The notes under the pieces: model-generated
Database searches by the model: none
What the model was told of the DNA's origin: nothing
Seen by the model: the letters and a program-made list of their open reading frames with translations, nothing else
NCBI GenBank assembly: GCA_018242585.1
Contig: JAFEBQ010000025.1
Coordinates: forward strand, 1-64,000
Source: Planctomycetota bacterium
Lineage (GTDB): Bacteria; Planctomycetota; Planctomycetia; Pirellulales; PNKZ01
Length of the DNA: 64,000 bases
Direction of reading: 5' to 3'
Shown: positions 1-64,000 of the stretch, piece after piece
Numbering within the stretch: the first letter of the stretch is position 1
How the letters are laid out: each line of letters starts with the position of its first letter
Position numbers and translations under genes: made by a program

Positions 1-1158
1 GAGAACTTCGTCCATCGCGGCATCGCCACCACGTTGGTCGAACTGCAAGATCAAATCCTGCCGCCGCTCGACCGGGAAATGACCACGCCGCTGCGCCAGG
101 CGCTGGCCGCCCGTGGGGTGACGCTGCTGTTGAACGAAGCGGCGGAAAGCTTCGCGGCCACCGACGGCGGGATCGCGGTTCGATTGAAGTCGGGGCGCGA
201 GCTGGCGGCGCAGCTTGTCGTCTTGGGCATCGGCGTCCGCCCCGAGAACCAGTTGGCCGTGGCGGCCGGGCTCAAGGTGGGACCGCGCGGCGGTATTCGT
301 GTGAACGAGTATTTGCAGACCAGCGATTCCAACATCTACGCCGCCGGCGACGCGATTGAAACGCGCGACATCATCTCGGGCAACGCCACGCAAGTGCCGC
401 TGGCCGGGCCGGCCAATCGCCAGGGGCGGATCGCGGCCGACAACATCTTGGGCCGTTCGGTCAAGTTTCGCGGCGTGCAAGGGACCGCCATCGTCGGCGT
501 GTTCGACAAGACGGCGGCCATGACCGGCGCGACCGAAAAGGTTCTCCGCCGCGACAACCGGCCGTTCCGCAAGATTTACATCCACCCGGCGCACCATGCC
601 GGTTACTATCCCGGCGCCGAGCCGATGGCGCTCAAGCTGCTGTTCGCGCCCGACTCGGGCCAGATTCTCGGCGCGCAAGCCGTCGGCGGCGCGGGGGTCG
701 ACAAACGCATCGACGTGCTGGCCGTGGCCATTCAGGCAGGCCTGACGGTCTACGACCTGGAAGAGACCGAACTCTGCTACGCACCGCAATACGGCTCGGC
801 CAAGGATCCGATCAACATGGCCGGCTTTGTGGCGGCGGGCTTGCTGCGCGGCGATCATCCGCAAACCGAGGTCGAGGCGGTGCTGGCCCAGCCGGCGGCC
901 GAGCGGCCGCTGTTGCTCGACGTGCGAACCGTGCCAGAGTTCTCGCAAGGGCACTTACCCGGGGCGATCAATCTGCCGGTCGACGAGTTGCGCGGGCGGT
1001 TGAACGAATTGCCGCGCGACAAGCCGATTGCCGTTTATTGCCAAGTCGGCCAGCGTGGCTACCTGGCCACGCGCATTTTGCGACAGAACAACTTCGACGC
1101 ATCGAACATCGCCGGCGGGTACAAGACGTACCAACTGTTCGCCGATTACTTGAAGTAA
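1..1158 (+). CDS. CoA-disulfide reductase-like FAD/NAD(P) oxidoreductase with C-terminal rhodanese domain (5' truncated)
   Basis: The reading frame is open from base 1, so the N-terminus with the first FAD-binding motif and any redox cysteine lies outside the window. What remains is the second half of a pyridine nucleotide-disulfide reductase: an NAD-domain strand (VELQDQILPPLDREM), the second FAD motif (NIYAAGDAIE) and the dimerisation domain with the AGVDKRIDVLA and YAPQYGSAKDP motifs typical of CoA-disulfide/polysulfide reductases. From about residue 285 a rhodanese domain follows (LLLDVRTVPEFSQGHLPGAINLP), with its active-site Cys in VYCQVGQRG near fragment residue 347. Known fusions of this type reduce CoA-disulfide or polysulfide and handle sulfane sulfur. 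That function is inferred here because the reductase cysteine is not visible. The next gene is convergent. Confidence 0.88.
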   Translation, partial: ENFVHRGIATTLVELQDQILPPLDREMTTPLRQALAARGVTLLLNEAAESFAATDGGIAVRLKSGRELAAQLVVLGIGVRPENQLAVAAGLKVGPRGGIRVNEYLQTSDSNIYAAGDAIETRDIISGNATQVPLAGPANRQGRIAADNILGRSVKFRGVQGTAIVGVFDKTAAMTGATEKVLRRDNRPFRKIYIHPAHHAGYYPGAEPMALKLLFAPDSGQILGAQAVGGAGVDKRIDVLAVAIQAGLTVYDLEETELCYAPQYGSAKDPINMAGFVAAGLLRGDHPQTEVEAVLAQPAAERPLLLDVRTVPEFSQGHLPGAINLPVDELRGRLNELPRDKPIAVYCQVGQRGYLATRILRQNNFDASNIAGGYKTYQLFADYLK

Positions 1159-1182
1159 CGCGGCAACACCTCGCGCGGTAGG

Positions 1183-1719
1183 TTACTTGGATTGCGGCCG
1201 AAGGGACGTTCGCTCGAGCGGGCGGTCGTCGTGGTTCTGTGGGGGCTGGGGCTGCACCGGCTGCTGGGGCGCGTCGGGGATTTTCAGGAATCCCTGGGCG
1301 GGTTGCCCGGGCGGGCAGATTTCGCCCACCTTGTTTGTGACACTACCCAGCGGGCAAACGTCCCCCATTTCTGAAACGTCGCGGCGTTGGCAGCCGACGA
1401 ACGACGCGATGCCCAGCCAGGACATCGCCGCCAACAACACACGGCCTACTCGGGCGCGCACGCGCGCCAGTTGTCCCACCGGGCAATCCTTGGTCAGCAC
1501 GCGGCCGTCGGCGCGGCGGTAGACGCGCCCACAGACCCGACCTTCGGACTGGGTCAGTAGCTCGACAGCTTCATCGCTCGACAACTGGGAGAAGTCGTAC
1601 ACCTTCAGGTCGCATTGCGCGCAGTGACGCACTCGCTCGTCGCCGGTCATCGCTTCCCAGCGAGCGGTGCAACGGCTAGCCACGCGGACTTGGTACAACA
1701 CGTCGAGTTCGGTCTTCAT
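1183..1719 (-). CDS. Cys-rich conserved protein with CxxC and DCPVG motifs, C-terminal membrane/lipid-anchor-like segment
   Basis: 178 aa. The N-terminal ~90 residues contain HCAQC (a CxxC), VYDFS, then CGRVYRRADGRVLTKDCPVG, giving conserved-looking cysteines near residues 17, 33, 36, 63 and 79. I recognise this arrangement from families seen in planctomycetes and Bacteroidetes that often precede other domains. No biochemical role is known to me, and metal or Fe-S binding is only an inference from the cysteine spacing. After it comes a hydrophobic stretch (VLLAAMSWLGIASFVGC) and a Pro/Gln-rich tail, so the protein may be membrane-associated with the tail outside. ATG at 1719 starts right before the conserved block. 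The flanking downstream gene is convergent. Base composition is like its neighbours. Confidence 0.7.
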   Translation of the reverse strand: MKTELDVLYQVRVASRCTARWEAMTGDERVRHCAQCDLKVYDFSQLSSDEAVELLTQSEGRVCGRVYRRADGRVLTKDCPVGQLARVRARVGRVLLAAMSWLGIASFVGCQRRDVSEMGDVCPLGSVTNKVGEICPPGQPAQGFLKIPDAPQQPVQPQPPQNHDDRPLERTSLRPQSK

Positions 1720-2152
1720 CGCTGGTTCCTGGCGGTTGATGAGTCATGTCTGGCCAGAACCTTGGACGAACGCTAGCGACAAGAAGTTCCTGGGTGTCGC
1801 ATTCACGGGCCAAAAGCCGCCTTGGGTAGCCCCGGTTGCTCGTCAACCGGGGCGGGCGCAGCCCGCAAGAGGCATTGGATAGGGATGCCGGAAAGCTTGG
1901 GCCATCATTTCCGTTGACGGCCGCTCCCGTGCCTCTTGTCGCTGCGCGACACCGATTGACGAGCAATCGGTGCTACCCGATCGGCGACGTACCAGCTCGC
2001 GCCCCCTCATCCCTAGCCTCTAGTCCCTAACCCCGCTTCTTGCCCAGCCCGGTTTGTCAACCAGTGGGCCGTGGCCGCGCCGGTCGCTTACAATGGCCGA
2101 CGCCGATTCGACGCGCACTGAATCCGACGCGCACCGGGGACGAGAACTCGCC
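1720..2152. other. Intergenic region holding a twin-hairpin repeat
   Basis: No convincing gene. Short overlapping reading frames on both strands run through repeat DNA and are rejected. The middle is occupied by the inverted repeat at 1824-1978. Near 2005-2035 a short pyrimidine-rich direct repeat (units like CCCTAGCCTCTAGTCCCTA) resembles the stretch at 22090-22125. An upstream extension of the cyclase frame (TTG at 2054 or ATG at 2093) covers the last bases. Confidence 0.6.
1824..1978. repeat. Inverted pair of ~50-bp REP-like arms, each with two hairpins showing compensatory changes
   Basis: Left arm 1824-1874 and right arm 1930-1978 are inverted copies. Each starts GGGTAGC and ends AAGAGGCA (in arm orientation). 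Hairpin 1 is CCCGGTTG-CTCGT-CAACCGGG on the left and ACCGATTG-CTCGT-CAATCGGT on the right: the loop is identical and two stem pairs are changed C-G to A-T and G-C to A-T. Hairpin 2 is GCGGGC-GCA-GCCCGC versus GTCGC-GCA-GCGAC: same loop, different stem. The arms are separated by 55 bp. This looks like a BIME-type pair of REP-like elements. Confidence 0.8.
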
Positions 2153-4096
2153 ATGTCACGAAAGTTGGGGCCGCTGCTGGTGCCGCTGTTGCTGGGTCTG
2201 ACCGTGGGGCTGGCGGCGGTGGCGATCTTGCGCCTGGGGGGCGCGGCAATGGCCCGCGTGCAAGTCGCGGCATCGGACCTGTTGTTCCTGCGCGCGGGAG
2301 GACCGCGGCTCGGGGCGCGGCACCCGACGGGCGAGATCGTGCTGGTCCAGTTCGACCCGCGCTCGGCCAGCGAGATGAAGAGCGCGCCGAGCTATGAGCA
2401 GGATCTGGCCATTTACCGAGCGCTGCTCGCGGCCGGGGCCGCGGTCGTGGCTGACACGCGGATGATCGCCGATGCGTCCGGGGCCGAGGCGTCAACCGCG
2501 CGGCCACTACTTGACGCCATGCTCGCGATCAACGGCGAGGGGCGACTGCTGCGCGATATTTGGCTGGCGGGGAATTGGCCGGCCGAAATGCTCGCGCGGT
2601 ATCGGCCGCTGGTCGCTCACAACATCATCAACATGCACGCCAATGCCGACAGCTTCTTCGACACGCGCGTCTACCCGCTGGTCGTCGCCGAGGCTACGGG
2701 CACGTACGAGACGCTGCCGCTGCTTTTGGCGCGGCGGGCCGCCAAGCTGCCACCCGCCGAGCCGCAAGAGACGCTGGCCGAGATGAAACGCTCGGGGGTC
2801 ATTGCCGCCTGGCGGGCCAGCTTGCCTGGCAATGTCCATTTACCAGCGGCCATGTTTGTCGACGCCGCTGATGCGCCGAGCGATTACCAATTGGGCGAGC
2901 TCCGCCTCCCCTGGTATCCGTTCCGCGCCACGACGCCGACCGTGCCGCCGGCGGGCTATTGGATCAGTTACGCCAGCGTGCCCGAGCGCTACCAGCGCAT
3001 CTCGTACGTCGACGCCACGCGGCCCGAGTCGTTGGCCAAGGTGAAAGGCAAGATCGTGCTGATCGGCTTCGCGGCCGCGACGGATCCAACCTCCGAGACG
3101 TACACCGTGCCAACCTCGCATGATCGCGCGCCGGGGGTCGAGGTGGCGGCCGCGGCGCTCGAAACCTTGCTGGCACCGCGGCTCACACGGGCGCTGCCGC
3201 GCTGGCTGCTGCTGGGGACGGTCGTGCTGTTGCCGATCGTGGCGGCCTTGGCGGGTGGGCTATTGCGGCCGTTGCCGGCCTCGGGGGCCGTGGCCAGCTT
3301 GTTGCTCCTGTTCCTGTTCGTCTCGGTCGTGGCCTATCAGTCGGGTTGGCTGGTCGATGTGATTGTCGCGCCGGTGGCGGCGCTGGCGGCGGCCACACTG
3401 AGCGGCGCCGAGCGTTACTGGCGCGAAGTGCGGGCTAAGTCGCGGATCGTCGACCTGTTCGGCCGCTACGTCCCCAAGGCGGTCGTCAACCAGTTGATCC
3501 AACAGCGCCAGGCCGACGCGCTGGCCCTGGGGGGTGAGAACCGGGACGTCACCGTGCTGTTCGCCGACATTCGCGGGTTCACGTCCTACGCCGAGCGGAT
3601 CGCGCCGGAGGAAGTCCTGAGGCAGCTCAATTCATTGTTGAAAATCATGGTCGATTGCACCTTCGCCCACGAAGGGACGGTCGACAAGTTTATTGGCGAT
3701 TGCGTGCTGGTGTTGTTCAACGCGCCGCTCGACCAGCCCGATCATGTGCTGCGCGCGGCGCGCACGGCCTGGGCCATGCAGCAAGGGCTGGCGAATCACG
3801 CCAGCGGGCTGGCCGTGGGGATCGGCGTTCATCGGGGCATCGCGGTCGTCGGCCGCGTGGGGACGCCCGAGCGGATGGAGTACACCGCCATCGGCAGCAC
3901 GGTGAACGTGGCGTCGCGACTGTGCGGCGTGGCGCCGAGCGGCAAGATCATTGTCTCGGACGACGTGGCGCGGGAACTGGGAGAGCACTTCCTGCTCGAA
4001 CCGCAACCACCTGTCCACGTGAAAGGGGTCGAAGCAGCGCTGGCGACGAGCATTATTTCCGGCCCGCTTAAGGCAGGAATGATGAAGGGGATATGA
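2153..4096 (+). CDS. CHASE2-domain class III adenylate/guanylate cyclase
   Basis: About 647 aa from the ATG at 2153 (MSRKLGPLLVPLLLGL). ATG 2093 and TTG 2054 are in-frame alternatives, and none has a strong ribosome site. Order: N-terminal membrane helix, a large extracytoplasmic CHASE2 sensor (roughly residues 35-340, with QFDPRSASEM and KIVLIGFAAATD), about three hydrophobic segments (WLLLGTVVLLPIVAAL onward), a short linker, then the catalytic domain. There VTVLFADIRGFTSYAE supplies the first metal Asp, VDKFIGDCVLVLF the second Asp and the base-reading Lys, and GSTVNVASRL the transition-state Asn and Arg. All catalytic residues are present, so it should be active. The second base-reading position is Ser rather than the usual Asp/Thr, leaving ATP versus GTP open. 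It probably senses an envelope signal. Confidence 0.9.
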   Translation: MSRKLGPLLVPLLLGLTVGLAAVAILRLGGAAMARVQVAASDLLFLRAGGPRLGARHPTGEIVLVQFDPRSASEMKSAPSYEQDLAIYRALLAAGAAVVADTRMIADASGAEASTARPLLDAMLAINGEGRLLRDIWLAGNWPAEMLARYRPLVAHNIINMHANADSFFDTRVYPLVVAEATGTYETLPLLLARRAAKLPPAEPQETLAEMKRSGVIAAWRASLPGNVHLPAAMFVDAADAPSDYQLGELRLPWYPFRATTPTVPPAGYWISYASVPERYQRISYVDATRPESLAKVKGKIVLIGFAAATDPTSETYTVPTSHDRAPGVEVAAAALETLLAPRLTRALPRWLLLGTVVLLPIVAALAGGLLRPLPASGAVASLLLLFLFVSVVAYQSGWLVDVIVAPVAALAAATLSGAERYWREVRAKSRIVDLFGRYVPKAVVNQLIQQRQADALALGGENRDVTVLFADIRGFTSYAERIAPEEVLRQLNSLLKIMVDCTFAHEGTVDKFIGDCVLVLFNAPLDQPDHVLRAARTAWAMQQGLANHASGLAVGIGVHRGIAVVGRVGTPERMEYTAIGSTVNVASRLCGVAPSGKIIVSDDVARELGEHFLLEPQPPVHVKGVEAALATSIISGPLKAGMMKGI

Positions 4097-4268
4097 CCAC
4101 GACGACACGACGGGCACGACGTCGGAAAGACAGACGTAGAAGTTTTGAACCGCAAAGACGCAAAGGGCGCAAAGAAGGACAGACAGGAATTGAATCGCAG
4201 AGGGCGCAGAGAGACGCGGAGCATGGATTTCAAGACGGTTTTCCCCTGTCAGCGTCCTTCTGCGATTA
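4097..4268. repeat. Composite intergenic repeat: CACGACGACACGACG module, CGCAAAGA module, CGCAGAGG module
   Basis: Begins on the base after the cyclase stop. Module D (ACCACGACGACACGACGGGC, then ACGACGTCGG) runs 4097-4127, module A (GAACCGCAAAGACGCAAAG, then GGCGCAAAG) 4147-4178 and module B (GAATCGCAGAGGGCGCAGAG) 4192-4221. A partial complementary arm (GCGTCCTTCTGCGATT) ends at about 4267. The D then A then B order recurs elsewhere in the window. Confidence 0.85.
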
Positions 4269-4291
4269 ACCGAATTTGGATTTGCTTTTCG

Positions 4292-4319
4292 TTGACACGT
4301 TGGCAGCGCACAATAACGT
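4292..4319 (+). promoter_or_regulatory. Possible sigma70-type promoter for the TIM-barrel isomerase gene
   Basis: TTGACA at 4292-4297 is followed by a 16-base spacer and TAACGT at 4314-4319, about 40 bases before the start codon. The -35 is consensus but the -10 is weak, and planctomycete promoters are poorly defined, so this is a suggestion only. Confidence 0.25.
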
Positions 4320-4339
4320 CAGGCCCAGGCCTGACCTAC
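4318..4339. repeat. Short REP-like palindrome related to the pair at 17279-17354
   Basis: GTCAGGCCCAGGCCTGAC is a near-perfect palindrome followed by CTAC. The same GTCAGG ... CCTGACCTAC frame with a different centre occurs twice at 17279-17354. It lies just upstream of the start codon at 4360, inside the presumed leader. Confidence 0.5.
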
Positions 4340-4359
4340 AAATAATGAGGAATCAAATC

Positions 4360-5265
4360 ATGTCCGCGCCGATCACTCGTCGAGTTGCTTTGCAGACTGC
4401 CGCTGGGGCCGCGGCGCTGGCGGTGGGGGCTGGCCGCGCGCCGGTTGCTGCCGCCGAGCCGGACACTTCGGCCGACTTTACCATTCACAACCGGCGGATT
4501 CGCCAGTCGGTGATGGGCTGGTGCTTCAAGCCCATGCCGATCGACGAGTTGGCCCGGCATTGCCGCGCGATTGGCCTGGAAGCCATCGAAGGGATCGGCG
4601 CCGAGCATTACCCAATGGTGCGCGAACTGGGACTGAAGATTTCACTGGTCGGCAGTCACGGCTTTGCCCGTGGTCCGTTCAACCCGGCCAATCACGAGTT
4701 CTGCCGCACCAAGCTGCGCGAGTCGATCGATCTGGCCGTCGCCAACCAGTGCCAGAACGTGATCACCTTCACCGGCATGCGCGAGCCGGGCATCTCGGAG
4801 GAGCAAGGAGCGGCAAACTGCGTCGCGCTGTGGAAAGAAGCTATCGGGTACGCCGAGGACAAGGGGGTGAATCTGTGCCTGGAACATCTCAACTCGCGCG
4901 ATAACACGCACCCGATGAAGGGACATCCCGGCTACTTTGGCGACAACGTCGACTTTTGCGTCGAGTTGATCCGGCGCGTCGATTCGCCGCGAATGAAGCT
5001 GCTGTTCGACATCTATCATGTCCAGATCATGAACGGCGACGTGATTCGCCGCCTGCGCCAGTACCAGGACGTGATCGCCCACTATCACACGGCGGGCAAC
5101 CCGGGCCGAGGCGAGCTCGACAACAAGCAGGAGATCAATTACCCGGCCGTGATGCAGGCGATCGTCGACACCGGCTACCGGGGTTACGTGGCCCAGGAGT
5201 TCATCCCGACTTGGGATGACAAGGTCGCGGCGCTGCGCCATGCGGCGCAAGTGTGCGACGTGTGA
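4360..5265 (+). CDS. Exported hydroxypyruvate isomerase-like TIM-barrel protein
   Basis: 301 aa from ATG 4360, chosen because GAGGA lies 9 bases upstream; ATG 4345 is an alternative. The N-terminus (ITRRVALQTAAGAAALAVGAG) is Tat-like with a twin Arg, so it is probably exported folded. The rest is a xylose-isomerase-like TIM barrel (AP endonuclease family 2 fold), with CLEHLNSRD, LLFDIYHVQIMNGDVI, HYHTAGNPGRGELD and a late EINYPAVM. These match the metal-binding Glu/Asp/His set and the PGRxE motif of hydroxypyruvate isomerases. Substrate is not certain: many planctomycete paralogues are annotated only as sugar phosphate isomerase/epimerase. The gene stands alone between repeat DNA and a small membrane protein gene. 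Confidence 0.82.
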   Translation: MSAPITRRVALQTAAGAAALAVGAGRAPVAAAEPDTSADFTIHNRRIRQSVMGWCFKPMPIDELARHCRAIGLEAIEGIGAEHYPMVRELGLKISLVGSHGFARGPFNPANHEFCRTKLRESIDLAVANQCQNVITFTGMREPGISEEQGAANCVALWKEAIGYAEDKGVNLCLEHLNSRDNTHPMKGHPGYFGDNVDFCVELIRRVDSPRMKLLFDIYHVQIMNGDVIRRLRQYQDVIAHYHTAGNPGRGELDNKQEINYPAVMQAIVDTGYRGYVAQEFIPTWDDKVAALRHAAQVCDV

Positions 5266-5348
5266 GGTGCAATTGCTCACGCAACCCAAATCCACCCGCC
5301 TGCAGTGGCACCCTGGTGATCGTCCTCTGGGATTGAAGCATTGTTTTC

Positions 5349-5930
5349 ATGACGAGAGTTCTCGACTTCGTTGCTCCCCGCATTGCCTGGCGGCTGTGGC
5401 CGAGGATGATCGGCATTGCCTTGTTGGGGGCGGTGATTGCCGGGGCGTACGGGATCGTTCACGACCAGATCACCTATGCGATCGGGCCCGAGTATTACAC
5501 GCGGCTGAAGTTCAACCAGTTCAAGATTCGCCCCGACGCCCTGCCCGTCTGGATTCACGTGGCCCAGGTCGGCTTTCTGGCCACCTGGTGGGTCGGTTTC
5601 TTCTCGGCCTGGTTCCTGGCCCGGATGGCCGTGCCGACCTGGCCGGGGAAGAGAGCCCTGGTCGAGTGCCTGAAAGGTTTCGCCGTGATCTTCGCCGCGG
5701 CATTGGCGGCCGGCGTGATCGGTTACCTTTATGGAGTCTTCACGCGCGACTTCTCGGCGTGGAACGAGGAGTGTCATCTGCTGCGCGTGAAGGACGTGCC
5801 GGCCTTCGTCCGCGTGGCATACATCCACAACGCCGGCTACCTGGGGGGCCTGGTGGGGCTAATCGCGGCACTACTGCTGATGCGCCGCGCCAAGCGGCGC
5901 ACGCTCAATGAGCACAAAACCAGCTCATGA
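5349..5930 (+). CDS. Four-helix integral membrane protein, function unknown
   Basis: 193 aa. About four hydrophobic segments are visible: MIGIALLGAVIAGAYGIV (near 20-37), VAQVGFLATWWVGFFSAWFL (near 70-90), GFAVIFAAALAAGVIGYLYG (near 105-125) and AGYLGGLVGLIAALLLM (near 160-178). Between helices 1 and 2 is a conserved-looking loop with QITYAIGPEYYTRLKFNQF. I have seen similar proteins of about this length in planctomycetes but know no function. ATG at 5349 has only a weak upstream purine stretch. It lies 83 bp after the isomerase gene and could be co-transcribed. Its stop codon abuts the terminator hairpin serving the convergent gene. Confidence 0.72.
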   Translation: MTRVLDFVAPRIAWRLWPRMIGIALLGAVIAGAYGIVHDQITYAIGPEYYTRLKFNQFKIRPDALPVWIHVAQVGFLATWWVGFFSAWFLARMAVPTWPGKRALVECLKGFAVIFAAALAAGVIGYLYGVFTRDFSAWNEECHLLRVKDVPAFVRVAYIHNAGYLGGLVGLIAALLLMRRAKRRTLNEHKTSS

Positions 5931-5957
5931 AAAAACCCAGGGGGTGGAACCCCTGGG
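5930..5957 (-). terminator. Rho-independent-type terminator of the SMP-30-like gene
   Basis: CCCAGGGG at 5936-5943 pairs with CCCCTGGG at 5950-5957 across a 6-base loop. Read on the minus strand it is followed by a run of T (plus-strand A-run 5930-5935). It sits between convergent genes. The same stem recurs at 38991, 53196 and 61075. Confidence 0.75.
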
Positions 5958-5990
5958 CTTGGGTGATTGTCTCGGCGTGATCCAATCGTG

Positions 5991-7091
5991 TTACCAACTG
6001 GCGGCTTTGGTGGCGGTCTTGATGCGGCAGAGGAACATGTCGGCGCAGATGTAGAGCACCGTGCCGTCCTCGCCCCAGCCACAATTCGCCGTCCGCTCGT
6101 CGGTGTCGATCGAGCCCAGCAAGGTTCCGTCCGGCGCGAACACATGCACGCCCCCCGGCCCGGTGGCGAAGACATTCCCCTCGCGGTCCACCTTCAAGCC
6201 GTCGGGCAGCCCCTTCTTGCCCGCCTTGACCCAGGCGGTGGCGTCGTACAGCAGCTTGCCCGGCTCGAGCGTCCCGTCGCTTTTCACGGCAAACTTCTTC
6301 CACAAGGCCGCGGCCGGGTCCGATTGCGCGACATACAGGGTCTTCTCATCGGGCGAGAAGCCAATGCCGTTGGGGCGCGTCATCTCGGTGGTCAACAACG
6401 TCAGCTTGCCATCGGTCCCCAAGCGGTAGACGCCGCAGAAATCAAGTTCACGCGGAGGCATTTGGTCCATGAGCTTCCGCGGCAACCCATACGGCGGATC
6501 GGTGAAATACAAATCGCCGCTCGAATGATAGACCGCGTCGTTGGGGCTATTCAGCCGCTTCCCTTCATAGCGGTCGATCAGAGTCTCGAAGTTGCCGTCG
6601 GGCAAGCGCCGCGCCACGCGCCGGTCGCCGTGCTGACACAGGATCAACTGTTGGTTCCGGTCGAACAGCAAGCCGTTGCTCCCCGGTTCTTCGCCGGTGA
6701 ACGGTTCGAGCCCGGTGTACCCGCTGGGCTTGAAGAAGACGCTGACGCCGTCCTCTTCCTTCCAGCGCATGACGCTGTTGCGCGGGATGTCGCTGAACAG
6801 CAGATAGCCGCCGTCGCGCACCCAGACCGGGCCTTCGGACCAATCGAAGCCAGCGGCCAGCTTTTCGAGCTTGGCCCCCGGCGGAATCAACTTGTCGAAC
6901 CGCGGGTCGTGCCGATCGATCACACCAAAGCGGGGGCCCGGCTCGGAATGCTCGGCTGCCTGAGTCATGGTCGCGACACTCCCCGCGAGGAACGAAACCA
7001 ACACCAGCCAAGCCGCCGGACGCGCGAGCCGACGCGCGGTTTGCTCGGTCTCCTGGTGTGAATACCCCGTGGTCGAAACTGTCCGCAACAT
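5991..7091 (-). CDS. Exported SMP-30/gluconolactonase-like protein
   Basis: 366 aa from ATG at 7091, which has GGAG about 10 bases upstream. The frame extends to 7412 but that part lacks domain character. The N-terminus (LVLVSFLAGSVATMTQAAEH) is a signal peptide. The mature part is a six-bladed SMP-30/gluconolaconase/LRE propeller: SEGPVWV with the metal Glu, GYLLFSDIP, RLNSPNDAVYHSSGDLYFTDPPYGLP with the Asn ligand, and RPNGIGFSPDEKTLYVAQSD with the Asn and Asp region. Family members hydrolyse sugar lactones with a divalent metal, so a periplasmic role in sugar-acid breakdown is likely. The exact substrate cannot be read from the sequence. A CCCAGGGG hairpin without T-run lies in its leader. 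Confidence 0.88.
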   Translation of the reverse strand: MLRTVSTTGYSHQETEQTARRLARPAAWLVLVSFLAGSVATMTQAAEHSEPGPRFGVIDRHDPRFDKLIPPGAKLEKLAAGFDWSEGPVWVRDGGYLLFSDIPRNSVMRWKEEDGVSVFFKPSGYTGLEPFTGEEPGSNGLLFDRNQQLILCQHGDRRVARRLPDGNFETLIDRYEGKRLNSPNDAVYHSSGDLYFTDPPYGLPRKLMDQMPPRELDFCGVYRLGTDGKLTLLTTEMTRPNGIGFSPDEKTLYVAQSDPAAALWKKFAVKSDGTLEPGKLLYDATAWVKAGKKGLPDGLKVDREGNVFATGPGGVHVFAPDGTLLGSIDTDERTANCGWGEDGTVLYICADMFLCRIKTATKAASW

Positions 7092-7190
7092 GCTGTGCGC
7101 TCCGTGGATGGTTGTGCGATGGGGGCCAGTGGACGCCCCCTTGGCCCCTATCTTGTGCGTCCCACGCGGCAAAAGCAACGCAGGTCCAAG

Positions 7191-7212
7191 CCCAGGGGTC
7201 ACACCCCCTGGG
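7191..7212. repeat. CCCAGGGG/CCCCTGGG hairpin without T-run in the leader of the SMP-30-like gene
   Basis: CCCAGGGG (7191-7198), 6-base loop, CCCCTGGG (7205-7212). It has the same stem as the terminators in this window but no T-run on either strand. It lies about 100 bp upstream of the start at 7091, in the divergent region shared with the lipoprotein gene. Confidence 0.55.
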
Positions 7213-7444
7213 TTCATCCCAGCGTCGCCGGTTTGCCCCCGGGCCGGCTGTAGCGGTCGCTCCAAGTTTCCCGCCCGGCGCGACGCTGGTTTCCGCCCGT
7301 TTTGCATGCGAATCGTGGCAAAACGATCTCTTGCTTGGGTATGATGGATCGATTCGCCTGCCGGCTGAGCGTAGGACACGTTCGACCGTGCCGCCGACCC
7401 GCACCAGTTCACGCGCCGCAGGAATTGCGCGCGGAAAGACCCTC

Positions 7445-8422
7445 ATGAATCGGCTGATGCTCATCCTGTTGGCGGCGCTGTTGGCCGCGCCATTGGGCTG
7501 CGGTTCCCAGGCGGCGGCCCCCACGTCCCAGGCCAAAGCGGTCGACATCGAGACCCAGCCGCTGCTGAGCGTGGTCGAAAGCGCGGCCCGGCAAAATTCC
7601 ATCTTTCAAAGCTACACTTCCGGCGCGACGTCGTTGTTGATCCGCAACGCCTACCGCGACGTGCTGCCGGCGACCGAGAAGCCCGTCTCGCGCTGGGTCG
7701 GTGTCGACGTCGAGTTGCAAAGCTGGGAGCCCTCGACCTCGCCACTCGAACTGCAACAGATCGAGCTATGCGACGCCGACGGACTGCGCCCGTTGTCGGC
7801 GCCGATGACCATTCAACGTCTGACCGACCTGGGCGAGCCCGCCAGCGATGACGACCCGATCTTCGCCGGCCAGAATCGGTTCCGCTGCCTGCTGATGTAT
7901 CGGGTGCCTGAGTTACCCGCGGCAGTGATCTTGCGCACGCAAGGGTCTCCGCTCAACGAGACCGGCTTGCGACTCCAGTCATCGACGGTCGCCTTGCCCA
8001 AGCCGGACATCGTGCCCGTCAGTTGGTTCACGCGGCCGACGTCCGATCCGCGCTATCAAAGCTGTGTCGCCCTGGTCGAGTGTCACCACTGGTCGCGGGT
8101 GGCGAAGCCGGGGCGCTTGAAGCTGCGATGCTTGAGAAACGAAGCCGGCGTGATCGCCGAGGCCGACGCGTTTCTGGAAGCGAACGCGCAAGGGGAGCCG
8201 AGCAGCCCCCTGGTGGCCGAGCAACCATTTTACGTCAGCAAGCGCTGGTTCTTGGTTGACTTCTGGTATCCCACCGGCGCGATCGTGGTCGACTTGATTG
8301 GGGCCGATCAATCGCGCGCGCCGATGCCCAAGGCCATGACGTTGGAACTGGCGCCGGGCACGCTCGAGGAGCTCGACGCGACCCCCCGGTTCGAACTGGC
8401 CCGGCACCGCCGCGATCCGTAA
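7445..8422 (+). CDS. Hypothetical lipoprotein
   Basis: 325 aa from ATG 7445 (GGAAAG about 8 bases upstream). The longer frame back to 7058 overlaps the divergent gene's leader and is not supported. The N-terminus MNRLMLILLAALLAAPLGC is a signal peptide II with lipobox at Cys 19, so the protein is predicted to be a membrane-anchored lipoprotein. The mature part shows no domain I can name. It has beta-rich alternation (RWVGVDVELQSW, RFRCLLMYRVPELPAAVIL, FYVSKRWFLVDFWYPTGAIVVDLIGAD), suggesting a beta-sandwich. NAD kinase follows 39 bp downstream in the same direction. Confidence 0.7.
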   Translation: MNRLMLILLAALLAAPLGCGSQAAAPTSQAKAVDIETQPLLSVVESAARQNSIFQSYTSGATSLLIRNAYRDVLPATEKPVSRWVGVDVELQSWEPSTSPLELQQIELCDADGLRPLSAPMTIQRLTDLGEPASDDDPIFAGQNRFRCLLMYRVPELPAAVILRTQGSPLNETGLRLQSSTVALPKPDIVPVSWFTRPTSDPRYQSCVALVECHHWSRVAKPGRLKLRCLRNEAGVIAEADAFLEANAQGEPSSPLVAEQPFYVSKRWFLVDFWYPTGAIVVDLIGADQSRAPMPKAMTLELAPGTLEELDATPRFELARHRRDP

Positions 8423-8461
8423 CGGGCCGGCAGCCTCCGTTCGGTAGAAGGCCCCACACTC

Positions 8462-9352
8462 ATGGCGCAACCGCTTCCCCCTCAACCCAGCAGGCTCGTC
8501 GCCGGCCGCAAGGTCCGGATGATGGTCCTGGGCAATGGCGCGCACGAGGCCGTCCGCGCCGCGGCCGACGATATCCGCCGCAGCATCGAGCAGCACGCCG
8601 AGATCGTGCTGTGGGATCTGGGCAGCCAGGCCGACCTGGGGCACGTGGACGCCGATCTGGCCGTGGTCCTCGGTGGCGATGGCTCGATCTTGCACGCGGC
8701 GCGGCAGATGGGCTACCGACAAACGCCCGTGGTGGGAGTCAATCTCGGCCGGCTGGGGTTTCTGGCCGATTTGCAGCCCGCCGAGTTTTGCCGGTTGCTC
8801 CCCGAGATTTGCGCTGGCCAGTTTCGCGTGGTCGAGCACCTGATGTTCACGTGCGAGCACTCGCGCGACGGCCAGGTGATAGCACGCGACCTGGGGCTGA
8901 ACGAGGCGGCTGTGCTATCGGGGCCGCCGTTCGCGATGCTCAGCCTGCATCTCTACGTTGACGCGGAATTGGTCACTACTTATAGTTCCGACGGTTTGAT
9001 TGTCAGCACTCCGGTCGGCTCGACGGCGCACAGCTTGTCGGCCGGCGGACCGATCTTGCGCAAGGATTTGCAAGCCTTCGTCGTGCTGCCCATCAGCCCG
9101 CACACGCTCACGAACCGACCGGTGGTCGAATCGGCCGATCGAGTCTATGAGTTGACCCTGGCGGTGCCCAGCGACAAGGCCTGTGTGGTCGTCGATGGGC
9201 GCGAGTTCGGACACTTGCAGGTCGGCGACCGGCTGCGGATTGCCCGGGCCGAGCCGCGGTTCAAGCTGGTCGAGCCGCCGGGGCACAACTACTACCGGAC
9301 GTTGCGCGAAAAACTTGGGTGGGGGGGCAGCCTGCGGCGCGGCGATCGCTAA
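8462..9352 (+). CDS. nadK: NAD kinase
   Basis: 296 aa, usual length for bacterial NadK. It phosphorylates NAD to NADP in the cytoplasm. Diagnostic motifs are VVLGGDGSILHAAR (GGDG near residues 70-75, with the catalytic Asp), VNLGRLGFLADL, and TTYSSDGLIVSTPVGSTAHSLSAGGPIL (the NE/D and GSTAYS-type motif that forms the NAD pocket). The usual NE(D/V) triad appears as GLNEAAV. An ATG at 8462 begins the frame with only a weak purine stretch upstream. It is the only obvious housekeeping gene in this segment and could share a transcript with the lipoprotein upstream and the secreted protein 73 bp downstream. Confidence 0.95.
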   Translation: MAQPLPPQPSRLVAGRKVRMMVLGNGAHEAVRAAADDIRRSIEQHAEIVLWDLGSQADLGHVDADLAVVLGGDGSILHAARQMGYRQTPVVGVNLGRLGFLADLQPAEFCRLLPEICAGQFRVVEHLMFTCEHSRDGQVIARDLGLNEAAVLSGPPFAMLSLHLYVDAELVTTYSSDGLIVSTPVGSTAHSLSAGGPILRKDLQAFVVLPISPHTLTNRPVVESADRVYELTLAVPSDKACVVVDGREFGHLQVGDRLRIARAEPRFKLVEPPGHNYYRTLREKLGWGGSLRRGDR

Positions 9353-9425
9353 CGCGACACGCGACCGAAGCCCTGCGACACCCCACACGTCGAACATTCA
9401 CGCGAATCGAAAGGATGCGATTCTC

Positions 9426-10571
9426 ATGCGGCACGCTGCACGTTCCTGGTTTCAGCCGCGCTCTGTTGGTTTGATCTGCGTTGCGCTGGCCGCAGTGCTG
9501 GTCAGCCTGGCCAACATCGGCGCCGAGGCGCAACAGTCGAACCGTTCGAAGCGCGGCCCGGTCGTCACCAAGCCGGCCCTGCCGAAGGTTCCCGCCGACG
9601 TGCCGTCGGCCGAGTCGAAATCGAACGAGCCGGCGAAGCTCTCCGAGACCAAGGCCGAGGCGAACGCCAAGCCGATTGAAGCGGCGAAACCCGCTGAAGA
9701 AGCGAAGCCCGCCAAGGAAGCCCCGCCCGCTGACGCGAAGCCAGACGAGAAGTACACCCTGCGCTACAAGTTCAAGCCGGGCTCGACGCTGCGCTGGAAC
9801 ATCGAGCACCGCTCGCAAATCCGCACCACGGTTTCGGGCACGACGCAGACCGCCGAGACGACCAGCGAGTCGGTCAAACTGTGGCGGGTGAAGGAAGTCG
9901 GCCCCTCGGGGAGCGCCGTGTTCGTCCACAGCGTCGAGAGCATCGACATGCGGCAGAAGCTGTCGGGGCGCCAAGAGGTTCACTACAACAGCCAGACCGA
10001 CAAGGAAGTCCCCCCCGGCTTCCAGGACGCGGCTAAGAGCGTCGGCGTGCCGTTGACCACGTTCACCGTCGACGCCACCGGCAAGGTGGTCGACCGGGTT
10101 GACCATGCGCAGCGCAACTCGGGGCAGACTTCGTACCCCAGCATTCCGCTGCCGGCTGAACCGGTGGCCATCGGCGAGACCTGGGAACACACGTACGAAG
10201 TGACCGCCACGAACAAGGAACAGGCGGTCAAGAAAATCCAGATGCGCCAGCGGATGAAGCTGGAATCGGTGGCCAACGGCGTGGCGGTGATTACGATCGA
10301 CACGCACATTCTGTCGCCGGTCCGGCACGACCCGACGATTGAAGCCCAATTGATCCAAAGCGAGTCGACCGGCACTGTCCGGTTCGACATCGAGGCGGGC
10401 CAGGTTTTGAGCCAGCAGGCCGATCTCGACAAGCATGTGGTCGGGTTCCAGGGGCCGACCAGCAGCCTGCATTGCGTGACCCGCTTCACCGAACGGCTGA
10501 GCGTCGATCAGGCGTCGACCGCCGCCCGCCCCGCCGGCCCCGCGGCGCCCAAGAAGCGCCCAGCGCGGTAA
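9426..10571 (+). CDS. Secreted protein, DUF6263-like
   Basis: 381 aa from ATG 9426; the frame continues upstream into nadK in another phase and is rejected there. The N-terminus has a basic stretch and hydrophobic core (VGLICVALAAVLVSLANIGAEAQ), a signal peptide. Next is a low-complexity Lys/Ala/Pro/Glu linker (about residues 40-110), followed by a folded region starting YTLRYKFKPGSTLRWNIEH. The layout (repeated beta strands, IGETWEHTYEV, a final TGTVRFDIEAGQVLSQ) resembles the DUF6263 family of secreted proteins of unknown role. That match is from memory and unverified. The tail is Ala/Pro/Lys rich. The gene ends before a convergent pair. Confidence 0.68.
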   Translation: MRHAARSWFQPRSVGLICVALAAVLVSLANIGAEAQQSNRSKRGPVVTKPALPKVPADVPSAESKSNEPAKLSETKAEANAKPIEAAKPAEEAKPAKEAPPADAKPDEKYTLRYKFKPGSTLRWNIEHRSQIRTTVSGTTQTAETTSESVKLWRVKEVGPSGSAVFVHSVESIDMRQKLSGRQEVHYNSQTDKEVPPGFQDAAKSVGVPLTTFTVDATGKVVDRVDHAQRNSGQTSYPSIPLPAEPVAIGETWEHTYEVTATNKEQAVKKIQMRQRMKLESVANGVAVITIDTHILSPVRHDPTIEAQLIQSESTGTVRFDIEAGQVLSQQADLDKHVVGFQGPTSSLHCVTRFTERLSVDQASTAARPAGPAAPKKRPAR

Positions 10572-10610
10572 AACGAGCGTGGAATTTGGCAGGTGCGACC
10601 AGCCATCAGT

Positions 10611-10754
10611 CCAGCCTCGCGAGCGCAGCGAAGCTGGTGAGGGTAAACGCGTTCACTGCCGATTGATATCGCGCCCAGTGAATTGCCCTGAGCGCGATCG
10701 TATTTGGCCTGCGACGCCTTTACCCTCCCCCGGCCCCTCCCTGAAAGGGAGGGG
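10611..10754. repeat. Two small hairpins between convergent genes
   Basis: At 10611-10637, CCAGC ... GCTGG encloses TCGC ... GCGA. At 10734-10754, CCCCTCCC-TGAAA-GGGAGGGG forms an 8-bp stem. Neither is followed by a T-run. The region separates genes ending at 10571 (+) and 10814 (-), so the second stem may aid termination. Confidence 0.5.
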
Positions 10755-10813
10755 TGTTCATTGCTAGCGATTGATGACCGCAACGCGGCTCAGCGCCGTT
10801 TTGGTTGCGCACT

Positions 10814-12238
10814 CTACGGCTTGATGTCCGGCAAGTCATCAAGCTGCATGGGCGCGGTCGCTGACCGGGTGAGTCGTTTCCGCGCTTGGCGGTCGCCGCG
10901 GCTCATCAGCCACAGCCCCAGCACCGCCACCGCCAGCACGACCCCCACAACCACCGTCATGGCGCGGCCAAAGTTGTTCGAGAACTTCACCGGCTCCAGC
11001 AACACCGGCGCGCGACCCACCAGGGCCGGAGCAAATTGCCAACTCGTCTGACCCCCGGGCAGCAAGACTGGATACTTCCAGGTCTTGAAGAAGAAGCCCG
11101 CCACGCGGATGTCGATATCCAACCGCTCGCCCGTCCACATTTGGTCCGGCAATTCACGCACGCACCAGGTGACGGGATTCTTGAGCGAGTCGATCGTGAA
11201 CATCTCGAGCTGATAGTAATGGTCGTAGCCCAGCACCTTGACCACGTCGGGGTTATCGATCGTCAGCTTGGTGCAACGCCGGCAAGTGCCTGACAGGGCC
11301 ATCAGCTTGCCGAACTGCTCGTCGGGGCGATTGAACAGCGGCTCGACCGGATAGCGGGGGTGCAAGGGGTCTTCATCGTGCGTCAGGCGCAGCAGCTCGC
11401 CATTGCTGGCCCGGCCCACCGCGGCCAGCAGTTCGTAAAAGCACGGCCCGTCGCTCGGCTCGAAGCGGACGCGATTCTGCAACCCCTCGAACAGCCCCAC
11501 GTCCATGCCAAGCTGGCCCAGTTCGGTGTCGGGAAACCAGGCCAGCCGCTGGGCGATGAAGATCGGGTGCAGCGGCCGCGGCGCCGCGTCGGCCAGCTTC
11601 AAAAAGAACCCCGCCGCCGAGCTGCGCACGTCGAGCGGCTCGTCGAGCTGCCACTGGTGCGGAATGGTCAAGGCATAAACCGTCGCCGGCTGATTCTCGT
11701 CGACCGTGACTTCACACTGATAATACTGTTGCAAGTCGAACCGCTCGGCCAGGTCCGGGGGGAGCTTGATCCGCGTGGCGCGATTCACCTTGAGTTTCAG
11801 CGCGATCACCTCGCCGCGCTCCTGATAGGCGTCTTCGGTCCAGCGGCTCCAAGGGATCTCTTTCAGTTGCCAGCGCAGCAGTTCGCCATAGCTGAACCGC
11901 CGCACGGCAATCAGCACGCGCAGCAGCGACTCGTTCTCGGCCGCCTGAATCGGTTGACCGTCGTTGAAGAAGCCCAGCCGCGAGCCGTCCACGCCGTACA
12001 TCGCGATCAGGTCGCGGGCGCTTTTCAACTCGGGTATGGCCGCGCCGCCGACGCCGGTTTGCACCGTGGGGCCCGCCGCGGCGGCAGGGGCTGCAACTGC
12101 GGGAGGGGTGCTGGCTGCCGGCGCGCTGGCCGGGGGCGCAGTGGCCGGCGGCTCGTCGGCGCGCAAGGTCGAGCACGACGCGCACAGCAAACCTAAGGCA
12201 ACCCAGCCCAGCATCCGCGTCGTCGCCACACAACTCAC
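10814..12238 (-). CDS. Exported membrane-anchored protein with two copies of a conserved module
   Basis: 474 aa from a GTG at 12238 that overlaps the upstream stop (GTGA); ATG 12214 is the alternative. The N-terminus MLGWVALGLLCASC is a signal sequence with a possible lipobox, then an Ala/Pro linker to about residue 65. Two similar modules follow: one around RGEVIALKLKVNRATRI ... QYYQCEVTV ... LDEPLDVRSSAAGFFLKL, the other around LSGTCRRCTKLTI ... HYYQLEMFT ... GERLDIDIRVAGFFFKTW. Both share YYQxE, a trailing L-[DE]-[IV] strand and GFF[LF]K. A C-terminal helix (AMTVVVGVVLAVAVLGLWLM) and basic tail end the protein. Function is unknown. An OB-like beta barrel is an inference. It is translationally coupled to the gene before it. 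Confidence 0.72.
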   Translation of the reverse strand: MSCVATTRMLGWVALGLLCASCSTLRADEPPATAPPASAPAASTPPAVAAPAAAAGPTVQTGVGGAAIPELKSARDLIAMYGVDGSRLGFFNDGQPIQAAENESLLRVLIAVRRFSYGELLRWQLKEIPWSRWTEDAYQERGEVIALKLKVNRATRIKLPPDLAERFDLQQYYQCEVTVDENQPATVYALTIPHQWQLDEPLDVRSSAAGFFLKLADAAPRPLHPIFIAQRLAWFPDTELGQLGMDVGLFEGLQNRVRFEPSDGPCFYELLAAVGRASNGELLRLTHDEDPLHPRYPVEPLFNRPDEQFGKLMALSGTCRRCTKLTIDNPDVVKVLGYDHYYQLEMFTIDSLKNPVTWCVRELPDQMWTGERLDIDIRVAGFFFKTWKYPVLLPGGQTSWQFAPALVGRAPVLLEPVKFSNNFGRAMTVVVGVVLAVAVLGLWLMSRGDRQARKRLTRSATAPMQLDDLPDIKP

Positions 12239-13542
12239 GATGGATGTTGCTCCGCGTCGGGACCGGGCTTGGGCTGGTCGATATTCTTCAGCGCCTCGAG
12301 CACCGTGGGATCGACCTCCAAGTCGTGCAACTTTTGAAACTCGTGATGCCCGCGACCCGTGGCCGTGGGAAAAGCGCTGTACGGGTTCTTGGGCGCTTTG
12401 CCTTGCCGCATCGCCCAAAAGCCGATCAGCACGGCAATCGGCAATCCAATCACCACCACCGCCGTGGTGATCAGCTTGCGATGCGCGGCTTCGTTGACTT
12501 TGGCGTCGTTCGCAGCCACGGGGTTGGCTTTCGGCAGCCAGCGCAACGGCCCCGCCACCATCAACGGCGCGGTTCGCCAAGTGCGGTCCTTCTCGGCCAT
12601 GTAGGCCAGGCGCTTGACCAGAATGGCCTCCGCCTCGAACGACTCTTCGACTTGCTTGCCGAGCGGAATCGAGTCGGGCACGTTCAGCGCGTACAGGCAA
12701 ATCAAATCGTGCGTCGGACGATCGCTGGGCGTAAACCACAGCTCATAGTACGCCGTCAGCCCGTTCTCGTTGGCCGCCGCTTCGGTGCGGCCGACAATGC
12801 GCACCGTGCCGCGCACCGTCACCACCCGGCCACGATAGATGTTCAGCTCGTTGTACAACTGGATCCAAGTCGTGGGGCCGATCGACAGTTTCTTGAGCGC
12901 CGTGGCGTCGTAGGTGGCCAGCCGGCTGAGCAGCTGGTAGATCACGCGCTTCTCGGGCGCGCGCAGCTTGGCGTCGTCTTCGACCTCGCGGTAGGCCTCG
13001 GCCTTCATGCCCGGCAGCCAGCCCGGGGCATCTTCACCCGAGGTGGCAACCACCGCGGGTTTCCCCTGGACGACGGGTACATCGACCGCGCCGGGCTCGC
13101 CAGCCGCTGGTTGCGCCTGCAACTCGGCGGCGGGGGCCGCGGGAGGATTCACTGGTGGGGGATTTGCTGCCGGAGGATTCGCCACCGCGGCGGGGGACGC
13201 TGCCGGAGCGATGGCCGCCGCGACTGCCGCTTCATTGTCAGTTGGTCCTTTTGGCGGGGGCGACTGCTCGGGCTCGGCGGGTTCAGCAGCGGCCAGAACC
13301 TCAATTCGCGGCTCCCCCTCGAACTCGGCGGCCCGTTCGGGGGCCAAGCGCGTATCAACCTTGCGGCGGTCGATCTGGGGCTGTCCCATTTCGGCGAACC
13401 AGTTCCAGTGGCGCGGATCGGCCACGTGCTCGATCAGGATCACGCTCATACCCAACAGCATCACCAGCCCAAGCAGCCGGTATTGCGTACCGCGCGCCTG
13501 GTAATTGGGCATTCGTTGTCGCGGCCGGTAGTCGATCGCCAT
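12235..13542 (-). CDS. Membrane-anchored protein with one copy of the same module
   Basis: 435 aa from ATG 13542 (MAIDYRPRQRMPNYQARG); the frame runs upstream to 13908 without domain character. A helix near residues 22-40 (LLGLVMLLGMSVILIEHV) anchors the protein, then an Ala/Pro-rich linker of about 130 residues. The folded part holds ALKKLSIGPTTWIQLYNEL, then YRGRVVTVRGTVRIVGRTE, YYELWFTP, YALNVPDSIPLGKQV and AEAILVKRLAYM, which parallels the module in the next gene. A second helix (LITTAVVVIGLPIAVLIGFW) and a short tail ending in PKPGPDAEQHPS close it. The 4-base overlap with the downstream gene implies one operon and probably one complex. No function known. Confidence 0.72.
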   Translation of the reverse strand: MAIDYRPRQRMPNYQARGTQYRLLGLVMLLGMSVILIEHVADPRHWNWFAEMGQPQIDRRKVDTRLAPERAAEFEGEPRIEVLAAAEPAEPEQSPPPKGPTDNEAAVAAAIAPAASPAAVANPPAANPPPVNPPAAPAAELQAQPAAGEPGAVDVPVVQGKPAVVATSGEDAPGWLPGMKAEAYREVEDDAKLRAPEKRVIYQLLSRLATYDATALKKLSIGPTTWIQLYNELNIYRGRVVTVRGTVRIVGRTEAAANENGLTAYYELWFTPSDRPTHDLICLYALNVPDSIPLGKQVEESFEAEAILVKRLAYMAEKDRTWRTAPLMVAGPLRWLPKANPVAANDAKVNEAAHRKLITTAVVVIGLPIAVLIGFWAMRQGKAPKNPYSAFPTATGRGHHEFQKLHDLEVDPTVLEALKNIDQPKPGPDAEQHPS

Positions 13543-13992
13543 GGAGTCGGTTCGCAGCGTCCTTGGATATGAGAGTGTCCGCTGGTTGAGAGCGTCGGTC
13601 GGTTCAGCGAGTTCCCGACTTTTTGTCGCCCCCACGGGGTGCGACGCCTCGCTAGCGAAATCGCCCGGCCGGACGAGCCGGGCAAGGGCTTTAGACGCCT
13701 GGTTCGATTCTACTGTGCCGCCAGTCGCGCGGACAGCAAAAACCTCGGAGCCGCGCGCTTGCTCCCCCCAGTTTCCGGTTATAAGCTGAGTACCAGTCTT
13801 CGGGTCAGGAGACGAACGTACGGGGCCAGCGCGGCGCAGAGCCCAACGGTTGTGGCGGCAACCAGGGGAAGCGCCGCGGTGCGTGTGCCAACTCGTCCAA
13901 CTTCTCATGCCGGCCCCCCGGCCCGCATGCCGTAATCGTCAGAACCAGAACCACTCCGCAGTTGGCTCCCAACTGTTGCAAGGATTTATTGC
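13543..13992. other. Divergent intergenic region
   Basis: 450 bp between the divergent membrane-protein and TPR operons, so promoters for both must lie here. A small GC hairpin (CCCGGC ... GCCGGG) is at about 13660-13682. No tRNA, convincing small gene or clear -35/-10 pair was found. Confidence 0.5.
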
Positions 13993-16900
13993 ATGTCGCG
14001 CCCTTGTCGTCGTTCGCTGGTGGGTATTGGTCGTTTCACTGCCTGTGTCGACCATTTGCATCGACCGGTAATGAGCCGCGTCGGGTGCTGGCTAGCGCTT
14101 GCGCTATTGGGCTGGTGCCTGACCGCTTTGCCGGCCGCGGCCGAGGAGCCGTTCACCCAGTTCCTCGACGGCCTGCGCGATCGCGAGCTGTTCGACATGG
14201 CGCTCGAATACCTGGACATCATGTCCAAGAGCCCGCTGGTCTCGGATGAGCTGAAAACGGGCATCCCGTACGAGCGCGGCAAGACGCTGATCGATTCGAG
14301 TCGCAACGACCGTGATCCCAAGAGCAAGGGGCGGACCCTCGATCAGGCCACCGAGCAGTTGCAAGCATTCCTCAAGAACCAGCCCAACAGCCGCGTGGCC
14401 GGCGCCGCCTCGATGGCCTTGGGGAGCGTGATCTTCGAGCGGGGGCGGATGTTCCTTGAACAAGCCGGCCAGCCCAAGAACGTCAAGAGCAAGGACGCGC
14501 TCAATAAGCAGGCTCGCGATCACTTCAACCAGGCGCTCAAGGTCTTTACCGACGCCGAGACCAAGTTTGACAAGCGACTGAACGAACTGCCCAAGGGGGC
14601 CATCGACCCCAAGGAAAAGGCCGTCAAGGAAGAGCGCGACCAGGTGCGAACCGATTTCCTGGCCGCCAACGTCTATTCGTCGGCCGTGCTGCAGGAAATC
14701 GCCAAGACCCACGCCGAGGGGAGCAAGGAATACAAGGATTCGTTGCTGGCCGCGGCCAACAAGAACAAGAAAATCTACGAACGCTTCCGGCTGTTGATGG
14801 CCGGCCAGTATGCCCACATCAAGCAAGGGGAATGTTTGCAGTTGATGGGGGACCACAAGGCGGCCATCGGCATTTACAACGATATTCTCGGCCAGCCCGA
14901 GGATGCCGCCGAGTTCCGCAAGCTGCAAGCCGCCGCGCTCTATCGCAAGCTGCAATGCCACCTGGCGATGAAGGACACCGAGTTGGCGGCCAAGGGGGGC
15001 GAGGAATGGATCGGCAAGATCGCCGGCAACGAAGAGTCAATGCCCGACTGGCTGGCGGTGTTCTACTTTACCGCGACGGCGGAAAAGATGCTGAGTGACG
15101 CCTTGCCCGAGAAAGACAAGCAGAAGGCGGCCTATCTGAAGTCGGCGCGCGAAAATTTGCTGCGCGTGGTCAAGTATCCCGGACCCTATCGCGACGACGC
15201 CCGGCAGTTGCTGTCGAAGGTGACGGGCAAGGACGAGCTGCAAAAGGAGCCGGTCAACTTTGCCGAAGCCTTCGAGCGCGTCGGCGGGCTGCTCGAGGAG
15301 ATTCAGGCCAAGCAGAGCGATCTGCAATCGAAGCAAAATGTTCCTGGCGGCGGCGACAAGGCGGAAGTGGCCGCGCTGACCAAGGAAATCGACGAGATGC
15401 GCGAGCAGATCATCAAGTACTGTCACGTGGCGCTGAAGCTGCGCGATCGCGAAACGCCGCTCGACCAGATTTTGGAGATTCGCTACTTCCTCTGCTACAT
15501 GGCGTACCAGCAGGAGAAGTTCTACGAAGCGGCCGTGATGGGCGACTTTATCGCCACGCGCTACGCCGACAAGCAGCGCGCCAAGTCGGCGGCCATGCTC
15601 ACCCTGGCGTCGTTCCTCAAGACCTACAGCGACACCACGCAGCAGATGAAGGACACGCGGCAGTTCGACCATGACAAGATGACCGCCATGGCCCGCTACA
15701 TCAGCACTCGCTGGAAGGGTGAGCCCGAGTCGGACGAAGCCTGGAACATCATGTTGTCGGTCGCGGTGCAAGAGCGCGACACCAAGTCGGCCCTCGAGGC
15801 GTTGAGCTATATTCCCGAAACCAGCGCGAACCGCGGCGACGCCGAGGTGAAGCTCTCGAAGGCGCTGTGGAGCAAATATCGGCACGATTCGATCAAGCCC
15901 GAGGGGGAGCGCCCGCCGCAAACGGAACTCGACGCGATGGGCAAGCAGGCCCGCACCATGTTGGAAACCGGGCTCGGTCGGCTGCGGAAGCTCGACAACG
16001 TGGTGGTCACGGCGGAAATCTTCCTGGGCATGTTGACCGACGTCGAAATGTGTCTGGCGGCCAATCAACCGGACCAGGCGATCAAGCTCTTGAATGATCC
16101 GAAGCTCGGGCCGTTGACCCTCTTGGGCAAGGGGGAGCAGGTCGCGTTGACCGAAGTCGGCACGACGTCCTTTCCGGTCGAGACTTACAAGTCGGCCCTC
16201 CGCGCCTACATCGGCAACAAGGACGTCGACAACGCCCAGAAGATGATGGCCGAACTCGACAAGCTGATGGCCAACCGGGGCCCGCAGGGGCAAGCCCAAT
16301 TGACGCTGGTGTACGTCTCGATGGGCAAAGCGCTGGAAGAGCAGATCAAGCTGCTGCGCGAGCAAGGCAAGAATGATGACGTCAAGAAAGTGACCAGTGC
16401 CTTCGAGGTGTTCCTCGACAAGATCAGTAGCGCGGCGCAGGGGACCACGTTCGGTTCGCTGACCTGGGTGGCCGAGACGTTCTACAGTCTGGGCGTGAGC
16501 TTCGACGAGGGGATCGATAAACCGGCCCAGGGCGAAGCGGCCACCTACTATGGCAAGTCGCTGGCCACCGAACAGAAGATTCTGGCCGAAGGGGCGAAGA
16601 ACCCCGGGTTCATGCCCAGCCCTCATGCCGCCAATGCTGTCAAGCTGCGGATCGCCCGCGACATGCGCCGGCTGGGCCAGTTCGATGGGGCGCTCAAGGA
16701 GGTTGGCGACATCTTGAAGCAGCAGCAGATGTTGGTCGACGCCCAGATCGAAGGCTGCCGCATCCTGATGTACAAGGGGGCCGACAAAAAGGACGCCAAC
16801 GACATCGCCCGCTCGATCGTCGGCGGCCTGCCCGACGCCAATAAGAAGAACCTGGTGATGGGTTGGACCAAGCTGATCGGGGTGTTGCAGCAGGCGATCA

Positions 16901-17259
16901 CCCAGAACGCCGCCAACCAGCAGGCCCGCGAGCGATTCATGGCCTGGCTGTTTGATTGCAACGAGTACGCGGTTGACGCGCGAATGAAACACGCCGAGAT
17001 CCAGGCCGACCCTCAGCAGAAAAAGGCCGGCCGTCAACGCGCCCAGCGCCAGATCAACATCCTGGTCCAGACTTATCCGGACCTGACCACCGACCCCAAG
17101 TGGGCCGATCACTTGGCCCGCTTCAATAGCCAGATGAAAACGCTACAGAAGCTGCTCGCCGAGCCGCCGGTCGGCATCGTGCCGCCAAAGATTGAACCCG
17201 CCGCCACCGAAGGACAGCCGGCCAACGCGCAAGCCGCCGCCCCGGCGGCGGCGCAATAA
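13993..17259 (+). CDS. Very large exported TPR/coiled-coil protein
   Basis: 1088 aa. ATG 13993 has AAGGA about 8 bases upstream. ATG 14071 (MSRVGCWLALALLGWCLTALPAAAEE) would give a cleaner signal peptide and may be the true start. The remainder is almost wholly alpha-helical, rich in Ala, Lys, Asp and Gln, with helix-turn-helix repeats of TPR type (for example YERFRLLMAGQYAHIKQGECLQLMGDHKAAIGIYNDIL; FYEAAVMGDFIATRYADKQRAKSAA), a Gln-rich coiled coil near residue 440 and an Ala/Pro tail. The role is probably protein-protein scaffolding in the periplasm. It opens a run of genes that continues with a second TPR protein, ExbB and two ExbD proteins, suggesting it docks onto the proton-driven complex. 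No enzymatic motif is visible. Confidence 0.85.
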   Translation: MSRPCRRSLVGIGRFTACVDHLHRPVMSRVGCWLALALLGWCLTALPAAAEEPFTQFLDGLRDRELFDMALEYLDIMSKSPLVSDELKTGIPYERGKTLIDSSRNDRDPKSKGRTLDQATEQLQAFLKNQPNSRVAGAASMALGSVIFERGRMFLEQAGQPKNVKSKDALNKQARDHFNQALKVFTDAETKFDKRLNELPKGAIDPKEKAVKEERDQVRTDFLAANVYSSAVLQEIAKTHAEGSKEYKDSLLAAANKNKKIYERFRLLMAGQYAHIKQGECLQLMGDHKAAIGIYNDILGQPEDAAEFRKLQAAALYRKLQCHLAMKDTELAAKGGEEWIGKIAGNEESMPDWLAVFYFTATAEKMLSDALPEKDKQKAAYLKSARENLLRVVKYPGPYRDDARQLLSKVTGKDELQKEPVNFAEAFERVGGLLEEIQAKQSDLQSKQNVPGGGDKAEVAALTKEIDEMREQIIKYCHVALKLRDRETPLDQILEIRYFLCYMAYQQEKFYEAAVMGDFIATRYADKQRAKSAAMLTLASFLKTYSDTTQQMKDTRQFDHDKMTAMARYISTRWKGEPESDEAWNIMLSVAVQERDTKSALEALSYIPETSANRGDAEVKLSKALWSKYRHDSIKPEGERPPQTELDAMGKQARTMLETGLGRLRKLDNVVVTAEIFLGMLTDVEMCLAANQPDQAIKLLNDPKLGPLTLLGKGEQVALTEVGTTSFPVETYKSALRAYIGNKDVDNAQKMMAELDKLMANRGPQGQAQLTLVYVSMGKALEEQIKLLREQGKNDDVKKVTSAFEVFLDKISSAAQGTTFGSLTWVAETFYSLGVSFDEGIDKPAQGEAATYYGKSLATEQKILAEGAKNPGFMPSPHAANAVKLRIARDMRRLGQFDGALKEVGDILKQQQMLVDAQIEGCRILMYKGADKKDANDIARSIVGGLPDANKKNLVMGWTKLIGVLQQAITQNAANQQARERFMAWLFDCNEYAVDARMKHAEIQADPQQKKAGRQRAQRQINILVQTYPDLTTDPKWADHLARFNSQMKTLQKLLAEPPVGIVPPKIEPAATEGQPANAQAAAPAAAQ

Positions 17260-17278
17260 TAACGATGATCCGATTCCC

Positions 17279-17354
17279 GTAGGTCAGGTACCCCGTACCT
17301 GACAATTGTGGACACAACGCAGAACAGATGTCAGGTACGGGGTACCTGACCTAC
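17279..17354. repeat. Perfect 26-bp inverted repeat whose arms are themselves palindromic
   Basis: Arm 17279-17304 and arm 17329-17354 are exact reverse complements (26 bp) with a 24-bp spacer. Each arm contains GTCAGGTAC-CCC-GTACCTGAC (9-bp stem, 3-base loop; GGG on the other strand) plus a GTAG/CTAC flank. It can fold as two hairpins or one long one. It lies between two TPR genes in the same direction. A related single copy is at 4318-4339. Confidence 0.85.
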
Positions 17355-17399
17355 ATAAAAAACCACCCGCACACGATTCATCCTTTTCGGGAGTTACTG

Positions 17400-18419
17400 A
17401 TGAGCATCCGATTCGCACTCGTCGCCTTGGCCGTCGCGCTGGTGGCCGGCTCGGCTGGGGCCGCCGACGCCGTCAAGCGCGTCAGCGGTTCGGCCGTCAA
17501 CGGCAACATCACCAAGATGTCGGCCACCGACGTCACCATCGAAAAGCCGGGCGGAGCCGCCGAGACGATCCCCGTCTCGGACATCGAGGAAATCGTCTTC
17601 GACAAAGAGCCAGGCACGTTGCGGGCGGTGCGCAACAACGCCGCCGACGGCAACTTTGACGCGGCCTTGGCCACCCTGGAAAAGGTCAAGACCGACACGA
17701 TTTCGCGCCCCGAGTTGCTCGACGACATTCAGTTCTACCGCGTGCTGTGCGAGGCCCGGCTGGCTCTGGCCGGCAGCGGCGACTTGCAGAAGGCGGGCGG
17801 CGCGGCATTCAACTATGTCTCGGCGCACCCTTCCAGCTTTCACTTCCTGCAGGCCAACGAGCTGCTGGGCGATCTGTTCGCCGCCACGGGCAAGTACACC
17901 GAGGCGCGGCAGTACTACGGCGTGCTCGAAAAGTCGACCTTCCCCGAGTACAAGGCCCGCGGCCTGATCGCCCAGGGACGCGTCTACGTCCGGGACGGCA
18001 AGTTCGACGAAGCCCTCAAGGCGTTTGACGGCGTGTTGGCGATGGGGAACCAGAAGGGGGCCCTGAACGATTCGCAGCGCTACTCGGCCACCCTGGGCAA
18101 GGCGTTGTGTCTGGCCGAGACGGGCAAGGTCGACGACGGTATTAAGCAGATCGAGGAAGTCATCAAGCTGGCCAACGTGGAAGACGCCCAGTTGATGGGC
18201 GAGGCCTACGTCACGCTGGGCAAGGCGTTACTGAAGAAGGGAAATAAAAAGGAAGCCCTGCTGGCGTTCCTGCACGTCGACGTGCTGTTCTTCTCGAACG
18301 CCTCGGCCCACGCCGAATCGCTGAAGGCCCTGGTCGCGTTGTGGAACGAGCTGGGCAAGCCCGAGCGCGCCACCCTGGCGGCCCAGACCTTGCAAAGCCG
18401 ATATTCGGGGGGGCGCTAG
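17400..18419 (+). CDS. Exported tetratricopeptide-repeat protein
   Basis: 339 aa from ATG 17400 (GGGAG about 7 bases upstream). Signal peptide MSIRFALVALAVALVAGSAGAADA. Residues about 25-70 form a small beta domain (VSGSAVNGNITKMSATDVTIEK ... IPVSDIEEIVFD) of the type often seen before TPRs in planctomycete exported proteins. From residue 75 helical repeats follow: TLEKVKTDTI, ANELLGDLFAATGKYTEARQYYGVLE, EALKAFDGVLAMG, AYVTLGKALLKKGNKKEALLAFLHVDVLF. The last matches the TPR consensus (LGxAL ... Gxxx.A). It lies in the presumed TPR-ExbB-ExbD operon and probably works with the 1088-aa protein in the periplasm. No enzyme signature. Confidence 0.85.
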   Translation: MSIRFALVALAVALVAGSAGAADAVKRVSGSAVNGNITKMSATDVTIEKPGGAAETIPVSDIEEIVFDKEPGTLRAVRNNAADGNFDAALATLEKVKTDTISRPELLDDIQFYRVLCEARLALAGSGDLQKAGGAAFNYVSAHPSSFHFLQANELLGDLFAATGKYTEARQYYGVLEKSTFPEYKARGLIAQGRVYVRDGKFDEALKAFDGVLAMGNQKGALNDSQRYSATLGKALCLAETGKVDDGIKQIEEVIKLANVEDAQLMGEAYVTLGKALLKKGNKKEALLAFLHVDVLFFSNASAHAESLKALVALWNELGKPERATLAAQTLQSRYSGGR

Positions 18420-18884
18420 GGCAATTCTCGGGAGCATGTATCGTCTGCCCATCCAAGCCGGCGGCTCTGCCGCCGATCTCGGTGGCAAAGCCACCGGCTT
18501 GGTAGATGCGCACGCTACATTACATTTAATTGAGAACCGCTCTAGCCGGTCGTTCGAGGGCCAATGGGCCGGGAGCTGGTGGGACGCTGTGGGCTTCAAA
18601 CGAGGTTACCCGGCGCGTGAAGCGCTGGGGCGGTTCGCGCCGAAAACCGCCAAATCGGCCGGGTCAATTTCCTTTAATTTCAATGAGCTGCCGGTTAGAC
18701 TGAGGAGGTCCGACGCCCGCGCGCCTGGAGTGTGTTCACTCGAGCAGCGCGACTTCTTCACGGTCAGCGGAGTCTGGCCGTTCCCGTCCGAGCTGGTGGA
18801 ACCGGCGTCTGGTCCGTTAACGTGATCGATTCCGATCGAACTTTTCCAATCAACCTACGTTTTCATTGTCTGCTGGAGGCCGTC
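18420..18884. other. Intergenic region before exbB
   Basis: 465 bp containing the palindrome at 18453-18502 and then about 380 bp with no gene-like features. A TGGAGG ribosome site at 18874-18879 decides the exbB start. Upstream extension of the exbB frame to 18732 has no signal-peptide character and is rejected. Confidence 0.55.
18453..18502. repeat. 50-bp near-perfect palindrome with two internal hairpins
   Basis: CCAAGCCGG at the left and CCGGCTTGG at the right enclose GGCGGC-TCT-GCCGCC and GGTGGC-AAA-GCCACC. The whole is almost its own reverse complement, the two inner hairpins differing by compensated C-G/T-A changes. Located 34 bp after the TPR gene. Confidence 0.75.
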
Positions 18885-19700
18885 ATGCGAGGGATTTTTG
18901 TGCGCTCGAAGCTGCTCGGGGCATTCGCCGCGCTGGGTTTGATGTTCACGGCGTGGACCGCGATGCCGATCGCAGCGTTCGCACAAGAGGAACCCGCGGC
19001 GGCCGCGCCTGCCGCTGCCGCGCCGGCCGCGGCTCCGGCTGGCGCCGCCACACCCGCCCCCGAGGTCGAGGAACGATCGTACCTGGGCTTCTTGGCCAAG
19101 GCGCTCGGCACCAAGTACATCATCATCTTCTTGCTGTTGTCGTTCATCTTTGTCGCTTACCTGGTGATGAACACGCTGGCGCTGCGCCGCGCGTCGATCG
19201 TGCCGGCTAGTCTGGTCGAAGGCTTTGAAGCCCTGTTGAACGAAAAGAAGTTCCAGGACGCTTACGAGTTGGCCAAGAGCGACGACTCGTACCTGGGGCG
19301 CGTGCTGGCCGCCGGCATGGGCAAGTTGCAGCAAGGCTTCGGCGCGGCCGAAGGGGCCATGCAGGAAGTCAGCGACGAAGAAGGGATGCGACTCGAGCAT
19401 CGACTGAGCTTTGTCGCTTTGATCGGCACCCTGGCGCCGATGTTCGGGCTGCTGGGCACGGTCGACGGGATGGTCGACAGCTTTACGGTCATCGCCACCA
19501 GCCCGACGCAACCCAAGCCATCGCAGTTGGCCGAAGGTATTTCGATGGCTCTGGTGACGACGCTGGTCGGGCTGTGGCTGGCGATTCCGGCCATCGGCTA
19601 CTTTGGCGCCATGCGTAACCGGCTGGCCAAGCTAACCATGGAAGCCGCCGTGCTGAGCGAAGGGCTGATGAGCCGGTTTGCCGGCGTTGGCAAGAAGTAA
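18885..19700 (+). CDS. exbB: MotA/TolQ/ExbB proton channel family protein
   Basis: 271 aa from ATG 18885, with TGGAGG 6-11 bases upstream. N-terminal signal-like helix ending AAFA, then an Ala/Pro-rich linker (about residues 40-65), then the ExbB/TolQ core: helix ALGTKYIIIFLLLSFIFVAYLVM (near 75-97), a long cytoplasmic region with RVLAAGMGKLQQGF, and two helices containing HRLSFVALIGTLAPMFGLLGTVDGMVDSF and ISMALVTTLVGLWLAIPAIGYFG. The GTxxPxxGLLGTVxGM signature is typical of the family. ExbB forms the pentameric proton channel driving ExbD. Two exbD genes follow and no tonB, tolA or tolB is nearby. The stop codon region is duplicated (14-bp tandem repeat). Gene symbol is by family only. Confidence 0.9.
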   Translation: MRGIFVRSKLLGAFAALGLMFTAWTAMPIAAFAQEEPAAAAPAAAAPAAAPAGAATPAPEVEERSYLGFLAKALGTKYIIIFLLLSFIFVAYLVMNTLALRRASIVPASLVEGFEALLNEKKFQDAYELAKSDDSYLGRVLAAGMGKLQQGFGAAEGAMQEVSDEEGMRLEHRLSFVALIGTLAPMFGLLGTVDGMVDSFTVIATSPTQPKPSQLAEGISMALVTTLVGLWLAIPAIGYFGAMRNRLAKLTMEAAVLSEGLMSRFAGVGKK

Positions 19701-19716
19701 GCGGCAAGAAGTAAGC
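19689..19716. repeat. 14-bp tandem duplication across the exbB stop codon
   Basis: GGCAAGAAGTAAGC occurs twice back to back (19689-19702 and 19703-19716), duplicating the last Gly-Lys-Lys-stop codons. Only the first stop is in frame with the gene. Confidence 0.8.
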
Positions 19717-19820
19717 GGTCAGCAGCAATTCGCCGCCGTGGCACGACGCGGACACCCGTAACCTGACACTTTTCCCTCTGACGGCCGCCGCTGGGCGGCT
19801 GGTCAGGGACCGAGCTTTTC

Positions 19821-20348
19821 ATGGCATCCCGGCGCAAAGCAGCGGACATCTCGGCCGAAGCCGACATGACGCCCATGATCGACATGACCTTCCAGTTGAT
19901 CGCCTTCTTCATGGTGTTGATCAACTTTTCGGAAGACAACCAGAACGAACTGGTCAAGCTGCCGTCGAGCGAGTTGGCCAAGGTGCCCGAGGCGCCGGTC
20001 CCCATGCCGATCGTGCTGCAGGTGTCGCGGCACGGCAAGGTGTTCTTCAACGGCGACGAGTTGGGCGTGGCGAGCAAGGCCATGGACCAGGCCCTGCGCC
20101 AGGAAGCCCAGGTGTTGGCGCGCAAGCCGGGCAATCCCGGCCCCGGCGCGGCCCACGTGATCATTCGCGCGCACGGCCTGACGCGGATGGGGGACGTGCA
20201 GCAACTGATTGCCGTGTGTCAGAAGCACAAGTTCGAGAAGTTCGCCCTCCGCGCCGAGGCGGGGAAGGCCACGACCGATACGGCATTGAAAGCCTATACC
20301 GACAAGCAAGAGGCGAATTTGCAGCGGGCCAAGGCGCAAGGCAAATGA
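19821..20348 (+). CDS. exbD: ExbD/TolR family biopolymer transport protein (first copy)
   Basis: 175 aa. Short cytoplasmic N-terminus ending ADMTPMIDMTFQLIAFFMVLINF: one membrane helix whose MTPMIDMTFQLIAFF motif carries the proton-relaying Asp of ExbD/TolR proteins. The periplasmic part has VQQLIAVCQKHKFEKFALRAE near its end, corresponding to the dimerising ExbD fold. A Lys/Gln-rich tail follows. It lies 120 bp after exbB and 62 bp before the second exbD, same direction. Two ExbD paralogues with one ExbB suggest a heterodimeric plug in the channel. The gene symbol is by family only. Confidence 0.9.
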   Translation: MASRRKAADISAEADMTPMIDMTFQLIAFFMVLINFSEDNQNELVKLPSSELAKVPEAPVPMPIVLQVSRHGKVFFNGDELGVASKAMDQALRQEAQVLARKPGNPGPGAAHVIIRAHGLTRMGDVQQLIAVCQKHKFEKFALRAEAGKATTDTALKAYTDKQEANLQRAKAQGK

Positions 20349-20410
20349 GCCCGCCGCCGTTCCTGGCCCCCGTCCCTAATTCCTAGCACCCGTCAGCAAG
20401 AGTTCCGGTT

Positions 20411-20872
20411 ATGGCCAAGCGTCGCGCCCCCAGCGGTCCCGACAAAGTCGAACAGCAGATGACGCCGATGATCGACATCGTGTTTCAGTTGCTGACATTC
20501 TTCGTCATGAGCTTCAAGATCGCCACCGAGGAAGGGGACTTCAACGTCAAGATGCCGATCGGCGTCGGTCAGGCCACCAACGCCGACCAGATCCAACCGG
20601 TGCGGGTCAAGCTGGCGGCGCTGCCCGATGGGCAGTTGCGCGAAATCAAGCTCGGCGACCGCTCGCTGGGTCGCAGCATGGACGACCTGCAAAAGCAGAT
20701 CGCGGCCGTGGCCAATGACGACTTGGAAGTCGAGTTCGACTGCGACTACAACCTGCACTACAACAACGTGATCAACGCCATCAGCGCCGTCAGCGGCAAG
20801 CTGACACCCGAAGGGAAGACGATCCGCTACGTCGAGAAGATCAAGTTCACGCCGCCCAAGGCGCCGCAGTAA
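20411..20872 (+). CDS. exbD: ExbD/TolR family biopolymer transport protein (second copy)
   Basis: 153 aa. N-terminal EQQMTPMIDIVFQLLTFFVMSF shows the ExbD membrane helix with the critical Asp, followed by a periplasmic domain (VRVKLAALPDGQLREIKLGDRSLG ... LEVEFDCDYNLHYNNVINAISAVSG). It diverges strongly from the first copy outside the helix, so the two are probably not interchangeable. It ends the presumed five-gene TPR-TPR-ExbB-ExbD-ExbD run; the next gene is on the other strand. Gene symbol by family only. Confidence 0.9.
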   Translation: MAKRRAPSGPDKVEQQMTPMIDIVFQLLTFFVMSFKIATEEGDFNVKMPIGVGQATNADQIQPVRVKLAALPDGQLREIKLGDRSLGRSMDDLQKQIAAVANDDLEVEFDCDYNLHYNNVINAISAVSGKLTPEGKTIRYVEKIKFTPPKAPQ

Positions 20873-20880
20873 TGGCGGGG

Positions 20881-20983
20881 TCAGTTGTCCGTGGTCAGTA
20901 GTCAGTTGTTGCCGCACGCTCCTCAAGGCGGCGGCGCAACTCGATGTCTTTCGCAACTGACAACGGACCACTGACAACGGACA
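20881..20983. repeat. Imperfect inverted repeat of GTCCGTGGTCAGT-type units
   Basis: Left arm 20881-20908 (TCAGTTGTCCGTGGTCAGTAG ending GTCAGTTG, with internal repeats) and right arm 20954-20983 (CAACTGACAACGGACC, ACTGACAACGGACA). The arms are themselves built of ~11-base repeats. Located between convergent exbD and SDR genes. Confidence 0.65.
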
Positions 20984-20995
20984 AATCTAGTCACC

Positions 20996-21739
20996 TCAAA
21001 CCAGTGAACGGCCGCCATCGACGGTCACGCAATCTCCCGTGACGAAGTCGTTCTCGACCAGGTACAGCACCGCCTGGACCACGTTCTCGGGCTTTCCCTC
21101 GCGGCGCAGCAGCGTGCCGTCGATCGACTGTTGCCGCTCGGCCGGCGGCAAGTCGGGGGGCAGCATCACCGGCCCCGGCAGCACCGCGTTGACTCGCACG
21201 CGGGGATTGCGGTGGGCCAACTCGACGGCCAGCGCGCGGGTCAGCGTCGGAATCGCCCCCTTCGAGGCGAAGTAGGCGGCATAGTTCAGGTACGGCCGCC
21301 GCGTGGCCCAATCGCCGATGTTCACGATCGCGCCCCCCGACTCTTGCCGGCACATCGCCAGCCCGACGCGCTGGCCCAGCAGGAACGTGGCCAGGCTGTT
21401 GATCGTGAAATGCTCGCGGACGTCTTCGGCCGTCACGTCCTCGAGCGGCTTCGGCCGCCAGATGGCCGCCGCGTTGACCAGCACGTCGATTCGCCCAAAG
21501 CGCGCCAACACGTCGTCGACCAGCCGCGCCACTTCGTCCGCGTTGGCCAGATCGGCCGGCCAGGCTTCGGCCGTGGCGCCGCTGGCCCGCAAGGCGTCGA
21601 CCCGCGCGTGGGCGTCCTGGCCCGAGCTGCGATAGTGCAGCGCCATGGCGTAGCCCCGCGCGGCCAAGGCCTCGGCCACGTGGGAACCAATGCGGCGCTT
21701 GCCGCTGCCGGTAATCAAAGCCACGGGTTGGGTTGTCAT
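20996..21739 (-). CDS. SDR-family oxidoreductase, FolM/pteridine-reductase-like
   Basis: 247 aa. Short-chain dehydrogenase with an N-terminal nucleotide-binding motif TGSGKRRIGSHVAEAL. The R-I-G in place of the usual GIG is typical of the FolM/pteridine reductase subgroup, which prefers NADPH. Further motifs: VNAAAIW (NNAG-like), the serine region GAIVNIGDWA where the catalytic Ser is replaced by Gly-Asp, YAAYFASKGA with the YxxxK pair, and VNAVLPGPVM. The active-site Ser appears as Asp, as known in PTR1/FolM enzymes. It may reduce dihydropteridines or dihydrofolate, but the substrate is inferred. Monocistronic between convergent repeat DNA and a divergent region. Confidence 0.88.
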   Translation of the reverse strand: MTTQPVALITGSGKRRIGSHVAEALAARGYAMALHYRSSGQDAHARVDALRASGATAEAWPADLANADEVARLVDDVLARFGRIDVLVNAAAIWRPKPLEDVTAEDVREHFTINSLATFLLGQRVGLAMCRQESGGAIVNIGDWATRRPYLNYAAYFASKGAIPTLTRALAVELAHRNPRVRVNAVLPGPVMLPPDLPPAERQQSIDGTLLRREGKPENVVQAVLYLVENDFVTGDCVTVDGGRSLV

Positions 21740-21756
21740 GGTATCTGCTTCTTATT

Positions 21757-22014
21757 AGCCACGGAGGCACAGAGACGCGGAGGTGAGCACGGAGGAGAAA
21801 CCAGAATGACGAAGCACGAATGGCGAATGTCTAAGCGGAAATTGCCAAGCACCAAAGCATCGTTTGTCCCTTTCCTTCTTGCCGTCCTCTCTGCGCCCTC
21901 TGCGTCTCTGCGGTTCAAAATTTATGCCGCACCGCTCCGTGTCTTCCTCTGTGCCCTCTGTGTCTCCGTGGTGAAATTGTCTTACGTCGTGTCCGTCGTG
22001 CCGTCGTGGTCGGT
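21757..22014. repeat. Composite repeat with outer CCACGGAGG / CTCCGTGG arms
   Basis: Left arm 21757-21800 (CCACGGAGGCACAGAGACG, then CACGGAGG). A stretch ATGACGAAGCACGAATGG at 21806-21823 follows, then module B reversed (CCTCTCTGCGCCCTCTGCG) at 21893-21911 plus GGTTC, then CTCCGTGTCTTCCTCTGTG to about 21970, and module D reversed (ACGTCGTGTCCGTCGTGCC) to 22014. It fills most of the divergent region upstream of the DUF4432 gene, so any promoter of the two flanking genes overlaps or adjoins it. The remaining 110 bp to 22128 contain CTAGCCCCTCACCCCTAG-type units. Confidence 0.8.
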
Positions 22015-22127
22015 ATCATCCGCCATTTCTGAGCAGGTACGCTCGCACGTCGCCAGCCCCAGTAGTAGTATAAAAGCGCAACGCGCGTTCTCCCTAGCCC
22101 CTCACCCCTAGCCCCTAGCCCCTCTTC

Positions 22128-23282
22128 ATGCACACCTGGACGCTGACCGATACGGCTCGCGATTTGCACCTGGACGAGTTCACCCTCTCGGCGGCCGAGT
22201 TGGGCCAGGCCGGCAGCTTTGGCATCCGCAAGCGAACGCTGCACGGGGGTTTGCGCGAAGGGGTCGACGTCGTCGAACTCGACAACGGACTGCTGCGGGC
22301 CACGATCGTGCCGACCCGCGGCATGGGCCTCTGGCGCGTGGCCGCCGGCGAGTTGGCCCTCGGCTGGCAAAGCCCCGTGGCCGGGCCGGTCCATCCCCAT
22401 TGGGTGCCGGTCTGGGAGCCGAGCGGCATCGGCTGGCTATCGGGCTTTGACGAGTTGCTGGTCCGCTGCGGACTGGCGAGCAACGGCGCGCCGCAATTCG
22501 ACGAGCAAGGGCGACTGCAATATCCGCTGCACGGGCAGATTGCCAACCTGCCGGCCTGGCATGTCGAGGCCTCGTACCACGCGGCGACGCACACCTTGTC
22601 GGTCACCGGCGTGGTGGACGAAGCCCGGCTGTTCGGCCACAAGCTGCGGTTGCGGACGACTTACTCGGCGCGGCTCAAGCAGCCCCACTTGAACATCGTC
22701 GACGAGGTGACGAACTTGTCGGCCGAGTCGAGCGACATGCAGTTGCTCTATCACATCAACTTCGGCGCGCCCCTGGCCACGCCCGGCGCGCGGGCGCACC
22801 TGCCGGTCGAAACGCTGGCCCCGCGCGACGCGCATTCGGCCAGCGACGTCGACACCTGGCAGACGTACGCGCCACCGCAGGCAGGCTGGGGCGAGTTCGC
22901 TCACTTCGCCGAATTGCTCGCCGACCGTGACGGGCGGACCCGGGCCATGCTCGTGGCCGCCGACGGCGCGCGCGCGGCTAGCGTCGTGTTCAGCCGCCGG
23001 CAGTTGCCCTGCTTCACGCTCTGGAAAAGCCAGCGCTTGCCGGCCGATGGCTATGTGACCGGGCTGGAACCGGGGACCAACTATCCGAACACCCGGGCCT
23101 TCGAGCAGTCGCAAGGTCGCGTGCCCAAGCTCGAGCCGGGCCAGACGCGGCGGTTCGAACTGGAACTGTGCGCCCACCTGAGCGAAGAAAGCGTCCGCCG
23201 CGCCAGCCACGAAGTCGAGCAATTGGCCAGTGGCGTCGAACCGACGATCCACCGCAAACCCATGCCCGGCTGGTCAGCCTAG
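22128..23282 (+). CDS. DUF4432 family, aldose-1-epimerase-like protein
   Basis: 384 aa, no signal peptide, so cytoplasmic. Motifs IVPTRGMGLWRV, WLSGFDELLVRCGL, YPLHGQIANLPAWHV and LLYHINFGAPL match the galactose-mutarotase-like DUF4432 family (supersandwich fold), where the His and Glu/Asp residues bind a sugar. LHGQIANLPA corresponds to the usual HGxxxNxPA signature. The likely reaction is anomer interconversion or a related step in sugar use; the substrate is unknown. ATG 22128 lies directly after repeat DNA with no clear ribosome site. No sugar-catabolic operon surrounds it. Confidence 0.85.
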   Translation: MHTWTLTDTARDLHLDEFTLSAAELGQAGSFGIRKRTLHGGLREGVDVVELDNGLLRATIVPTRGMGLWRVAAGELALGWQSPVAGPVHPHWVPVWEPSGIGWLSGFDELLVRCGLASNGAPQFDEQGRLQYPLHGQIANLPAWHVEASYHAATHTLSVTGVVDEARLFGHKLRLRTTYSARLKQPHLNIVDEVTNLSAESSDMQLLYHINFGAPLATPGARAHLPVETLAPRDAHSASDVDTWQTYAPPQAGWGEFAHFAELLADRDGRTRAMLVAADGARAASVVFSRRQLPCFTLWKSQRLPADGYVTGLEPGTNYPNTRAFEQSQGRVPKLEPGQTRRFELELCAHLSEESVRRASHEVEQLASGVEPTIHRKPMPGWSA

Positions 23283-23298
23283 CCGGCCCGGAGGTCCA

Positions 23299-23642
23299 TT
23301 TACCACGGAGACACAGAGAGCACGGAGGAAGGCACGGAGCAGCGAGAGAGGAAGGGAGGGAGAGTAGTGAGGGGCAGTAGGTGTTCTCGTTTAGCCGCAG
23401 GGCCAGAGGCCCGCGCGCTGCCGCTCCACGTCAGAAGTTGAACCGCAAAGACGCAAAGGTCGCCAAGGAAAAGGCGAAGGCAATTTGAATCGCGGAGTTA
23501 GATTTCTAGAATTCCTGCTCTGCGCTGCTCAGTGTCCTCTGCGTTTCCACTTTTGTCTTCCTTCGCGTCCTTTGCGTCTTTGCGGTTCAAATCCTTCGTC
23601 TCTTGCCTTTTCCTACGTCGTGTCCGTCGTGGTCGAATTCCT
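23299..23642. repeat. Composite repeat with modules C, A, B and reversed A and D
   Basis: CCACGGAGACACAGAGAGC at 23300-23318 (module C), GAACCGCAAAGACGCAAAGG at about 23440 (module A), a core at 23491-23543 matching the reverse complement of 26264-26317, reversed module A (CCTTTGCGTCTTTGCGG) ending at about 23586, and reversed module D (CTACGTCGTGTCCGTCG) to 23642. The shared core has TTCTAGAA at its centre, so this and the 26.2-kb copy descend from one element in opposite orientations. A GGGCC-AGA-GGCCC hairpin lies at about 23400-23415. Nothing else of note occupies 23283-23692. Confidence 0.8.
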
Positions 23643-23692
23643 TCGTCATCCGGGCTTCGTCATTCTGATTTCAGCGACGAAGTCGCGCGACG

Positions 23693-23893
23693 CTACTCTT
23701 CGTTCTTCTTGACCTCGCCGGTGCGCATGGACGGCATCAGGGCGGCCGTCAGTCCCAGCACGACCATCATCACGGTCACGACATACGACAGGGTGTAGGT
23801 CCGCTCTTCCATCGGCACGCCACCCGCGCCCGGCTGTTGCGCGAACGCCTCACTAGCCAGCAGGCCCACCACGCCAACAACCAAGCTTGTCAA
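23693..23893 (-). CDS. Small exported single-pass membrane protein
   Basis: 66 aa if translation begins at TTG 23893, which has GAGG 8 bases upstream and gives a clean signal sequence MTSLVVGVVGLLASEAFAQQ. The longer frames to 23971 or 24067 read through a dispersed repeat (encoding RRDVVSSW) and are probably not translated. A second hydrophobic helix (YTLSYVVTVMMVVLGLTAALM) precedes a charged tail MRTGEVKKNEE. Very short membrane proteins like this are common near other genes in planctomycetes. No family name known. Confidence is limited by size and the non-ATG start. Confidence 0.5.
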   Translation of the reverse strand: MTSLVVGVVGLLASEAFAQQPGAGGVPMEERTYTLSYVVTVMMVVLGLTAALMPSMRTGEVKKNEE

Positions 23894-23918
23894 CCGTGCG
23901 ACCTCGCGAAGCTGCTTG

Positions 23919-24069
23919 TTTAACCACGACGACACGACGTCACGACGCAAATACCAATCGATATGATTCATATTCCTTGCCTTTTCTTCGTCGTGTCGTT
24001 GTGTCGTCGTGGTTAAGTCTTCTTGAATCGCCAACAGATGTCGTGGTTGGTCTGCTTGAATCGCCAACA
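23919..24069. repeat. Inverted CACGACGACACGACG modules plus a 16-bp direct repeat
   Basis: Module D forward at about 23919-23948 and reversed at about 23985-24018 form an inverted pair, the first half lying directly upstream of the small membrane gene. CTTGAATCGCCAACAG occurs twice, at 24021-24036 and 24054-24069. Confidence 0.7.
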
Positions 24070-24097
24070 GCCATCGTGCTAGGCCAACTGGCCGGCG

Positions 24098-24607
24098 TCA
24101 AGCGCCGCACAGTTCCTGCCACGGCGCGGCCAATTGCCGGAACTCGCGAACCGGCATCGAGACCGTTCCCCAGCGGGGCGAAAGCTGTCGGGCGTGGGCC
24201 GCGTAGTGGGCCAGCGGAATCGCCACGAACCCGTACCATTGCTCGCGGAAGCAATACAACTGTTCAAGCGGCAGCGGCGCCCGGTCCCCCACGACCAGGT
24301 AGGCGAACACGAACAGGCCCCGCGATTGCTGGCCAAAGACATGTTCCCAGCGGGTCAAGCTGGCCAGATCGTCCTGCGTCGACCAGTTGCGCCAGTACTG
24401 TTTCTGGCGACCCGAGGGGAAGCGACGCCCTTTGACGTCGACCAACCAGGACCAGCCTTGCACGGTCGAGACGATGAAGTCGAGACTCTTCATCGAGGCG
24501 TCGCCGAGCTTCGCGCGGCGGGCCTCGTCGACCGCCACGTAGGGAATCCGCTGCTCGCGCAGCAGCGCCTCGAACGCGGCCTCGTAATGATTGTCCCGAT
24601 TGGCCAT
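24098..24607 (-). CDS. HYExAFE family protein, likely PD-(D/E)XK nuclease fold
   Basis: 169 aa from ATG 24607 (MANRDNHYEAAFEALL). A start at 24628 would add seven residues. HYEAAFE at residues 7-13 is the signature after which the HYExAFE family is named. Further on, SLDFIV and LVDVKGRRFP give Asp and Asp-x-Lys, which with the early Glu form the E ... D ... DxK pattern of PD-(D/E)XK nucleases such as Holliday-junction resolvases. The C-terminal half has LTRWEHVFG and WYGFVAIPLAHYAAHARQL. Nuclease activity is an inference and has not been shown for this family to my knowledge. Convergent or co-directional neighbours are unrelated (small membrane protein, hisS). Confidence 0.75.
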   Translation of the reverse strand: MANRDNHYEAAFEALLREQRIPYVAVDEARRAKLGDASMKSLDFIVSTVQGWSWLVDVKGRRFPSGRQKQYWRNWSTQDDLASLTRWEHVFGQQSRGLFVFAYLVVGDRAPLPLEQLYCFREQWYGFVAIPLAHYAAHARQLSPRWGTVSMPVREFRQLAAPWQELCGA

Positions 24608-24660
24608 GCGGGCCCCCGGCCTGAACAAGTGTGCGCCAGTATCTTAAGGCCGTGGGGGGA

Positions 24661-24767
24661 AAGTTGCTAGTTGCTGGTTCCTAGTTGCGAGAGAGGAGGC
24701 CGTCTGCGCCTCTTGCCGCCGGTGTCTTTGCTTTTCCTCGCAACTAGGAACTAGCAACCAGCAACTT
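24661..24767. repeat. 31-bp inverted repeat of GTTGCTAGTTGC-type units
   Basis: Left arm 24661-24691 (AAGTTGCTAGTTGCTGG, TTCCTAGTTGCGAG) pairs with right arm 24737-24767 with two mismatches. The right arm stops only 7 bp from the hisS stop codon, and the last hisS codons (CTCGCTAGTTGA) resemble the repeat unit. A weaker copy is at 29264-29339. Confidence 0.75.
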
Positions 24768-24773
24768 CCCTCT

Positions 24774-26117
24774 TCAACTAGCGAGCACCCGGCGAATCTC
24801 GTCCAGCAACTCGGTCCCCGTGGCGGTCCAGGGGACTTTCACACTGTCGCCGGTGCGCAAATCCTTGACCTGGCACTGGGCGGCGTTCAGTTCGTCGTCA
24901 CCGGCGATCAATGCCACGCGAAAGCCGCGCTTGTCGGCGTATTGCAGTTGCTTGCCCACGCGCTTGGCCTCGGGGTACAGTTCGACGCCGATGCCGGCCG
25001 CGCGGACCTGCGAGGCCAAGCGCAGGTAATCGTTCAACCGGTTCTCGACAAAGTAGGCGACGAACACCGGCGCCGGCGTGGTCACCTTGTCGATCATGCC
25101 CAGCTCTTCCATCGCCGCCAGCAGCCGATCGAGCCCTAGCGACGCGCCGATGCCCGGCAGTTGTTGATTGGTGTAGAGCCCGGCCAGGTTGTCGTAACGT
25201 CCGCCGGAGCAGACGCTGCCAATGCCCGGCAAGGCGCTCAGGAATGTTTCAAAGATCGTGCCGGTGTAGTAATCGAGCCCGCGGGCGATCGAGACGTCGA
25301 GCTTCACTCGCTCCCCTTCGACGCCAGCGGCCGAGACGGCCGACAGCAACTGGGCCAGCTTCTCGACCCCCGCTTCGCCGGTCTCGCTGCCGGCGACCAA
25401 CGGGCGAAGCTGCGCAAGCACGTCGTCGTTCGAGCCTTCGAGCGCCGCCATTTTCAGCACGTCGGCTGACTGCGCGGCGCTTGCCCCGGCGGTGGCGGCC
25501 ATTTCCGCGGCCACTTTCTCGGGCCCGATTTTGGCCAGCTTGTCGAGCGCGCGCAAGACGTGTGTCGACTGCTCGCTCAGGCCCAGCTTCTGCAGCAGTC
25601 CGTTCAGCACCATCCGGTTGTTGAGCTTGATGGTGAACTCGCGAAAGCCGAGCGCCTGGAACAAGTCGTGAATCACTAGGGCGGTTTCGATGTCGGCGGC
25701 CAGCGACAAGGTGCCGATCGTGTCGAAGTCGCACTGCATGAACTCGCGGTAGCGTCCGCGCTGGGTGTTCTCGCCGCGCCAGACGCTGGCGATGTGATAC
25801 CGCTTGAACGGAGTGCCCAGCGTGCCGACGTGTTGGGCCACGAACCGCGCCAGGGGAACCGTCAAGTCGAACCGCAGGCCGACCATCCGCCCGCCATGAT
25901 CCTCGAACTTGTAAAGCTGCTTGTCGGTCTCATCGCTCCCCTTGCCGGTCAAGATTTCCAAGTATTCGAGCGCCGGGGTGTCGATTGGGCTGAATCCGTA
26001 CGAGCGATAGACGCGCCGCGCCGTCTCGATCAGCCGCTCGCGCGGGATCATCGCCTCGGGCAGGTAATCGCGAAAACCTTTGAGCGTGCGGGGCTCGATC
26101 AGCGTGGGCTTCGACAT
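24774..26117 (-). CDS. hisS: Histidyl-tRNA synthetase
   Basis: 447 aa, slightly longer than E. coli HisRS (424). Class II catalytic core: motif 1 region (TLKGFRDYLPEAM), motif 2 (YHIASVWRGENTQRGRYREF, then MQCDFDTIG), HisA motifs LDYYTGTIFE and CSGGRYDNLAGLY, and motif 3 GIGASLGLDRLLAAM. The anticodon-binding C-terminal domain follows (PVFVAYFVENRLNDYL ... EAKRVGKQLQYADKRG). An insertion (about residues 195-245, Ala-rich) lies in the middle. It charges tRNA-His. ATG at 26117. The last codons resemble the adjacent repeat, so the C-terminus may have been shaped by it. Confidence 0.96.
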   Translation of the reverse strand: MSKPTLIEPRTLKGFRDYLPEAMIPRERLIETARRVYRSYGFSPIDTPALEYLEILTGKGSDETDKQLYKFEDHGGRMVGLRFDLTVPLARFVAQHVGTLGTPFKRYHIASVWRGENTQRGRYREFMQCDFDTIGTLSLAADIETALVIHDLFQALGFREFTIKLNNRMVLNGLLQKLGLSEQSTHVLRALDKLAKIGPEKVAAEMAATAGASAAQSADVLKMAALEGSNDDVLAQLRPLVAGSETGEAGVEKLAQLLSAVSAAGVEGERVKLDVSIARGLDYYTGTIFETFLSALPGIGSVCSGGRYDNLAGLYTNQQLPGIGASLGLDRLLAAMEELGMIDKVTTPAPVFVAYFVENRLNDYLRLASQVRAAGIGVELYPEAKRVGKQLQYADKRGFRVALIAGDDELNAAQCQVKDLRTGDSVKVPWTATGTELLDEIRRVLAS

Positions 26118-26215
26118 AGCGCCTTCATTTTCCTAATCAACCGTTCAAACTGACTACCTTCAAAACATGAATGTTGCGATGGAGTACCGGCATTCGGCAA
26201 GCTTTTAAAATCATT

Positions 26216-26388
26216 GAACCGCAAAGACGCAAAGATCGCAAAGGAAGATAAAAAGAGCGGAGTCGCAGAGGACGCTGAGTAGCGCAGAGAAAGGACTTCT
26301 AGAAATCTAACTCTGCGATCCTCTGCGCTCTCTGCGATTCAAAATGCCTTCTCAGTTTTCTTAGCGTCCTTTGCGTCTTTGCGGTTCA
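26216..26388. repeat. Nested near-palindrome with CGCAAAGA outer arms and CGCAGAGG inner arms
   Basis: Outer left GAACCGCAAAGACGCAAAG (26216-26234), outer right CTTTGCGTCTTTGCGGTTC (to 26388). Inner left GTCGCAGAGGACGCTGAG (from 26262), inner right CTCTGCGCTCTCTGCGATTC (to 26340). Centre TTCTAGAA at about 26297. Sequence 26264-26317 matches 23491-23543 in reverse orientation. It fills the gap between the YkgJ-like gene (ends 26427) and hisS. Confidence 0.85.
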
Positions 26389-26426
26389 AATCCTTCCGGT
26401 CGCCAGTACAAACTATGAGTCTTGGC

Positions 26427-26864
26427 TTAGCCAATCACCGGTAACAGCGCCGGCCGCGGCGTACGCACTGCTTGTTCTTCAGCCGGCCACATCGCGTCGG
26501 TGAATTCGTCCAACTGCTCGGGCGTTTCAAAGTACCGTTCATAGACGTAGTTGTTGTCGTACTCGCAGTTGTCGGTCGAGTACTCGCGGCAAATCTGCGG
26601 CCGCGTCATGTAAATGCCACAGCGATGGTCGGCCTGCAAATGCCGGCAGGTGGTGTGGACCAGCAAGTACCACTCCCCCTCCTCGGTAAAGATGCTGGTC
26701 TGGCCGTGGATCATGTACCAGCGCAGATAGTCCATATCGGCCCGACACTCGGGCGTGTCGATTTGCAGCGCGTAGTAGCGACAGCACTTGGCCGTGCAGT
26801 GATCGCACAGGCACTCGCCCGGCTGGAGCGCCTCGGGCTTGATCTGGGGCAGCTTGGGATGCAT
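26427..26864 (-). CDS. YkgJ-type cysteine-cluster protein
   Basis: 145 aa, cytoplasmic. CLCDHCTAKCC near residues 18-28 is the zinc/iron-chelating CxxCxxxCC signature (UPF0153/YkgJ family), followed by TTCRHL, RCGIYMTRPQICREY and DNCEYD, so about eight cysteines in total can bind a metal or Fe-S cluster. The CRxY motif is characteristic of this family. Function is unknown in general. ATG 26864 precedes the conserved block by about 17 residues. It is isolated between two repeat elements and not in an operon. Confidence 0.85.
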   Translation of the reverse strand: MHPKLPQIKPEALQPGECLCDHCTAKCCRYYALQIDTPECRADMDYLRWYMIHGQTSIFTEEGEWYLLVHTTCRHLQADHRCGIYMTRPQICREYSTDNCEYDNNYVYERYFETPEQLDEFTDAMWPAEEQAVRTPRPALLPVIG

Positions 26865-26948
26865 GGCAAGGGGTCCGGTGCTTCACGGCTAAAAGGCCAT
26901 ATTGTGCATAGAAATCAAGCGCAGACAACCGGCGAGCCGCTAAGGCAA

Positions 26949-27198
26949 ATGACCAATGTCCAAGTCCCAATGACCAACGAATTCGACCACGACGGCACGA
27001 CGCACACGACGTCGGAAAGAGAAGATTTGAACCGCAAAGACGCAAAGATCGCAAAGCAAGGCTAAAAGCATGGAATCGCAGAGGACGCAGGGCAGCGCAG
27101 AGAGAAGGATTCCAGCATTCTCGCTCCGTGCTGCCCTGCGTCCTCTGCGATTCAAACTATCTTCCCCCTTTGCGATCTTTGCGTCTTTGCGGTTCAAT
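26949..27198. repeat. Composite repeat: module H, module D and a nested A-B palindrome
   Basis: ATGACCAATGTCCAAGTCCC units (26949-26978), module D (CGACCACGACGGCACGACGC) 26984-27015, then outer arms GAACCGCAAAGACGCAAAG (27029-27047) and CTTTGCGTCTTTGCGGTTC (27178-27196) with inner arms GAATCGCAGAGGACGCAGGG (27073-27092) and CCCTGCGTCCTCTGCGATTC (27134-27153). The inner arms are exactly complementary over 20 bp. Located in the 435-bp gap before the FAD oxidoreductase. Confidence 0.88.
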
Positions 27199-27299
27199 CC
27201 TCCCTTCCCGAATCTGGCCACATGGCTGCGTGCATGGGGCACTCCGACCAAGTAAGATAAAACGCTCCTTTGGCCCGCTTTCCTGGAAAGGCTCCGACC

Positions 27300-29258
27300 A
27301 TGAAACGCCGTGATTTTCTCAACTCGCTCCCCTGGGCTGGCTACAGCCTGATGGTGCTGGCCGACGACCTGCCGGCCGCGCCCGGGTCGCTGGAAGCCTC
27401 GGGTGACGAGATCCGCGCCACGATCAAGCAACTGGCCCCGCCCGACGGCGCGCGCCAGCCGGCCAAGGCCGAGCCGAACATGACGCAGGTCGACTTGGAG
27501 TGCGACTTGCTGGTGGCCGGCGGCGGGTTGGCGGGCGTGCTGGCCGCCGTCTCGGCCGCGCGTCACGGCGCGCGGGTCGTGCTGGTCCAGGACCGTTCAC
27601 GCCTTGGCGGCAATTCGAGCAGCGAAGTCAAAATGCACGTCGTCGGCGCGAACCATCACAAGGGCCGTCCCGGCTGGCGCGAAGGGGGCCTGCTCGAGGA
27701 GTTCCGCCTGGAAGACGCCGTCAACAATCCGCAGCGAACCTGGGAGCTGTGGGATCTGCTGCTGTATGACAAGCTGGTCAGCGAGCCGCGAGCCAAGGTG
27801 TTGCTCGACACGTCGATCTACGCCGTCGAAAAGACTGGCGACAAGATCACCGCCGCCTGGTGTCGGTGCGACAAGACCGAGCACCTGTATCGCGTGACCG
27901 CCAAGCTGTACATGGACTGCACGGGCGACTCGCGGCTGGGTCTGGAAGCGGGCGCCGAGCTGCGCTATGGCCGCGAATCGCGCAGCGAGTTCAACGAGCC
28001 CCTCGCCCCCGAGACGCCCGATAAAGAGACGATGGGTTCGAGCATTCTGTTCACCTCGCGCAAGTTCGACCGGCCCATGCCGTTCAAGCCGCCCCATTGG
28101 GCCCGCAAGGTCGAGAAACAGCATCTCGTCAAACGCTCGGTCAAGTCGTGGGAATATGGCTATTGGTGGATCGAGTGGGGTGGCCAGCTCAACACCATCA
28201 ACGACAACGAGCGGATTCGCTTCGAGCTGCTGTCGATCGTGCTGGGCGTGTGGGACTACATCAAGAACAGCGGCAATCATCCCGACAGCGCCAATTGGGC
28301 GCTCGATTGGGTGGGCATGATCCCTGGCAAGCGCGAAAGCCGCCGCTTGATGGGGGAACACGTGCTGACGCAGTTCGATCTGGTGAACGCGGGCAGCGGG
28401 CTCGACGACGCGGTCTGCATTGGCGGCTGGCCGATGGACGATCACCCGCCGGGGGGCTTCGATCGGGCCGACTTGCCCCCGACCGTGATGGTCAAGACGC
28501 CGATCTTCAACATTCCGCTCCGTTCGCTCTACAGCAAGAACGTCAGCAATCTGATGATGGCGGGCCGGAACATCAGCGCCACGCACGCGGCGTTTACCTC
28601 GACGCGCGTGATGGCCACCTGCGCTGTCATCGGCCAGGCCGCCGGCACCGCGGCCGCGCTTTGCATTGCCAACAACATCTTGCCCAAGGAACTGTATCAG
28701 GACAAAAAGCGACTGGCCGAGCTGCAGCAAACGCTGCTGCGCGACGATCAATCGATCGCCGGGCTCAAAAACGACGACGCGGCCGACCTGGCCCGCACGG
28801 CCAAGGTAACCGCCTCGGGCGAGACCGAGGACGCGCCGGCCAAGAACGTGATCAACGGCTTTGTCCGCGACGTGCCCGGGCAGTATGTCAACCGCTGGAG
28901 CACGGAACTTGGCGAGGGGGCCTGGCTCGAACTCGATTGGGACAAGCCGGCCCAGGTTGGCGAAGTGCAGGTGACGTTCGACTCGGGCTTTCAGCGCGAG
29001 CTGACCCTTTCGTCGCAAGACGGCGTCAATCACGGGATCATCCGCGCGCCCCAGCCCGAGACGGTTCGCGACTACACGCTGGAATACCGCGACTCAGCCT
29101 CGGGCGATTGGAAGCCGCTGGCCGCGGTCACCGGCAACTATCAGCGTCTGGTCCGCCACCGCTTCGACCCCGTCACGGCGCAAGCGATTCGCTTGAAGAT
29201 CACAGCCACGAACGGTGACCGACTGGCCCGGGTGTTTGAGGTCCGGTGTTATGGGTGA
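27300..29258 (+). CDS. Exported FAD-dependent oxidoreductase with discoidin-like C-terminal domain
   Basis: 652 aa from ATG 27300 with GGAAAGG about 10 bases upstream. MKRRDFLNSLPW is Tat-signal-like although the hydrophobic part is short. The FAD-binding fold starts at CDLLVAGGGLAGVLAAVSAA, followed by VVLVQDRSRLGGNSSSEVKMH, in the style of the FAD_oxidored (PF12831) family. The FAD site is completed by NVSNLMMAGRNISATHAAFTSTRVMATCAVIGQAAGTAAAL. From about residue 505 a beta-sandwich resembling F5/8 type C/discoidin carbohydrate-binding domains appears (WSTELGEGAWLELDWDKPAQVGEVQVTFD). Substrate unknown. Periplasmic oxidation of a polysaccharide-linked compound is plausible. Confidence 0.86.
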   Translation: MKRRDFLNSLPWAGYSLMVLADDLPAAPGSLEASGDEIRATIKQLAPPDGARQPAKAEPNMTQVDLECDLLVAGGGLAGVLAAVSAARHGARVVLVQDRSRLGGNSSSEVKMHVVGANHHKGRPGWREGGLLEEFRLEDAVNNPQRTWELWDLLLYDKLVSEPRAKVLLDTSIYAVEKTGDKITAAWCRCDKTEHLYRVTAKLYMDCTGDSRLGLEAGAELRYGRESRSEFNEPLAPETPDKETMGSSILFTSRKFDRPMPFKPPHWARKVEKQHLVKRSVKSWEYGYWWIEWGGQLNTINDNERIRFELLSIVLGVWDYIKNSGNHPDSANWALDWVGMIPGKRESRRLMGEHVLTQFDLVNAGSGLDDAVCIGGWPMDDHPPGGFDRADLPPTVMVKTPIFNIPLRSLYSKNVSNLMMAGRNISATHAAFTSTRVMATCAVIGQAAGTAAALCIANNILPKELYQDKKRLAELQQTLLRDDQSIAGLKNDDAADLARTAKVTASGETEDAPAKNVINGFVRDVPGQYVNRWSTELGEGAWLELDWDKPAQVGEVQVTFDSGFQRELTLSSQDGVNHGIIRAPQPETVRDYTLEYRDSASGDWKPLAAVTGNYQRLVRHRFDPVTAQAIRLKITATNGDRLARVFEVRCYG

Positions 29259-29737
29259 GGGAAGAAGTTGCTGGTTGCGAGTTGAGAGTTACTAGGAAAA
29301 TGCGTCCACTAGGTTGCCGCCACTCGCCACCAGCAACTTTTCCGAATGCCGCCAAAGTTGCGTGTCGTTAATCCGCTGCCTAGCGCCGATGCAGCCAAAG
29401 CACGAATCGCGCGCATCGGTCGCCGTGGCCCTCTGAGCCACGTTCTCATCGCATCTTATTGATGCCATTCAACTTAAGGCAATCAGAATCGCTTCAAAAG
29501 CCGCTGGCACGCAATATGCGACACGGTAACGCACGATTCGGGTCGGCCGTTACAAGTCGTCCAGAATGCGGCTGCCGGTGTGCGGCAGTCGATAACATCA
29601 AACCATTGCCAGTCCCAGTGTTTTTTGGCAAAGGGTGGTGCTGGCAAGGTCTGGACGACTAGTTCGGCAGGCCAGTCACGTCAGGCGGTTTGTCGAGTTT
29701 AGTAGTCAGAATGTTTGGGGTTGGGAGATCGTTGCCA

Positions 29738-29815
29738 TGATTGCCTGCGTGATTGTTGGTTCGGTGTGTTTGGCGTTAATCGCCGGGGTGATGGCTGTTT
29801 CCGCCTGCTGCTAAC
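29738..29815 (+). CDS. Possible 25-aa hydrophobic peptide
   Basis: ATG 29738 with GGGAG about 9 bases upstream, encoding MIACVIVGSVCLALIAGVMA then VSACC and a TAA stop. It forms one membrane helix with four cysteines. Its size is far below the reliable limit, and only the good ribosome site and strongly hydrophobic content argue for it. It could be a membrane small protein or chance. Confidence 0.25.
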
Positions 29816-29984
29816 GAGTGATCGTCTGCCGCTGCCGATTCGCGTTGCGGCAACCTGTTGCCAACTTCCGGCGCGGGTTACCACCCTTCTTTGGGTCGCG
29901 CTTGCTGCCGACCGTCTTTCCGTGGTTAAGTGTGATCCTGATGCGCACACGCCACGCTTCGGTCAAATCCGAATGACGAAGGGG

Positions 29985-30317
29985 TTCGACCACAACGGCA
30001 CGACGGACACGACGTAGGAAAAAGGCAAGAGATAAAGGTTTTGAACCGCAAAGACGCAAAGTTCGCCAAGGAAGACCAAGAGAAAAGAAGGAGTTCTGCT
30101 CCGCATCTCTCCGCGCGCTCTGCGATTCAAAATGTTTTCTCTGTTTCCTTTGCGTCTTTGCGGTTCAAATTCTGTCCTGGAGCGGCAGCGCGCGGGCCTT
30201 TGGCCCCACGGCTTAACGGTGGCACGTTTTCGATGTTTCTCTCCTTACAACTCCCCGCCTTTACCCCCCGCTGCTCCGTGTCTTCCTCCGTGCCCTCTGT
30301 GTCTCCGTGGTTAATCA
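29985..30317. repeat. Composite repeat: modules D, A, B, reversed A and reversed C
   Basis: Module D (CGACCACAACGGCACGACGG) from 29987, module A (GAACCGCAAAGACGCAAAG) at 30043-30061, reversed B (CTCTGCGATTCAAAATG) at about 30118-30134, reversed A (CCTTTGCGTCTTTGCGGTTC) to about 30168, a GCGGGCC-TTT-GGCCC hairpin at 30191-30206 and reversed C (CCTCTGTGTCTCCGTGG) to about 30312. It lies just upstream of the CDGSH gene. Confidence 0.8.
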
Positions 30318-30399
30318 GCCGCGTGACAAGCCGGGCTGTGCGCGCTACACTTTCGGGCCGCTGACTAACTCGCGTCGCATTCCCGCAAGGAAACCAAAC

Positions 30400-30630
30400 A
30401 TGTCCGAAGTGATCATCCGTCTCCGTGCCAATGGCTCGATGGCCGTCGAAGGCCCGTTTACGCTCTTGGACCACGAAGGGAATAAGTTCACGCTGCCGGC
30501 GAACAAGCCGGCCGTGGCGCTGTGCCGCTGCGGCCATTCGGCCCGCAAGCCGTTCTGCGACGGGGCCCACAAGACCTGCGGCTTCGTGGCCCAGGAACTC
30601 GCGCCGCCTCCGCCGCCGGCGACCGCGTGA
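30400..30630 (+). CDS. CDGSH-type iron-sulfur protein
   Basis: 76 aa from ATG 30400. ALCRCGHSARKPFCDGAH (residues about 46-63) fits CxC-x2-S-x3-P-x-C-D-G-x-H, the 2Fe-2S ligand set (three Cys and one His) of CDGSH/MitoNEET proteins. It is short and soluble with a Pro-rich tail. Family roles include iron-sulfur cluster transfer and redox sensing. The exact role here is unknown. The frame runs upstream to 30307 but a start before 30400 lacks a ribosome site, while GCAAGG lies just upstream of ATG 30400. A strong GC hairpin follows 10 bases after the stop. Confidence 0.9.
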   Translation: MSEVIIRLRANGSMAVEGPFTLLDHEGNKFTLPANKPAVALCRCGHSARKPFCDGAHKTCGFVAQELAPPPPPATA

Positions 30631-30639
30631 CGCTCCAAG

Positions 30640-30662
30640 GCCCCCGGCGACTCGCCGGGGGC
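30640..30662 (+). terminator. Strong GC hairpin after the CDGSH gene
   Basis: GCCCCCGGCGA and TCGCCGGGGGC pair over 11 bp with a single-base centre. No T-run follows, so termination is likely but not certain. The following 320 bp to 30985 hold no gene-like frame. Confidence 0.5.
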
Positions 30663-30985
30663 TAACGGCCATTTTGCGCGGCAGAATCGCTACAGATTCG
30701 CCCACTTGTCGCGGCGATTTAGCGCCCCGCGTGGCCGCTAACAGCTTTTCCCCAGCGGCGACCTGCGACCCTCGAAATTCCCCGCCGCGCTTAAGCGTGG
30801 TCGCGGCCGTCACTTCCGCCGCTTGGCGTCGGTGGCATCCCGCGTCGATTCGACCGCGCTATCACGTCGGTTAGTCGGGCATCCTAGAATCGTTCGCTTC
30901 CCATGAGCGAAAGGGACGCGCCCAGGAAGGCGCGGGCCCCTCGCTCGCCCCCGCCTGGACTGTCACCCCCAAGGAAGCAGAGCCC

Positions 30986-31819
30986 GTGGAATTCGATTCG
31001 CAGGAAGCAGGTCTCGACGTCGAAACGCTCGACAACACCAGTCAGGAATACTTGGGTCGCTGGCATTCGCTGGTCAGCACCACCAACTGGGAAAAGGGAC
31101 GCATTATCCACCAGTGGCGCGAGGCCCTGAAGGCCTCGCGCGCGGCTCCCCAGCAATTCTCCGACGAGTCCTGGAGCCGCCGGATCGGCTCGGTCAGCGG
31201 CCAGCATACCGGCCGCCTGCGCCGCGTGTTTGAACGCTTCGACGCGGTTCGCGAATCGTACCCCGGCTTGTATTGGAGCCACTTCTGCGCGGCCACTGAA
31301 TGGGACGACGCCGAGTTGTGGCTCGAAGGGGCGGTGCAGAACGAGTGGTCGATCTCCGAGATGCGGGGCCAGCGGGCCGAAGCCTTTGGCCAGACGGCCA
31401 CGCCTGAGATGCAGGACGACCCGGCCAGCGAGTTCGACGAGGACTTTGCCCCGATCGAGGCCGAGAACCAGGCCGAAGTCCGTATCCCCGGCGAGGCGTC
31501 GGGCGAAATGCGCCGCGATGTCGACCGCCATGAAAGCGACGCTGGCGAACCAGCCGATGACGAAGCGCACAGTGCCGAAGCCGGCGATTCCTGGGACTTT
31601 GAGCAGCGCGACGCCTCGGGCGAACACGCCGACGCGCTGGCTGGCGGCGCTTCGCACGCCATTCCGCTGGCGCTCCCCGCGGACCTGGCCGAAGCGTTCG
31701 ACACGCTCAAGTTGGCCATCTTGCGGCACAAGCTGAGCGGCTGGCGGGAGGCCTCGCGCGAGGACGTTTTGAGTGGACTTTCGGCCCTGATGGCGATGGC
31801 GCAGGCCCCCTCGGAATAG
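30986..31819 (+). CDS. Conserved hypothetical protein
   Basis: 277 aa beginning with GTG 30986 (AAGGAAG about 8 bases upstream). N-terminal two thirds are helical and charged, with LGRWHSLVSTTNWEKGRIIHQW, WSRRIGSVSGQHTGRLRRVF and YPGLYWSHFCAATEWDDAELW, an aromatic-rich pattern I associate with a planctomycete family of unknown role. A long acidic, low-complexity middle (about 130-215) is followed by FDTLKLAILRHKLSGWREASRED. No signal peptide or membrane helix. Located immediately upstream of gyrA (same direction, 231 bp apart) but probably with its own promoter. I cannot assign a function. Confidence 0.7.
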   Translation: MEFDSQEAGLDVETLDNTSQEYLGRWHSLVSTTNWEKGRIIHQWREALKASRAAPQQFSDESWSRRIGSVSGQHTGRLRRVFERFDAVRESYPGLYWSHFCAATEWDDAELWLEGAVQNEWSISEMRGQRAEAFGQTATPEMQDDPASEFDEDFAPIEAENQAEVRIPGEASGEMRRDVDRHESDAGEPADDEAHSAEAGDSWDFEQRDASGEHADALAGGASHAIPLALPADLAEAFDTLKLAILRHKLSGWREASREDVLSGLSALMAMAQAPSE

Positions 31820-31925
31820 ACGCTCGCGCGACCTCAAAAACGTCGCTTCTAAACCGTCGTGGAGCTGCCACTATAAACCACGATGGCACGGCCACTTAGA
31901 ACCACGCCCGCGAAGCGCCGCTTGG

Positions 31926-31954
31926 TTGTGAAACCGCGGCAAAACCGGTATATT
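31926..31954 (+). promoter_or_regulatory. Likely promoter of gyrA
   Basis: TTGTGA (31926-31931), 17-base spacer, TATATT (31949-31954), about 95 bp upstream of the TTG start at 32051. Both hexamers are near the sigma70 consensus with ideal spacing. Experimentally unproven. Confidence 0.5.
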
Positions 31955-32050
31955 TGACGGTTTCCCACACGCTTCGCCATGCACGCCTGTCAGGGGACTT
32001 TCCCGCGGCCTTGCCGCCCCTGAACGCCGCTGCCGAAAGGACTCCTGGTT

Positions 32051-34867
32051 TTGTCTTCCGACGACAACGATTCGAACGATCTGCCCGAGTCGCCAGCCCC
32101 CAATCCCGGTGAGGACAGCCTGGGGGGGAAGCTGGTTCCGCTGGCCATCGAAGATGAGCTCAAAAACAGCTACCTGACGTACGCCATGAGCGTGATTGTC
32201 AGCCGCGCTCTGCCCGACGTGCGCGACGGGCTCAAGCCTTCGCAGCGCCGCATTCTGGTGGCGATGAATGACTTGAACCTGACGCCCGGCGCGGCGCGGG
32301 TCAAATGCGCCAAAATCTCCGGCGACACCTCGGGTAACTATCACCCGCACGGCGAAAGCGTGATCTATCCCACGCTGGTCCGCATGGCCCAAGAGTGGAA
32401 CATGCGCCACGTGCTGGTCGACAAGCAAGGGAACTTCGGCTCGGTCGCCGGGCTGCCGCCGGCCGCCATGCGGTACACCGAAGCTCGTATGTCGACCATC
32501 GCGTCGATGATGATGGACGATCTGAAGCTCGACACGGTCGACTTCGTCCCCACCTACGACGAGCGCCGCGACGAGCCGACGGTGCTGCCGGCCAAGTTTC
32601 CCAATCTGTTGGTCAACGGCGCACAGGGCATCGCCGTCGGCATGGCCACCAGCATTCCGCCGCACAATTTGGGCGAAATCTGCCGCTGCCTGATCCGGCT
32701 GATCGACCAGCCCGACGTGTCGATCGACGAGTTGCTGGAAATTTGCCCGGGGCCCGACTTCCCGACCGGCGGCATCATCTGCGGCCGCAGCGGCATCCGT
32801 CGCGGCTATCACACCGGCCGCGGCAATATCACGCTGCGAGCCCGGGCCCATATCGAAGAGTTCGGCAAGAACCGCCAGCGGATCGTCGTCACCGAGATTC
32901 CTTACCAGCGGTCGCGCGACCCGATTGTCGAGCGAATTGCCGAGTTGGTGAACGAAGACAAAATCAAGGGCATTTCGGCCATCCGCGATGAGAGCGACCT
33001 GAAAGAGCCGGTTCGCCTGATCCTCGAGATCAAGCGCGACGCCGACGCCGAGGTGGTGCTCAACCAACTCTACGAATTCTCGCCGCTGCAAGACACCTTC
33101 TCGATCATCTTCCTGGCGCTGGTCGACGGCAAGCCGCGAACGTCGACGCTCAAGGAGTTGCTGACCGAGTTCCTGCGTCACCGGGTGACGGTGATTCGCC
33201 GGCGGACTCAGTTTCTGCTGGCCCGCGCGCGACAGCGCAAGCACACGGTCGAAGGGCTGTTGCTGGCGCACGCGAACATCGACGAAGTGATCCGCGTCAT
33301 TCGGACCAGCAAGACTCAGCCCGAGGCCAAGGGCCGCTTGATGGAAATCGAGTGCCCCTCGGCGCTGATGCGCCGGGCGTTGGGCGAGCGGGGCTACGAG
33401 GCGTTCACGGGCGAGCGGGGCGCGCGCGAGGCGTACACGCTAACGCCCGTCCAGGCCGACGCCATCTTGAAGATGACGCTCGGGCAGTTGGTCAATCTGG
33501 AACAAGAGAAGCTGGCCGAAGAATATCAGTCGCTGTTGGACGACATTGCCGAGTACCTGCGCATTTTGTCGGACGACGCCAACATTCGGGCGATCATTCG
33601 CGCCGACTTGACCGAGCTTTTGAACAAGCACGCCGACGAGCGGCGAACCGAAATCAGCGGCGAGGAAATCGGCTCGATCGACCTCGAAGACTTGATCGCC
33701 GAAGAGAACATGGTGGTCACGATCAGCCACCAGGGTTACATCAAGCGGACGGCTTCCAGCACCTATCGCGCGCAGCGCCGCGGCGGCAAGGGGCTGAAGG
33801 GAGCCAAAACCGAGGAAGAAGATCCGATCGAGCATTTGTTCGTGGCCAGCACGCACGACTATCTGCTGTTCTTCACCAACCTGGGGAAGGTCTACTGGCA
33901 AAAGGTCTACGATCTGCCGCAACTGGCCCGCGAAAGCCGCGGCCGCGCGGTGGTCAACCTGCTGAACCTGACCGAGGGTGAAAAGATCGCGAGCTGTCTG
34001 GCAATCCGCGATTTCTCGAACCCGGAACAGTACCTGATCATGGCCACGCGCCGCGGCCAGGTGAAAAAGACGGTCATCGAGCAATACAGCCGGCCCAAGC
34101 GGACGGGCATCATCGCCATCGCCCTGCGCGAAGGGGACGAGCTGGTGGCCGTGTCGGTCACGCAGACCGGCGACGAAATCCTGCTGGCCTCGGCCCGCGG
34201 CCAGGCGACCCGCTTCCGCCAATCGGCGGTTCGAGCCATGGGACGCGATTCAAGCGGCGTGCGCGGCATCAAGCTGCGCAGCGGAGATAGTGTCGTTGGC
34301 ATGGTGGTCGCCGATCCGACGGCGACGCTGCTGACGGTCTGTGAAAAGGGCTACGGCAAGCGAACGCCGTTTGGTCCGAACAGCCCCGAACTGGGCGGCG
34401 CGACCGAGGACAATGACGAAGCTGGGACCACCGCGGCCGAGCCGGAAGAAACCGAAGAAGGGGAAGAGACCGGCTCGTCGGCCCGTTACCCGACCAAGGG
34501 GCGCGGCACGATGGGCGTGCGCGACATCAAGACCACCGACCGGAACGGGCCGGTGATCGGCATCGCCTCGGTGCGCGACACGGACGAGTTGCTGATGATG
34601 ACGGCGCGCGGCAAGATTCAGCGCATCGTCGCCAGCGATGTCAGCGTGGTCGGCCGCAACACGCAAGGCGTGCGGATCATGACCTTGGACGAGGCCGACA
34701 CCCTGGCCGCCGTGGTCCGCGTGCCGCCGGAAGAAGTGGTCGACAGCACGACACCTGGCGACAGCACGACACCGGGCGGCAATGCGCCGGCCGCGCCGAC
34801 GTCGCCGGAAACAGATAGTAGTGAATCGGGCGGAAGCGAACCGAGCGGCGACGAGTCAGCCCAATAG
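32051..34867 (+). CDS. gyrA: DNA gyrase subunit A
   Basis: 938 aa, longer than the E. coli protein (875). TTG start at 32051 with AAGGA upstream. The breakage-reunion domain contains [12 protein letters not shown] and [11 protein letters not shown] with catalytic Tyr 142. GyrA-box QRRGGKG near residue 575 marks it as gyrase rather than ParC. The beta-pinwheel C-terminal domain follows. Two oddities: an acidic, low-complexity insertion of about 45 residues near 775-820 ([20 protein letters not shown]) inside the pinwheel, and a 40-residue Ser/Gly/Pro tail encoded partly by an 18-bp tandem repeat. The position equivalent to E. coli Asp87 is Pro 107, in the quinolone region. It supercoils DNA with GyrB, which is not in the window. 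Confidence 0.97.
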
Positions 34868-34885
34868 CGTAACTGGCAACTCGAC

Positions 34886-35920
34886 GTGAAGGCATTCATC
34901 ACCGGCATTACCGGCTTTGCGGGAAGTTGGCTGGCCGAGCATCTGCTGGCTTGCGGCGATGAAGTCCTCGGCGCCAGTCGCTCGGCCCAGTGGGGCGGCG
35001 AGGTGCCCGACGAGCTGCGCCGCCGCGTACGAGTGGTCCCCTGCGACATCGCCGAAGTTGGCGACGACGCGGCGCTGCGCGCGACCCTGGCCGAGTTTCA
35101 GCCTGACGTGGTCTATCACCTGGCCGCGTTGGCCGTGCCGGACGACTGTGGGGACGAATGGCCGTCGGTTCGCGCCGGGCGCGTGAACGTCGGCGGCACG
35201 CTGCGCGTGGCCGAGCTGGCGGCCCAGTTGCCCGCGCGGCCGCGATTCCTGCTGGCCAGCACGTCGCACGTCTATGCGCCGGTCACCGCCGAACAGTTCA
35301 TTGTCGACGAGCACGCGCCGCTCGAACCCCAGGCCGGCTATGGCGCCAGCAAGCTGGCCGCCGAGGAAGCGGCCATGCGCGTGATGCGCGAGACGGGCTT
35401 GCCCGTGGTGATCGCCCGGGCCTTCCAGCACACCGGGCCGCGGCAAGAGTCGCGGCTGATGCTGCCGTCGTGGGCGCGGCAGTTCGCCGCGGGGGTGAAC
35501 CCGGTGCAGGTCCACAACCTGCAAACCCACCTGGACCTAACCGACGTGCGCGACGTGGTCCGCTGTTATCGGCTGTTGGCGACGCGCGGCGAGCCCGGAG
35601 TGTGCTACAACGTCGGCTCGGGGCGCTCGACGCGGAATGGCGAGCTGTTCGAGCAGCTCCAACAACTGGCCGACCCGGCCCGGCAGGTGGTTGAATTATC
35701 GCCGGGAAAAAAACAGAATTGCGTGGCTGACCTGACTCGGTTGACCGCCCACACGGGCTGGCGGCCGCTGATTCCGCTTTCGCAGACCGTCGCCGACACT
35801 TGGCGCTACTGGCAACAGCAATCCGCATTGCCACATCAACCTGCTTCGCAACCGCGCACCGCATCGCCTGGCCGCTCGACCCTTGGTTCGAGCGCCGAGC
35901 CGCAAAGGAATGATTCATGA
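34886..35920 (+). CDS. NAD-dependent epimerase/dehydratase, GDP-mannose-dehydratase/RMD-like
   Basis: 344 aa from GTG 34886. Extended SDR with [20 protein letters not shown] (GxxGxxG), the serine region [11 protein letters not shown] and [13 protein letters not shown] (YxxxK), then [20 protein letters not shown], as in GDP-mannose 4,6-dehydratase and GDP-6-deoxy-lyxo-hexulose reductase (Rmd). It probably makes or reduces a deoxy-nucleotide sugar for surface glycans. It overlaps the next gene by four bases (ATGA), so it is translationally coupled with UDP-glucose dehydrogenase. The C-terminal 40 residues are low-complexity. Confidence 0.85.
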
Positions 35921-37233
35921 AACTCGCAGTGATTGGCACCGGCTACGTCGGCCTGGTGAGCGGAACCTGCTTTGCCGAAAGCGGCAACGACGTGGTTTGT
36001 GTCGACATCGACGCGGCCAAGGTCGAGCGCCTGCGCCGCGGCGAGATTCCGATCTATGAGCCCGGCCTGGCCGAAATGGTCCATGGCAACGCGGCGGCCG
36101 AACGACTGAGCTTTACCACGGACCTGACCACGGCGGTGCGCGCGGCCGACGTGATCTTTCTGGCCGTTGGTACGCCGCAGTCGCACGACGGCTCGGCCGA
36201 TCTGACCGCGCTGCGCAAGGTCGTCGACTCGCTGGCGCCCCATCTGCGTCCCGAGGCGATCGTCGTCACCAAGAGCACCGTGCCGGTCGGCACCAATCGG
36301 CAGATTTACAACCGGTTGCACGAGCTATTGAAGCGCCCGTGTCACGTGGCCAGCAACCCCGAGTTCCTCAAGGAAGGGGCGGCGATCGAGGACTTCATGC
36401 GCCCTGACCGCGTGGTGGTCGGTGTCCGCGAGGAGCGCGTGGCGGACGTGATGCGCGAGTTGTACAAGCCGTTCCTGAGGACCGAGCACCCGTTCCTGGT
36501 GATGTCCCCCGAGAGCGCCGAGATGACTAAGTACGTGGCCAACGCTTTGTTGGCCACGAAGATCAGCTTTATCAACGAAGTCGCCAACCTGTGCGGACAT
36601 CTCGAAGCCGACATCAACGACGTCCGCCGCGGCATTGGCCACGACCGGCGAATCGGCTTTCAGTTCCTGTTCCCCGGCTTGGGCTACGGCGGCAGTTGCT
36701 TCCCCAAGGACGTGAGGGCGCTGGAATCAATGGCCCATCGCGTGGGCGTCGAGCCGCATATCTTGCTGGCCATCGACAAAGTGAACAATCATCAAAAAAC
36801 GATCTTGTTGGACCGGATCGTCGAGCATTTCCACGGCGATTTGTCGGGCAAGACGATTGCCGTATGGGGACTGGCGTTCAAGCCGCGCACCGACGACATT
36901 CGCGAAGCGCCGGCCTTGGCGCTGATCGACAAGCTGCTGGCCCTGGGCGCCAAGATTCACGTCCACGATCCCGAGGCCATCGAAAACGTCCGCCACGAGT
37001 ACGGCGACAAGCTGGTCTATGCCGAGCGGCCCTACGACGCCCTGCCGGGGGCCGACGCGCTGGTGATTGCCACCGAGTGGAAAGAGTTCCTGAACCCGGA
37101 CTTCAAGCGGATGAAAACGCTGATGCGCGGGTCGGTGATCTTCGACGGGCGAAACGTCTACGAGCCCGAGCAGATGCGCCACGCTGGCTTCACGTACCAC
37201 TCAATCGGCCGCGCGAGCGTGAAAGCGAAATGA
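35917..37233 (+). CDS. ugd: UDP-glucose 6-dehydrogenase
   Basis: 438 aa. Oxidises UDP-glucose to UDP-glucuronate in two NAD-dependent steps. [23 protein letters not shown] (Rossmann motif), [64 protein letters not shown] and the catalytic Cys in [16 protein letters not shown] are all present. The C-terminal domain contains [21 protein letters not shown]. The product feeds capsule or exopolysaccharide synthesis. The coupled epimerase gene upstream supports a nucleotide-sugar role. ATG 35917 overlaps that gene's stop. Followed by repeat DNA. Confidence 0.95.
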
Positions 37234-37241
37234 ACGCGGGT

Positions 37242-37425
37242 TAACCACGGAGACACGGAGTCGTGGAGATTTGCACGGAGAAGGCAGAGAACAAATGTCC
37301 AATAACCAAAGGCAAACGACCGGAACGAAACTCCTTGGTCATTGGGATTTGGTCATTGGTCATTCATTCAGAAGTCTTGCTGATCCCTCCGTGCCCAACT
37401 CCGTGTCTCAGTGTCTCCGTGGCAA
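37242..37425. repeat. Inverted CCACGGAGACACGGAG repeat with inner TTGGTCATT units
   Basis: Outer left CCACGGAGACACGGAG at 37243-37258 and outer right CTCCGTGTCTCAGTGTCTCC ending GTGG at 37424. Inner units on the right are GGTCATTGGGATTTGGTCAT and GGTCATTCATTC; on the left, CAATAACCAAAGG (about 37300). It lies between the convergent ugd and lipoprotein genes. Confidence 0.75.
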
Positions 37426-37432
37426 ATGAGGC

Positions 37433-38641
37433 TTACCGGTACGGCTTCCAGCCGGTGCGGTCTTCGCGCGGGTCGCGGGCGGTGCGCGGCTCGCGGTCGG
37501 CCGGAGGAGTTTCGGGGGGCTCGATCACGATCATCGGCCGATCGTTGTTGAGTGACGTCGTCTGCGGCTCGCGCTCGCGATGAGCCGGGCGAATTGGCCG
37601 CGTCCAGCCGCCGCGCGATGAAGCGCCTCCGGTCATTGGACCGCCGGAAGCTGTGCCACCGGAAAACGCGCCGCCCGTCATCGGTCCCGTGTGCGTTGTT
37701 GATTGCTGCATTCCGGGCGATTGCGACGAACGGGCCATCGGGCCGGCGTTGGGCAGTTCGATTTCGACCGGCAGCGACGCGTCGAGCTTGCGCCCGTCGG
37801 TCGTCGTGTAGCGGACGTTCAGTGACAGGTGCTTGTGGCGCGGCGGCGGCCCGGTCCAGCGCATCGAGAACTTGTAACCTGCGGTCGGCTCGTTGCCCGG
37901 CGGCGCGTCGCCGGTGGACTCAGCCAGTTTGCTCCATCGCTTGGCCACGTCGGCCGCGGCAAAGTCCCAGCGCGCCAGCCGCGCCTCGGGACCATGATTG
38001 GTCGGGTCCAGCAGCACGATCGAAATCGACGCCGGCTTGTCGACCAGTTGACCGTCGACCGCGCGCGGCTCGACCAGGACCGCGATCCCGTCGTCGCCGG
38101 GGCGGCCGTCGAGGTTCACGCCGCCACTTTGTTGCTGATGGAGCGTGATCGCCATCACTTCGGCGGTGCTGTTCAGCTTGGGGCCGTGCTCGTGCTGGGC
38201 TCCTTGCGGAACCTCGGGCAAGTCGACCTGGGGAGCGTTCAGCGGAGCGGGCGACGGCCGCGGGGCCTCGCCTTCGGGCGTTTTGGCGTTGGGGGCGCGG
38301 ATTTCCGGCGGACCCTCGAAGGCCTGCGCAGGCTCGGGCAACTTGACCGACGGCGGCAGCAAGCGGCCACCCTCGCCGCGCGGACGCCACCCGCCGTTGC
38401 CGCGGCGCGGCGTGTCGTCGCTGGGCGAAGTGGCCTCGCGGCCGACCTGGGCCCGCAGGGCGTCGTTCTCGCGGCGGGTCGCTTCGACCAGATCGCACTG
38501 ATCCTGCAGCTTGTCCTCGAGCTCGTAAATCCGGTCTTCCTGCCGGCGCAGGTCGCGTTCGAGCAATTCCTGCGTGGCGCCGTTGCGACAGCCAGCCGTC
38601 ACAACGGCCAACACGAACAAAATGACAAGGCGCAGGGTCAT
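37433..38641 (-). CDS. Coiled-coil lipoprotein
   Basis: 402 aa from ATG 38641 (MTLRLVILFVLAVVTAGC; lipobox Cys 18), so a lipoprotein. Residues about 25-65 form a coiled coil (ELLERDLRRQEDRIYELEDKLQDQ). A low-complexity Pro/Ala region follows, then a domain starting near residue 150 (SGGVNLDGRPGDDGIAVLVEPR ... PASISIVLLDP ... LNVRYTTTDGRKLDASLPVEIELP) with a beta-rich pattern. The C-terminus is Gly/Ser/Arg/Pro-rich and probably disordered. I know of no function. The frame continues upstream to 38722 without features. Downstream is convergent ugd. Confidence 0.7.
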   Translation of the reverse strand: MTLRLVILFVLAVVTAGCRNGATQELLERDLRRQEDRIYELEDKLQDQCDLVEATRRENDALRAQVGREATSPSDDTPRRGNGGWRPRGEGGRLLPPSVKLPEPAQAFEGPPEIRAPNAKTPEGEAPRPSPAPLNAPQVDLPEVPQGAQHEHGPKLNSTAEVMAITLHQQQSGGVNLDGRPGDDGIAVLVEPRAVDGQLVDKPASISIVLLDPTNHGPEARLARWDFAAADVAKRWSKLAESTGDAPPGNEPTAGYKFSMRWTGPPPRHKHLSLNVRYTTTDGRKLDASLPVEIELPNAGPMARSSQSPGMQQSTTHTGPMTGGAFSGGTASGGPMTGGASSRGGWTRPIRPAHREREPQTTSLNNDRPMIVIEPPETPPADREPRTARDPREDRTGWKPYR

Positions 38642-38798
38642 GAAGCGACTGCCGGGAGGAAAAGCGGAGAGGAGCCTGTTTGTGGGGGCCATTCCAATAC
38701 GCGGAATCGCCACGGGGAGCAAGAGCAGTTGCTCGTGCTAGCAAGTTGCCGGGAGATAGCAGGACGACAGGATACAGGCAAAGCAAAGGCGGGAATTT

Positions 38799-38965
38799 GA
38801 ACCGCAAAGACGCAAAGGGCGCAAAAAATAGTGAATCTGAAACGCAGAGGGCGCTGAGGAACGCAGAGAGGAAGAGGAGTTAAAACCCCTCCTCTATGCT
38901 CCTCCGCGCCCTCTGCGATTTAATTCTTTCTGTATTTCTTTGCGATCTTTGCGTCTTTGCGGTTC
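38799..38965. repeat. Nested near-palindrome of modules A and B
   Basis: Outer left GAACCGCAAAGACGCAAAGG (from 38799), outer right CTTTGCGTCTTTGCGGTTC ending at 38965. Inner left AACGCAGAGGGCGCTGAGG, inner right CTCCGCGCCCTCTGCGATTT. Centre GGAGTTAAAACCCCTCC (about 38877-38893). It lies between the lipoprotein gene (start 38641) and clpP2 (end 39050). Confidence 0.85.
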
Positions 38966-38985
38966 AGAATCCCTTGCTGCGCAAG

Positions 38986-39014
38986 AAAAAGCCCAGGGGG
39001 TGAAACCCCTGGGC
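38986..39014 (-). terminator. Rho-independent terminator after the clpP pair
   Basis: GCCCAGGGG (38991-38999) and CCCCTGGGC (39006-39014), 9-bp stem, followed on the minus strand by T5 (plus A-run 38986-38990) and then CTTGCGCAGCA. It ends the tig-clpP1-clpP2 unit. Confidence 0.85.
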
Positions 39015-39049
39015 TTGAATGACGCCGTGTGGAATGAACCAGGCGCGCG

Positions 39050-39658
39050 TTACGTCGTGGCGGCCGGGGCCGCCGGCGTGGCCCGATCGACCACCCGGTC
39101 GATCAACCGGTACTCCAGCGCCTCTTCGGCCGACATGAACCGGTCGCGGTCGGTGTCGGCTTCGATCTTGTCCAGCGGATGGCCGGTGTGCTTGAGCAGG
39201 ATGCGGTTGAGCTTTTCCTTGATCTTCTTGAATTCCTTGGCGTGAATCATGATCTCCTCGGCGGTTCCTTCCATGCCGGCCAGCGGCTGGTGGATCATGA
39301 TCCGCGAGTTGGGCAGCGCGTGCCGCTTGCCGGCCGTGCCCGCGGTGAGCAGCACGGCGCCCATCGACGCGCACTGGCCAATGCAGTAGGTCGCCACGTC
39401 GCAGGTGACGAACTGCATGGTGTCGTAAATGGCCAAGCCCGCCGTGACGCTGCCGCCCGGCGAGTTGATGTACAGATGGATGTCGGCCTTGGGGTCTTCC
39501 GATTGCAGGAACAACATCTGGGCCACGATGATGTTGGCCACTTCGTCGTTGACCTGCGAACCGAGGAAGACGATCCGGTCCTTGAGCAACCGGCTATAGA
39601 TGTCCATCGACCGCTCTTCGCGGCCGTTCTTCTCGATGACAAAAGGAACCAAAGGCAT
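39050..39658 (-). CDS. clpP: ATP-dependent Clp protease proteolytic subunit (second copy)
   Basis: 202 aa, usual length. Catalytic triad visible: Ser in [12 protein letters not shown], His in [11 protein letters not shown], and Asp in [14 protein letters not shown]. Together with ClpX or ClpA it forms the barrel protease that degrades unfolded or tagged proteins. It follows clpP1 with a 4-base gap; its ribosome site (GAGGACGAA) lies inside the end of clpP1. Here it retains the canonical CASMGA nucleophile turn, unlike its partner. A terminator hairpin follows directly. Numbering of the two copies is mine. Confidence 0.95.
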
Positions 39659-39662
39659 GGCG

Positions 39663-40295
39663 TTATTCGTCCTCGTCTTCCTTGCCTGAGACAGGCGGGC
39701 GGGTCAGGATTTCGTCGACCAGGCCGTACGTGACGGCCTCCTTGGCGTGAATGTAGAAATCGCGGTCAGTGTCGTGGGCGATCTTCTCGATCGACTGGCC
39801 GGTGTGGTGCGCCAGGATGTGGTTGATCCGGTCGCGCTCCTTCAGGATCTCGTCGGCCTGGATTTCAATGTCGGAAATCTGGCCGCCGACCTGGCCGGCG
39901 GGCTGATGGATCATGACCTTGGCGTTGGGCAGGGCGAACCGTTTCCCCTTGGAGCCGCCGGCAAGCAAGACCGCCGCGCCGCTGGCCGCCAGGCCCACAC
40001 AGTAGGTCGACACCGGGCAGGTCAGAATCTGCATCGTGTCATACATGGCCAGCGTGGCCGAGACGCTGCCGCCGGGCGAGTTGATGTAGAAGTGGATGTC
40101 CTTGCGGCGGTTTTCGCTCTGCAGGAACAACAGCTTCATCACCACTTCGTTGGCGTTGCCGTCGTAGATCTCTCCCTGCAGGAAGATGATCCGGTTTTCC
40201 AACAGCAGATCGCCCAGCGTCATCTGCCGCTGCCGCTGATAGTCGCGATAGTTGGCTGACGGAGCGACGGGACTGGTTGCCGAATGCCTGCTCAT
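39663..40295 (-). CDS. clpP: ATP-dependent Clp protease proteolytic subunit (first copy)
   Basis: 210 aa. Ser in [14 protein letters not shown], His in [14 protein letters not shown], Asp in [13 protein letters not shown]: all catalytic residues present. The ASGAAVLL turn differs from the usual ASMGA and resembles the second ClpP of actinobacteria (ASAAAVLL). In bacteria with two co-encoded ClpPs the subunits commonly form a mixed ClpP1P2 tetradecamer. An N-terminal extension of about 15 residues ([13 protein letters not shown]) precedes the barrel. Start ATG 40295 with AAGGAT upstream. It lies 323 bp after tig and 4 bases before clpP2. Confidence 0.95.
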
Positions 40296-40618
40296 GACGG
40301 ATCCTTACTGGTCCACAAAATCGTTCAGCCGGCCCAGCTTCCAAGGGCCGGCGAAGGTTCGCACGGCGTCGGAGCCAGTCCGGGGCACATGTATTCTAGG
40401 GGCCTCGCTCGATTGGGGTAGCCCTGTCTCGCGCTGCGAGGCACGACGACGACTACCAGCGAGCGAAATCCACTCGGGCGCTCAATCCAAACGGGCGCTT
40501 AACTCAATCAAGCGCTGCTGGCAAGAATGGCCGCCGGTCCCGCGGCCTGGGGCGAATCACATCCTTGCTTCGGTCGCGCTTGACTGTCTTGGGCTAGCCG
40601 CGTATGCGGTACCCGCTA
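40296..40618. other. Gap between tig and clpP1
   Basis: 323 bp with no gene. A direct repeat CGGGCGCTCAATCC / CGGGCGCTTAACTC lies at about 40468-40505. A TAGAAT-like -10 for clpP1 at about 40392-40397 (minus strand) lacks a good -35. No hairpin-T-run terminator after tig was seen. Confidence 0.4.
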
Positions 40619-42067
40619 CTACGTGGCCGTTCCTTCGGTGGTCTCGGCTTCGCCGCCGCCGGCCGCTTCGTCCAGCGCCTCGGCTTCGGGGGCCTCGAAC
40701 TCGAAGGGAACTTCCTTGAACTTGGCATCGGCCAGGATCAGTTCAATCACCTTGCGCTCGATCACCTGGTTGCGCAGGGTATCCATCAGGCCGCGCTTTT
40801 CCAATTGCGCCCGCACGCGCCGCACGCTTTCGCCGCTTTGGGCGGCGATCAGCTCGATTTCGGCGTCATAATCCTCGGGCAGCGCCTCGATCTTTTCTTC
40901 CTCGGCGATGCGCTCGAGCACGAAATGCTCTTTCAGCGAGCGGGCCGTCGACATGCGGCTGTTCTGGGTCAGCTCGTTGATCCGCAGCCGGATTTCCTGG
41001 TCGCTGAAGCCGCTGCGACGCAACTCGAGGACCGTCCGTTCCAACTCGCGGCGCGATTGCCGGTCGAGCAGGGACGGCGGCAAATCCCAGTCGGCCGCCA
41101 CGGTCAACGAGGCCAGCACCTGCTGGCGGGCACGCTGTTGTTGTTCATACGAAACACGACGTGTCAGGCTGTCCTTGATCGCGTCGCGCAGGGCCGCCTC
41201 GTCGGCAAAGCCGCCCAGTTCGTCCAGCAGGGCCGGCGTCACCTCGGGCAACTCCAGCCGCTTGACTTCCAGCACTTCGAACTCGGCCTTGATCTTCTTG
41301 CCGCGCAGGGCTTCGTTCGGCGCGTCGTCCGACAACTCGGCTTCGCCGGTGCGGGTTTCGCCACCCTTGACCCCCTTCATCAACTTCTCGAAGCCGGCCA
41401 CGTTGCCGTCGCGGAAGCTGAGGGTCGGGCGAATGCGCAGGGTTTGCTCTTGCAGCTTGGTGACTTCGGTGTCGCCATCCTTGAAGGTGACGTTGCAGAC
41501 CAGGTAATCACCCTTGCCGGCGGCCCCGTCGACCGGGACCAGCTTGCCGCTCCGTTCAAGCACGTGGCGCAACTCGCGGTCGACGTCGGCGTCGCTGATC
41601 TGGCGCGTGGGCCGCTCAATCGACAGCCCCTTCCACTGGGGCAGGTCGAATTCGGGACGGACTTCGATATCGAACTCGAAGGTCATCGGCCCTTCGTCCG
41701 GCATCACGATCGCCTCGGCGTCGAAGTCGGGCTCGCTGATCGGCGTCAACTTCTGATCGTCCGACAACTGGCCCAGGCTATCGACCACCAGCGAGCCCTT
41801 GACCTGGTCGGCCACGTCCTTGCGGAACTTGGCTTCGACCAGCTTGCGCGGCGCGCGGCCGGCGCGAAAGCCCGGCACCGTGGCCTTGGGCATCATCTCG
41901 CTGAACGAGTTGTCAAAGTAACGATCGATGTCGGCTCGCGAGATCGTGATCGTCACGTGCCGTTCACAGGCGCTCTTGCGGTCGATCTTGACTTGCAGGT
42001 CAAGCTTCGGCGCCGCTTCGGCGGTTTCGGGAGTGGTGTCTTCGGATGTCGACTGCGAGGAAGTCAT
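40619..42067 (-). CDS. tig: Trigger factor
   Basis: 482 aa from ATG 42067. Ribosome-associated chaperone and peptidyl-prolyl isomerase. The N-terminal ribosome-binding domain has FDNSFSEMMPKATVPGFRAGRAPRKLVEAKF, where the GFRxGxxP signature binds ribosomal protein uL23. The PPIase-like domain and helical arms follow (VEELRRSGFSDQEIRLRINELTQN). The frame upstream of 42067 includes repeat-like text and the tRNA region and is not coding. Conserved order tig-clpP supports the identity. Acidic Glu-rich C-terminus. Unusual only in being somewhat longer than E. coli (432). Confidence 0.92.
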   Translation of the reverse strand: MTSSQSTSEDTTPETAEAAPKLDLQVKIDRKSACERHVTITISRADIDRYFDNSFSEMMPKATVPGFRAGRAPRKLVEAKFRKDVADQVKGSLVVDSLGQLSDDQKLTPISEPDFDAEAIVMPDEGPMTFEFDIEVRPEFDLPQWKGLSIERPTRQISDADVDRELRHVLERSGKLVPVDGAAGKGDYLVCNVTFKDGDTEVTKLQEQTLRIRPTLSFRDGNVAGFEKLMKGVKGGETRTGEAELSDDAPNEALRGKKIKAEFEVLEVKRLELPEVTPALLDELGGFADEAALRDAIKDSLTRRVSYEQQQRARQQVLASLTVAADWDLPPSLLDRQSRRELERTVLELRRSGFSDQEIRLRINELTQNSRMSTARSLKEHFVLERIAEEEKIEALPEDYDAEIELIAAQSGESVRRVRAQLEKRGLMDTLRNQVIERKVIELILADAKFKEVPFEFEAPEAEALDEAAGGGEAETTEGTAT

Positions 42068-42382
42068 AACCGACCGCGTTCCATTCGTGTGAGCAAAAAA
42101 AGATTCGGCTTCGTTACTAGCTTGGATTCGCTGGACCAGCCAACTCGATGATCGCAGCTTAATCGCCCCAGGGCGTGAGAGCTTGGCGCTCGACAACACG
42201 TGGCCGCAACTCCGCGCGACGACCGACGGCAATTCGAGCGCAACGAACCCCCGAATCACCGCAAGTTCACTCGTGAGCCAGCAAGCCAGCCATTCGTGAA
42301 CTAGCAAACTAGCCCTTCGTGAACCAGCAGACCAGCGCTGACGAGGACCGCTGGCCTTTGGCGACGATCGCCCCGGAAAAAA

Positions 42383-42453
42383 GCGGGTGATGGGAGTCGA
42401 ACCCACGACAGCCACGTTGGCAACGTGACGCTCTACCACTGAGCTACACCCGC
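42383..42453 (-). tRNA. tRNA-Gly (anticodon GCC)
   Basis: 71 bases. Acceptor GCGGGTG pairs with CACCCGC, D-arm GCTC/GAGC, anticodon arm TCACG-TTGCCAA-CGTGG with GCC at 34-36, T-arm GTGGG-TTCGACT-CCCAT. No encoded CCA. A T6 run follows directly (minus strand). It lies 316 bp upstream of tig on the same strand. Confidence 0.93.
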
Positions 42454-42570
42454 AATCGGTCGCCGGCGTCACTCGCCATCGGGCCCGGGGGCCTGAGACG
42501 AGCCGTCGCACACTGACCCGGCCGAGCACGCTCGGCCAGCGGGTCTGCGCAACCTGCGCCGGAACACAGG

Positions 42571-42598
42571 ATTATAAGTTTACCCTGGTCCCTTGCAA
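42571..42598 (-). promoter_or_regulatory. Likely promoter for the tRNA-Gly unit
   Basis: On the minus strand TTGCAA (42598-42593), 16-base spacer, TATAAT (42576-42571). The -10 is perfect consensus. It lies 118 bases before the tRNA, so a roughly 110-base leader would be removed by RNase P. It may also serve tig by read-through. Confidence 0.55.
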
Positions 42599-42826
42599 GG
42601 GTCTGGTAAACCGCCGCCGCCGCCCCCGACGGGGCAAAATGCTGGCGTTTCCTGGGCGTGGCACGTGGTCGATCCGGGGCGAAAAGGGGCCTGGAAACGT
42701 GCCGCCAGAATACTGCTATCGGCCGGAGGGCGGGGAAAACTGAGGCCAGACTTCCAGCCGCCGCCGGGTTTGATGTCCGGCCGGCCTGGCAATCGTCGAG
42801 CGGTTCCGCGGTTCGGCGGGGGGCGA

Positions 42827-44386
42827 TTACTCGATCGCCGTCACCAGCGTTTCGCTTTCCAGATCGGTGAACATCGCGTCGGCCGCCACGCATTGCGGGC
42901 CGTCGGTCACGAAGGTCAGGTTCTGGCCGGCCGCCTTGGCCGCTTCGAGCGTCTTGATCGCGCGCCGCATCAGGGCCGGCAGCGCCTCTTTCGACTCGGC
43001 AATCACCACGCCGGTGCTGATGGTGAACTGCACGTCGGTGTCGCCGACACGCAGCTTGCACAGCGAGATCGCCCGCCGCAGTCGTTCGGCCGTCTCGGTC
43101 GTCGAGCGGAGATCAGAATCAGTCACCAGCATGGCGAACCGGTCGGCGTCGTAGCGCGCCGACAGATCGTGATGGTCCGACGGACGCATGGCGGCGTTCA
43201 GGAACTGCGACGTGGCTCGCAGCACCATGTCGCCGAGCTTGTGGCCGTACTTGTCGTTGATGTCACTCAGATTGTCGACGTCGGCCAACAGCACGCAGGC
43301 ACGCTGGCCGGCGGACTGGGCGCCGGCCAACCGCTTGGCAGCCTCTTCGTCAAAGACTTCCCGCGTGCTCAAGCCGGTCAACGCGTCGATCGGCGAAACA
43401 CCGTGCTCGGCCTTGGCAAGCGGCTTCGTCTCGGGCTTGGCTTGTGGTGCGTGGTGATCGTTGCCAAAGCGGACTCGCTCGCAGCGGACCCCGTCGTTCA
43501 GGTGGATGCAATTGCGGCCGGCTTGCTTCGAGGCGTACAGCGCTTCGTCGGCGCGCTTGATGATCTCGGCCGGCGTCAAACCTTCTTGAATCTCGGCCAG
43601 GCCGCAACTGATCGTGACTCGCAAGGTTTGGCCATCGAAATCGAAAGCATTGGCTTCGATTGACGCGCGGGCCTTCTCGGACACGCGGCGGGCTTCGTTC
43701 ATCAGCGTGCTGGGCATGACGATGGCGAACTCCTCGCCACCATAGCGGGCCACCAGGTCGACGCCGCGGGCGCTGTCGAACAGCGTCGACGCCACTTGCT
43801 TCAGGGTGGCGTCCCCCGCCAGGTGACCGTAGGTATCGTTGAACTTCTTGAAGTGATCGACGTCCATCAGCAGCAAGCAGGCCGGAATCCGCGCCTCGGC
43901 GTACTGCTGGAAGCGGTGGGCCAATTCCAGGTCGAACGCCCGGCGATTGGCAATCCCGGTCAGCGCGTCGGTTCGCGCTTCAACCATCTTGGTTTCAAGC
44001 TGCTGGGCCTGATCTTGCAGCTTCTGCTCGGCCTGACGGAGTTGGCCCTGTAAATGTTCGTTCGAGGCGGCAATCTTGGCCACGGCCGACAACACCATTG
44101 ATTCAACCTCGGTGTCGCCGCGATCGCGAGCATCGTTCAATTCCTTGCTGATCCCTTCCATCCGCGACGCGTGTTGACCGACGTTCTGGCCGATGCTGTT
44201 GGCCAACGAGTGCAACCGCTGCAGCATCTCCTGGGCCTGCTTGGCCGAGTCATCCGACGCACCGGCCTCATCCGCCTTGTGTTGGCGTCCGCCGCGCAAC
44301 AGCCAGCCAAAGAAGCCGCCCAGGGCCAACTGAATGGCCGAGGCAGCCAAAAACAATTCCAAACCAATGGCAATGTCGGTGAACAC
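42827..44386 (-). CDS. Dual-GGDEF diguanylate cyclase, second domain degenerate
   Basis: 519 aa from GTG 44386, preferred because AGGGG lies 8 bases upstream; ATG 44443 adds 19 residues. A hydrophobic N-terminal segment (IGLELFLAASAIQLALGGFFGWLL) anchors it. A coiled coil leads to the first GGDEF domain with DVDHFKKFNDTYGH and active GGEEF, plus an RGVD allosteric site five residues before it. A second domain (LLADVDNLSDINDKYGHKLG) ends with YDADRF instead of GGDEF and lacks RxxD, so it should not synthesise c-di-GMP and may bind GTP or dimerise. The product c-di-GMP controls surface attachment. Neighbours are unrelated. Confidence 0.9.
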   Translation of the reverse strand: MFTDIAIGLELFLAASAIQLALGGFFGWLLRGGRQHKADEAGASDDSAKQAQEMLQRLHSLANSIGQNVGQHASRMEGISKELNDARDRGDTEVESMVLSAVAKIAASNEHLQGQLRQAEQKLQDQAQQLETKMVEARTDALTGIANRRAFDLELAHRFQQYAEARIPACLLLMDVDHFKKFNDTYGHLAGDATLKQVASTLFDSARGVDLVARYGGEEFAIVMPSTLMNEARRVSEKARASIEANAFDFDGQTLRVTISCGLAEIQEGLTPAEIIKRADEALYASKQAGRNCIHLNDGVRCERVRFGNDHHAPQAKPETKPLAKAEHGVSPIDALTGLSTREVFDEEAAKRLAGAQSAGQRACVLLADVDNLSDINDKYGHKLGDMVLRATSQFLNAAMRPSDHHDLSARYDADRFAMLVTDSDLRSTTETAERLRRAISLCKLRVGDTDVQFTISTGVVIAESKEALPALMRRAIKTLEAAKAAGQNLTFVTDGPQCVAADAMFTDLESETLVTAIE

Positions 44387-44682
44387 GGCTAACACCCCTG
44401 GTAATAGGACGCTCCGGGCGATTGGTCGCGCGCCGCGGAACATCCTGCTGGCAATACTACGCTCATCTTAGAGTCGCACTGATTCGCTCACCAAAATTAC
44501 GCCACGGTTTTGTCGACGCGACGCCGGAACGCATTTGTTCTCACACTTCTCCAAATGTTACAATCGAACCTATCGGCGCCACGCGACTGGGCCGGGGCAA
44601 CGGCGACGATCGTAGCGATTGAACCCCGGTTTCTTTCATAAACCGAAACATCAGTCAGATTTGATCTTAGGTAATTCCACCC

Positions 44683-45900
44683 ATGACAGCCCCGTCGGCC
44701 CCCTCCGCCACGCAAACCGCCACCGTCTTTGTGAAGCCACGCCAGGCCCGCCCCTTCTTTGGCCGGCATCCCTGGGTGCTGGCCTCGTCGGTCGATCGGG
44801 TGGAAGGCCCGGCCGCCGACGGCGACGTGGTGCGATTGGTCAGCGACCGGGGCCAATTCATCGCCCACGGCATCTACAACAGCCACAGCCGCATCCGCGT
44901 TCGGCTTTACGACTGGAACGAGTCGGCCATGCTGGACGACGCCTGGCTGGCCGAGCGATTGCGCGGAGCACTGGCGCTGCGGCACAACCTGGGCCTCGCC
45001 GATCCGGCCGGCGCGACGCGGCTGGTGTCGAGCGAGGCTGACGGGCTGAGCGGGCTGATCGTCGAGCGCTTTGCCGGGCACCTGGTCGTGCAGATCACGT
45101 CGTTGGGCATGTGTCAGCGCTTGTCGAAAATCGTAGCACTGCTCGGCGAATTGCTACAGCCGGCGAGTATCACCGTCAAAACCGATCGCGAGATGAACAA
45201 GGCCGAAGGGATCGTCCTCGAAGATGGCCCCATCGCCGGCACGCGCGCCGAGGGTCCGGTCTTCATCACCGAGCACGGCGTCCGCTACGGCGTCGACCTC
45301 GACGCGGGTCAAAAGACCGGCTTCTATCTGGACCAGCGCGACAATCGACTGGCGGCGGCGCGACTGGCCCGCGGGCGGCGCGTGCTCGATGTCTGTTGCT
45401 ACACGGGCGGGTTCAGTCTGGCGGCCCTCGTCGCCGGCGGCGCGCGCGAAGCCCTGGGCATCGATTCCTCGGCCCGAGCCATCGCCACGGCCCAGGCCAA
45501 CGCGCAATTGAACGAAGTGACCAACGCTCACTTCGAAACCGGCGACAGTTTCACCCGGCTCGAGGCGCTGGCCGCGGCCGAGTCGCGGTTCGGCATGGTC
45601 GTCTTGGACCCCCCCAAGTTTGCCCGCGGGCCGAAGGACGTCCCCCAGGCGTTGCGCGCTTATCATCATTTGAACCGGCTGGCGGTCGCCATCTTGGAGC
45701 CGAACGGCTGGCTAGTGACGTGCAGTTGCTCGGGCAGTGTGACACGCGAGGACTTGATGATGAACCTGGCCGACGTGGCCCGGCAGACGGGGCGCGAGAT
45801 TCAGGTTGCCGAGTCGCGCGGGGCGGCGCCGGACCACCCGGTGAACGTGGCTTGCCTGGAAAGCGAGTATTTGAAGTGCCTGGTCTGCCGCGTGGCATGA
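44683..45900 (+). CDS. rlmI: Class I SAM-dependent 23S rRNA methyltransferase, RlmI-like
   Basis: 405 aa, typical for RlmI/RlmK-C proteins. PUA domain first (RPFFGRHPWVLASSVDRVEGPAADGDVVRLVSD), an intermediate domain, then the catalytic Rossmann fold: motif I VLDVCCYTGGFSLAAL, motif II GIDSSARAI, motif IV LDPPKFARG. E. coli RlmI makes m5C1962 in 23S rRNA; cytosine or guanine specificity is not fixed by these motifs, so the symbol is tentative. ATG 44683. Upstream 296 bp contain no gene. Followed by a co-directional lactonase 85 bp away. Confidence 0.85.
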   Translation: MTAPSAPSATQTATVFVKPRQARPFFGRHPWVLASSVDRVEGPAADGDVVRLVSDRGQFIAHGIYNSHSRIRVRLYDWNESAMLDDAWLAERLRGALALRHNLGLADPAGATRLVSSEADGLSGLIVERFAGHLVVQITSLGMCQRLSKIVALLGELLQPASITVKTDREMNKAEGIVLEDGPIAGTRAEGPVFITEHGVRYGVDLDAGQKTGFYLDQRDNRLAAARLARGRRVLDVCCYTGGFSLAALVAGGAREALGIDSSARAIATAQANAQLNEVTNAHFETGDSFTRLEALAAAESRFGMVVLDPPKFARGPKDVPQALRAYHHLNRLAVAILEPNGWLVTCSCSGSVTREDLMMNLADVARQTGREIQVAESRGAAPDHPVNVACLESEYLKCLVCRVA

Positions 45901-45985
45901 GCCCCGTGGGGCAGGTAAGATGTGCGACATGAACGGCCCGCCGGGTCGTTCCCCCCCTCCCCGTCGCACACAAGGTGCCCTCGCC

Positions 45986-47137
45986 ATGCGTTCGCACGTC
46001 GCTCGTTCGCTGCTGTTGATTGGTGCGTTCTGCTCACTCGCATTTCTGATGGGAGGCGAAGTGAACGCTGAAACCTTCCGCGTCTATTTCGGTACCTACA
46101 CACGCGCCGGTGCGAGCCAAGGCATTTACACCGCGACCTTCGACAGCCAGACCGGCGCCATCAGCGCGCCCGAGTTGGCCGCCGAAACCAAGAACCCTTC
46201 GTTCCTGGCCATTCACCCCAGCCGGCGCTGGCTCTATTCGGTCGGCGAGTTGGACAAGGCCGGCGCGGTCAATGCGTTTGCCATCGACTCGGCCAGCGGC
46301 AAGCTGACCCTGCTGAACCAGCAATCGTCCTACGGCGCGGGGCCGTGCCACGTGTCGGTCGATCCGTCGGGGCGCGCGGCGCTGGTGGCGAACTACGGCG
46401 GCGGTAGCTGCGGCGCTTTGGCGATCGAGTCGAACGGCAAGCTCGGGCCGATCACAGCGCCCATGCAGCACACCGGTTCAAGCGTGAACAAAGGCCGGCA
46501 AGAAAAGCCCCACGCCCATTCGATCAATGTCGACGCGGCGGGCAAGTTCGCCTTTTGCGCCGACCTGGGACTCGACAAGGTGATGATCTATCGGCTCGAT
46601 GCGGCCGGCGGCAAGCTCGCGCCGAACGATCCCCCGTCGGCCAGCGTGGCCCCCGGCGCCGGTCCCCGGCACTTTGCGTTTCATCCCACCGGGCGCTGGG
46701 CCTATGTGATCAATGAAATGGGGATGACGATCACGGCCTTTGATTACGACGCCGCAGCCGGCCGGTTGACCGAGATTCAGACCGTGACGACCTTGCCGGC
46801 CGGGACCGAGATGAGCCCCAAGTACAGCACGGCCGAGGTGGTGGTCCATCCGTCCGGCAAGTTCGCCTATGGTTCCAACCGGGGGCACAACACCATCGCG
46901 TCGTTCGCCATCGACACGTCAACCGGCAAGCTAACGCCGACCGGTCACCAGGGGGCGGGCGTGAAGACCCCGCGAAACTTCAACGTCGACCCGACGGGGA
47001 ACTTCGTGCTGGTCGGCAACCAGGACGGCGATTCGGTGGTGGTGTTCCGCGTGAACCCCGCGGACGGCACGCTGCAGCCGACCGAGCACAGCGCCAAAGT
47101 CGGCGCGCCGGTGTGCATCAAGTTCATGCCGCTGTAA
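45986..47137 (+). CDS. Exported lactonase, 6-phosphogluconolactonase-like beta-propeller
   Basis: 383 aa from ATG 45986 (AAGGTG upstream). Signal peptide MRSHVARSLLLIGAFCSLAF then LMGGEVNAE, so the protein is periplasmic, unlike cytoplasmic Pgl. The rest is a seven-bladed lactonase propeller (PF10282): FGTYTRAGASQGIYTATFDS, NPSFLAIHPSRRWLYSVGEL, GPCHVSVDPSGRAALVANYGGGS, PHAHSINVDAAGKFAFCADLGLDKVMIY, GPRHFAFHP and VLVGNQDGDSVVVF. Conserved His and Arg residues at the blade centres are present. Likely hydrolyses a sugar lactone outside the cytoplasm; the second predicted lactonase of the window (the other is SMP-30-like). Confidence 0.88.
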   Translation: MRSHVARSLLLIGAFCSLAFLMGGEVNAETFRVYFGTYTRAGASQGIYTATFDSQTGAISAPELAAETKNPSFLAIHPSRRWLYSVGELDKAGAVNAFAIDSASGKLTLLNQQSSYGAGPCHVSVDPSGRAALVANYGGGSCGALAIESNGKLGPITAPMQHTGSSVNKGRQEKPHAHSINVDAAGKFAFCADLGLDKVMIYRLDAAGGKLAPNDPPSASVAPGAGPRHFAFHPTGRWAYVINEMGMTITAFDYDAAAGRLTEIQTVTTLPAGTEMSPKYSTAEVVVHPSGKFAYGSNRGHNTIASFAIDTSTGKLTPTGHQGAGVKTPRNFNVDPTGNFVLVGNQDGDSVVVFRVNPADGTLQPTEHSAKVGAPVCIKFMPL

Positions 47138-47147
47138 GCGTCACACA

Positions 47148-47178
47148 TTTAGCCCCCGGTCAATGACCGGGGGCTAAA
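47148..47178. terminator. Bidirectional hairpin between convergent genes
   Basis: TTTAGCCCCCGGTCA and TGACCGGGGGCTAAA form a perfect 15-bp palindrome around one base. It begins 10 bases after the lactonase stop and lies 14 bases from the glycosyltransferase stop on the other strand. Flanking TTT/AAA gives both strands a T-tail. Confidence 0.7.
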
Positions 47179-47191
47179 GAAGATCGCTCTG

Positions 47192-47911
47192 TTACTCGCC
47201 CAGCGCCAAATCGCGTAGACGGGCCAATACGCCCGTGTGCTTGGGGCGCGGCACGGTCGACTTGGGCGTCGCCGCGGCCGGCTTGGCAGTGCGGCTGGCG
47301 TTGCTGGGGAGCTTGCCGGCAATCTGGTCGGCCAGTTCATCAATGCGGACCATCGGCCGCCGATCGCGGATGTCGACTTCGTACAGCTTGTGACCGTGGC
47401 GGACCAGGAACGACAGCAAGTCTTCCGAGCCGATTCCCCATTGCCAACCCGAGACCAGCGGACGGCGGACGATCATCAACCCGGCGCGCTCGACGCTGGG
47501 CGAAGCGCCCGGCAGGCGCGGAATCCAACCGGCGATGGCTCGCGAGCCCAGCCGGCCGGTCACCACGTCGTGCGTGGCGGCGGCCTGGTACAGCTTGCCA
47601 ATGTCCAGCAGATTGGCCGCCAGTGGATCGGTGCAGATCATCACCAGCTCGCCCGTCGTGCGTTCCAAACCGGCGCGGATGGCCGAGGCCAACCCTTGCT
47701 GCGTCGGCAAGTGGGCGACCGACACTTGCGGGTACTGGCCGGTGATTTCGTGAATCAGTTCGCCGGTCGCGTCGACCGAACCGTCGTCAACGACGACCAG
47801 GTCGAATTGCGGCGAGACTTCGGGCAACACTTCCAACAATTCGCCGATCATCGACCCGACGATCGACTGCGCATTGCAGACCGGAACGATAACGCTCAGC
47901 GTGGCTCGCAT
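47192..47911 (-). CDS. Glycosyltransferase family 2 protein
   Basis: 239 aa from ATG 47911 with AAGGAG upstream. GT-A fold: TLSVIVPVCNAQSIVGSMI, then DLVVVDDGSVDATGELI (nucleotide-binding DDGS), QQGLASAIRAGLERTTGELVMICTDP where a DxD-like TDP closes the donor site, and a catalytic-loop region with ISHR-like DIRDRRPMVR. No membrane helix, so a soluble or peripheral enzyme. Transfers a sugar from a nucleotide donor, acceptor unknown; the C-terminal 40 residues are basic and low-complexity. The frame extends to 47998 without support. It stands alone. Confidence 0.82.
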   Translation of the reverse strand: MRATLSVIVPVCNAQSIVGSMIGELLEVLPEVSPQFDLVVVDDGSVDATGELIHEITGQYPQVSVAHLPTQQGLASAIRAGLERTTGELVMICTDPLAANLLDIGKLYQAAATHDVVTGRLGSRAIAGWIPRLPGASPSVERAGLMIVRRPLVSGWQWGIGSEDLLSFLVRHGHKLYEVDIRDRRPMVRIDELADQIAGKLPSNASRTAKPAAATPKSTVPRPKHTGVLARLRDLALGE

Positions 47912-48293
47912 GGCCGACGCTCCTTGCCGTGGAGAGGGAGATGTGAGAGGCGTGCGGCGGTCACCGCGCCGGGGAGAGCGGCGACCACCGAGGGACATTG
48001 CTCGTTCATCGACCGGCTGCGCACGCGAAAAATAAAGACAGGAAAAGATTATGCTTCTTGCCGTCGGTGCCGCCTTGGCCGCGGCTGCGGAGCGGGGGGC
48101 TTAATCGGCGTGTGGCAGGCGATCGGCCCGGGCCGGGCGCGTTGCGCCCGGCAAAACCCGGTTAAAACGTGCGCCGAACCGATCCGTTGCGCGATCGCGG
48201 CAGTGCGGGGGTGGCTCGCCCCGGGGCAGTCGGGCCGGTATCCTTAAATGACGAATAACCGACCGGTAACGACCCTGCGGCCGACGACCGCCG
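47912..48293. other. Gap upstream of hisI with a hairpin and a 17-codon frame
   Basis: GCCGGGCGC-GTT-GCGCCCGGC (48132-48152) is a 9-bp stem with no T-run. A 17-codon frame at 48051-48104 (MLLAVGAALAAAAERGA) has AGGA upstream but is too short to believe. Nothing else was seen. Confidence 0.45.
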
Positions 48294-48704
48294 ATGAACG
48301 CCAGCAACACGATGAACGCCAGCGAAGCACCGATCCCCGATTTTGCCAAAGCAGGTGGCCTGTTGCCGGCCATTGCCCAGGACGCCACGTCGGGCGAAGT
48401 GCTGATGATGGCTTGGATGAACGCCGAAAGTTTCGCCGAGACCCTGGCCACCGGTCGGGCGGTTTATTACAGTCGCAGTCGCGGTCGACTGTGGCGCAAA
48501 GGGGAAGAAAGCGGCCACCAGCAAACCGTCCGCGAGATTCTGGTCGACTGCGACGCCGACACCATTTTGATCAAGGTTGACCAGACCGGCGCGGCCTGCC
48601 ACACCGGCTTTCGTAGTTGCTTCTATCGCCGCGTCGGACCCAACGGGGTCGAGGAAGTCGGCACGCGGCTGGTCGATCCCAAGCAGGTTTACCGCCAGGG
48701 CTGA
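48294..48704 (+). CDS. hisI: Phosphoribosyl-AMP cyclohydrolase
   Basis: 136 aa from ATG 48294; ATG 48312 is a second candidate and neither has a clear ribosome site. Histidine biosynthesis step 3, opening the adenine ring of PR-AMP. Motifs [55 protein letters not shown] and [12 protein letters not shown] contain the metal Asp and zinc Cys residues. No HisE domain is fused, unlike in many bacteria. A histidine-only operon is not present: the next genes are ridA and dapL. Confidence 0.93.
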
Positions 48705-48836
48705 CGACTGATAGAGCTGACGGCGGGCGAACTTGATGGCGGCCGAACCTGACGGCCGGTAGATCGCGAACCCGCCATTCGCTCGTCCCTCCTGATTGAA
48801 TCGTTTCACCCTCTCAAGCTACGCATCAAAAACACC

Positions 48837-49307
48837 ATGAGCGCTGAACAACAACTCAAAGATCACAACCTCGTCCTCCCCCCCGCGCCCAAGCCGGCCG
48901 GCGTCTACAAGCCGGTCGTGTACATCGGCAATCTGGCCTATGTGTCGGGGCACGGCCCCTTGAAGAACGATGGTTCGATGCACACCGGCCGCGTCGGCGG
49001 CGACTTAACCCAGCAGCAAGGCTACGATGCCGCGCGGCAGACGGGCCTGGCCATCCTGGCCACGCTGCGAGCCAGCCTGGGGAGCCTGGACCGCGTGAAG
49101 CGCGTGATCAAGGTGCTGGGCATGGTGCAGTGCACCCCCGAGTTCGCCGCCCAGCCGGCCGTGATCAACGGCTGCAGCGAGCTGTTCGCCCAGGTATTCG
49201 GCAGCGACAACGGCGTGGGTGCCCGCAGCGCGGTCGGCATGAACGCCCTGCCCTCGAACATCGCGGTCGAAATCGAAGTGATCTTTGAAGTCGATCCGCC
49301 CAAGTAA
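48837..49307 (+). CDS. RidA/YjgF family deaminase-like protein
   Basis: 156 aa. Matches the YjgF/YER057c/UK114 family of trimeric proteins: VVYIGNLAYVSGHGPL, QQGYDAARQTGLAILATLRASLGSLDRVKRVIKVLGMVQC and the C-terminal ARSAVGMNALPSNIAVEIEVIFEV with the active-site Arg. RidA proteins hydrolyse reactive imines/enamines released by PLP enzymes; a PLP enzyme (DapL) follows 94 bp downstream, consistent with that role. It is somewhat longer than E. coli RidA (128) and belongs to the subgroup with a longer N-terminus. ATG 48837. Confidence 0.9.
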   Translation: MSAEQQLKDHNLVLPPAPKPAGVYKPVVYIGNLAYVSGHGPLKNDGSMHTGRVGGDLTQQQGYDAARQTGLAILATLRASLGSLDRVKRVIKVLGMVQCTPEFAAQPAVINGCSELFAQVFGSDNGVGARSAVGMNALPSNIAVEIEVIFEVDPPK

Positions 49308-49401
49308 GTCGGTGACAGCAAAAACGTAAGCGTCGTGCAGGCGACGCGCAAGTGTCCTATTTCCCAACTGAGTTGAGTTTCACGAGTACGAGCGACGATT
49401 C

Positions 49402-50637
49402 ATGAGCGACCCTTATTTTCAGCCCAAGTTCGCGGAGCGCATTGGCGGCATCAACTACGGCAAGGGAACCGAGATCTACAAGTTCGAGAAGATCAAGCGC
49501 GCCAAGCGCAAGGCGCTGGCCGAGCATCCCGACCGCTCACTGATCGACTTTGGCATTGGCGAAAACGACGAGCTGGCCCCCGAGAGCGTCCGTCGCGTGA
49601 TGAACGCCGAGGTCAACCAGCCGGCCAACCGCGGCTATGCCGACAATGGCATCGCCGCCTACAAGGAAGCGGCCGCCCGGTTCATGCAACGGCAACTGGG
49701 CGTCACGCTCGACCCGGCGACCGAAGTCAATCACTGCATTGGCTCGAAGACCGCGCTGGCCATGTTGCCCTCGTGCTTCATCAACCCGGGCGACGTCACG
49801 TTGATGACGGTGCCGGGCTACCCCGTGGCCGGCACACACACGCGCTATTGCGGCGGGACGGTTCATCGGTTGCCGCTACTGGCTGAGCACGATTTCTTTC
49901 CCGACTTGAAGTCGATTCCGGCCGACGTGCTGGCCAAGACCAAGTTGCTGGTCCTGAACTATCCGAACAGCCCGACCGGCAAGCTGGCCACGCGCGAGTT
50001 CTACGAGCGGGTCGTGGAGTTCGCCCAGGAGCACAAGATTGTCGTCGTGCAAGACGCGGCCCACATGATGCTCAGCTACGACGCCAAGCCGCTCAGCTTC
50101 TTGTCGGTGCCGGGGGGCAAGGACGTCGGCGTCGAGATCCACTCGATGAGCAAGGGCTGGCATATGATCGGCTGGCGGCTGGGCTTTGTCTGTGGCCATC
50201 CGAAAATCGTCCAGGCCTTTGCCGACGTCAAGGACAACAACGACAGCGGCCAGTTCATGGCCATTCAAAAGGCCGGCGCGGCCGCGCTGGACGACGACGC
50301 CATCACCACCCAGGTTCGCGCCAAGTATCGCCGCCGGCTCACGAAGCTGGTCGAGGTGTTGAAGCGGTGCGGGTTCGATTGTCGGATGCCCGGCGGGACG
50401 TACTTCCTGTACACCCCGTCGCCGAAGGGTCTGCAAGACGGCACGCGGTTCGAGAACGCCGAAGCGGCCAGCCAGTATCTGATTAACGATCACTCGATTG
50501 TCACGGTGCCGTGGGACGACGCCGGGGCGTTCTTGCGATTCTCGGTCACGTACGAAGCGGCCGACGAAGCGGCGGAAGACGCGCTGATGCGCGCCACCGA
50601 GCAACGACTGAACAAAATCGGCCCGGTGTTTAAGTAG
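49402..50637 (+). CDS. dapL: LL-diaminopimelate aminotransferase
   Basis: 411 aa. Converts tetrahydrodipicolinate directly to LL-diaminopimelate, a lysine/peptidoglycan precursor step used in the DapL pathway. Class I/II aminotransferase fold: RIGGINYGKGTEIYKFEKIK, FGIGENDELAPESV, GSKTALAMLPSCFINPGD, TVPGYPVAGTHTRYCGGT, NYPNSPTGKLAT, the PLP Lys in HSMSKGWHMIGWR (near residue 252), and a final substrate Arg in AFLRFSVTYEA. These features fit DapL more than AspC. Use of this pathway fits planctomycetes. RidA upstream may detoxify its side-products. Confidence 0.9.
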   Translation: MSDPYFQPKFAERIGGINYGKGTEIYKFEKIKRAKRKALAEHPDRSLIDFGIGENDELAPESVRRVMNAEVNQPANRGYADNGIAAYKEAAARFMQRQLGVTLDPATEVNHCIGSKTALAMLPSCFINPGDVTLMTVPGYPVAGTHTRYCGGTVHRLPLLAEHDFFPDLKSIPADVLAKTKLLVLNYPNSPTGKLATREFYERVVEFAQEHKIVVVQDAAHMMLSYDAKPLSFLSVPGGKDVGVEIHSMSKGWHMIGWRLGFVCGHPKIVQAFADVKDNNDSGQFMAIQKAGAAALDDDAITTQVRAKYRRRLTKLVEVLKRCGFDCRMPGGTYFLYTPSPKGLQDGTRFENAEAASQYLINDHSIVTVPWDDAGAFLRFSVTYEAADEAAEDALMRATEQRLNKIGPVFK

Positions 50638-50653
50638 GCGAATCGCTTGCTGG

Positions 50654-51073
50654 TCAAAGCACCGACAGGTGGATGATATTCGGCGCGTCAGGAAAGGCCC
50701 GGATCAATCGCTCGTCGGCTGTGAGCAAATCGCAGCCTTCTCGGTTTGCCAGCGCCAGATAGAGGCAGTCGTAAATCCCAACCCGGGCATGTAACGCCAA
50801 TTCAAAGCCCTCGATGAGCAATGGCTCCGAAGCAAACAGTCGCGGAGCAGTGGTTAGAATCTCGCCAAAGAAAACACGAGCATCAGCTTCGTTCATCTTG
50901 CGCGTACGTTGCAGCTTTGAAATGGCGTGCGCGATTTCGACCGGGAAGACGTCCGGTGCAATGAAGTCGTGCTGGCCTTGTTGATGCTCCTGACGCAGCC
51001 TGCGAGCAATGTCGAGATGGGGCTCTGTCAGAACCCACTTAAGAGCGACCGAGGCGTCGAGTACGTACTTCAT
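50654..51073 (-). CDS. PIN-domain ribonuclease toxin, VapC-like
   Basis: 139 aa. PIN fold with four acidic residues: Asp 6 in MKYVLDASVALK, Glu in PDVFPVEIAHA, Asp in GIYDCLYLALA and Asp in LLTADERLI. These form the metal site that cleaves RNA. It overlaps the upstream gene by four bases (ATGA), the usual arrangement of a VapBC pair with the antitoxin first. Probable targets are tRNA or rRNA; none can be inferred here. The dapL stop is 17 bp away, convergent. Confidence 0.9.
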   Translation of the reverse strand: MKYVLDASVALKWVLTEPHLDIARRLRQEHQQGQHDFIAPDVFPVEIAHAISKLQRTRKMNEADARVFFGEILTTAPRLFASEPLLIEGFELALHARVGIYDCLYLALANREGCDLLTADERLIRAFPDAPNIIHLSVL

Positions 51074-51246
51074 TCGTCACGAATGGCACGTATGAGTTCA
51101 ACGGAAGCCTCGTAATCGAACTTCACTTGCACGCGAGCAGCTCGCTCGTGAATTCGCTTTGCCACCTCGGGGTCAACCGGGCGCTTTTCGACCATCGCGC
51201 GGACGACTTCTTCGAGGTCGGCCTTGGTGTCGCTGGTGGTACTCAT
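51070..51246 (-). CDS. VapB-type antitoxin
   Basis: 58 aa from ATG 51246; a GTG at 51264 adds six residues. Small, charged protein: DLEEVVRAMVEKRPVDPEVAKRIHERAARVQVKFDYEASVELIRAIRDE. Its C-terminal strand is the kind that binds PIN toxins. The N-terminal half is not clearly ribbon-helix-helix or AbrB-like. Identification rests on size, 4-base overlap with the PIN gene and gene order. It would neutralise the toxin and repress the pair. Confidence 0.75.
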   Translation of the reverse strand: MSTTSDTKADLEEVVRAMVEKRPVDPEVAKRIHERAARVQVKFDYEASVELIRAIRDE

Positions 51247-51402
51247 ACTGCTATTCTCGGCCACGTCCCCGTCGAGTCAACGCTGAAATACGCCAGTTCC
51301 ACCCGGAAAGCGCCTTTCGAGTACCAGAGGTTTCACCTCAGTAAGTCCCATGTGCGGTACAAACCGAGGACTTGCGCCCCAGTCTCTCGGTGCGCGCTGC
51401 AT

Positions 51403-51594
51403 TCAGTGCCTCCCCGTCAGCGTAATCAGCCCGATCACGATCCATTCGAGCGTCTTGGAGCGGTTCGCGTCGACTTCGTCGCTGACCACGGTGCGGTCGC
51501 CTGGTTGCTGTCGGTTGCTCGCCCGGCTCAGAATACTCTCCCCCGCGGCAGCGAGCGAGCCTGTCGAAGTCTCCGATAGCAGCTCAGTTTGCAT
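51403..51594 (-). pseudogene. Possible remnant of an RMD1/DUF155-type membrane protein
   Basis: A 63-codon frame ends with SKTLEWIVIGLITLTG. The LEW-IVI-LI pattern resembles the extreme C-terminal helix of YagE/RMD1 (DUF155) proteins, and the preceding part contains Ser/Ala/Glu-rich coil. No start region or the main domain is recognisable upstream, so if real it is a truncated relic. Evidence is weak. Confidence 0.25.
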
Positions 51595-51604
51595 CGAGGA
51601 CGTT

Positions 51605-51681
51605 GGGTGGCGGGGTCAGAGCGCAGCGATGGCCCCGTGGTGACGGTTCGGGGCCATCACTTCGTTCTGACCCCGCCACCC
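51605..51681. repeat. 77-bp inverted repeat with outer 16-bp and inner 10-bp stems
   Basis: GGGTGGCGGGGTCAGA (51605-51620) pairs with TCTGACCCCGCCACCC (51666-51681), and GATGGCCCCG (51628-51637) with CGGGGCCATC (51649-51658). A long hairpin with an asymmetric internal loop results. Confidence 0.8.
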
Positions 51682-51991
51682 CGCTTCAGCAAACTGACCC
51701 GCTACCGCGGTTCTCGCCAAACGCTCATCATCCGCAAAAATCTTTGCGCGTGCCGTAACCTTTTCAGCGGCGCGGACAATTCTTGTCGAAGGCTCGTGAC
51801 GAGCCTGCTTTTCTGGATGGTTCTGTTCGGGCGGCTCCGCAATCGGCGCGCAGGTTCCCCGGGAGTGAAACACCCGCGGCTGGTGTCGCGCCGTGTGTGT
51901 TTCCTGACCACAGTCAGCAACTGTCCGACACTGCGCGCACACCATGCGCCGGCTCACGCACGAGACCGGTGGCGAGAAAGCAGAGGATGCC

Positions 51992-52927
51992 ATGCAACGA
52001 TCCCACCCAGCGCACGACCGCGCGGCAAGCGCCCAGGTCGCCACCAATTCGCTCGGTATTCGGCTGGTCCGCATTGCGGCCGGCGAGTTCCAGATGGGGT
52101 CGGGCGAACCGCTCGAACGACTGGCGTCGGCCTTCCCGGGCTATGAACCCGAGCGGATTGCCGGCCTGGTCGACGAGTACCCGGCGCATGGCGTGACGAT
52201 CTCGCGGCCGTTCTGGCTCGGCGCGTTTCAGGTGACGATCGCCCAGTTCGCCCGATTCGTGGCGGCGACCGGCTATCGGACGCAAGCCGAGCACGATGGC
52301 ACCGGCGGCTGGGGCTATAACCCCGGGCTCGGCGATTTCGAAGGGCGGCGGTTCGAGTTCACCTGGCGCAACCCCGGCTTTCGCCAGGAAACCAATCATC
52401 CGGTGGTGAACGTCACCTGGCACGACGCGGCGGCGTTCTGCTTATGGTTGAGCAGCGTCGAGGAGCAGCACTATCGCTTGCCGACCGAGGCCGAATGGGA
52501 ATACGCCTGTCGCGCCGGCAGCGGCACGCGCTATCACTGCGGCGATGATCCCGAGTCGCTGGTCAGCGCGGCCAACTTGTTCGACGCGTCGAGCGGTCGG
52601 GTGCTGCCGGCCTGGCAACGGTACGCGCTGCGGGCCAACGACGGGCATCCATTCACAGCGCCGGTCGGCAGCTTTGCCGCCAATGACTTTGGCGTCCACG
52701 ACATGCACGGCAACGTCTGGGAATGGTGCGGCGACTGGTACGCGGCCGATTATTACGCCGGCAGCCCGGCGAGCGACCCCGCCGGTCCCCCGCGGGGCGA
52801 GCTGCGCGTGCGGCGGGGCGGGGCCTGGCACAGTTGGGCGCTGTACGCGCGATCGTCGTTCCGCAACTACAACACGCCGTCCAGCCGGTACGTGAACTTG
52901 GGCTTCCGCGTCGTGTGCGATGAATGA
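51992..52927 (+). CDS. Sulfatase-modifying-factor-fold protein lacking the catalytic cysteines
   Basis: 311 aa from ATG 51992 (AGAGGA just upstream); the frame back to 51944 is possible. FGE-sulfatase (SUMF1) domain: VRIAAGEFQMGSGEPL, FWLGAFQVTIAQFARFVAATGYRT, NHPVVNVTWHDAAAFCLWLS, YRLPTEAEWEYACRAG, NDFGVHDMHGNVWEWCGDW and SSRYVNLGFRVV. The final motif is RRGGAWHSWALYARSSFRNYN: the two Cys that form the formylglycine-generating site are absent. It is therefore not a canonical FGE and probably has another oxygen-dependent or binding role. No signal peptide. Stand-alone. Confidence 0.85.
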   Translation: MQRSHPAHDRAASAQVATNSLGIRLVRIAAGEFQMGSGEPLERLASAFPGYEPERIAGLVDEYPAHGVTISRPFWLGAFQVTIAQFARFVAATGYRTQAEHDGTGGWGYNPGLGDFEGRRFEFTWRNPGFRQETNHPVVNVTWHDAAAFCLWLSSVEEQHYRLPTEAEWEYACRAGSGTRYHCGDDPESLVSAANLFDASSGRVLPAWQRYALRANDGHPFTAPVGSFAANDFGVHDMHGNVWEWCGDWYAADYYAGSPASDPAGPPRGELRVRRGGAWHSWALYARSSFRNYNTPSSRYVNLGFRVVCDE

Positions 52928-52953
52928 AGCGGAAGGGAACGTGCAGCGGATTT

Positions 52954-53162
52954 GAACCGCAAAGACGCAAAGATCGCCAAGAAATGTCGAAGAGAAATCG
53001 ACCACGACGACACGACGGGCACGACGTCGGAAAGATGGAGAATATGAACGTGGAAACGAGACGCGCGAACCGGCGGCCCCACGGCTAACCCGCAAGCGCG
53101 CTTCGCGCTTTCACCCTCTACTCGAAGTTCTTCTTTGCGCCCTTTGCGCCCTTTGCGGTTCA
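52954..53162. repeat. Composite repeat with module A, module D and reversed A arm
   Basis: GAACCGCAAAGACGCAAAG (52954-52972), module D (CGACCACGACGACACGACGG) 52999-53030, and reversed A (CTTTGCGCCCTTTGCGCC ... GCGGTTC) to 53162. Order A then D differs from the D then A order at 4.1, 27.0, 30.0 and 61.9 kb. A GGCGGCCCCACGGCTAA segment is at about 53069. Confidence 0.8.
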
Positions 53163-53189
53163 ATTATTCTGTCTTCTTTTTAGCGCATG

Positions 53190-53222
53190 AAAAAAGCCCA
53201 GGGACGTGGCCCCTGGGCTTTT
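53190..53222. terminator. Bidirectional hairpin terminator after the NhaD-like gene
   Basis: GCCCAGGG (53196-53203) and CCCTGGGC (53211-53218) with A6 on one side and T4 on the other, so a T-run follows on both strands. It serves the minus-strand gene ending at 53254 and could also stop read-through from the plus side. Confidence 0.8.
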
Positions 53223-53253
53223 GGATGGCGTTGAACGACTTGCTGCGTACGTG

Positions 53254-54711
53254 TTACTTGAAGAACACGAACGTCACGGCGATGAACAGCGGGATCAGGA
53301 TGCCGCACGAGTAGACCATATACCCGAAGAAGCCGGGCATCTTCACGCCGTTCTCTTCGGCGATGGCCTTGACCATGAAGTTCGGGCCGTTGCCGATGTA
53401 GGTGTTGGCGCCCATGAAGACCGCGCCGCAGGAAATGGCCGCCAGAATCTTCAGCGGTACGCCGCTCGGGTCCTTGGCCCCCGCCGCCAGGTATTCGGCC
53501 AGGTAACGTCCTTCGGTCGAAATGTGTTCCATCCCCGCCGCCGTGGCGGCAAAGGTCAAGTACGTGGGGGCGTTATCTAAGAAGCTCGACAGAATGCCCG
53601 CGGCCCAGAAGAAGTGCCACTCCTGGTCGCGACTCAGGCCCAGCGACTCGCCCTTGACGTTCAGGATTTCCAACGCCGGAATCATCGTCACGAAGATGCC
53701 GGCAAATAGCACGGCCACTTCGATGATCGGCCCGAAGGTGAACTTGTTTTTGGCGCGATTCTCGCCCGACGTCGTAAAGTACGCGGCCAGGGCCAGCGCG
53801 ACCATGATCCCTTCCTGCATGCCCTTCGGCCAGGTCGAGTGCCCGTCCTGATCGACGGCCTGACCGGCGAAGATGATCGTGGCCACGATGCCCAGCAGGA
53901 ACAGAATGTTGTGCAGGCCGAGCACGCGCAGCGGCTCGTGCTGCATGACTTCTTCGTACTGGTCGCCCGGGCGTTCCCGTTCTTCCTTGTTCATGACCAT
54001 CTGGTCCCAAACATTGAAGATTACCAGCAGCGCCCCGTTGACCATCAACCATTGCGGCCAAAGCTGCAACGTCCACTCGAACGGCACGCCGCGCAAGAAG
54101 CCGAGGAACAACGGGGGATCCCCCAGCGGAGTCAGCAACCCGCCGCAGTTCGAGACCACGAAGATGAAGAACACGACGATGTGCGCTTTGTTTTGCCGAG
54201 CCTTATTGGCCCGCAACAGCGGGCGAATCAACAGCACCGAGGCGCCGGTCGTGCCGACCAGGTTGGCAATCACCGCCCCCAGGGCGAGCATCAGCGTATT
54301 GATCAGCGGCGTGCCCGACAGCGAACCTTGCATGTAGATGCCGCCCGAAATCACGAACAGCGAGCCCAAGAGCGCGATGAACGAAACGTATTCATGGGCC
54401 GACTCGAGCAACCGGTGAGTGCCCGAGCCGTCGTTGAACTTCATGACCAGGTAAATGGCCAACGGCGCGGCCAACACGGCGGCCACGATCCCTTTGCTCT
54501 TGTTGTGCTCCCACCAGTGGGGCGCGGCCAAGGGAAAGACGGCAATCGACAATAGCAAGGCCGCGAACGGCAGCAGAGTCGCATAGCCGCTCGAGTCGTA
54601 CAGCGCCTGACCCATCTTGGGGCCGGCGGCGTGTCCATCGGCCAGGGCGGTCGTCGCGCCGGCCGCCAGAAAAGTTACTGCCACGGCCACGCTCAATACG
54701 ATTCGCTGCAT
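53254..54711 (-). CDS. Sodium:proton antiporter, NhaD-like
   Basis: 485 aa from ATG 54711; TTG 54717 has AAGGA closer upstream and is an alternative. An N-terminal signal-like helix (VAVAVTFLAAGATTALA) is followed by about eleven membrane segments. Motifs: LLPFAALLLSIAVFPLAAPHWWEHN, IANLVGTTGASVLLIRPLLRANK, FFIFVVSNCGGLLTPLGDPPLFLGFL, ILSSFLDNAPTYLTF and GAVFMGANTYIGNGPNFMV. The GDPPLF, DNAP and GNGPNF motifs belong to the IT superfamily (NhaD/ArsB/CitMHS), and this form matches NhaD antiporters. It exchanges Na+ for H+. Followed by a strong terminator. Confidence 0.88.
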   Translation of the reverse strand: MQRIVLSVAVAVTFLAAGATTALADGHAAGPKMGQALYDSSGYATLLPFAALLLSIAVFPLAAPHWWEHNKSKGIVAAVLAAPLAIYLVMKFNDGSGTHRLLESAHEYVSFIALLGSLFVISGGIYMQGSLSGTPLINTLMLALGAVIANLVGTTGASVLLIRPLLRANKARQNKAHIVVFFIFVVSNCGGLLTPLGDPPLFLGFLRGVPFEWTLQLWPQWLMVNGALLVIFNVWDQMVMNKEERERPGDQYEEVMQHEPLRVLGLHNILFLLGIVATIIFAGQAVDQDGHSTWPKGMQEGIMVALALAAYFTTSGENRAKNKFTFGPIIEVAVLFAGIFVTMIPALEILNVKGESLGLSRDQEWHFFWAAGILSSFLDNAPTYLTFAATAAGMEHISTEGRYLAEYLAAGAKDPSGVPLKILAAISCGAVFMGANTYIGNGPNFMVKAIAEENGVKMPGFFGYMVYSCGILIPLFIAVTFVFFK

Positions 54712-54903
54712 GGTCAACGAGATCCTTGGGAGGCAACGATCAGAATGCGCGAGATTTCAAGAGCCGCCGCGCGTCGGCCGGCATGGCGAGGCGTCCGCTG
54801 ACGCGTCGAAATGACCCGCTGAGATTATGACACCAGATAGACGGCTGGCGTCCGAAACGCGCGGCCAGCGGCGGCGCAGTGCGGGCGGCGACGATTGTAG
54901 CAA

Positions 54904-56670
54904 TTAAACGCGGGCAGGTGGCCACCCACCCAGGTCAGCGATGGGTGCGCGCTCTGTAATTATTACAGCAGCCAACCGCGTCTCGGGGACCGGCGCGTGC
55001 AGGCTCATCTTGGTCGGACCAGTCGGCGTGGGCGTTTTTTCCTTGGGAGTCAGCAGGTCGATCGTGGTGATCGTGGCGAAGAACAAGAAGAACGCCCCGC
55101 CCAAGGCCAGGCACGTGCGCTGGAACCAATTGGGGCGAATCGCCGGCGGCAACAGCAACGTGTTCACGGCCAGCACGTGCCAACAACTGATACCAAAGGC
55201 AAAGTTGTACAGGTTCGCCGCCCAGGTCATCAGCTTTTCGGCATCGACGAACATCAGATTGAACAGCCCCAGCGCCGTATAGCCGCACAGCACGCCAAAG
55301 TACAAATAGCGAATCTTGCTGGGGTCTTGCCGCCGCATGAAGGGCAGGCCCGTCCAGACCAGATCGACCCACCGGCGCATGGCGCCGTCGGCCGTCGTAA
55401 TCAAACTGGTCGAAAGGACCAAAAAGCCGCACAACAGCGTCAGATACCAGAACACGTGCCCCAGCGAGCCGCCGATGGCGTTTTCGACGCCGCGGGCCGT
55501 CTCGCCGGCGGCGGTCCAGCTTGAAGCCGACGTGCCGCGCGGCAGGAACTGCATCGACAACATGCTCGGCAAAGCGAGGCCGATGAAGCAGGCCGGCAAC
55601 CAGACGAGAAACTGCTCGCGTCCCACGTGACGCAACCAGCGCCGCCAGCGGGGCAGGTTCTCGGCGCTGGGAATGAACACCGCGCCAACGTGGGCCAGCT
55701 TGATTCCCTTGCCGCCGACCACGCTGGGAATGGCGCCGACATGGGCGCCCATGCCCCAGCCCTGATCGCGCGTGTAGGCGCTGATGGTTGTGTTGGTCAA
55801 TCCGCCCGATCCCGAGATGGCAACCATCAGGGCAATGAAGCCCAGGTAGCGCAGATGAACTGGCGGAACGCCCCGCCCCTCCCACAACGACACGAAGATG
55901 TTGTCGATGTTGCTGCCCGGCTCGGTCAGCCCGTCGGGGCCCTGAACGCCTTCGACCGGCACGTTGCCGAACTTGAAGAACCCGGTGGTGATTTCCTTCC
56001 AAGTGTCGAACGTGGAATAGAAAACCGCCAAGTAGAGCAAGAAGCCGATCACCAACACCAGCTTGAACGACATCACCCACTTCAACGAGTTGAGCACCTT
56101 GCCGCCAAACGCCAACGGGGCGACGGCCAGCAGGAAGACGCCGCAACTCAGCAACTTCAGCATCAACCCTTCATCGGGGTTGTTCGCCGGGTCGGGCAGG
56201 CGCAGCAGATAGACCATCGCCAGCGGTGTCGCCGCCGAAACGGCCAGATAGGGCAACAGCGCGCCAAAGTCGGCGACCACGTAGACCCAGACCCAAAGCA
56301 TGGGTCCAGGGGGGACGCGAAACTTGCCGGTGAAGATCGGCTCGCCGCAATAGAGCGTGTAGCGGCTGATCTCCATGTTGTACATGACTTGGGCCATGAT
56401 GCTGATCGTGGCCAGCCAGAACAGCGCGCCCCCGTATTTGGCGGTCACCAAGGGACCGGTCAGCCATTCGCCCCCACCGATCGCCGCGGCCCCCATCACC
56501 ATGCCTGGGCCGATCATGGCGGCCAGGTTGGTCCACTTAAAGTGGGGCGCGTCGGGCAGCCCGGCCACGTTCCAACGCGGCATGGTGTGCGAGCCAGGAT
56601 AGGGCGCGACCTGGCCCGAGCCGTCGGCCGGCGCGTCGTGCGAGGGGACAGCGGCTGCGTCTGACTGCAT
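54904..56670 (-). CDS. Nramp-superfamily transporter without the canonical metal-binding motif
   Basis: 588 aa from ATG 56670 (MQSDAAAVPSHD); no ribosome site is obvious. A hydrophilic N-terminus precedes about 12 membrane segments. FKWTNLAAMIGPGMVMGAAAIGGGEWLTGP starts TM1; in metal-transporting Nramps the unwound TM1 reads DPGN, here GPGM. TM6 region AISGSGGLTNTTISAYTRDQG lacks the usual MPHN. A large hydrophilic region (about 330-365) and a charged tail follow. It resembles Nramp-related proteins (PF01566) but the transported substrate is probably not Mn2+/Fe2+ through the canonical ligands. It is 190 bp upstream of the NhaD-like gene, same strand, possibly not co-transcribed. Confidence 0.8.
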   Translation of the reverse strand: MQSDAAAVPSHDAPADGSGQVAPYPGSHTMPRWNVAGLPDAPHFKWTNLAAMIGPGMVMGAAAIGGGEWLTGPLVTAKYGGALFWLATISIMAQVMYNMEISRYTLYCGEPIFTGKFRVPPGPMLWVWVYVVADFGALLPYLAVSAATPLAMVYLLRLPDPANNPDEGLMLKLLSCGVFLLAVAPLAFGGKVLNSLKWVMSFKLVLVIGFLLYLAVFYSTFDTWKEITTGFFKFGNVPVEGVQGPDGLTEPGSNIDNIFVSLWEGRGVPPVHLRYLGFIALMVAISGSGGLTNTTISAYTRDQGWGMGAHVGAIPSVVGGKGIKLAHVGAVFIPSAENLPRWRRWLRHVGREQFLVWLPACFIGLALPSMLSMQFLPRGTSASSWTAAGETARGVENAIGGSLGHVFWYLTLLCGFLVLSTSLITTADGAMRRWVDLVWTGLPFMRRQDPSKIRYLYFGVLCGYTALGLFNLMFVDAEKLMTWAANLYNFAFGISCWHVLAVNTLLLPPAIRPNWFQRTCLALGGAFFLFFATITTIDLLTPKEKTPTPTGPTKMSLHAPVPETRLAAVIITERAPIADLGGWPPARV

Positions 56671-57242
56671 TGTGAGGTCTGACCTAACGACAAATGAAGA
56701 TTGGCTAATACAAGCCAGCAGAAGCATGGCAGCCGGGTAGGCCCGATGCAAGCCTCGGCCAACCCGTTCCGCGGCCCGGAGTTGCCATCAGGACAGAGTG
56801 GCAGAGTTTGCCCATTGCCCCACAACGGTTTGTGAAGCTCGGGTACTCGAAATCACGGGTGGCCTCCGCTACAATCCACGCCCGAGACATCGCTCGCCCA
56901 CCGCAGCGTGGCGGAGCCACGTGCCAGCGACCAGGATCGACTGCCAGAGCCCCAGCGCTATACCGCGCCCCCCGGGGTGGTTGTCGTCCGTGTCGTGCTC
57001 GCGCGCTCTGTGTGCCAAATGGTTCTGGCACGGCGGTGTGGTTCTTTGGAGATGGTCTTGTCCGGTTGATTTCGCTCGTCTTGTTTTGTTCGCCTTGTTT
57101 CACTTGTCGATGCGGTTCCGCCGTGGCGAGCGGCAGAAGGCTCGACAAGCGAGTGCGCACGAATCGAGGCTAATCGAACGCACGACTGCCCATCTTTCCA
57201 GAGGCTCTGCTTCGGCCTGCTTCACAACCTGAGAGATGTACG
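56671..57242. other. Divergent intergenic region (572 bp)
   Basis: Between divergent transporter and phosphorylase genes. Contains a TACAAT at about 56870 without a good -35, several short GC-rich hairpins, and no open frame with coding character. No recognisable riboswitch or tRNA. Confidence 0.4.
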
Positions 57243-59438
57243 ATGAGCCAGATTGAAGAAGTCCCCCCCGCCGGTTTGGAACGCATGAATTTGTCGGGCC
57301 ACGCGATCACGTTGTACGACAAGTGCTTGGCGCTGGCCCATAACCTGTGGTGGGCGTGGCAGCCGGAAGTGGTGAACCTGTTCCGCGATCTGGACCCGAT
57401 TCGCTGGCGACAACTGGACCACAACCCGATCGCGCTACTCAGCGAGTTCACGCCCGAGCGCCTCGAGATGCGGGCCGCCGAGTTGGTGCTCTATAGCCGC
57501 ATCAATCACAGCTACCGCCGGCTGAAAGAATACTTGGCCAGCGGGCAGACCTGGTCGACGACCCACGCCGGCGTGTTGGGCAGCAAGCCGGTCGCTTATT
57601 TCTCGGCCGAGTTCGGTCTGCACGAATCGGTGCCGATCTACTCGGGCGGTCTGGGCGTGTTGTCGGGCGACCATGTCAAGGCGGCCAGCGACCTGGGTTT
57701 GCCATTTATTGCCATCGGCCTGTTCTACGATCAGGGCTATTTCAAGCAGCACCTCGACTCCGAGGGGTACCAGAACGAAGAGTACCTGGATACCAAGGTC
57801 GAAAACGTGCCGATGAAGCCGGCCCTCGGACCCGACGGCAAGCCGGTGATGATCACCATCGACACTCGCAACGGCTCGCTACAGGTCAAGGTGTGGCTGA
57901 TGAACGTCGGCCGAGTGTCGCTGTACCTGCTGGACAGCGACGTTGACGGCAATCGCCCCGAGGACCGCGAGCTGACCAGCCGGCTGTACGGCGGCGACCA
58001 CCGCACCCGCATCCGCCAGGAGTTGGTGCTGGGCGTCGGCGGTGTCAAGGCGCTCAAGGCGCTGGGCATCTCGCCGGGCGCCTATCACCTGAACGAAGGG
58101 CACAGCGCGTTCGCCCCGCTCGAGGTGATTCGCGTGATGATGGAAGACGACGGGGTGTCGTTCGATGACGCCCTGCGCGAAACGGCCCAGCACACGGTAT
58201 TCACCACCCACACGCCGGTCCCCGCCGGTCACGACCGGTTCGACGGCGGTATGATCGAAGAGCACTTGGGCCCGCTGCGCGATCGGCTGGGCATTTCCTA
58301 TGACCAGTTGATGGGTCTGGGTCGCGTCGAGCCTCACAACAACAACGAAACATTTTGCATGACGGTGCTAGCGCTCAAGCTGTCGCGCCGCGCCAACGCG
58401 GTGAGCTCGCTGCACGGGTATGTCAGCCGGCGGATGTGGGCCCATCTGTGGCCGTGGCGCGTCGAGGAAGAGATTCCGATCGGCCACATCACCAACGGCG
58501 TTCACGTGCCAAGCTGGCTCGCCTGGCAGATGCAGCAACTGTTCGACCGCTACTTCCCGGTCAACTGGCTGCGGGTCCAGGACGAAGCCGAGATGTGGCA
58601 AAAGGTTTACAATATCGACCCGGGCGAGTTGTGGGAAACGCACTACGCGCTGAAGAACCAATTGCTGGCCTTCGTCCGTCGCCGCGTCAGCCGGCAGTAT
58701 CGCCGTCGCGGTGAAAGCGACGAGACGGTGGAATTTGCCCGCAACATGCTCGACCCGAACGTGCTGACCATTGGCTTTGCGCGGCGGTTCGCCACGTACA
58801 AGCGGGCCGACCTGCTGTTGACCGACATCGAGCAGTTGTACGAAATCGTCAGCAGCACCGATCATCCTGTGCAGTTCATCTTTGCCGGCAAGGCGCACCC
58901 GGCCGACGAGCCGGGCAAGCAGTTCATCAAGCGGATCGCGAATCTGCGGCACGACCCCAAGCTGGCCTCGCGCGTGGCCTTTATCGAAGACTACGACATC
59001 AACGTCTGCCGACACCTGATCCAAGGGGTTGACGTGTGGCTCAATAATCCGCGCCGGCCGTTGGAAGCCTCGGGCACCAGCGGTCAAAAGGCGGTGCTCA
59101 ACGGCGGGCTCAACTTGTCGGTCCTCGACGGTTGGTGGGCCGAAGCCTATGACGGCAAGAACGGCTTTTCCATCGGCAAGGGATCGACCCACGTCAACAA
59201 TGAGATCAACGACCGCCGCGACGCCGAAGACTTGTATCGCGTGTTGCGGACGCAGGTGATCCCGTTGTACTACGAACGCGACGTCGACAATCTGCCGCGG
59301 CAGTGGATCAAGCGGATGATGAATTCGATCAGTTCGCTGGCGTGGCGGTTCAGCGCCCACCGGATGGTGATCGACTATGTGAATAACAGCTACCTGCCCG
59401 CCGCCGGCGGCAGTAGCTGCCAGATGAACATCCACTAA
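57243..59438 (+). CDS. glgP: Alpha-glucan (glycogen/maltodextrin) phosphorylase
   Basis: 731 aa. Releases glucose-1-phosphate from alpha-1,4-glucans. N-terminal DUF3417-type region (AHNLWWAWQPEVVNLFRDLDPIRWRQLDHNPIALL) as in the shorter bacterial GT35 phosphorylases. Phosphate/substrate region: VAYFSAEFGLHESVPIYSGGLGVLSGDHVKAASDLG, YHLNEGHSAF, TTHTPVPAGHDRF. PLP site: EASGTSGQKAVLNGGLNLSVLDGWWAEAYDG with the PLP Lys. ATG 57243 with GAGAG upstream. No glycogen synthase or branching enzyme gene is nearby. Active-site residues appear intact. Confidence 0.93.
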   Translation: MSQIEEVPPAGLERMNLSGHAITLYDKCLALAHNLWWAWQPEVVNLFRDLDPIRWRQLDHNPIALLSEFTPERLEMRAAELVLYSRINHSYRRLKEYLASGQTWSTTHAGVLGSKPVAYFSAEFGLHESVPIYSGGLGVLSGDHVKAASDLGLPFIAIGLFYDQGYFKQHLDSEGYQNEEYLDTKVENVPMKPALGPDGKPVMITIDTRNGSLQVKVWLMNVGRVSLYLLDSDVDGNRPEDRELTSRLYGGDHRTRIRQELVLGVGGVKALKALGISPGAYHLNEGHSAFAPLEVIRVMMEDDGVSFDDALRETAQHTVFTTHTPVPAGHDRFDGGMIEEHLGPLRDRLGISYDQLMGLGRVEPHNNNETFCMTVLALKLSRRANAVSSLHGYVSRRMWAHLWPWRVEEEIPIGHITNGVHVPSWLAWQMQQLFDRYFPVNWLRVQDEAEMWQKVYNIDPGELWETHYALKNQLLAFVRRRVSRQYRRRGESDETVEFARNMLDPNVLTIGFARRFATYKRADLLLTDIEQLYEIVSSTDHPVQFIFAGKAHPADEPGKQFIKRIANLRHDPKLASRVAFIEDYDINVCRHLIQGVDVWLNNPRRPLEASGTSGQKAVLNGGLNLSVLDGWWAEAYDGKNGFSIGKGSTHVNNEINDRRDAEDLYRVLRTQVIPLYYERDVDNLPRQWIKRMMNSISSLAWRFSAHRMVIDYVNNSYLPAAGGSSCQMNIH

Positions 59439-59982
59439 GGCGTGACGTGTTTCGACTCCCGCTGGTTTGTAAAAGGCCAGGTTGTTCGCCTCATTCGCGC
59501 ATGACGGGGTTGGCTGGTGTTATTTCCGCGCAGGCGTGTTCTTAATACGCTGGTGAAGCCGTTGTTTGGGCAGCACCGACACGGGTGTCGGCGTCGCGCT
59601 GCGGTGGGAGGGCACAGGGTTACTGCCTGGTTCCTCTCGCGCCTGCGTTGCCGGGTCGGCGCCCTCTCCCGCGACCCATCGGTCGCCGCAAACTCCTCAG
59701 CAAGCTAGGCCGACCGGGCGAACCTCGGTACTTCGCCATCGTCAAAGGGTTTACGTCGCTCGGTGTAGCCTAAACCGCCACGAACCCCCGCCAGAAGTCC
59801 AGGTCGTTTTTGCCGCACTATTTTTCGCACAATTCGCATTTTCTGAATATTTCCTCAAACATTACGGCAAGTTAATCTGAAGAACCGATCAAGACTGCTA
59901 GCCCGAATGTGCTATCGCTCCTCTCAATTGGCGCGGGCATTGCACATTGGGGCCTTCGCACCTCGATTAGGTTCCTTCAGCC
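59439..59982. other. Intergenic region with an AT-rich patch before the desaturase
   Basis: 545 bp. A CCGACA-CGGG-TGTCGG hairpin is at 59576-59591. The stretch 59800-59880 is notably AT-rich for this genome and may hold the desaturase promoter/leader. Short frames (59566-59880 and 59585-59773) look like chance. Confidence 0.45.
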
Positions 59983-61041
59983 ATGTCTACGCCTGCTCCC
60001 ATTGCGGAAATGCGCCGCATTGTCGGCGACCAGTTCCACCACTGGGCCTGGCTCTACTGGCTTGACATGTTCGCCTGTATTGCCGTCGGCTACACCGCCG
60101 CGTCGTTCTATCTGGCGGCGCCTTGGTTCAGCGCCCGGCAGATCATCTGCCTGGCGATTGCGGCCTTGGCGCTGTTCCGTGTCGGCAGCTTCATTCACGA
60201 GATCGCGCACCTACGACAAGGAAAGATGCGCGCATTCCAGGTTGCCTGGAACGTACTGGTCGGCATTCCGCTGCTGATGCCCAGCTTCTTCTATACCAAT
60301 CACATCGATCACCATAAGACGGACCATTACGGCACCGAGCACGACGGCGAGTACGTGCCGCTGGGCACGTCAGCGTGGCACCACATCGTGCTGTTCATGG
60401 CCCAGGCGTTGGTCATGCCCCTATACGTGTTCGTTCGCTTCCTGTTGAGCCCCATCACGTTCCTGACGCCGGGCCTGCGGCAGTGGACCCTGGAGCATTG
60501 CTCGTCGTTCGTGATGAACTTCCATCATCGCCTGAACGTGCCCAAGTCGGCGCCGCGCAAGTTGTGGGCCGCCGTCGAGTTGGCCTGCAGTGCTCGAGCC
60601 TGGGCCATGTTACTGGTGATCGTGGCCGGGCTGTATCCGTGGACGCGGCTGTTCCAGTTGTACTTGCTGAGCGTGTCGATCCTGTCGTTGAACTACAATC
60701 GCAACCTGGTTGCCCATCACTACCGCAACCGGGGCGGGACGATGTCGCACTTGGACCAGTTGATCGACTCGGTGAATATCACCGGCGGCTGGCTGACCGA
60801 GTTGTTCTTCCCGCTGGGCCTGCGCTACCACGCCTTGCACCATCTGTTTCCGGCGCTGCCGTATCACGAGTTGCCATCGGCCCACCGGAAACTGCTCGGG
60901 GAACTGCCGCCCGATTCGCCGTACCGCGTCACGGTGTTTCCGACCTACTGGTCGGTGCTCCGCGAACTGATCGGCGACACGCTCCGCGCCACGCGCCGCG
61001 GCAAAGGGCACGGCGGCGGTCAAATGGCCGCCACCAGCTAA
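59983..61041 (+). CDS. Fatty acid desaturase family protein
   Basis: 352 aa integral membrane di-iron enzyme. Histidine boxes: HEIAH (near residue 73), HIDHHK (near 107) and HALHHLF (near 285), plus NLVAHHYRNRGG (near 247) that supplies another His pair. About four to five membrane helices (CIAVGYTAASFYLAAPWF, FMAQALVMPLYVFVRFLLS, LLVIVAGLYPWTRLF). It would introduce a double bond into acyl chains or act as a related hydroxylase; regiospecificity is not predictable. ATG 59983, start after a 545-bp gap with an AT-rich leader. A terminator hairpin follows 34 bases after the stop. Confidence 0.9.
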   Translation: MSTPAPIAEMRRIVGDQFHHWAWLYWLDMFACIAVGYTAASFYLAAPWFSARQIICLAIAALALFRVGSFIHEIAHLRQGKMRAFQVAWNVLVGIPLLMPSFFYTNHIDHHKTDHYGTEHDGEYVPLGTSAWHHIVLFMAQALVMPLYVFVRFLLSPITFLTPGLRQWTLEHCSSFVMNFHHRLNVPKSAPRKLWAAVELACSARAWAMLLVIVAGLYPWTRLFQLYLLSVSILSLNYNRNLVAHHYRNRGGTMSHLDQLIDSVNITGGWLTELFFPLGLRYHALHHLFPALPYHELPSAHRKLLGELPPDSPYRVTVFPTYWSVLRELIGDTLRATRRGKGHGGGQMAATS

Positions 61042-61074
61042 TCGCCCGCACGCCATTGAAAGCCAACATCCCAA

Positions 61075-61103
61075 GCCCAGGAGTCGCACTCCTGGGCCTT
61101 TTC
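61075..61103 (+). terminator. Rho-independent terminator after the desaturase gene
   Basis: GCCCAGGAG (61075-61083) and CTCCTGGGC (61089-61097), loop TCGCA, followed by CTTTTC and TTGCGCAGCA. The A-T pair in the stem is a covariant of the CCCAGGGG stems at 5936, 38991 and 53196, and the trailing CTTGCGCAGCA matches the one at 38.98 kb. Confidence 0.85.
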
Positions 61104-61123
61104 TTGCGCAGCAGAACGCTTCA

Positions 61124-61328
61124 ACCGCGAAGGGCGCCAAGGAAAATGCGAAGACGCGGTCGACCACGACGACACGACGGACACGACGTAGGAAATGATG
61201 GGTGATGAGTGATGAATACGACGGGGCGACGCGCGGGCCGATGGCCCCGCGGCTATACCGCAAAGCGTTCTTCACTCTCCCGTTTTTCTGCGTGCCCTAA
61301 GGCATTCTCGTCGTGTCGTCGTGGTTGG
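61124..61328. repeat. Composite repeat with inverted module D
   Basis: Degenerate A (ACCGCGAAGGGCGCCAAGG), module D (CGACCACGACGACACGACGG) 61161-61193, a GGGTGATGAGTGATGAATACG segment, GCGGGCC-GAT-GGCCCCGC hairpin (about 61238-61254) and reversed module D (TCGTCGTGTCGTCGTGGTTG) to 61328. Intergenic between terminator and the LptE-like gene. Confidence 0.75.
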
Positions 61329-61348
61329 CCTTTTTCTCCATGCGCCGG

Positions 61349-61900
61349 TTACCAAGGGGCTTCCATCATGGACACGATCTGTTCGGCCAGGCGCTGGATC
61401 GACTGTTGCTGCTGGGTGGTGATCGTCTGACCCATTTCGGGCACCAGGTTGTTGACCTGCTGCACGGTCATCATCGCTTGGGGCACCGGCACCGATCGGT
61501 CGCCTTGCAATTGCGAGCCGCGGCGGTCGACCCAACTAACCTGGACCATCATTTGCGTCTGGAGCAAGCGCTGCTCGTCGGTGGGCGGCTTGACCAGCAG
61601 TTGTTTCGATTCGCCGACGATGCGGCCGCTCAGCACGCTGTCGGCTTCAGTCGAGCCGACGACCTTGAACGGGGTCTTGAGTTCGATTTCCTTGACCACG
61701 GCTTCGGTCAACTGCTCGCCCAGGTCGCGGCGGAAGCTGTTCGATTCAAAGATCGGCACGTGTACCGTGCGGATGTTAGGCGGATAGAGCGACCGCGTGC
61801 CGACCATGTACGTCCGGCAGCCCGGGGCGGCAACCAGAGCCAAGGCGGCCAGCAGCAGGGCTGACAGGGCAGCGCGTCGCTTAATCGTAGTGCGTGCCAT
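61349..61900 (-). CDS. LptE-like lipoprotein (LPS-assembly family)
   Basis: 183 aa from ATG 61900. MARTTIKRRAALSALLLAALALVAAPGC gives a signal peptide II with lipobox Cys 28. The mature part follows the LptE pattern: TRSLYPPNIRTVHVPIFESNSFRRDLGEQLTEAVVKEIE then STEADSVLSGRIVGESKQLLV and a late QRLAEQIVSMMEAPW. LptE plugs the LptD barrel that delivers lipopolysaccharide to the outer membrane, which fits an organism with a diderm envelope. Upstream in the same direction is a BamD/TPR-like lipoprotein, so an outer-membrane biogenesis cluster is likely. The frame upstream to 61978 lies in repeat DNA. Confidence 0.82.
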   Translation of the reverse strand: MARTTIKRRAALSALLLAALALVAAPGCRTYMVGTRSLYPPNIRTVHVPIFESNSFRRDLGEQLTEAVVKEIELKTPFKVVGSTEADSVLSGRIVGESKQLLVKPPTDEQRLLQTQMMVQVSWVDRRGSQLQGDRSVPVPQAMMTVQQVNNLVPEMGQTITTQQQQSIQRLAEQIVSMMEAPW

Positions 61901-61930
61901 GGATTTGCCGCGACTGGGGAAAACTGAATT

Positions 61931-62148
61931 CGACCACGACGACACGACGGTCACGACGTAGGAAAATACAAGAGACAAAAGATTTTGAACCGCAAAGGAA
62001 GATGTGGGGGAGTGAGGATGTTGGGGCGTGGGGGTGTAAAAGGCTTTTCTAGTTCAGGGTGCGTGGCTCGCGACAGCGACTCCCCCACCCTCTACTCCCC
62101 AACTCCCCCACGGCCTTCTCCGTGTCCTCTGTGTCTCCGTGGTAAATG
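61931..62148. repeat. Composite repeat: modules D and A, GGGGGAG units and reversed C
   Basis: Module D (CGACCACGACGACACGACGG) 61931-61963, truncated A (GAACCGCAAAGGAAG) at about 61987-62001, GGGGGAGTGAGGATGTTGGG units (62006-62036) with CTCCCCCACCCTCTACTCCC on the right (about 62079-62112), and reversed C (CTCCGTGTCCTCTGTGTCTC ... GTGG) to about 62145. It separates the two lipoprotein genes by about 265 bp. Confidence 0.78.
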
Positions 62149-62164
62149 CTTCTCCTCTGTCCGC

Positions 62165-63457
62165 CTACCGCGGCCTGGGGCGTTCGCCGAAGAGCTTGCC
62201 CAGCCAACTCCAATAGTCGGGCGGATCGTCGGGCTTGCCCTGGCATTCGGCAATTCGGTCTTGCGCCGCCTGGGCGGCCTGGGTGTCGGGGAAGTTCTTC
62301 AGCACGTCGGCGTAATAGCGTTTGGCCGAGCCGTAGCACTTGCGGTGGAAGTAATACTCGCCGTTGGTGAAATCGCGATAGCCCTTCTGCTCGCGGATGG
62401 CGCGGCGCGCTCGTTCCAGGCGGTCGCGCTCGCCGGGTATCTGATCGCCAAAGTTGGTCAGCGTCGAATCGATCAGCTTTTCCGAGTCGAGCAGCGGCCC
62501 GACGTCGTACTCGGCCCCTTGGTACGTGCGGAGCTTGCTGCGAATCTCCAGCAGTTGCGCCTTGGGGACGTGCTCGCTGCCGGGGTTTTCCTTGCGCAGC
62601 GTCTCGAAGTTGTGGGCCGCTTCGTCGTAGCGACCGTTGACAAATTGCGAAATGCCGGCCGCGAACGTGGCGTCGTCGGCCAAGGGGCCGGTCGGGTCGG
62701 CCAGCCGCACGCATTCATACGCCGCCAACGCGTTGGCCCGCACATCAAGCAGCGGCAAGTGCTTGTCGGTCAGATTCATCTTGTACCAGGGGTAATCCTT
62801 CGACATCTGGTCCCAGAAGCGGGCGATGGCGAAGTCGCGGACCACGATCGTTTCGAGGTAGCGGGAATTTTCGTATTTCTTCATCAACTCGGAGTAGGCG
62901 TCGATGGCCTTGCTGTACCGGTCGGCGAAGAACAGAGCTTCAGCTCGCATGAACATCGCGTCTTCTTCCAACAACGAGTTGGGCCAGCGAATGGCGGCTA
63001 CCTTGAACTTGGCCGCCGCTTCGTCATAGCGCCGCTCGCGGAACATGGCCTCGCCGTCCAGATACTCTTGCCGGGCCGCCTTCTCGTTGGGGCCCTGGCC
63101 GATCATCTTGCGATATTGCCTGGCGATTGATTCACCCTTCAGACTGTCCCCCACCTGGGTCAGCCAGGGGCGCTGGTCAGGAATCGCTTCGATCGACTGG
63201 CCAGGGGAAGCGGCATTCATGCCCGGCGCGTTTTGCACATAGCTGGCGGGTTGCACCTGGCCGGTCTGGCCGGGAATGGGGCGATCGGTCAGCGGGCTGC
63301 CGATGCTTTCCTTCTGCTTCGAGGACGAAAACGGCCCCGAGCAGCCCCCGCAGGCTAACAACATGGCAGCCGTCCACATCACGCGCGCGCAGCGCGTGCG
63401 CACACCGGCCAGCGAAGCGGCGAACGTCAAGCGATCGGGTTGGCACGACAGGCGCAA
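62165..63457 (-). CDS. BamD/TPR-like outer-membrane lipoprotein
   Basis: 430 aa from TTG 63457 (MRLSCQPDRLTFAASLAGVRTRC); ATG 63379 (MWTAAMLLACGGC) is the alternative and gives a short signal with lipobox LLAC/CGGC. Residues about 130-430 are helical repeats: YLDGEAMFRERRYDEAAAKFKVAAIRWPNSLLEEDAMFMRAEALFFADRYSKAIDAYSELMKKYENSRYLE is a TPR/BamD pattern. BamD-type proteins assist outer-membrane protein insertion, and the adjacent LptE-like gene supports an envelope-assembly role. BamD identity is not certain because many planctomycete TPR lipoproteins look alike. The C-terminal ends GKLFGERPRPR. Confidence 0.78.
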   Translation of the reverse strand: MRLSCQPDRLTFAASLAGVRTRCARVMWTAAMLLACGGCSGPFSSSKQKESIGSPLTDRPIPGQTGQVQPASYVQNAPGMNAASPGQSIEAIPDQRPWLTQVGDSLKGESIARQYRKMIGQGPNEKAARQEYLDGEAMFRERRYDEAAAKFKVAAIRWPNSLLEEDAMFMRAEALFFADRYSKAIDAYSELMKKYENSRYLETIVVRDFAIARFWDQMSKDYPWYKMNLTDKHLPLLDVRANALAAYECVRLADPTGPLADDATFAAGISQFVNGRYDEAAHNFETLRKENPGSEHVPKAQLLEIRSKLRTYQGAEYDVGPLLDSEKLIDSTLTNFGDQIPGERDRLERARRAIREQKGYRDFTNGEYYFHRKCYGSAKRYYADVLKNFPDTQAAQAAQDRIAECQGKPDDPPDYWSWLGKLFGERPRPR

Positions 63458-63635
63458 GCGAAACCTACCGGTCAGGGCCGATTGTTGAAGGGGGATGATT
63501 TCAGCGAGTTTTGGATGAGCAAGCAGACGAGTCGGACGAGCAGGTATTTCAGGCGGGCGGGCGAGTCAGGTCGGGTCAGGCAAAACAACGGGCGATTCGT
63601 ACCGGCTGGCAGTAGGTAACTTGGGGTTGCCACGG

Positions 63636-64000
63636 CTAGCCGGCGTGGTGTCCCAGGTACGGATGCATGCGCAGTTTGTGCCCCAGCAGGTGGGAAAAGT
63701 ATTGGTTCATCACGCCCCGCAACGATCCCAGCACGCGGCGATCGGTGTCGAGTGCAAGGTTTGCGTCGGACGCAAGATTCGTATCAAACGCGGCAGCCAT
63801 CGGCGCCGGCTCGGCCAGCGCCTTGAGCGCCGTCCAAGCCGCGGAACTCAACGAAACCACCAGCTTGTGCCCCGGTCGACAGGTCGCGCACAGCACGCCG
63901 CCGGCCAGGATGCCCAGGCTGGCCCGCCCCTCGCTCGCCAGCGGCTTGCCACACTCGACACAGGCGTCGAGCGACGGCAGATGCCCCAGCAGGCGCAAGG
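63636..64000 (-). CDS. recO: DNA repair protein RecO, C-terminal part (5' truncated by window end)
   Basis: Frame open to the window end, so about 120 C-terminal residues are seen. CVECGKPL and CATCRPGH form the four-Cys zinc site of bacterial RecO, and LRGVMNQYFSHLLGHKLRMHPYLG is the RecO C-terminal helix pair. RecO loads RecA with RecR in the RecFOR pathway. The N-terminal OB-fold and the start are outside the window. Oriented toward the lipoprotein gene cluster, followed by about 180 bp without features. Confidence 0.85.
   Translation of the reverse strand, partial: LRLLGHLPSLDACVECGKPLASEGRASLGILAGGVLCATCRPGHKLVVSLSSAAWTALKALAEPAPMAAAFDTNLASDANLALDTDRRVLGSLRGVMNQYFSHLLGHKLRMHPYLGHHAG

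Follow-up and report, generated by a model that had tools for sequence, protein, structure and literature searches.

The inverted repeat at positions 1824-1978 of the window (the whole stretch of 64,000 nucleotides analysed here) is very probably a REPIN, composed of two inverted GTAG-type REPs with two hairpins each and a distance of 57 nt between them; it would be non-autonomous, with the HUH/Y1 enzyme RAYT-A as the agent of its spread. The anatomy, copy number, orientation and covariation of the element, the cognate RAYT gene with matching flanks and the clade-wide association were observed directly. As a variant of a known bacterial mobile repeat, the element is resolved unusually well.

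Structure of the element

The first-pass annotation had described a pair of inverted arms of ~50 bp in this region, with common flanks (GGGTAGC on the 5' side and CAAGAGGC on the 3' side) and two hairpins in each arm. We recovered both arms at 1824-1978, each with GGGTAGC followed by hairpin 1 (9 bp), hairpin 2 (4-5 bp) and CAAGAGGC (Table 1). The element occupies the intergenic region between two divergently transcribed genes. In full and in the same orientation, the arms read GGGTAGCCCCGGTTGCTCGTCAACCGGGGCGGGCGCAGCCCGCAAGAGGC (arm 1) and GGGTAGCACCGATTGCTCGTCAATCGGTGTCGCGCAGCGACAAGAGGC (arm 2, 1978-1931); the 48-50 nt of an arm are extended by 4-6 further nucleotides that are more weakly conserved.

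Table 1. Coordinates of the REPIN, its parts and the adjacent genes in the window
Feature	Position	Strand	Basis
Small gene, no Pfam match, transcribed away from the element	1183..1719	-	
REP arm 1 (two-hairpin GTAG REP, subfamily A, "G-type")	1824..1873	+	Covariance model R1, 70.3 bits, E 5e-13, own genome
GTAG tag 5' of hairpin 1, arm 1	1826..1829	+	Sequence; invariant in 35-arm alignment
Hairpin 1, arm 1: stem 1830-1838/1844-1852, loop 1839-1843 CTCGT	1830..1852	+	DNA fold; covariation
Hairpin 2, arm 1: CGGGC-GCA-GCCCG	1853..1865	+	DNA fold; covariation
Tail CAAGAGGC, arm 1, typical of subfamily A	1866..1873	+	Alignment
Inter-arm spacer, 57 nt; length kept (mode 57-58 nt, subfamilies A and CD), sequence mostly not	1874..1930		
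REP arm 2 ("T-type"), inverted, same layout, compensated stem changes	1931..1978	-	Covariance model R1, 74 bits, E 7e-14
GTAG tag of arm 2 (CTAC on + strand)	1973..1976	-	Sequence
CHASE2 - adenylate/guanylate cyclase gene, transcribed away from the element	2153..4096	+	

Hairpin 1 is CCCCGGTTG-CTCGT-CAACCGGGG in arm 1 and CACCGATTG-CTCGT-CAATCGGTG on the minus strand in arm 2, so that the arms differ by two compensated pairs (C-G to A-T and G-C to A-T) around an identical loop. Hairpin 2 also differs by two compensated pairs, being TCGC-GCA-GCGA in arm 2, and its loop GCA is constant. All these stem switches had been pointed out in the first-pass annotation and are present as described. Its statement that the loop CTCGT of hairpin 1 is invariant is true of the window pair; across the copies of the genome the loop varies (CTCGT, CTCGC, CTTGC, CTAGG and others), and only the GCT start of the hairpin-1 loop region is invariant in subfamily A in the 35-arm alignment. 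When folded as single-stranded DNA, each arm formed both hairpins and was more stable than nearly all shuffled sequences (z -2.7 to -3.8). The arm pattern matched three times in the window against 0.38 expected, the third match being weak.

Copies in the genome

The annotation had proposed a covariance-model search for further copies. With a model built from 35 arms, at least 150 arms were matched in the genome of 5.57 Mb. The arms listed form 94 clusters, including 51 head-to-head pairs at fixed spacing (the REPIN/BIME arrangement), two tail-to-tail pairs and three tandem pairs, and a more sensitive search adds further arm partners. A loose pattern search of the genome found 44 places, against eight with the reversed pattern. 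The copies adjoin unrelated sequences.

Like GTAG REPs, the arms carry an unpaired GT[AG]G at the 5' foot of the hairpin and exist in many dispersed copies. GTAG REPs are however usually described as 20-40 bp long with one stem-loop (PMC3733652), while the arms here have 48-54 nt and two stem-loops, and we therefore file them as a variant of the GTAG REP and not as a standard member.

Three subfamilies were distinguished. Subfamily A, that of the window, has GTAG and the tail AAGAGGC; subfamily B has GTAG, CCCCGACAACTTGTTGTCGGGG and the tail AAGAGGG; subfamily CD/E has mostly GTGG and the tail AAGAAAC. Most pairs of subfamilies A and CD have a spacer of 57-58 nt, and the branches of subfamily B have spacers of 18-21, 30-32 or 40-42 nt. 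Sequences have diverged within subfamily A, and subfamily CD has many near-identical copies, which in sequence bear the sign of recent spread.

Several single places were also recorded. About half of the subfamily CD REPINs lie within an outer imperfect palindrome (TAGAGCGnnTCTCnCCACGTTCTAGCGTCT / REPIN / nGCGACAGTGTTCTGAGAACTGCTCTA), examples among loci L251-L268 of the own genome being L263 (C46:19366), L261 (C12:153215) and L256 (C45:38491). This outer repeat also occurs at nine other places, where exactly the position of the CD REPIN is taken by a very different dimer family (GGGTGGCACGCCCGTCCTTCGGGCGTGGGG...), as if the two REPIN families shared one target or host element. A "double-foot" REP, GGGTAGCACCGGTTGCTCGCCAACCGGTGCTACCC, at position 1500 of L016 (C24:112562-112596) looks like the product of a dimer that lost its centre by deletion, so that its outer halves were joined. 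L121 and L122 (C24:100983 and C24:104891), two REPINs separated by 3.9 kb, have partial spacer and flank sequence in common, and the region therefore probably arose by duplication and not by two insertions.

Stem covariation

Of the stem pairs, the pattern by which arms were picked for alignment fixed only the inner three of hairpin 1, leaving its outer pairs and the whole of hairpin 2 free to vary. When 33 distinct arms were aligned with MAFFT by sequence only, 97.2% of the cells were paired, falling to 18-55% once the 3' partner was slid. Double changes occurred in 54 cells of this alignment, shuffles giving 16.5 +/- 2.8, and the covariation score was 0.364 against 0.114. Among 119 distinct arms of all subfamilies, whose alignment was fitted to the covariance model and is biased towards the structure, 380 double-change cells were counted against 131; nine of the 13 stem pairs showed double changes, and one hairpin-2 pair was found as U-A, C-G, G-C and A-U. 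The proposal that selection keeps the hairpin structure is thus borne out by compensated stems with 97-98% of cells paired, and this selection acts within each arm. The two observations named beforehand as contrary to it, stem changes left uncompensated across the genome and a sole copy, were not encountered in the genome-wide search.

Unlike arms of the dimers

None of 70 dimers had identical stems in both hairpins. Within each arm 97.6% of the hairpin-1 positions pair with each other, whereas the two arms of a dimer agree at 67% of the positions in the hairpin-1 stems and 47% in the hairpin-2 stems. Random re-pairing of arms within subfamilies gave fewer mismatches than observed (P 0.007 for subfamily A, less than 1 in 5000 for B and CD), although these P values are optimistic, as the shuffle ignores the common descent of the copies. 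For subfamily A alone the absence of identical-stem dimers (0 against 0.87 expected) is not significant and only the mismatch count is. Better support for unlike arms is their recurrence in separate subfamilies and RAYT lineages. At one RAYT locus (L187) the flanking REPs have identical stems, and the rule is therefore a strong tendency and not a law. Because the arms differ, a single long hairpin of RNA or DNA is less likely to be what selection maintains, and the data fit a requirement that each arm folds alone.

We also considered a rule by which the side of the RAYT gene (left or right) fixes the hairpin-2 sequence, and dropped it because loci L179 and L184 run opposite.

RAYT genes of the genome

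Ten Y1-transposase genes were found in the genome, all outside the window, in agreement with the earlier remark that the window has no RAYT. The search for such a gene in the same genome, which had also been proposed, led to RAYT-A on another contig (near C19:30252-30788; ORF 1447-1983 of locus L036). It is flanked by inverted REPs of the window's own subfamily at 1387-1434 (+) and 1990-2036 (-) of that locus; 12 nt separate the upstream REP from the ATG, and 6 nt lie between the stop codon and the downstream REP. RAYT-A scored 110.6 bits with the NCBIfam model of REP-associated tyrosine transposases (NF047646, cut-off 80) and 34.9 bits with that of the IS200 family (NF033573, cut-off 55), and the only solved relative found was E. 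coli TnpA-REP (4ER8, E 2e-4). At the level of sequence comparison, the protein family is settled by these family models and the 4ER8 match. An IS200/IS605 insertion sequence was rejected, since the score is under the family cut-off and each clade RAYT is present in single copy.

The stretches MPDHVH (the HUH motif) and YMH.NP are invariant, giving the HUH motif and single catalytic tyrosine of a RAYT. Cognate REPs flank the genes, with about one gene per REP type: the genome has three clade RAYTs and three REP types, and the REPs share the tail of each (AAGAGGC, AAGAGGG and AAGAAAC). The two besides RAYT-A, on contigs C22 (L037) and C27 (L035), carry subfamily B and E REPs with matching tails. 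Other RAYT-like genes of the genome (L039 and L040) are flanked by single-hairpin GTAG repeats. A C-terminal fragment of 53 residues at G000:C8:67923-68081 (80.9 bits) is probably a decayed fourth copy of a clade RAYT.

Two-hairpin REPs across the RAYT clade

The clade RAYTs of Planctomycetota and of delta-proteobacterial lineages (records of Desulfobacteraceae, Desulfarculus, Desulfarculales and Deltaproteobacteria) are flanked by GGGTRGC, hairpin 1, hairpin 2 and an AAGA-like tail, the sequence of hairpin 1 being wholly different among them while the layout is kept. Sites were chosen solely by the anchor GGGT[AG][GC]C and hairpin 1, and 20 of the 31 anchored sites continued with a strict hairpin 2, against 0.7 expected from shuffles and 1/31 in the following 22 nt. 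By eye, the remaining 11 contain hairpins of 3-5 bp if hairpin 1 ends one base earlier or a 3-bp stem is allowed. Two adjacent hairpins and an AAGA tail flank essentially the whole RAYT clade in these lineages.

We surveyed 58 genomes (the own genome and relatives), in which clade RAYTs form a separate score group of 237-290 bits, the next best being 114. REPs of the model were found in all eight genomes with a clade RAYT (at least 237 bits) and in 13 of the 50 without one (Fisher 1e-4), and every clade RAYT in the survey has model-type REPs close by. The 13 genomes indicate that the REPs can persist or be moved without a clade RAYT. Relatives G003, G005, G006, G020 and G034 each have 12-30 model matches and no clade RAYT above 115 bits; their REPs may be relics or may be moved by a more distant RAYT.

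In the tree, the two-hairpin RAYTs are not one clean clade, with weak forks and five label changes. Several unlabelled rows (L180, L193) are also two-hairpin on inspection, and none of the labelled rows falls within the group that the other RAYTs form with good support. In one relative (G025; L276, 1327-1371, 1408-1452 and 2060-2104), the REPs beside a clade RAYT have a GTAC foot (GGGTACCCCAGGAAC...) instead of GTAG/GTGG, a natural variant of the tag that may bear on the guide model of cut-site choice.

Mobility and alternative explanations

By analogy with TnpA-REP of E. coli, S. maltophilia and Marinomonas (PMC8266576), RAYT-A would bind GTAG and the hairpin in single-stranded DNA, for example the lagging-strand template, cut at a pyrimidine dinucleotide beside the REP as the E. 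coli enzyme does, and then rejoin the ends; the dimer might thereby be cut out or copied into another site. Extra recognition features for this RAYT clade may be provided by hairpin 2 and the AAGA tail, and unlike stems would let each arm fold on itself and not pair with the partner arm. The two bases before GGGTRGC are T or C above background (CT ~2.5-fold), which is compatible with dinucleotide cutting and not a proof of it. No polymorphic insertion was found, and through the flanking cyclase gene no empty site was obtained, as no ortholog was present in the relatives searched and no same-genus genome was found; no outer palindrome without a REPIN was found in the own genome.

It is unlikely that the selected unit is a structured RNA (a riboswitch, attenuator or sRNA) or an mRNA-stability hairpin, dispersed only secondarily. 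The 155-nt RNA of the whole element does fold very stably (z -7.8), and between divergent genes it could fall in a 5' leader; but Rfam gave no match up to E 1 in window positions 1-6000, there is no terminator-like site, the copies stand beside unrelated sequences, many genomes have RAYT flanks with the same GTAG and layout, and the unlike arms mean that a long RNA hairpin is not conserved. The element may have a secondary RNA role.

Slightly less probable still is that the REPs are host-adopted sites, kept for a use such as E. coli BIMEs have (gyrase, IHF or Pol I binding, or a role in the nucleoid or as terminator) and no longer moved. Host roles are reported for other REPs (PMC6006769), and the divergence of subfamily A suggests age. 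However, the copies are patchy among related genomes and follow the RAYT, the near-identical copies of subfamily CD point to recent spread, and host use would not exclude mobility. Chance palindromes, for which nothing speaks but the high GC of the intergenic region, are already refuted by the genome-wide copies and the covariation. The proposal of the first-pass annotation, REP/BIME elements mobilised by a RAYT, is instead supported by those copies, the compensated stems and the RAYT gene flanked by the same REP.

Relation to known systems

GTAG REPs, head-to-head REPIN/BIME dimers and RAYT "REPtrons" are already described (PMC3733652, PMC3116915), GTAG REP families are listed for the planctomycete R. 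baltica (PMC3733652), and RAYT subclasses have subclass-specific REPs (PMC6006769). Heterodimers, stem covariation and RAYT flanking are likewise known. The present family resembles GTAG REPs in the GTAG/GTGG tag at the hairpin foot, the many copies and the stem variants with complementary changes, REPINs/BIMEs in its mostly head-to-head dimers 20-100 bp apart, and REPtrons in a RAYT gene flanked by its own REP type. It differs from known GTAG REPs in the second, separately covarying hairpin and the AAGA tail of every arm, which bring the length to 48-54 nt against 20-40 bp, and from known REP dimers in that unlike arms are near-universal, with none of 70 identical.

A second stem-loop adjoining a REP is also found in the "double inverted repeats" that flank the P. 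putida 607 and P. fluorescens 4255 tyrosine transposases, and in the A. tumefaciens CGTC-3 dimers, which have stem-loops in the spacer (PMC3733652). According to their description, the GTAG unit is degenerate and the second stem-loop unrelated in those cases, whereas here both hairpins and the tail are kept throughout a RAYT clade. E. coli TnpA-REP (4ER8) and its REPs share the HUH + Tyr family, the GTAG tag, a hairpin and a CT-type cut site near the REP (PMC8266576), but E. coli REPs are a single bulged hairpin, and RAYT-A is only distantly similar to 4ER8. In the text of the open-access literature, figures excluded, we found no conserved two-hairpin REP with a tail tied to one RAYT clade across phyla.

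With more doubt than confidence, we propose that the two-hairpin REPs form a RAYT/REP class of their own with a substrate in two parts (GTRG with hairpin 1, and hairpin 2 with the AAGA tail), whose arms would be kept different by selection for self-folding, for the avoidance of a long extruded hairpin and for distinct left and right ends. For many REP families a predominance of heterodimers with no obvious explanation has been reported (PMC3733652), and if the proposal is true, distinct arms would give a testable reason for this long-noted excess. REP elements are among the commonest bacterial repeats, and they raise the questions of how RAYTs move them, why they form inverted dimers and why the halves are unlike. 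One genome with three related RAYTs, three REP subfamilies, well over a hundred copies and strict pairing of unlike arms makes the recognition rules and the heterodimer question testable in vitro.
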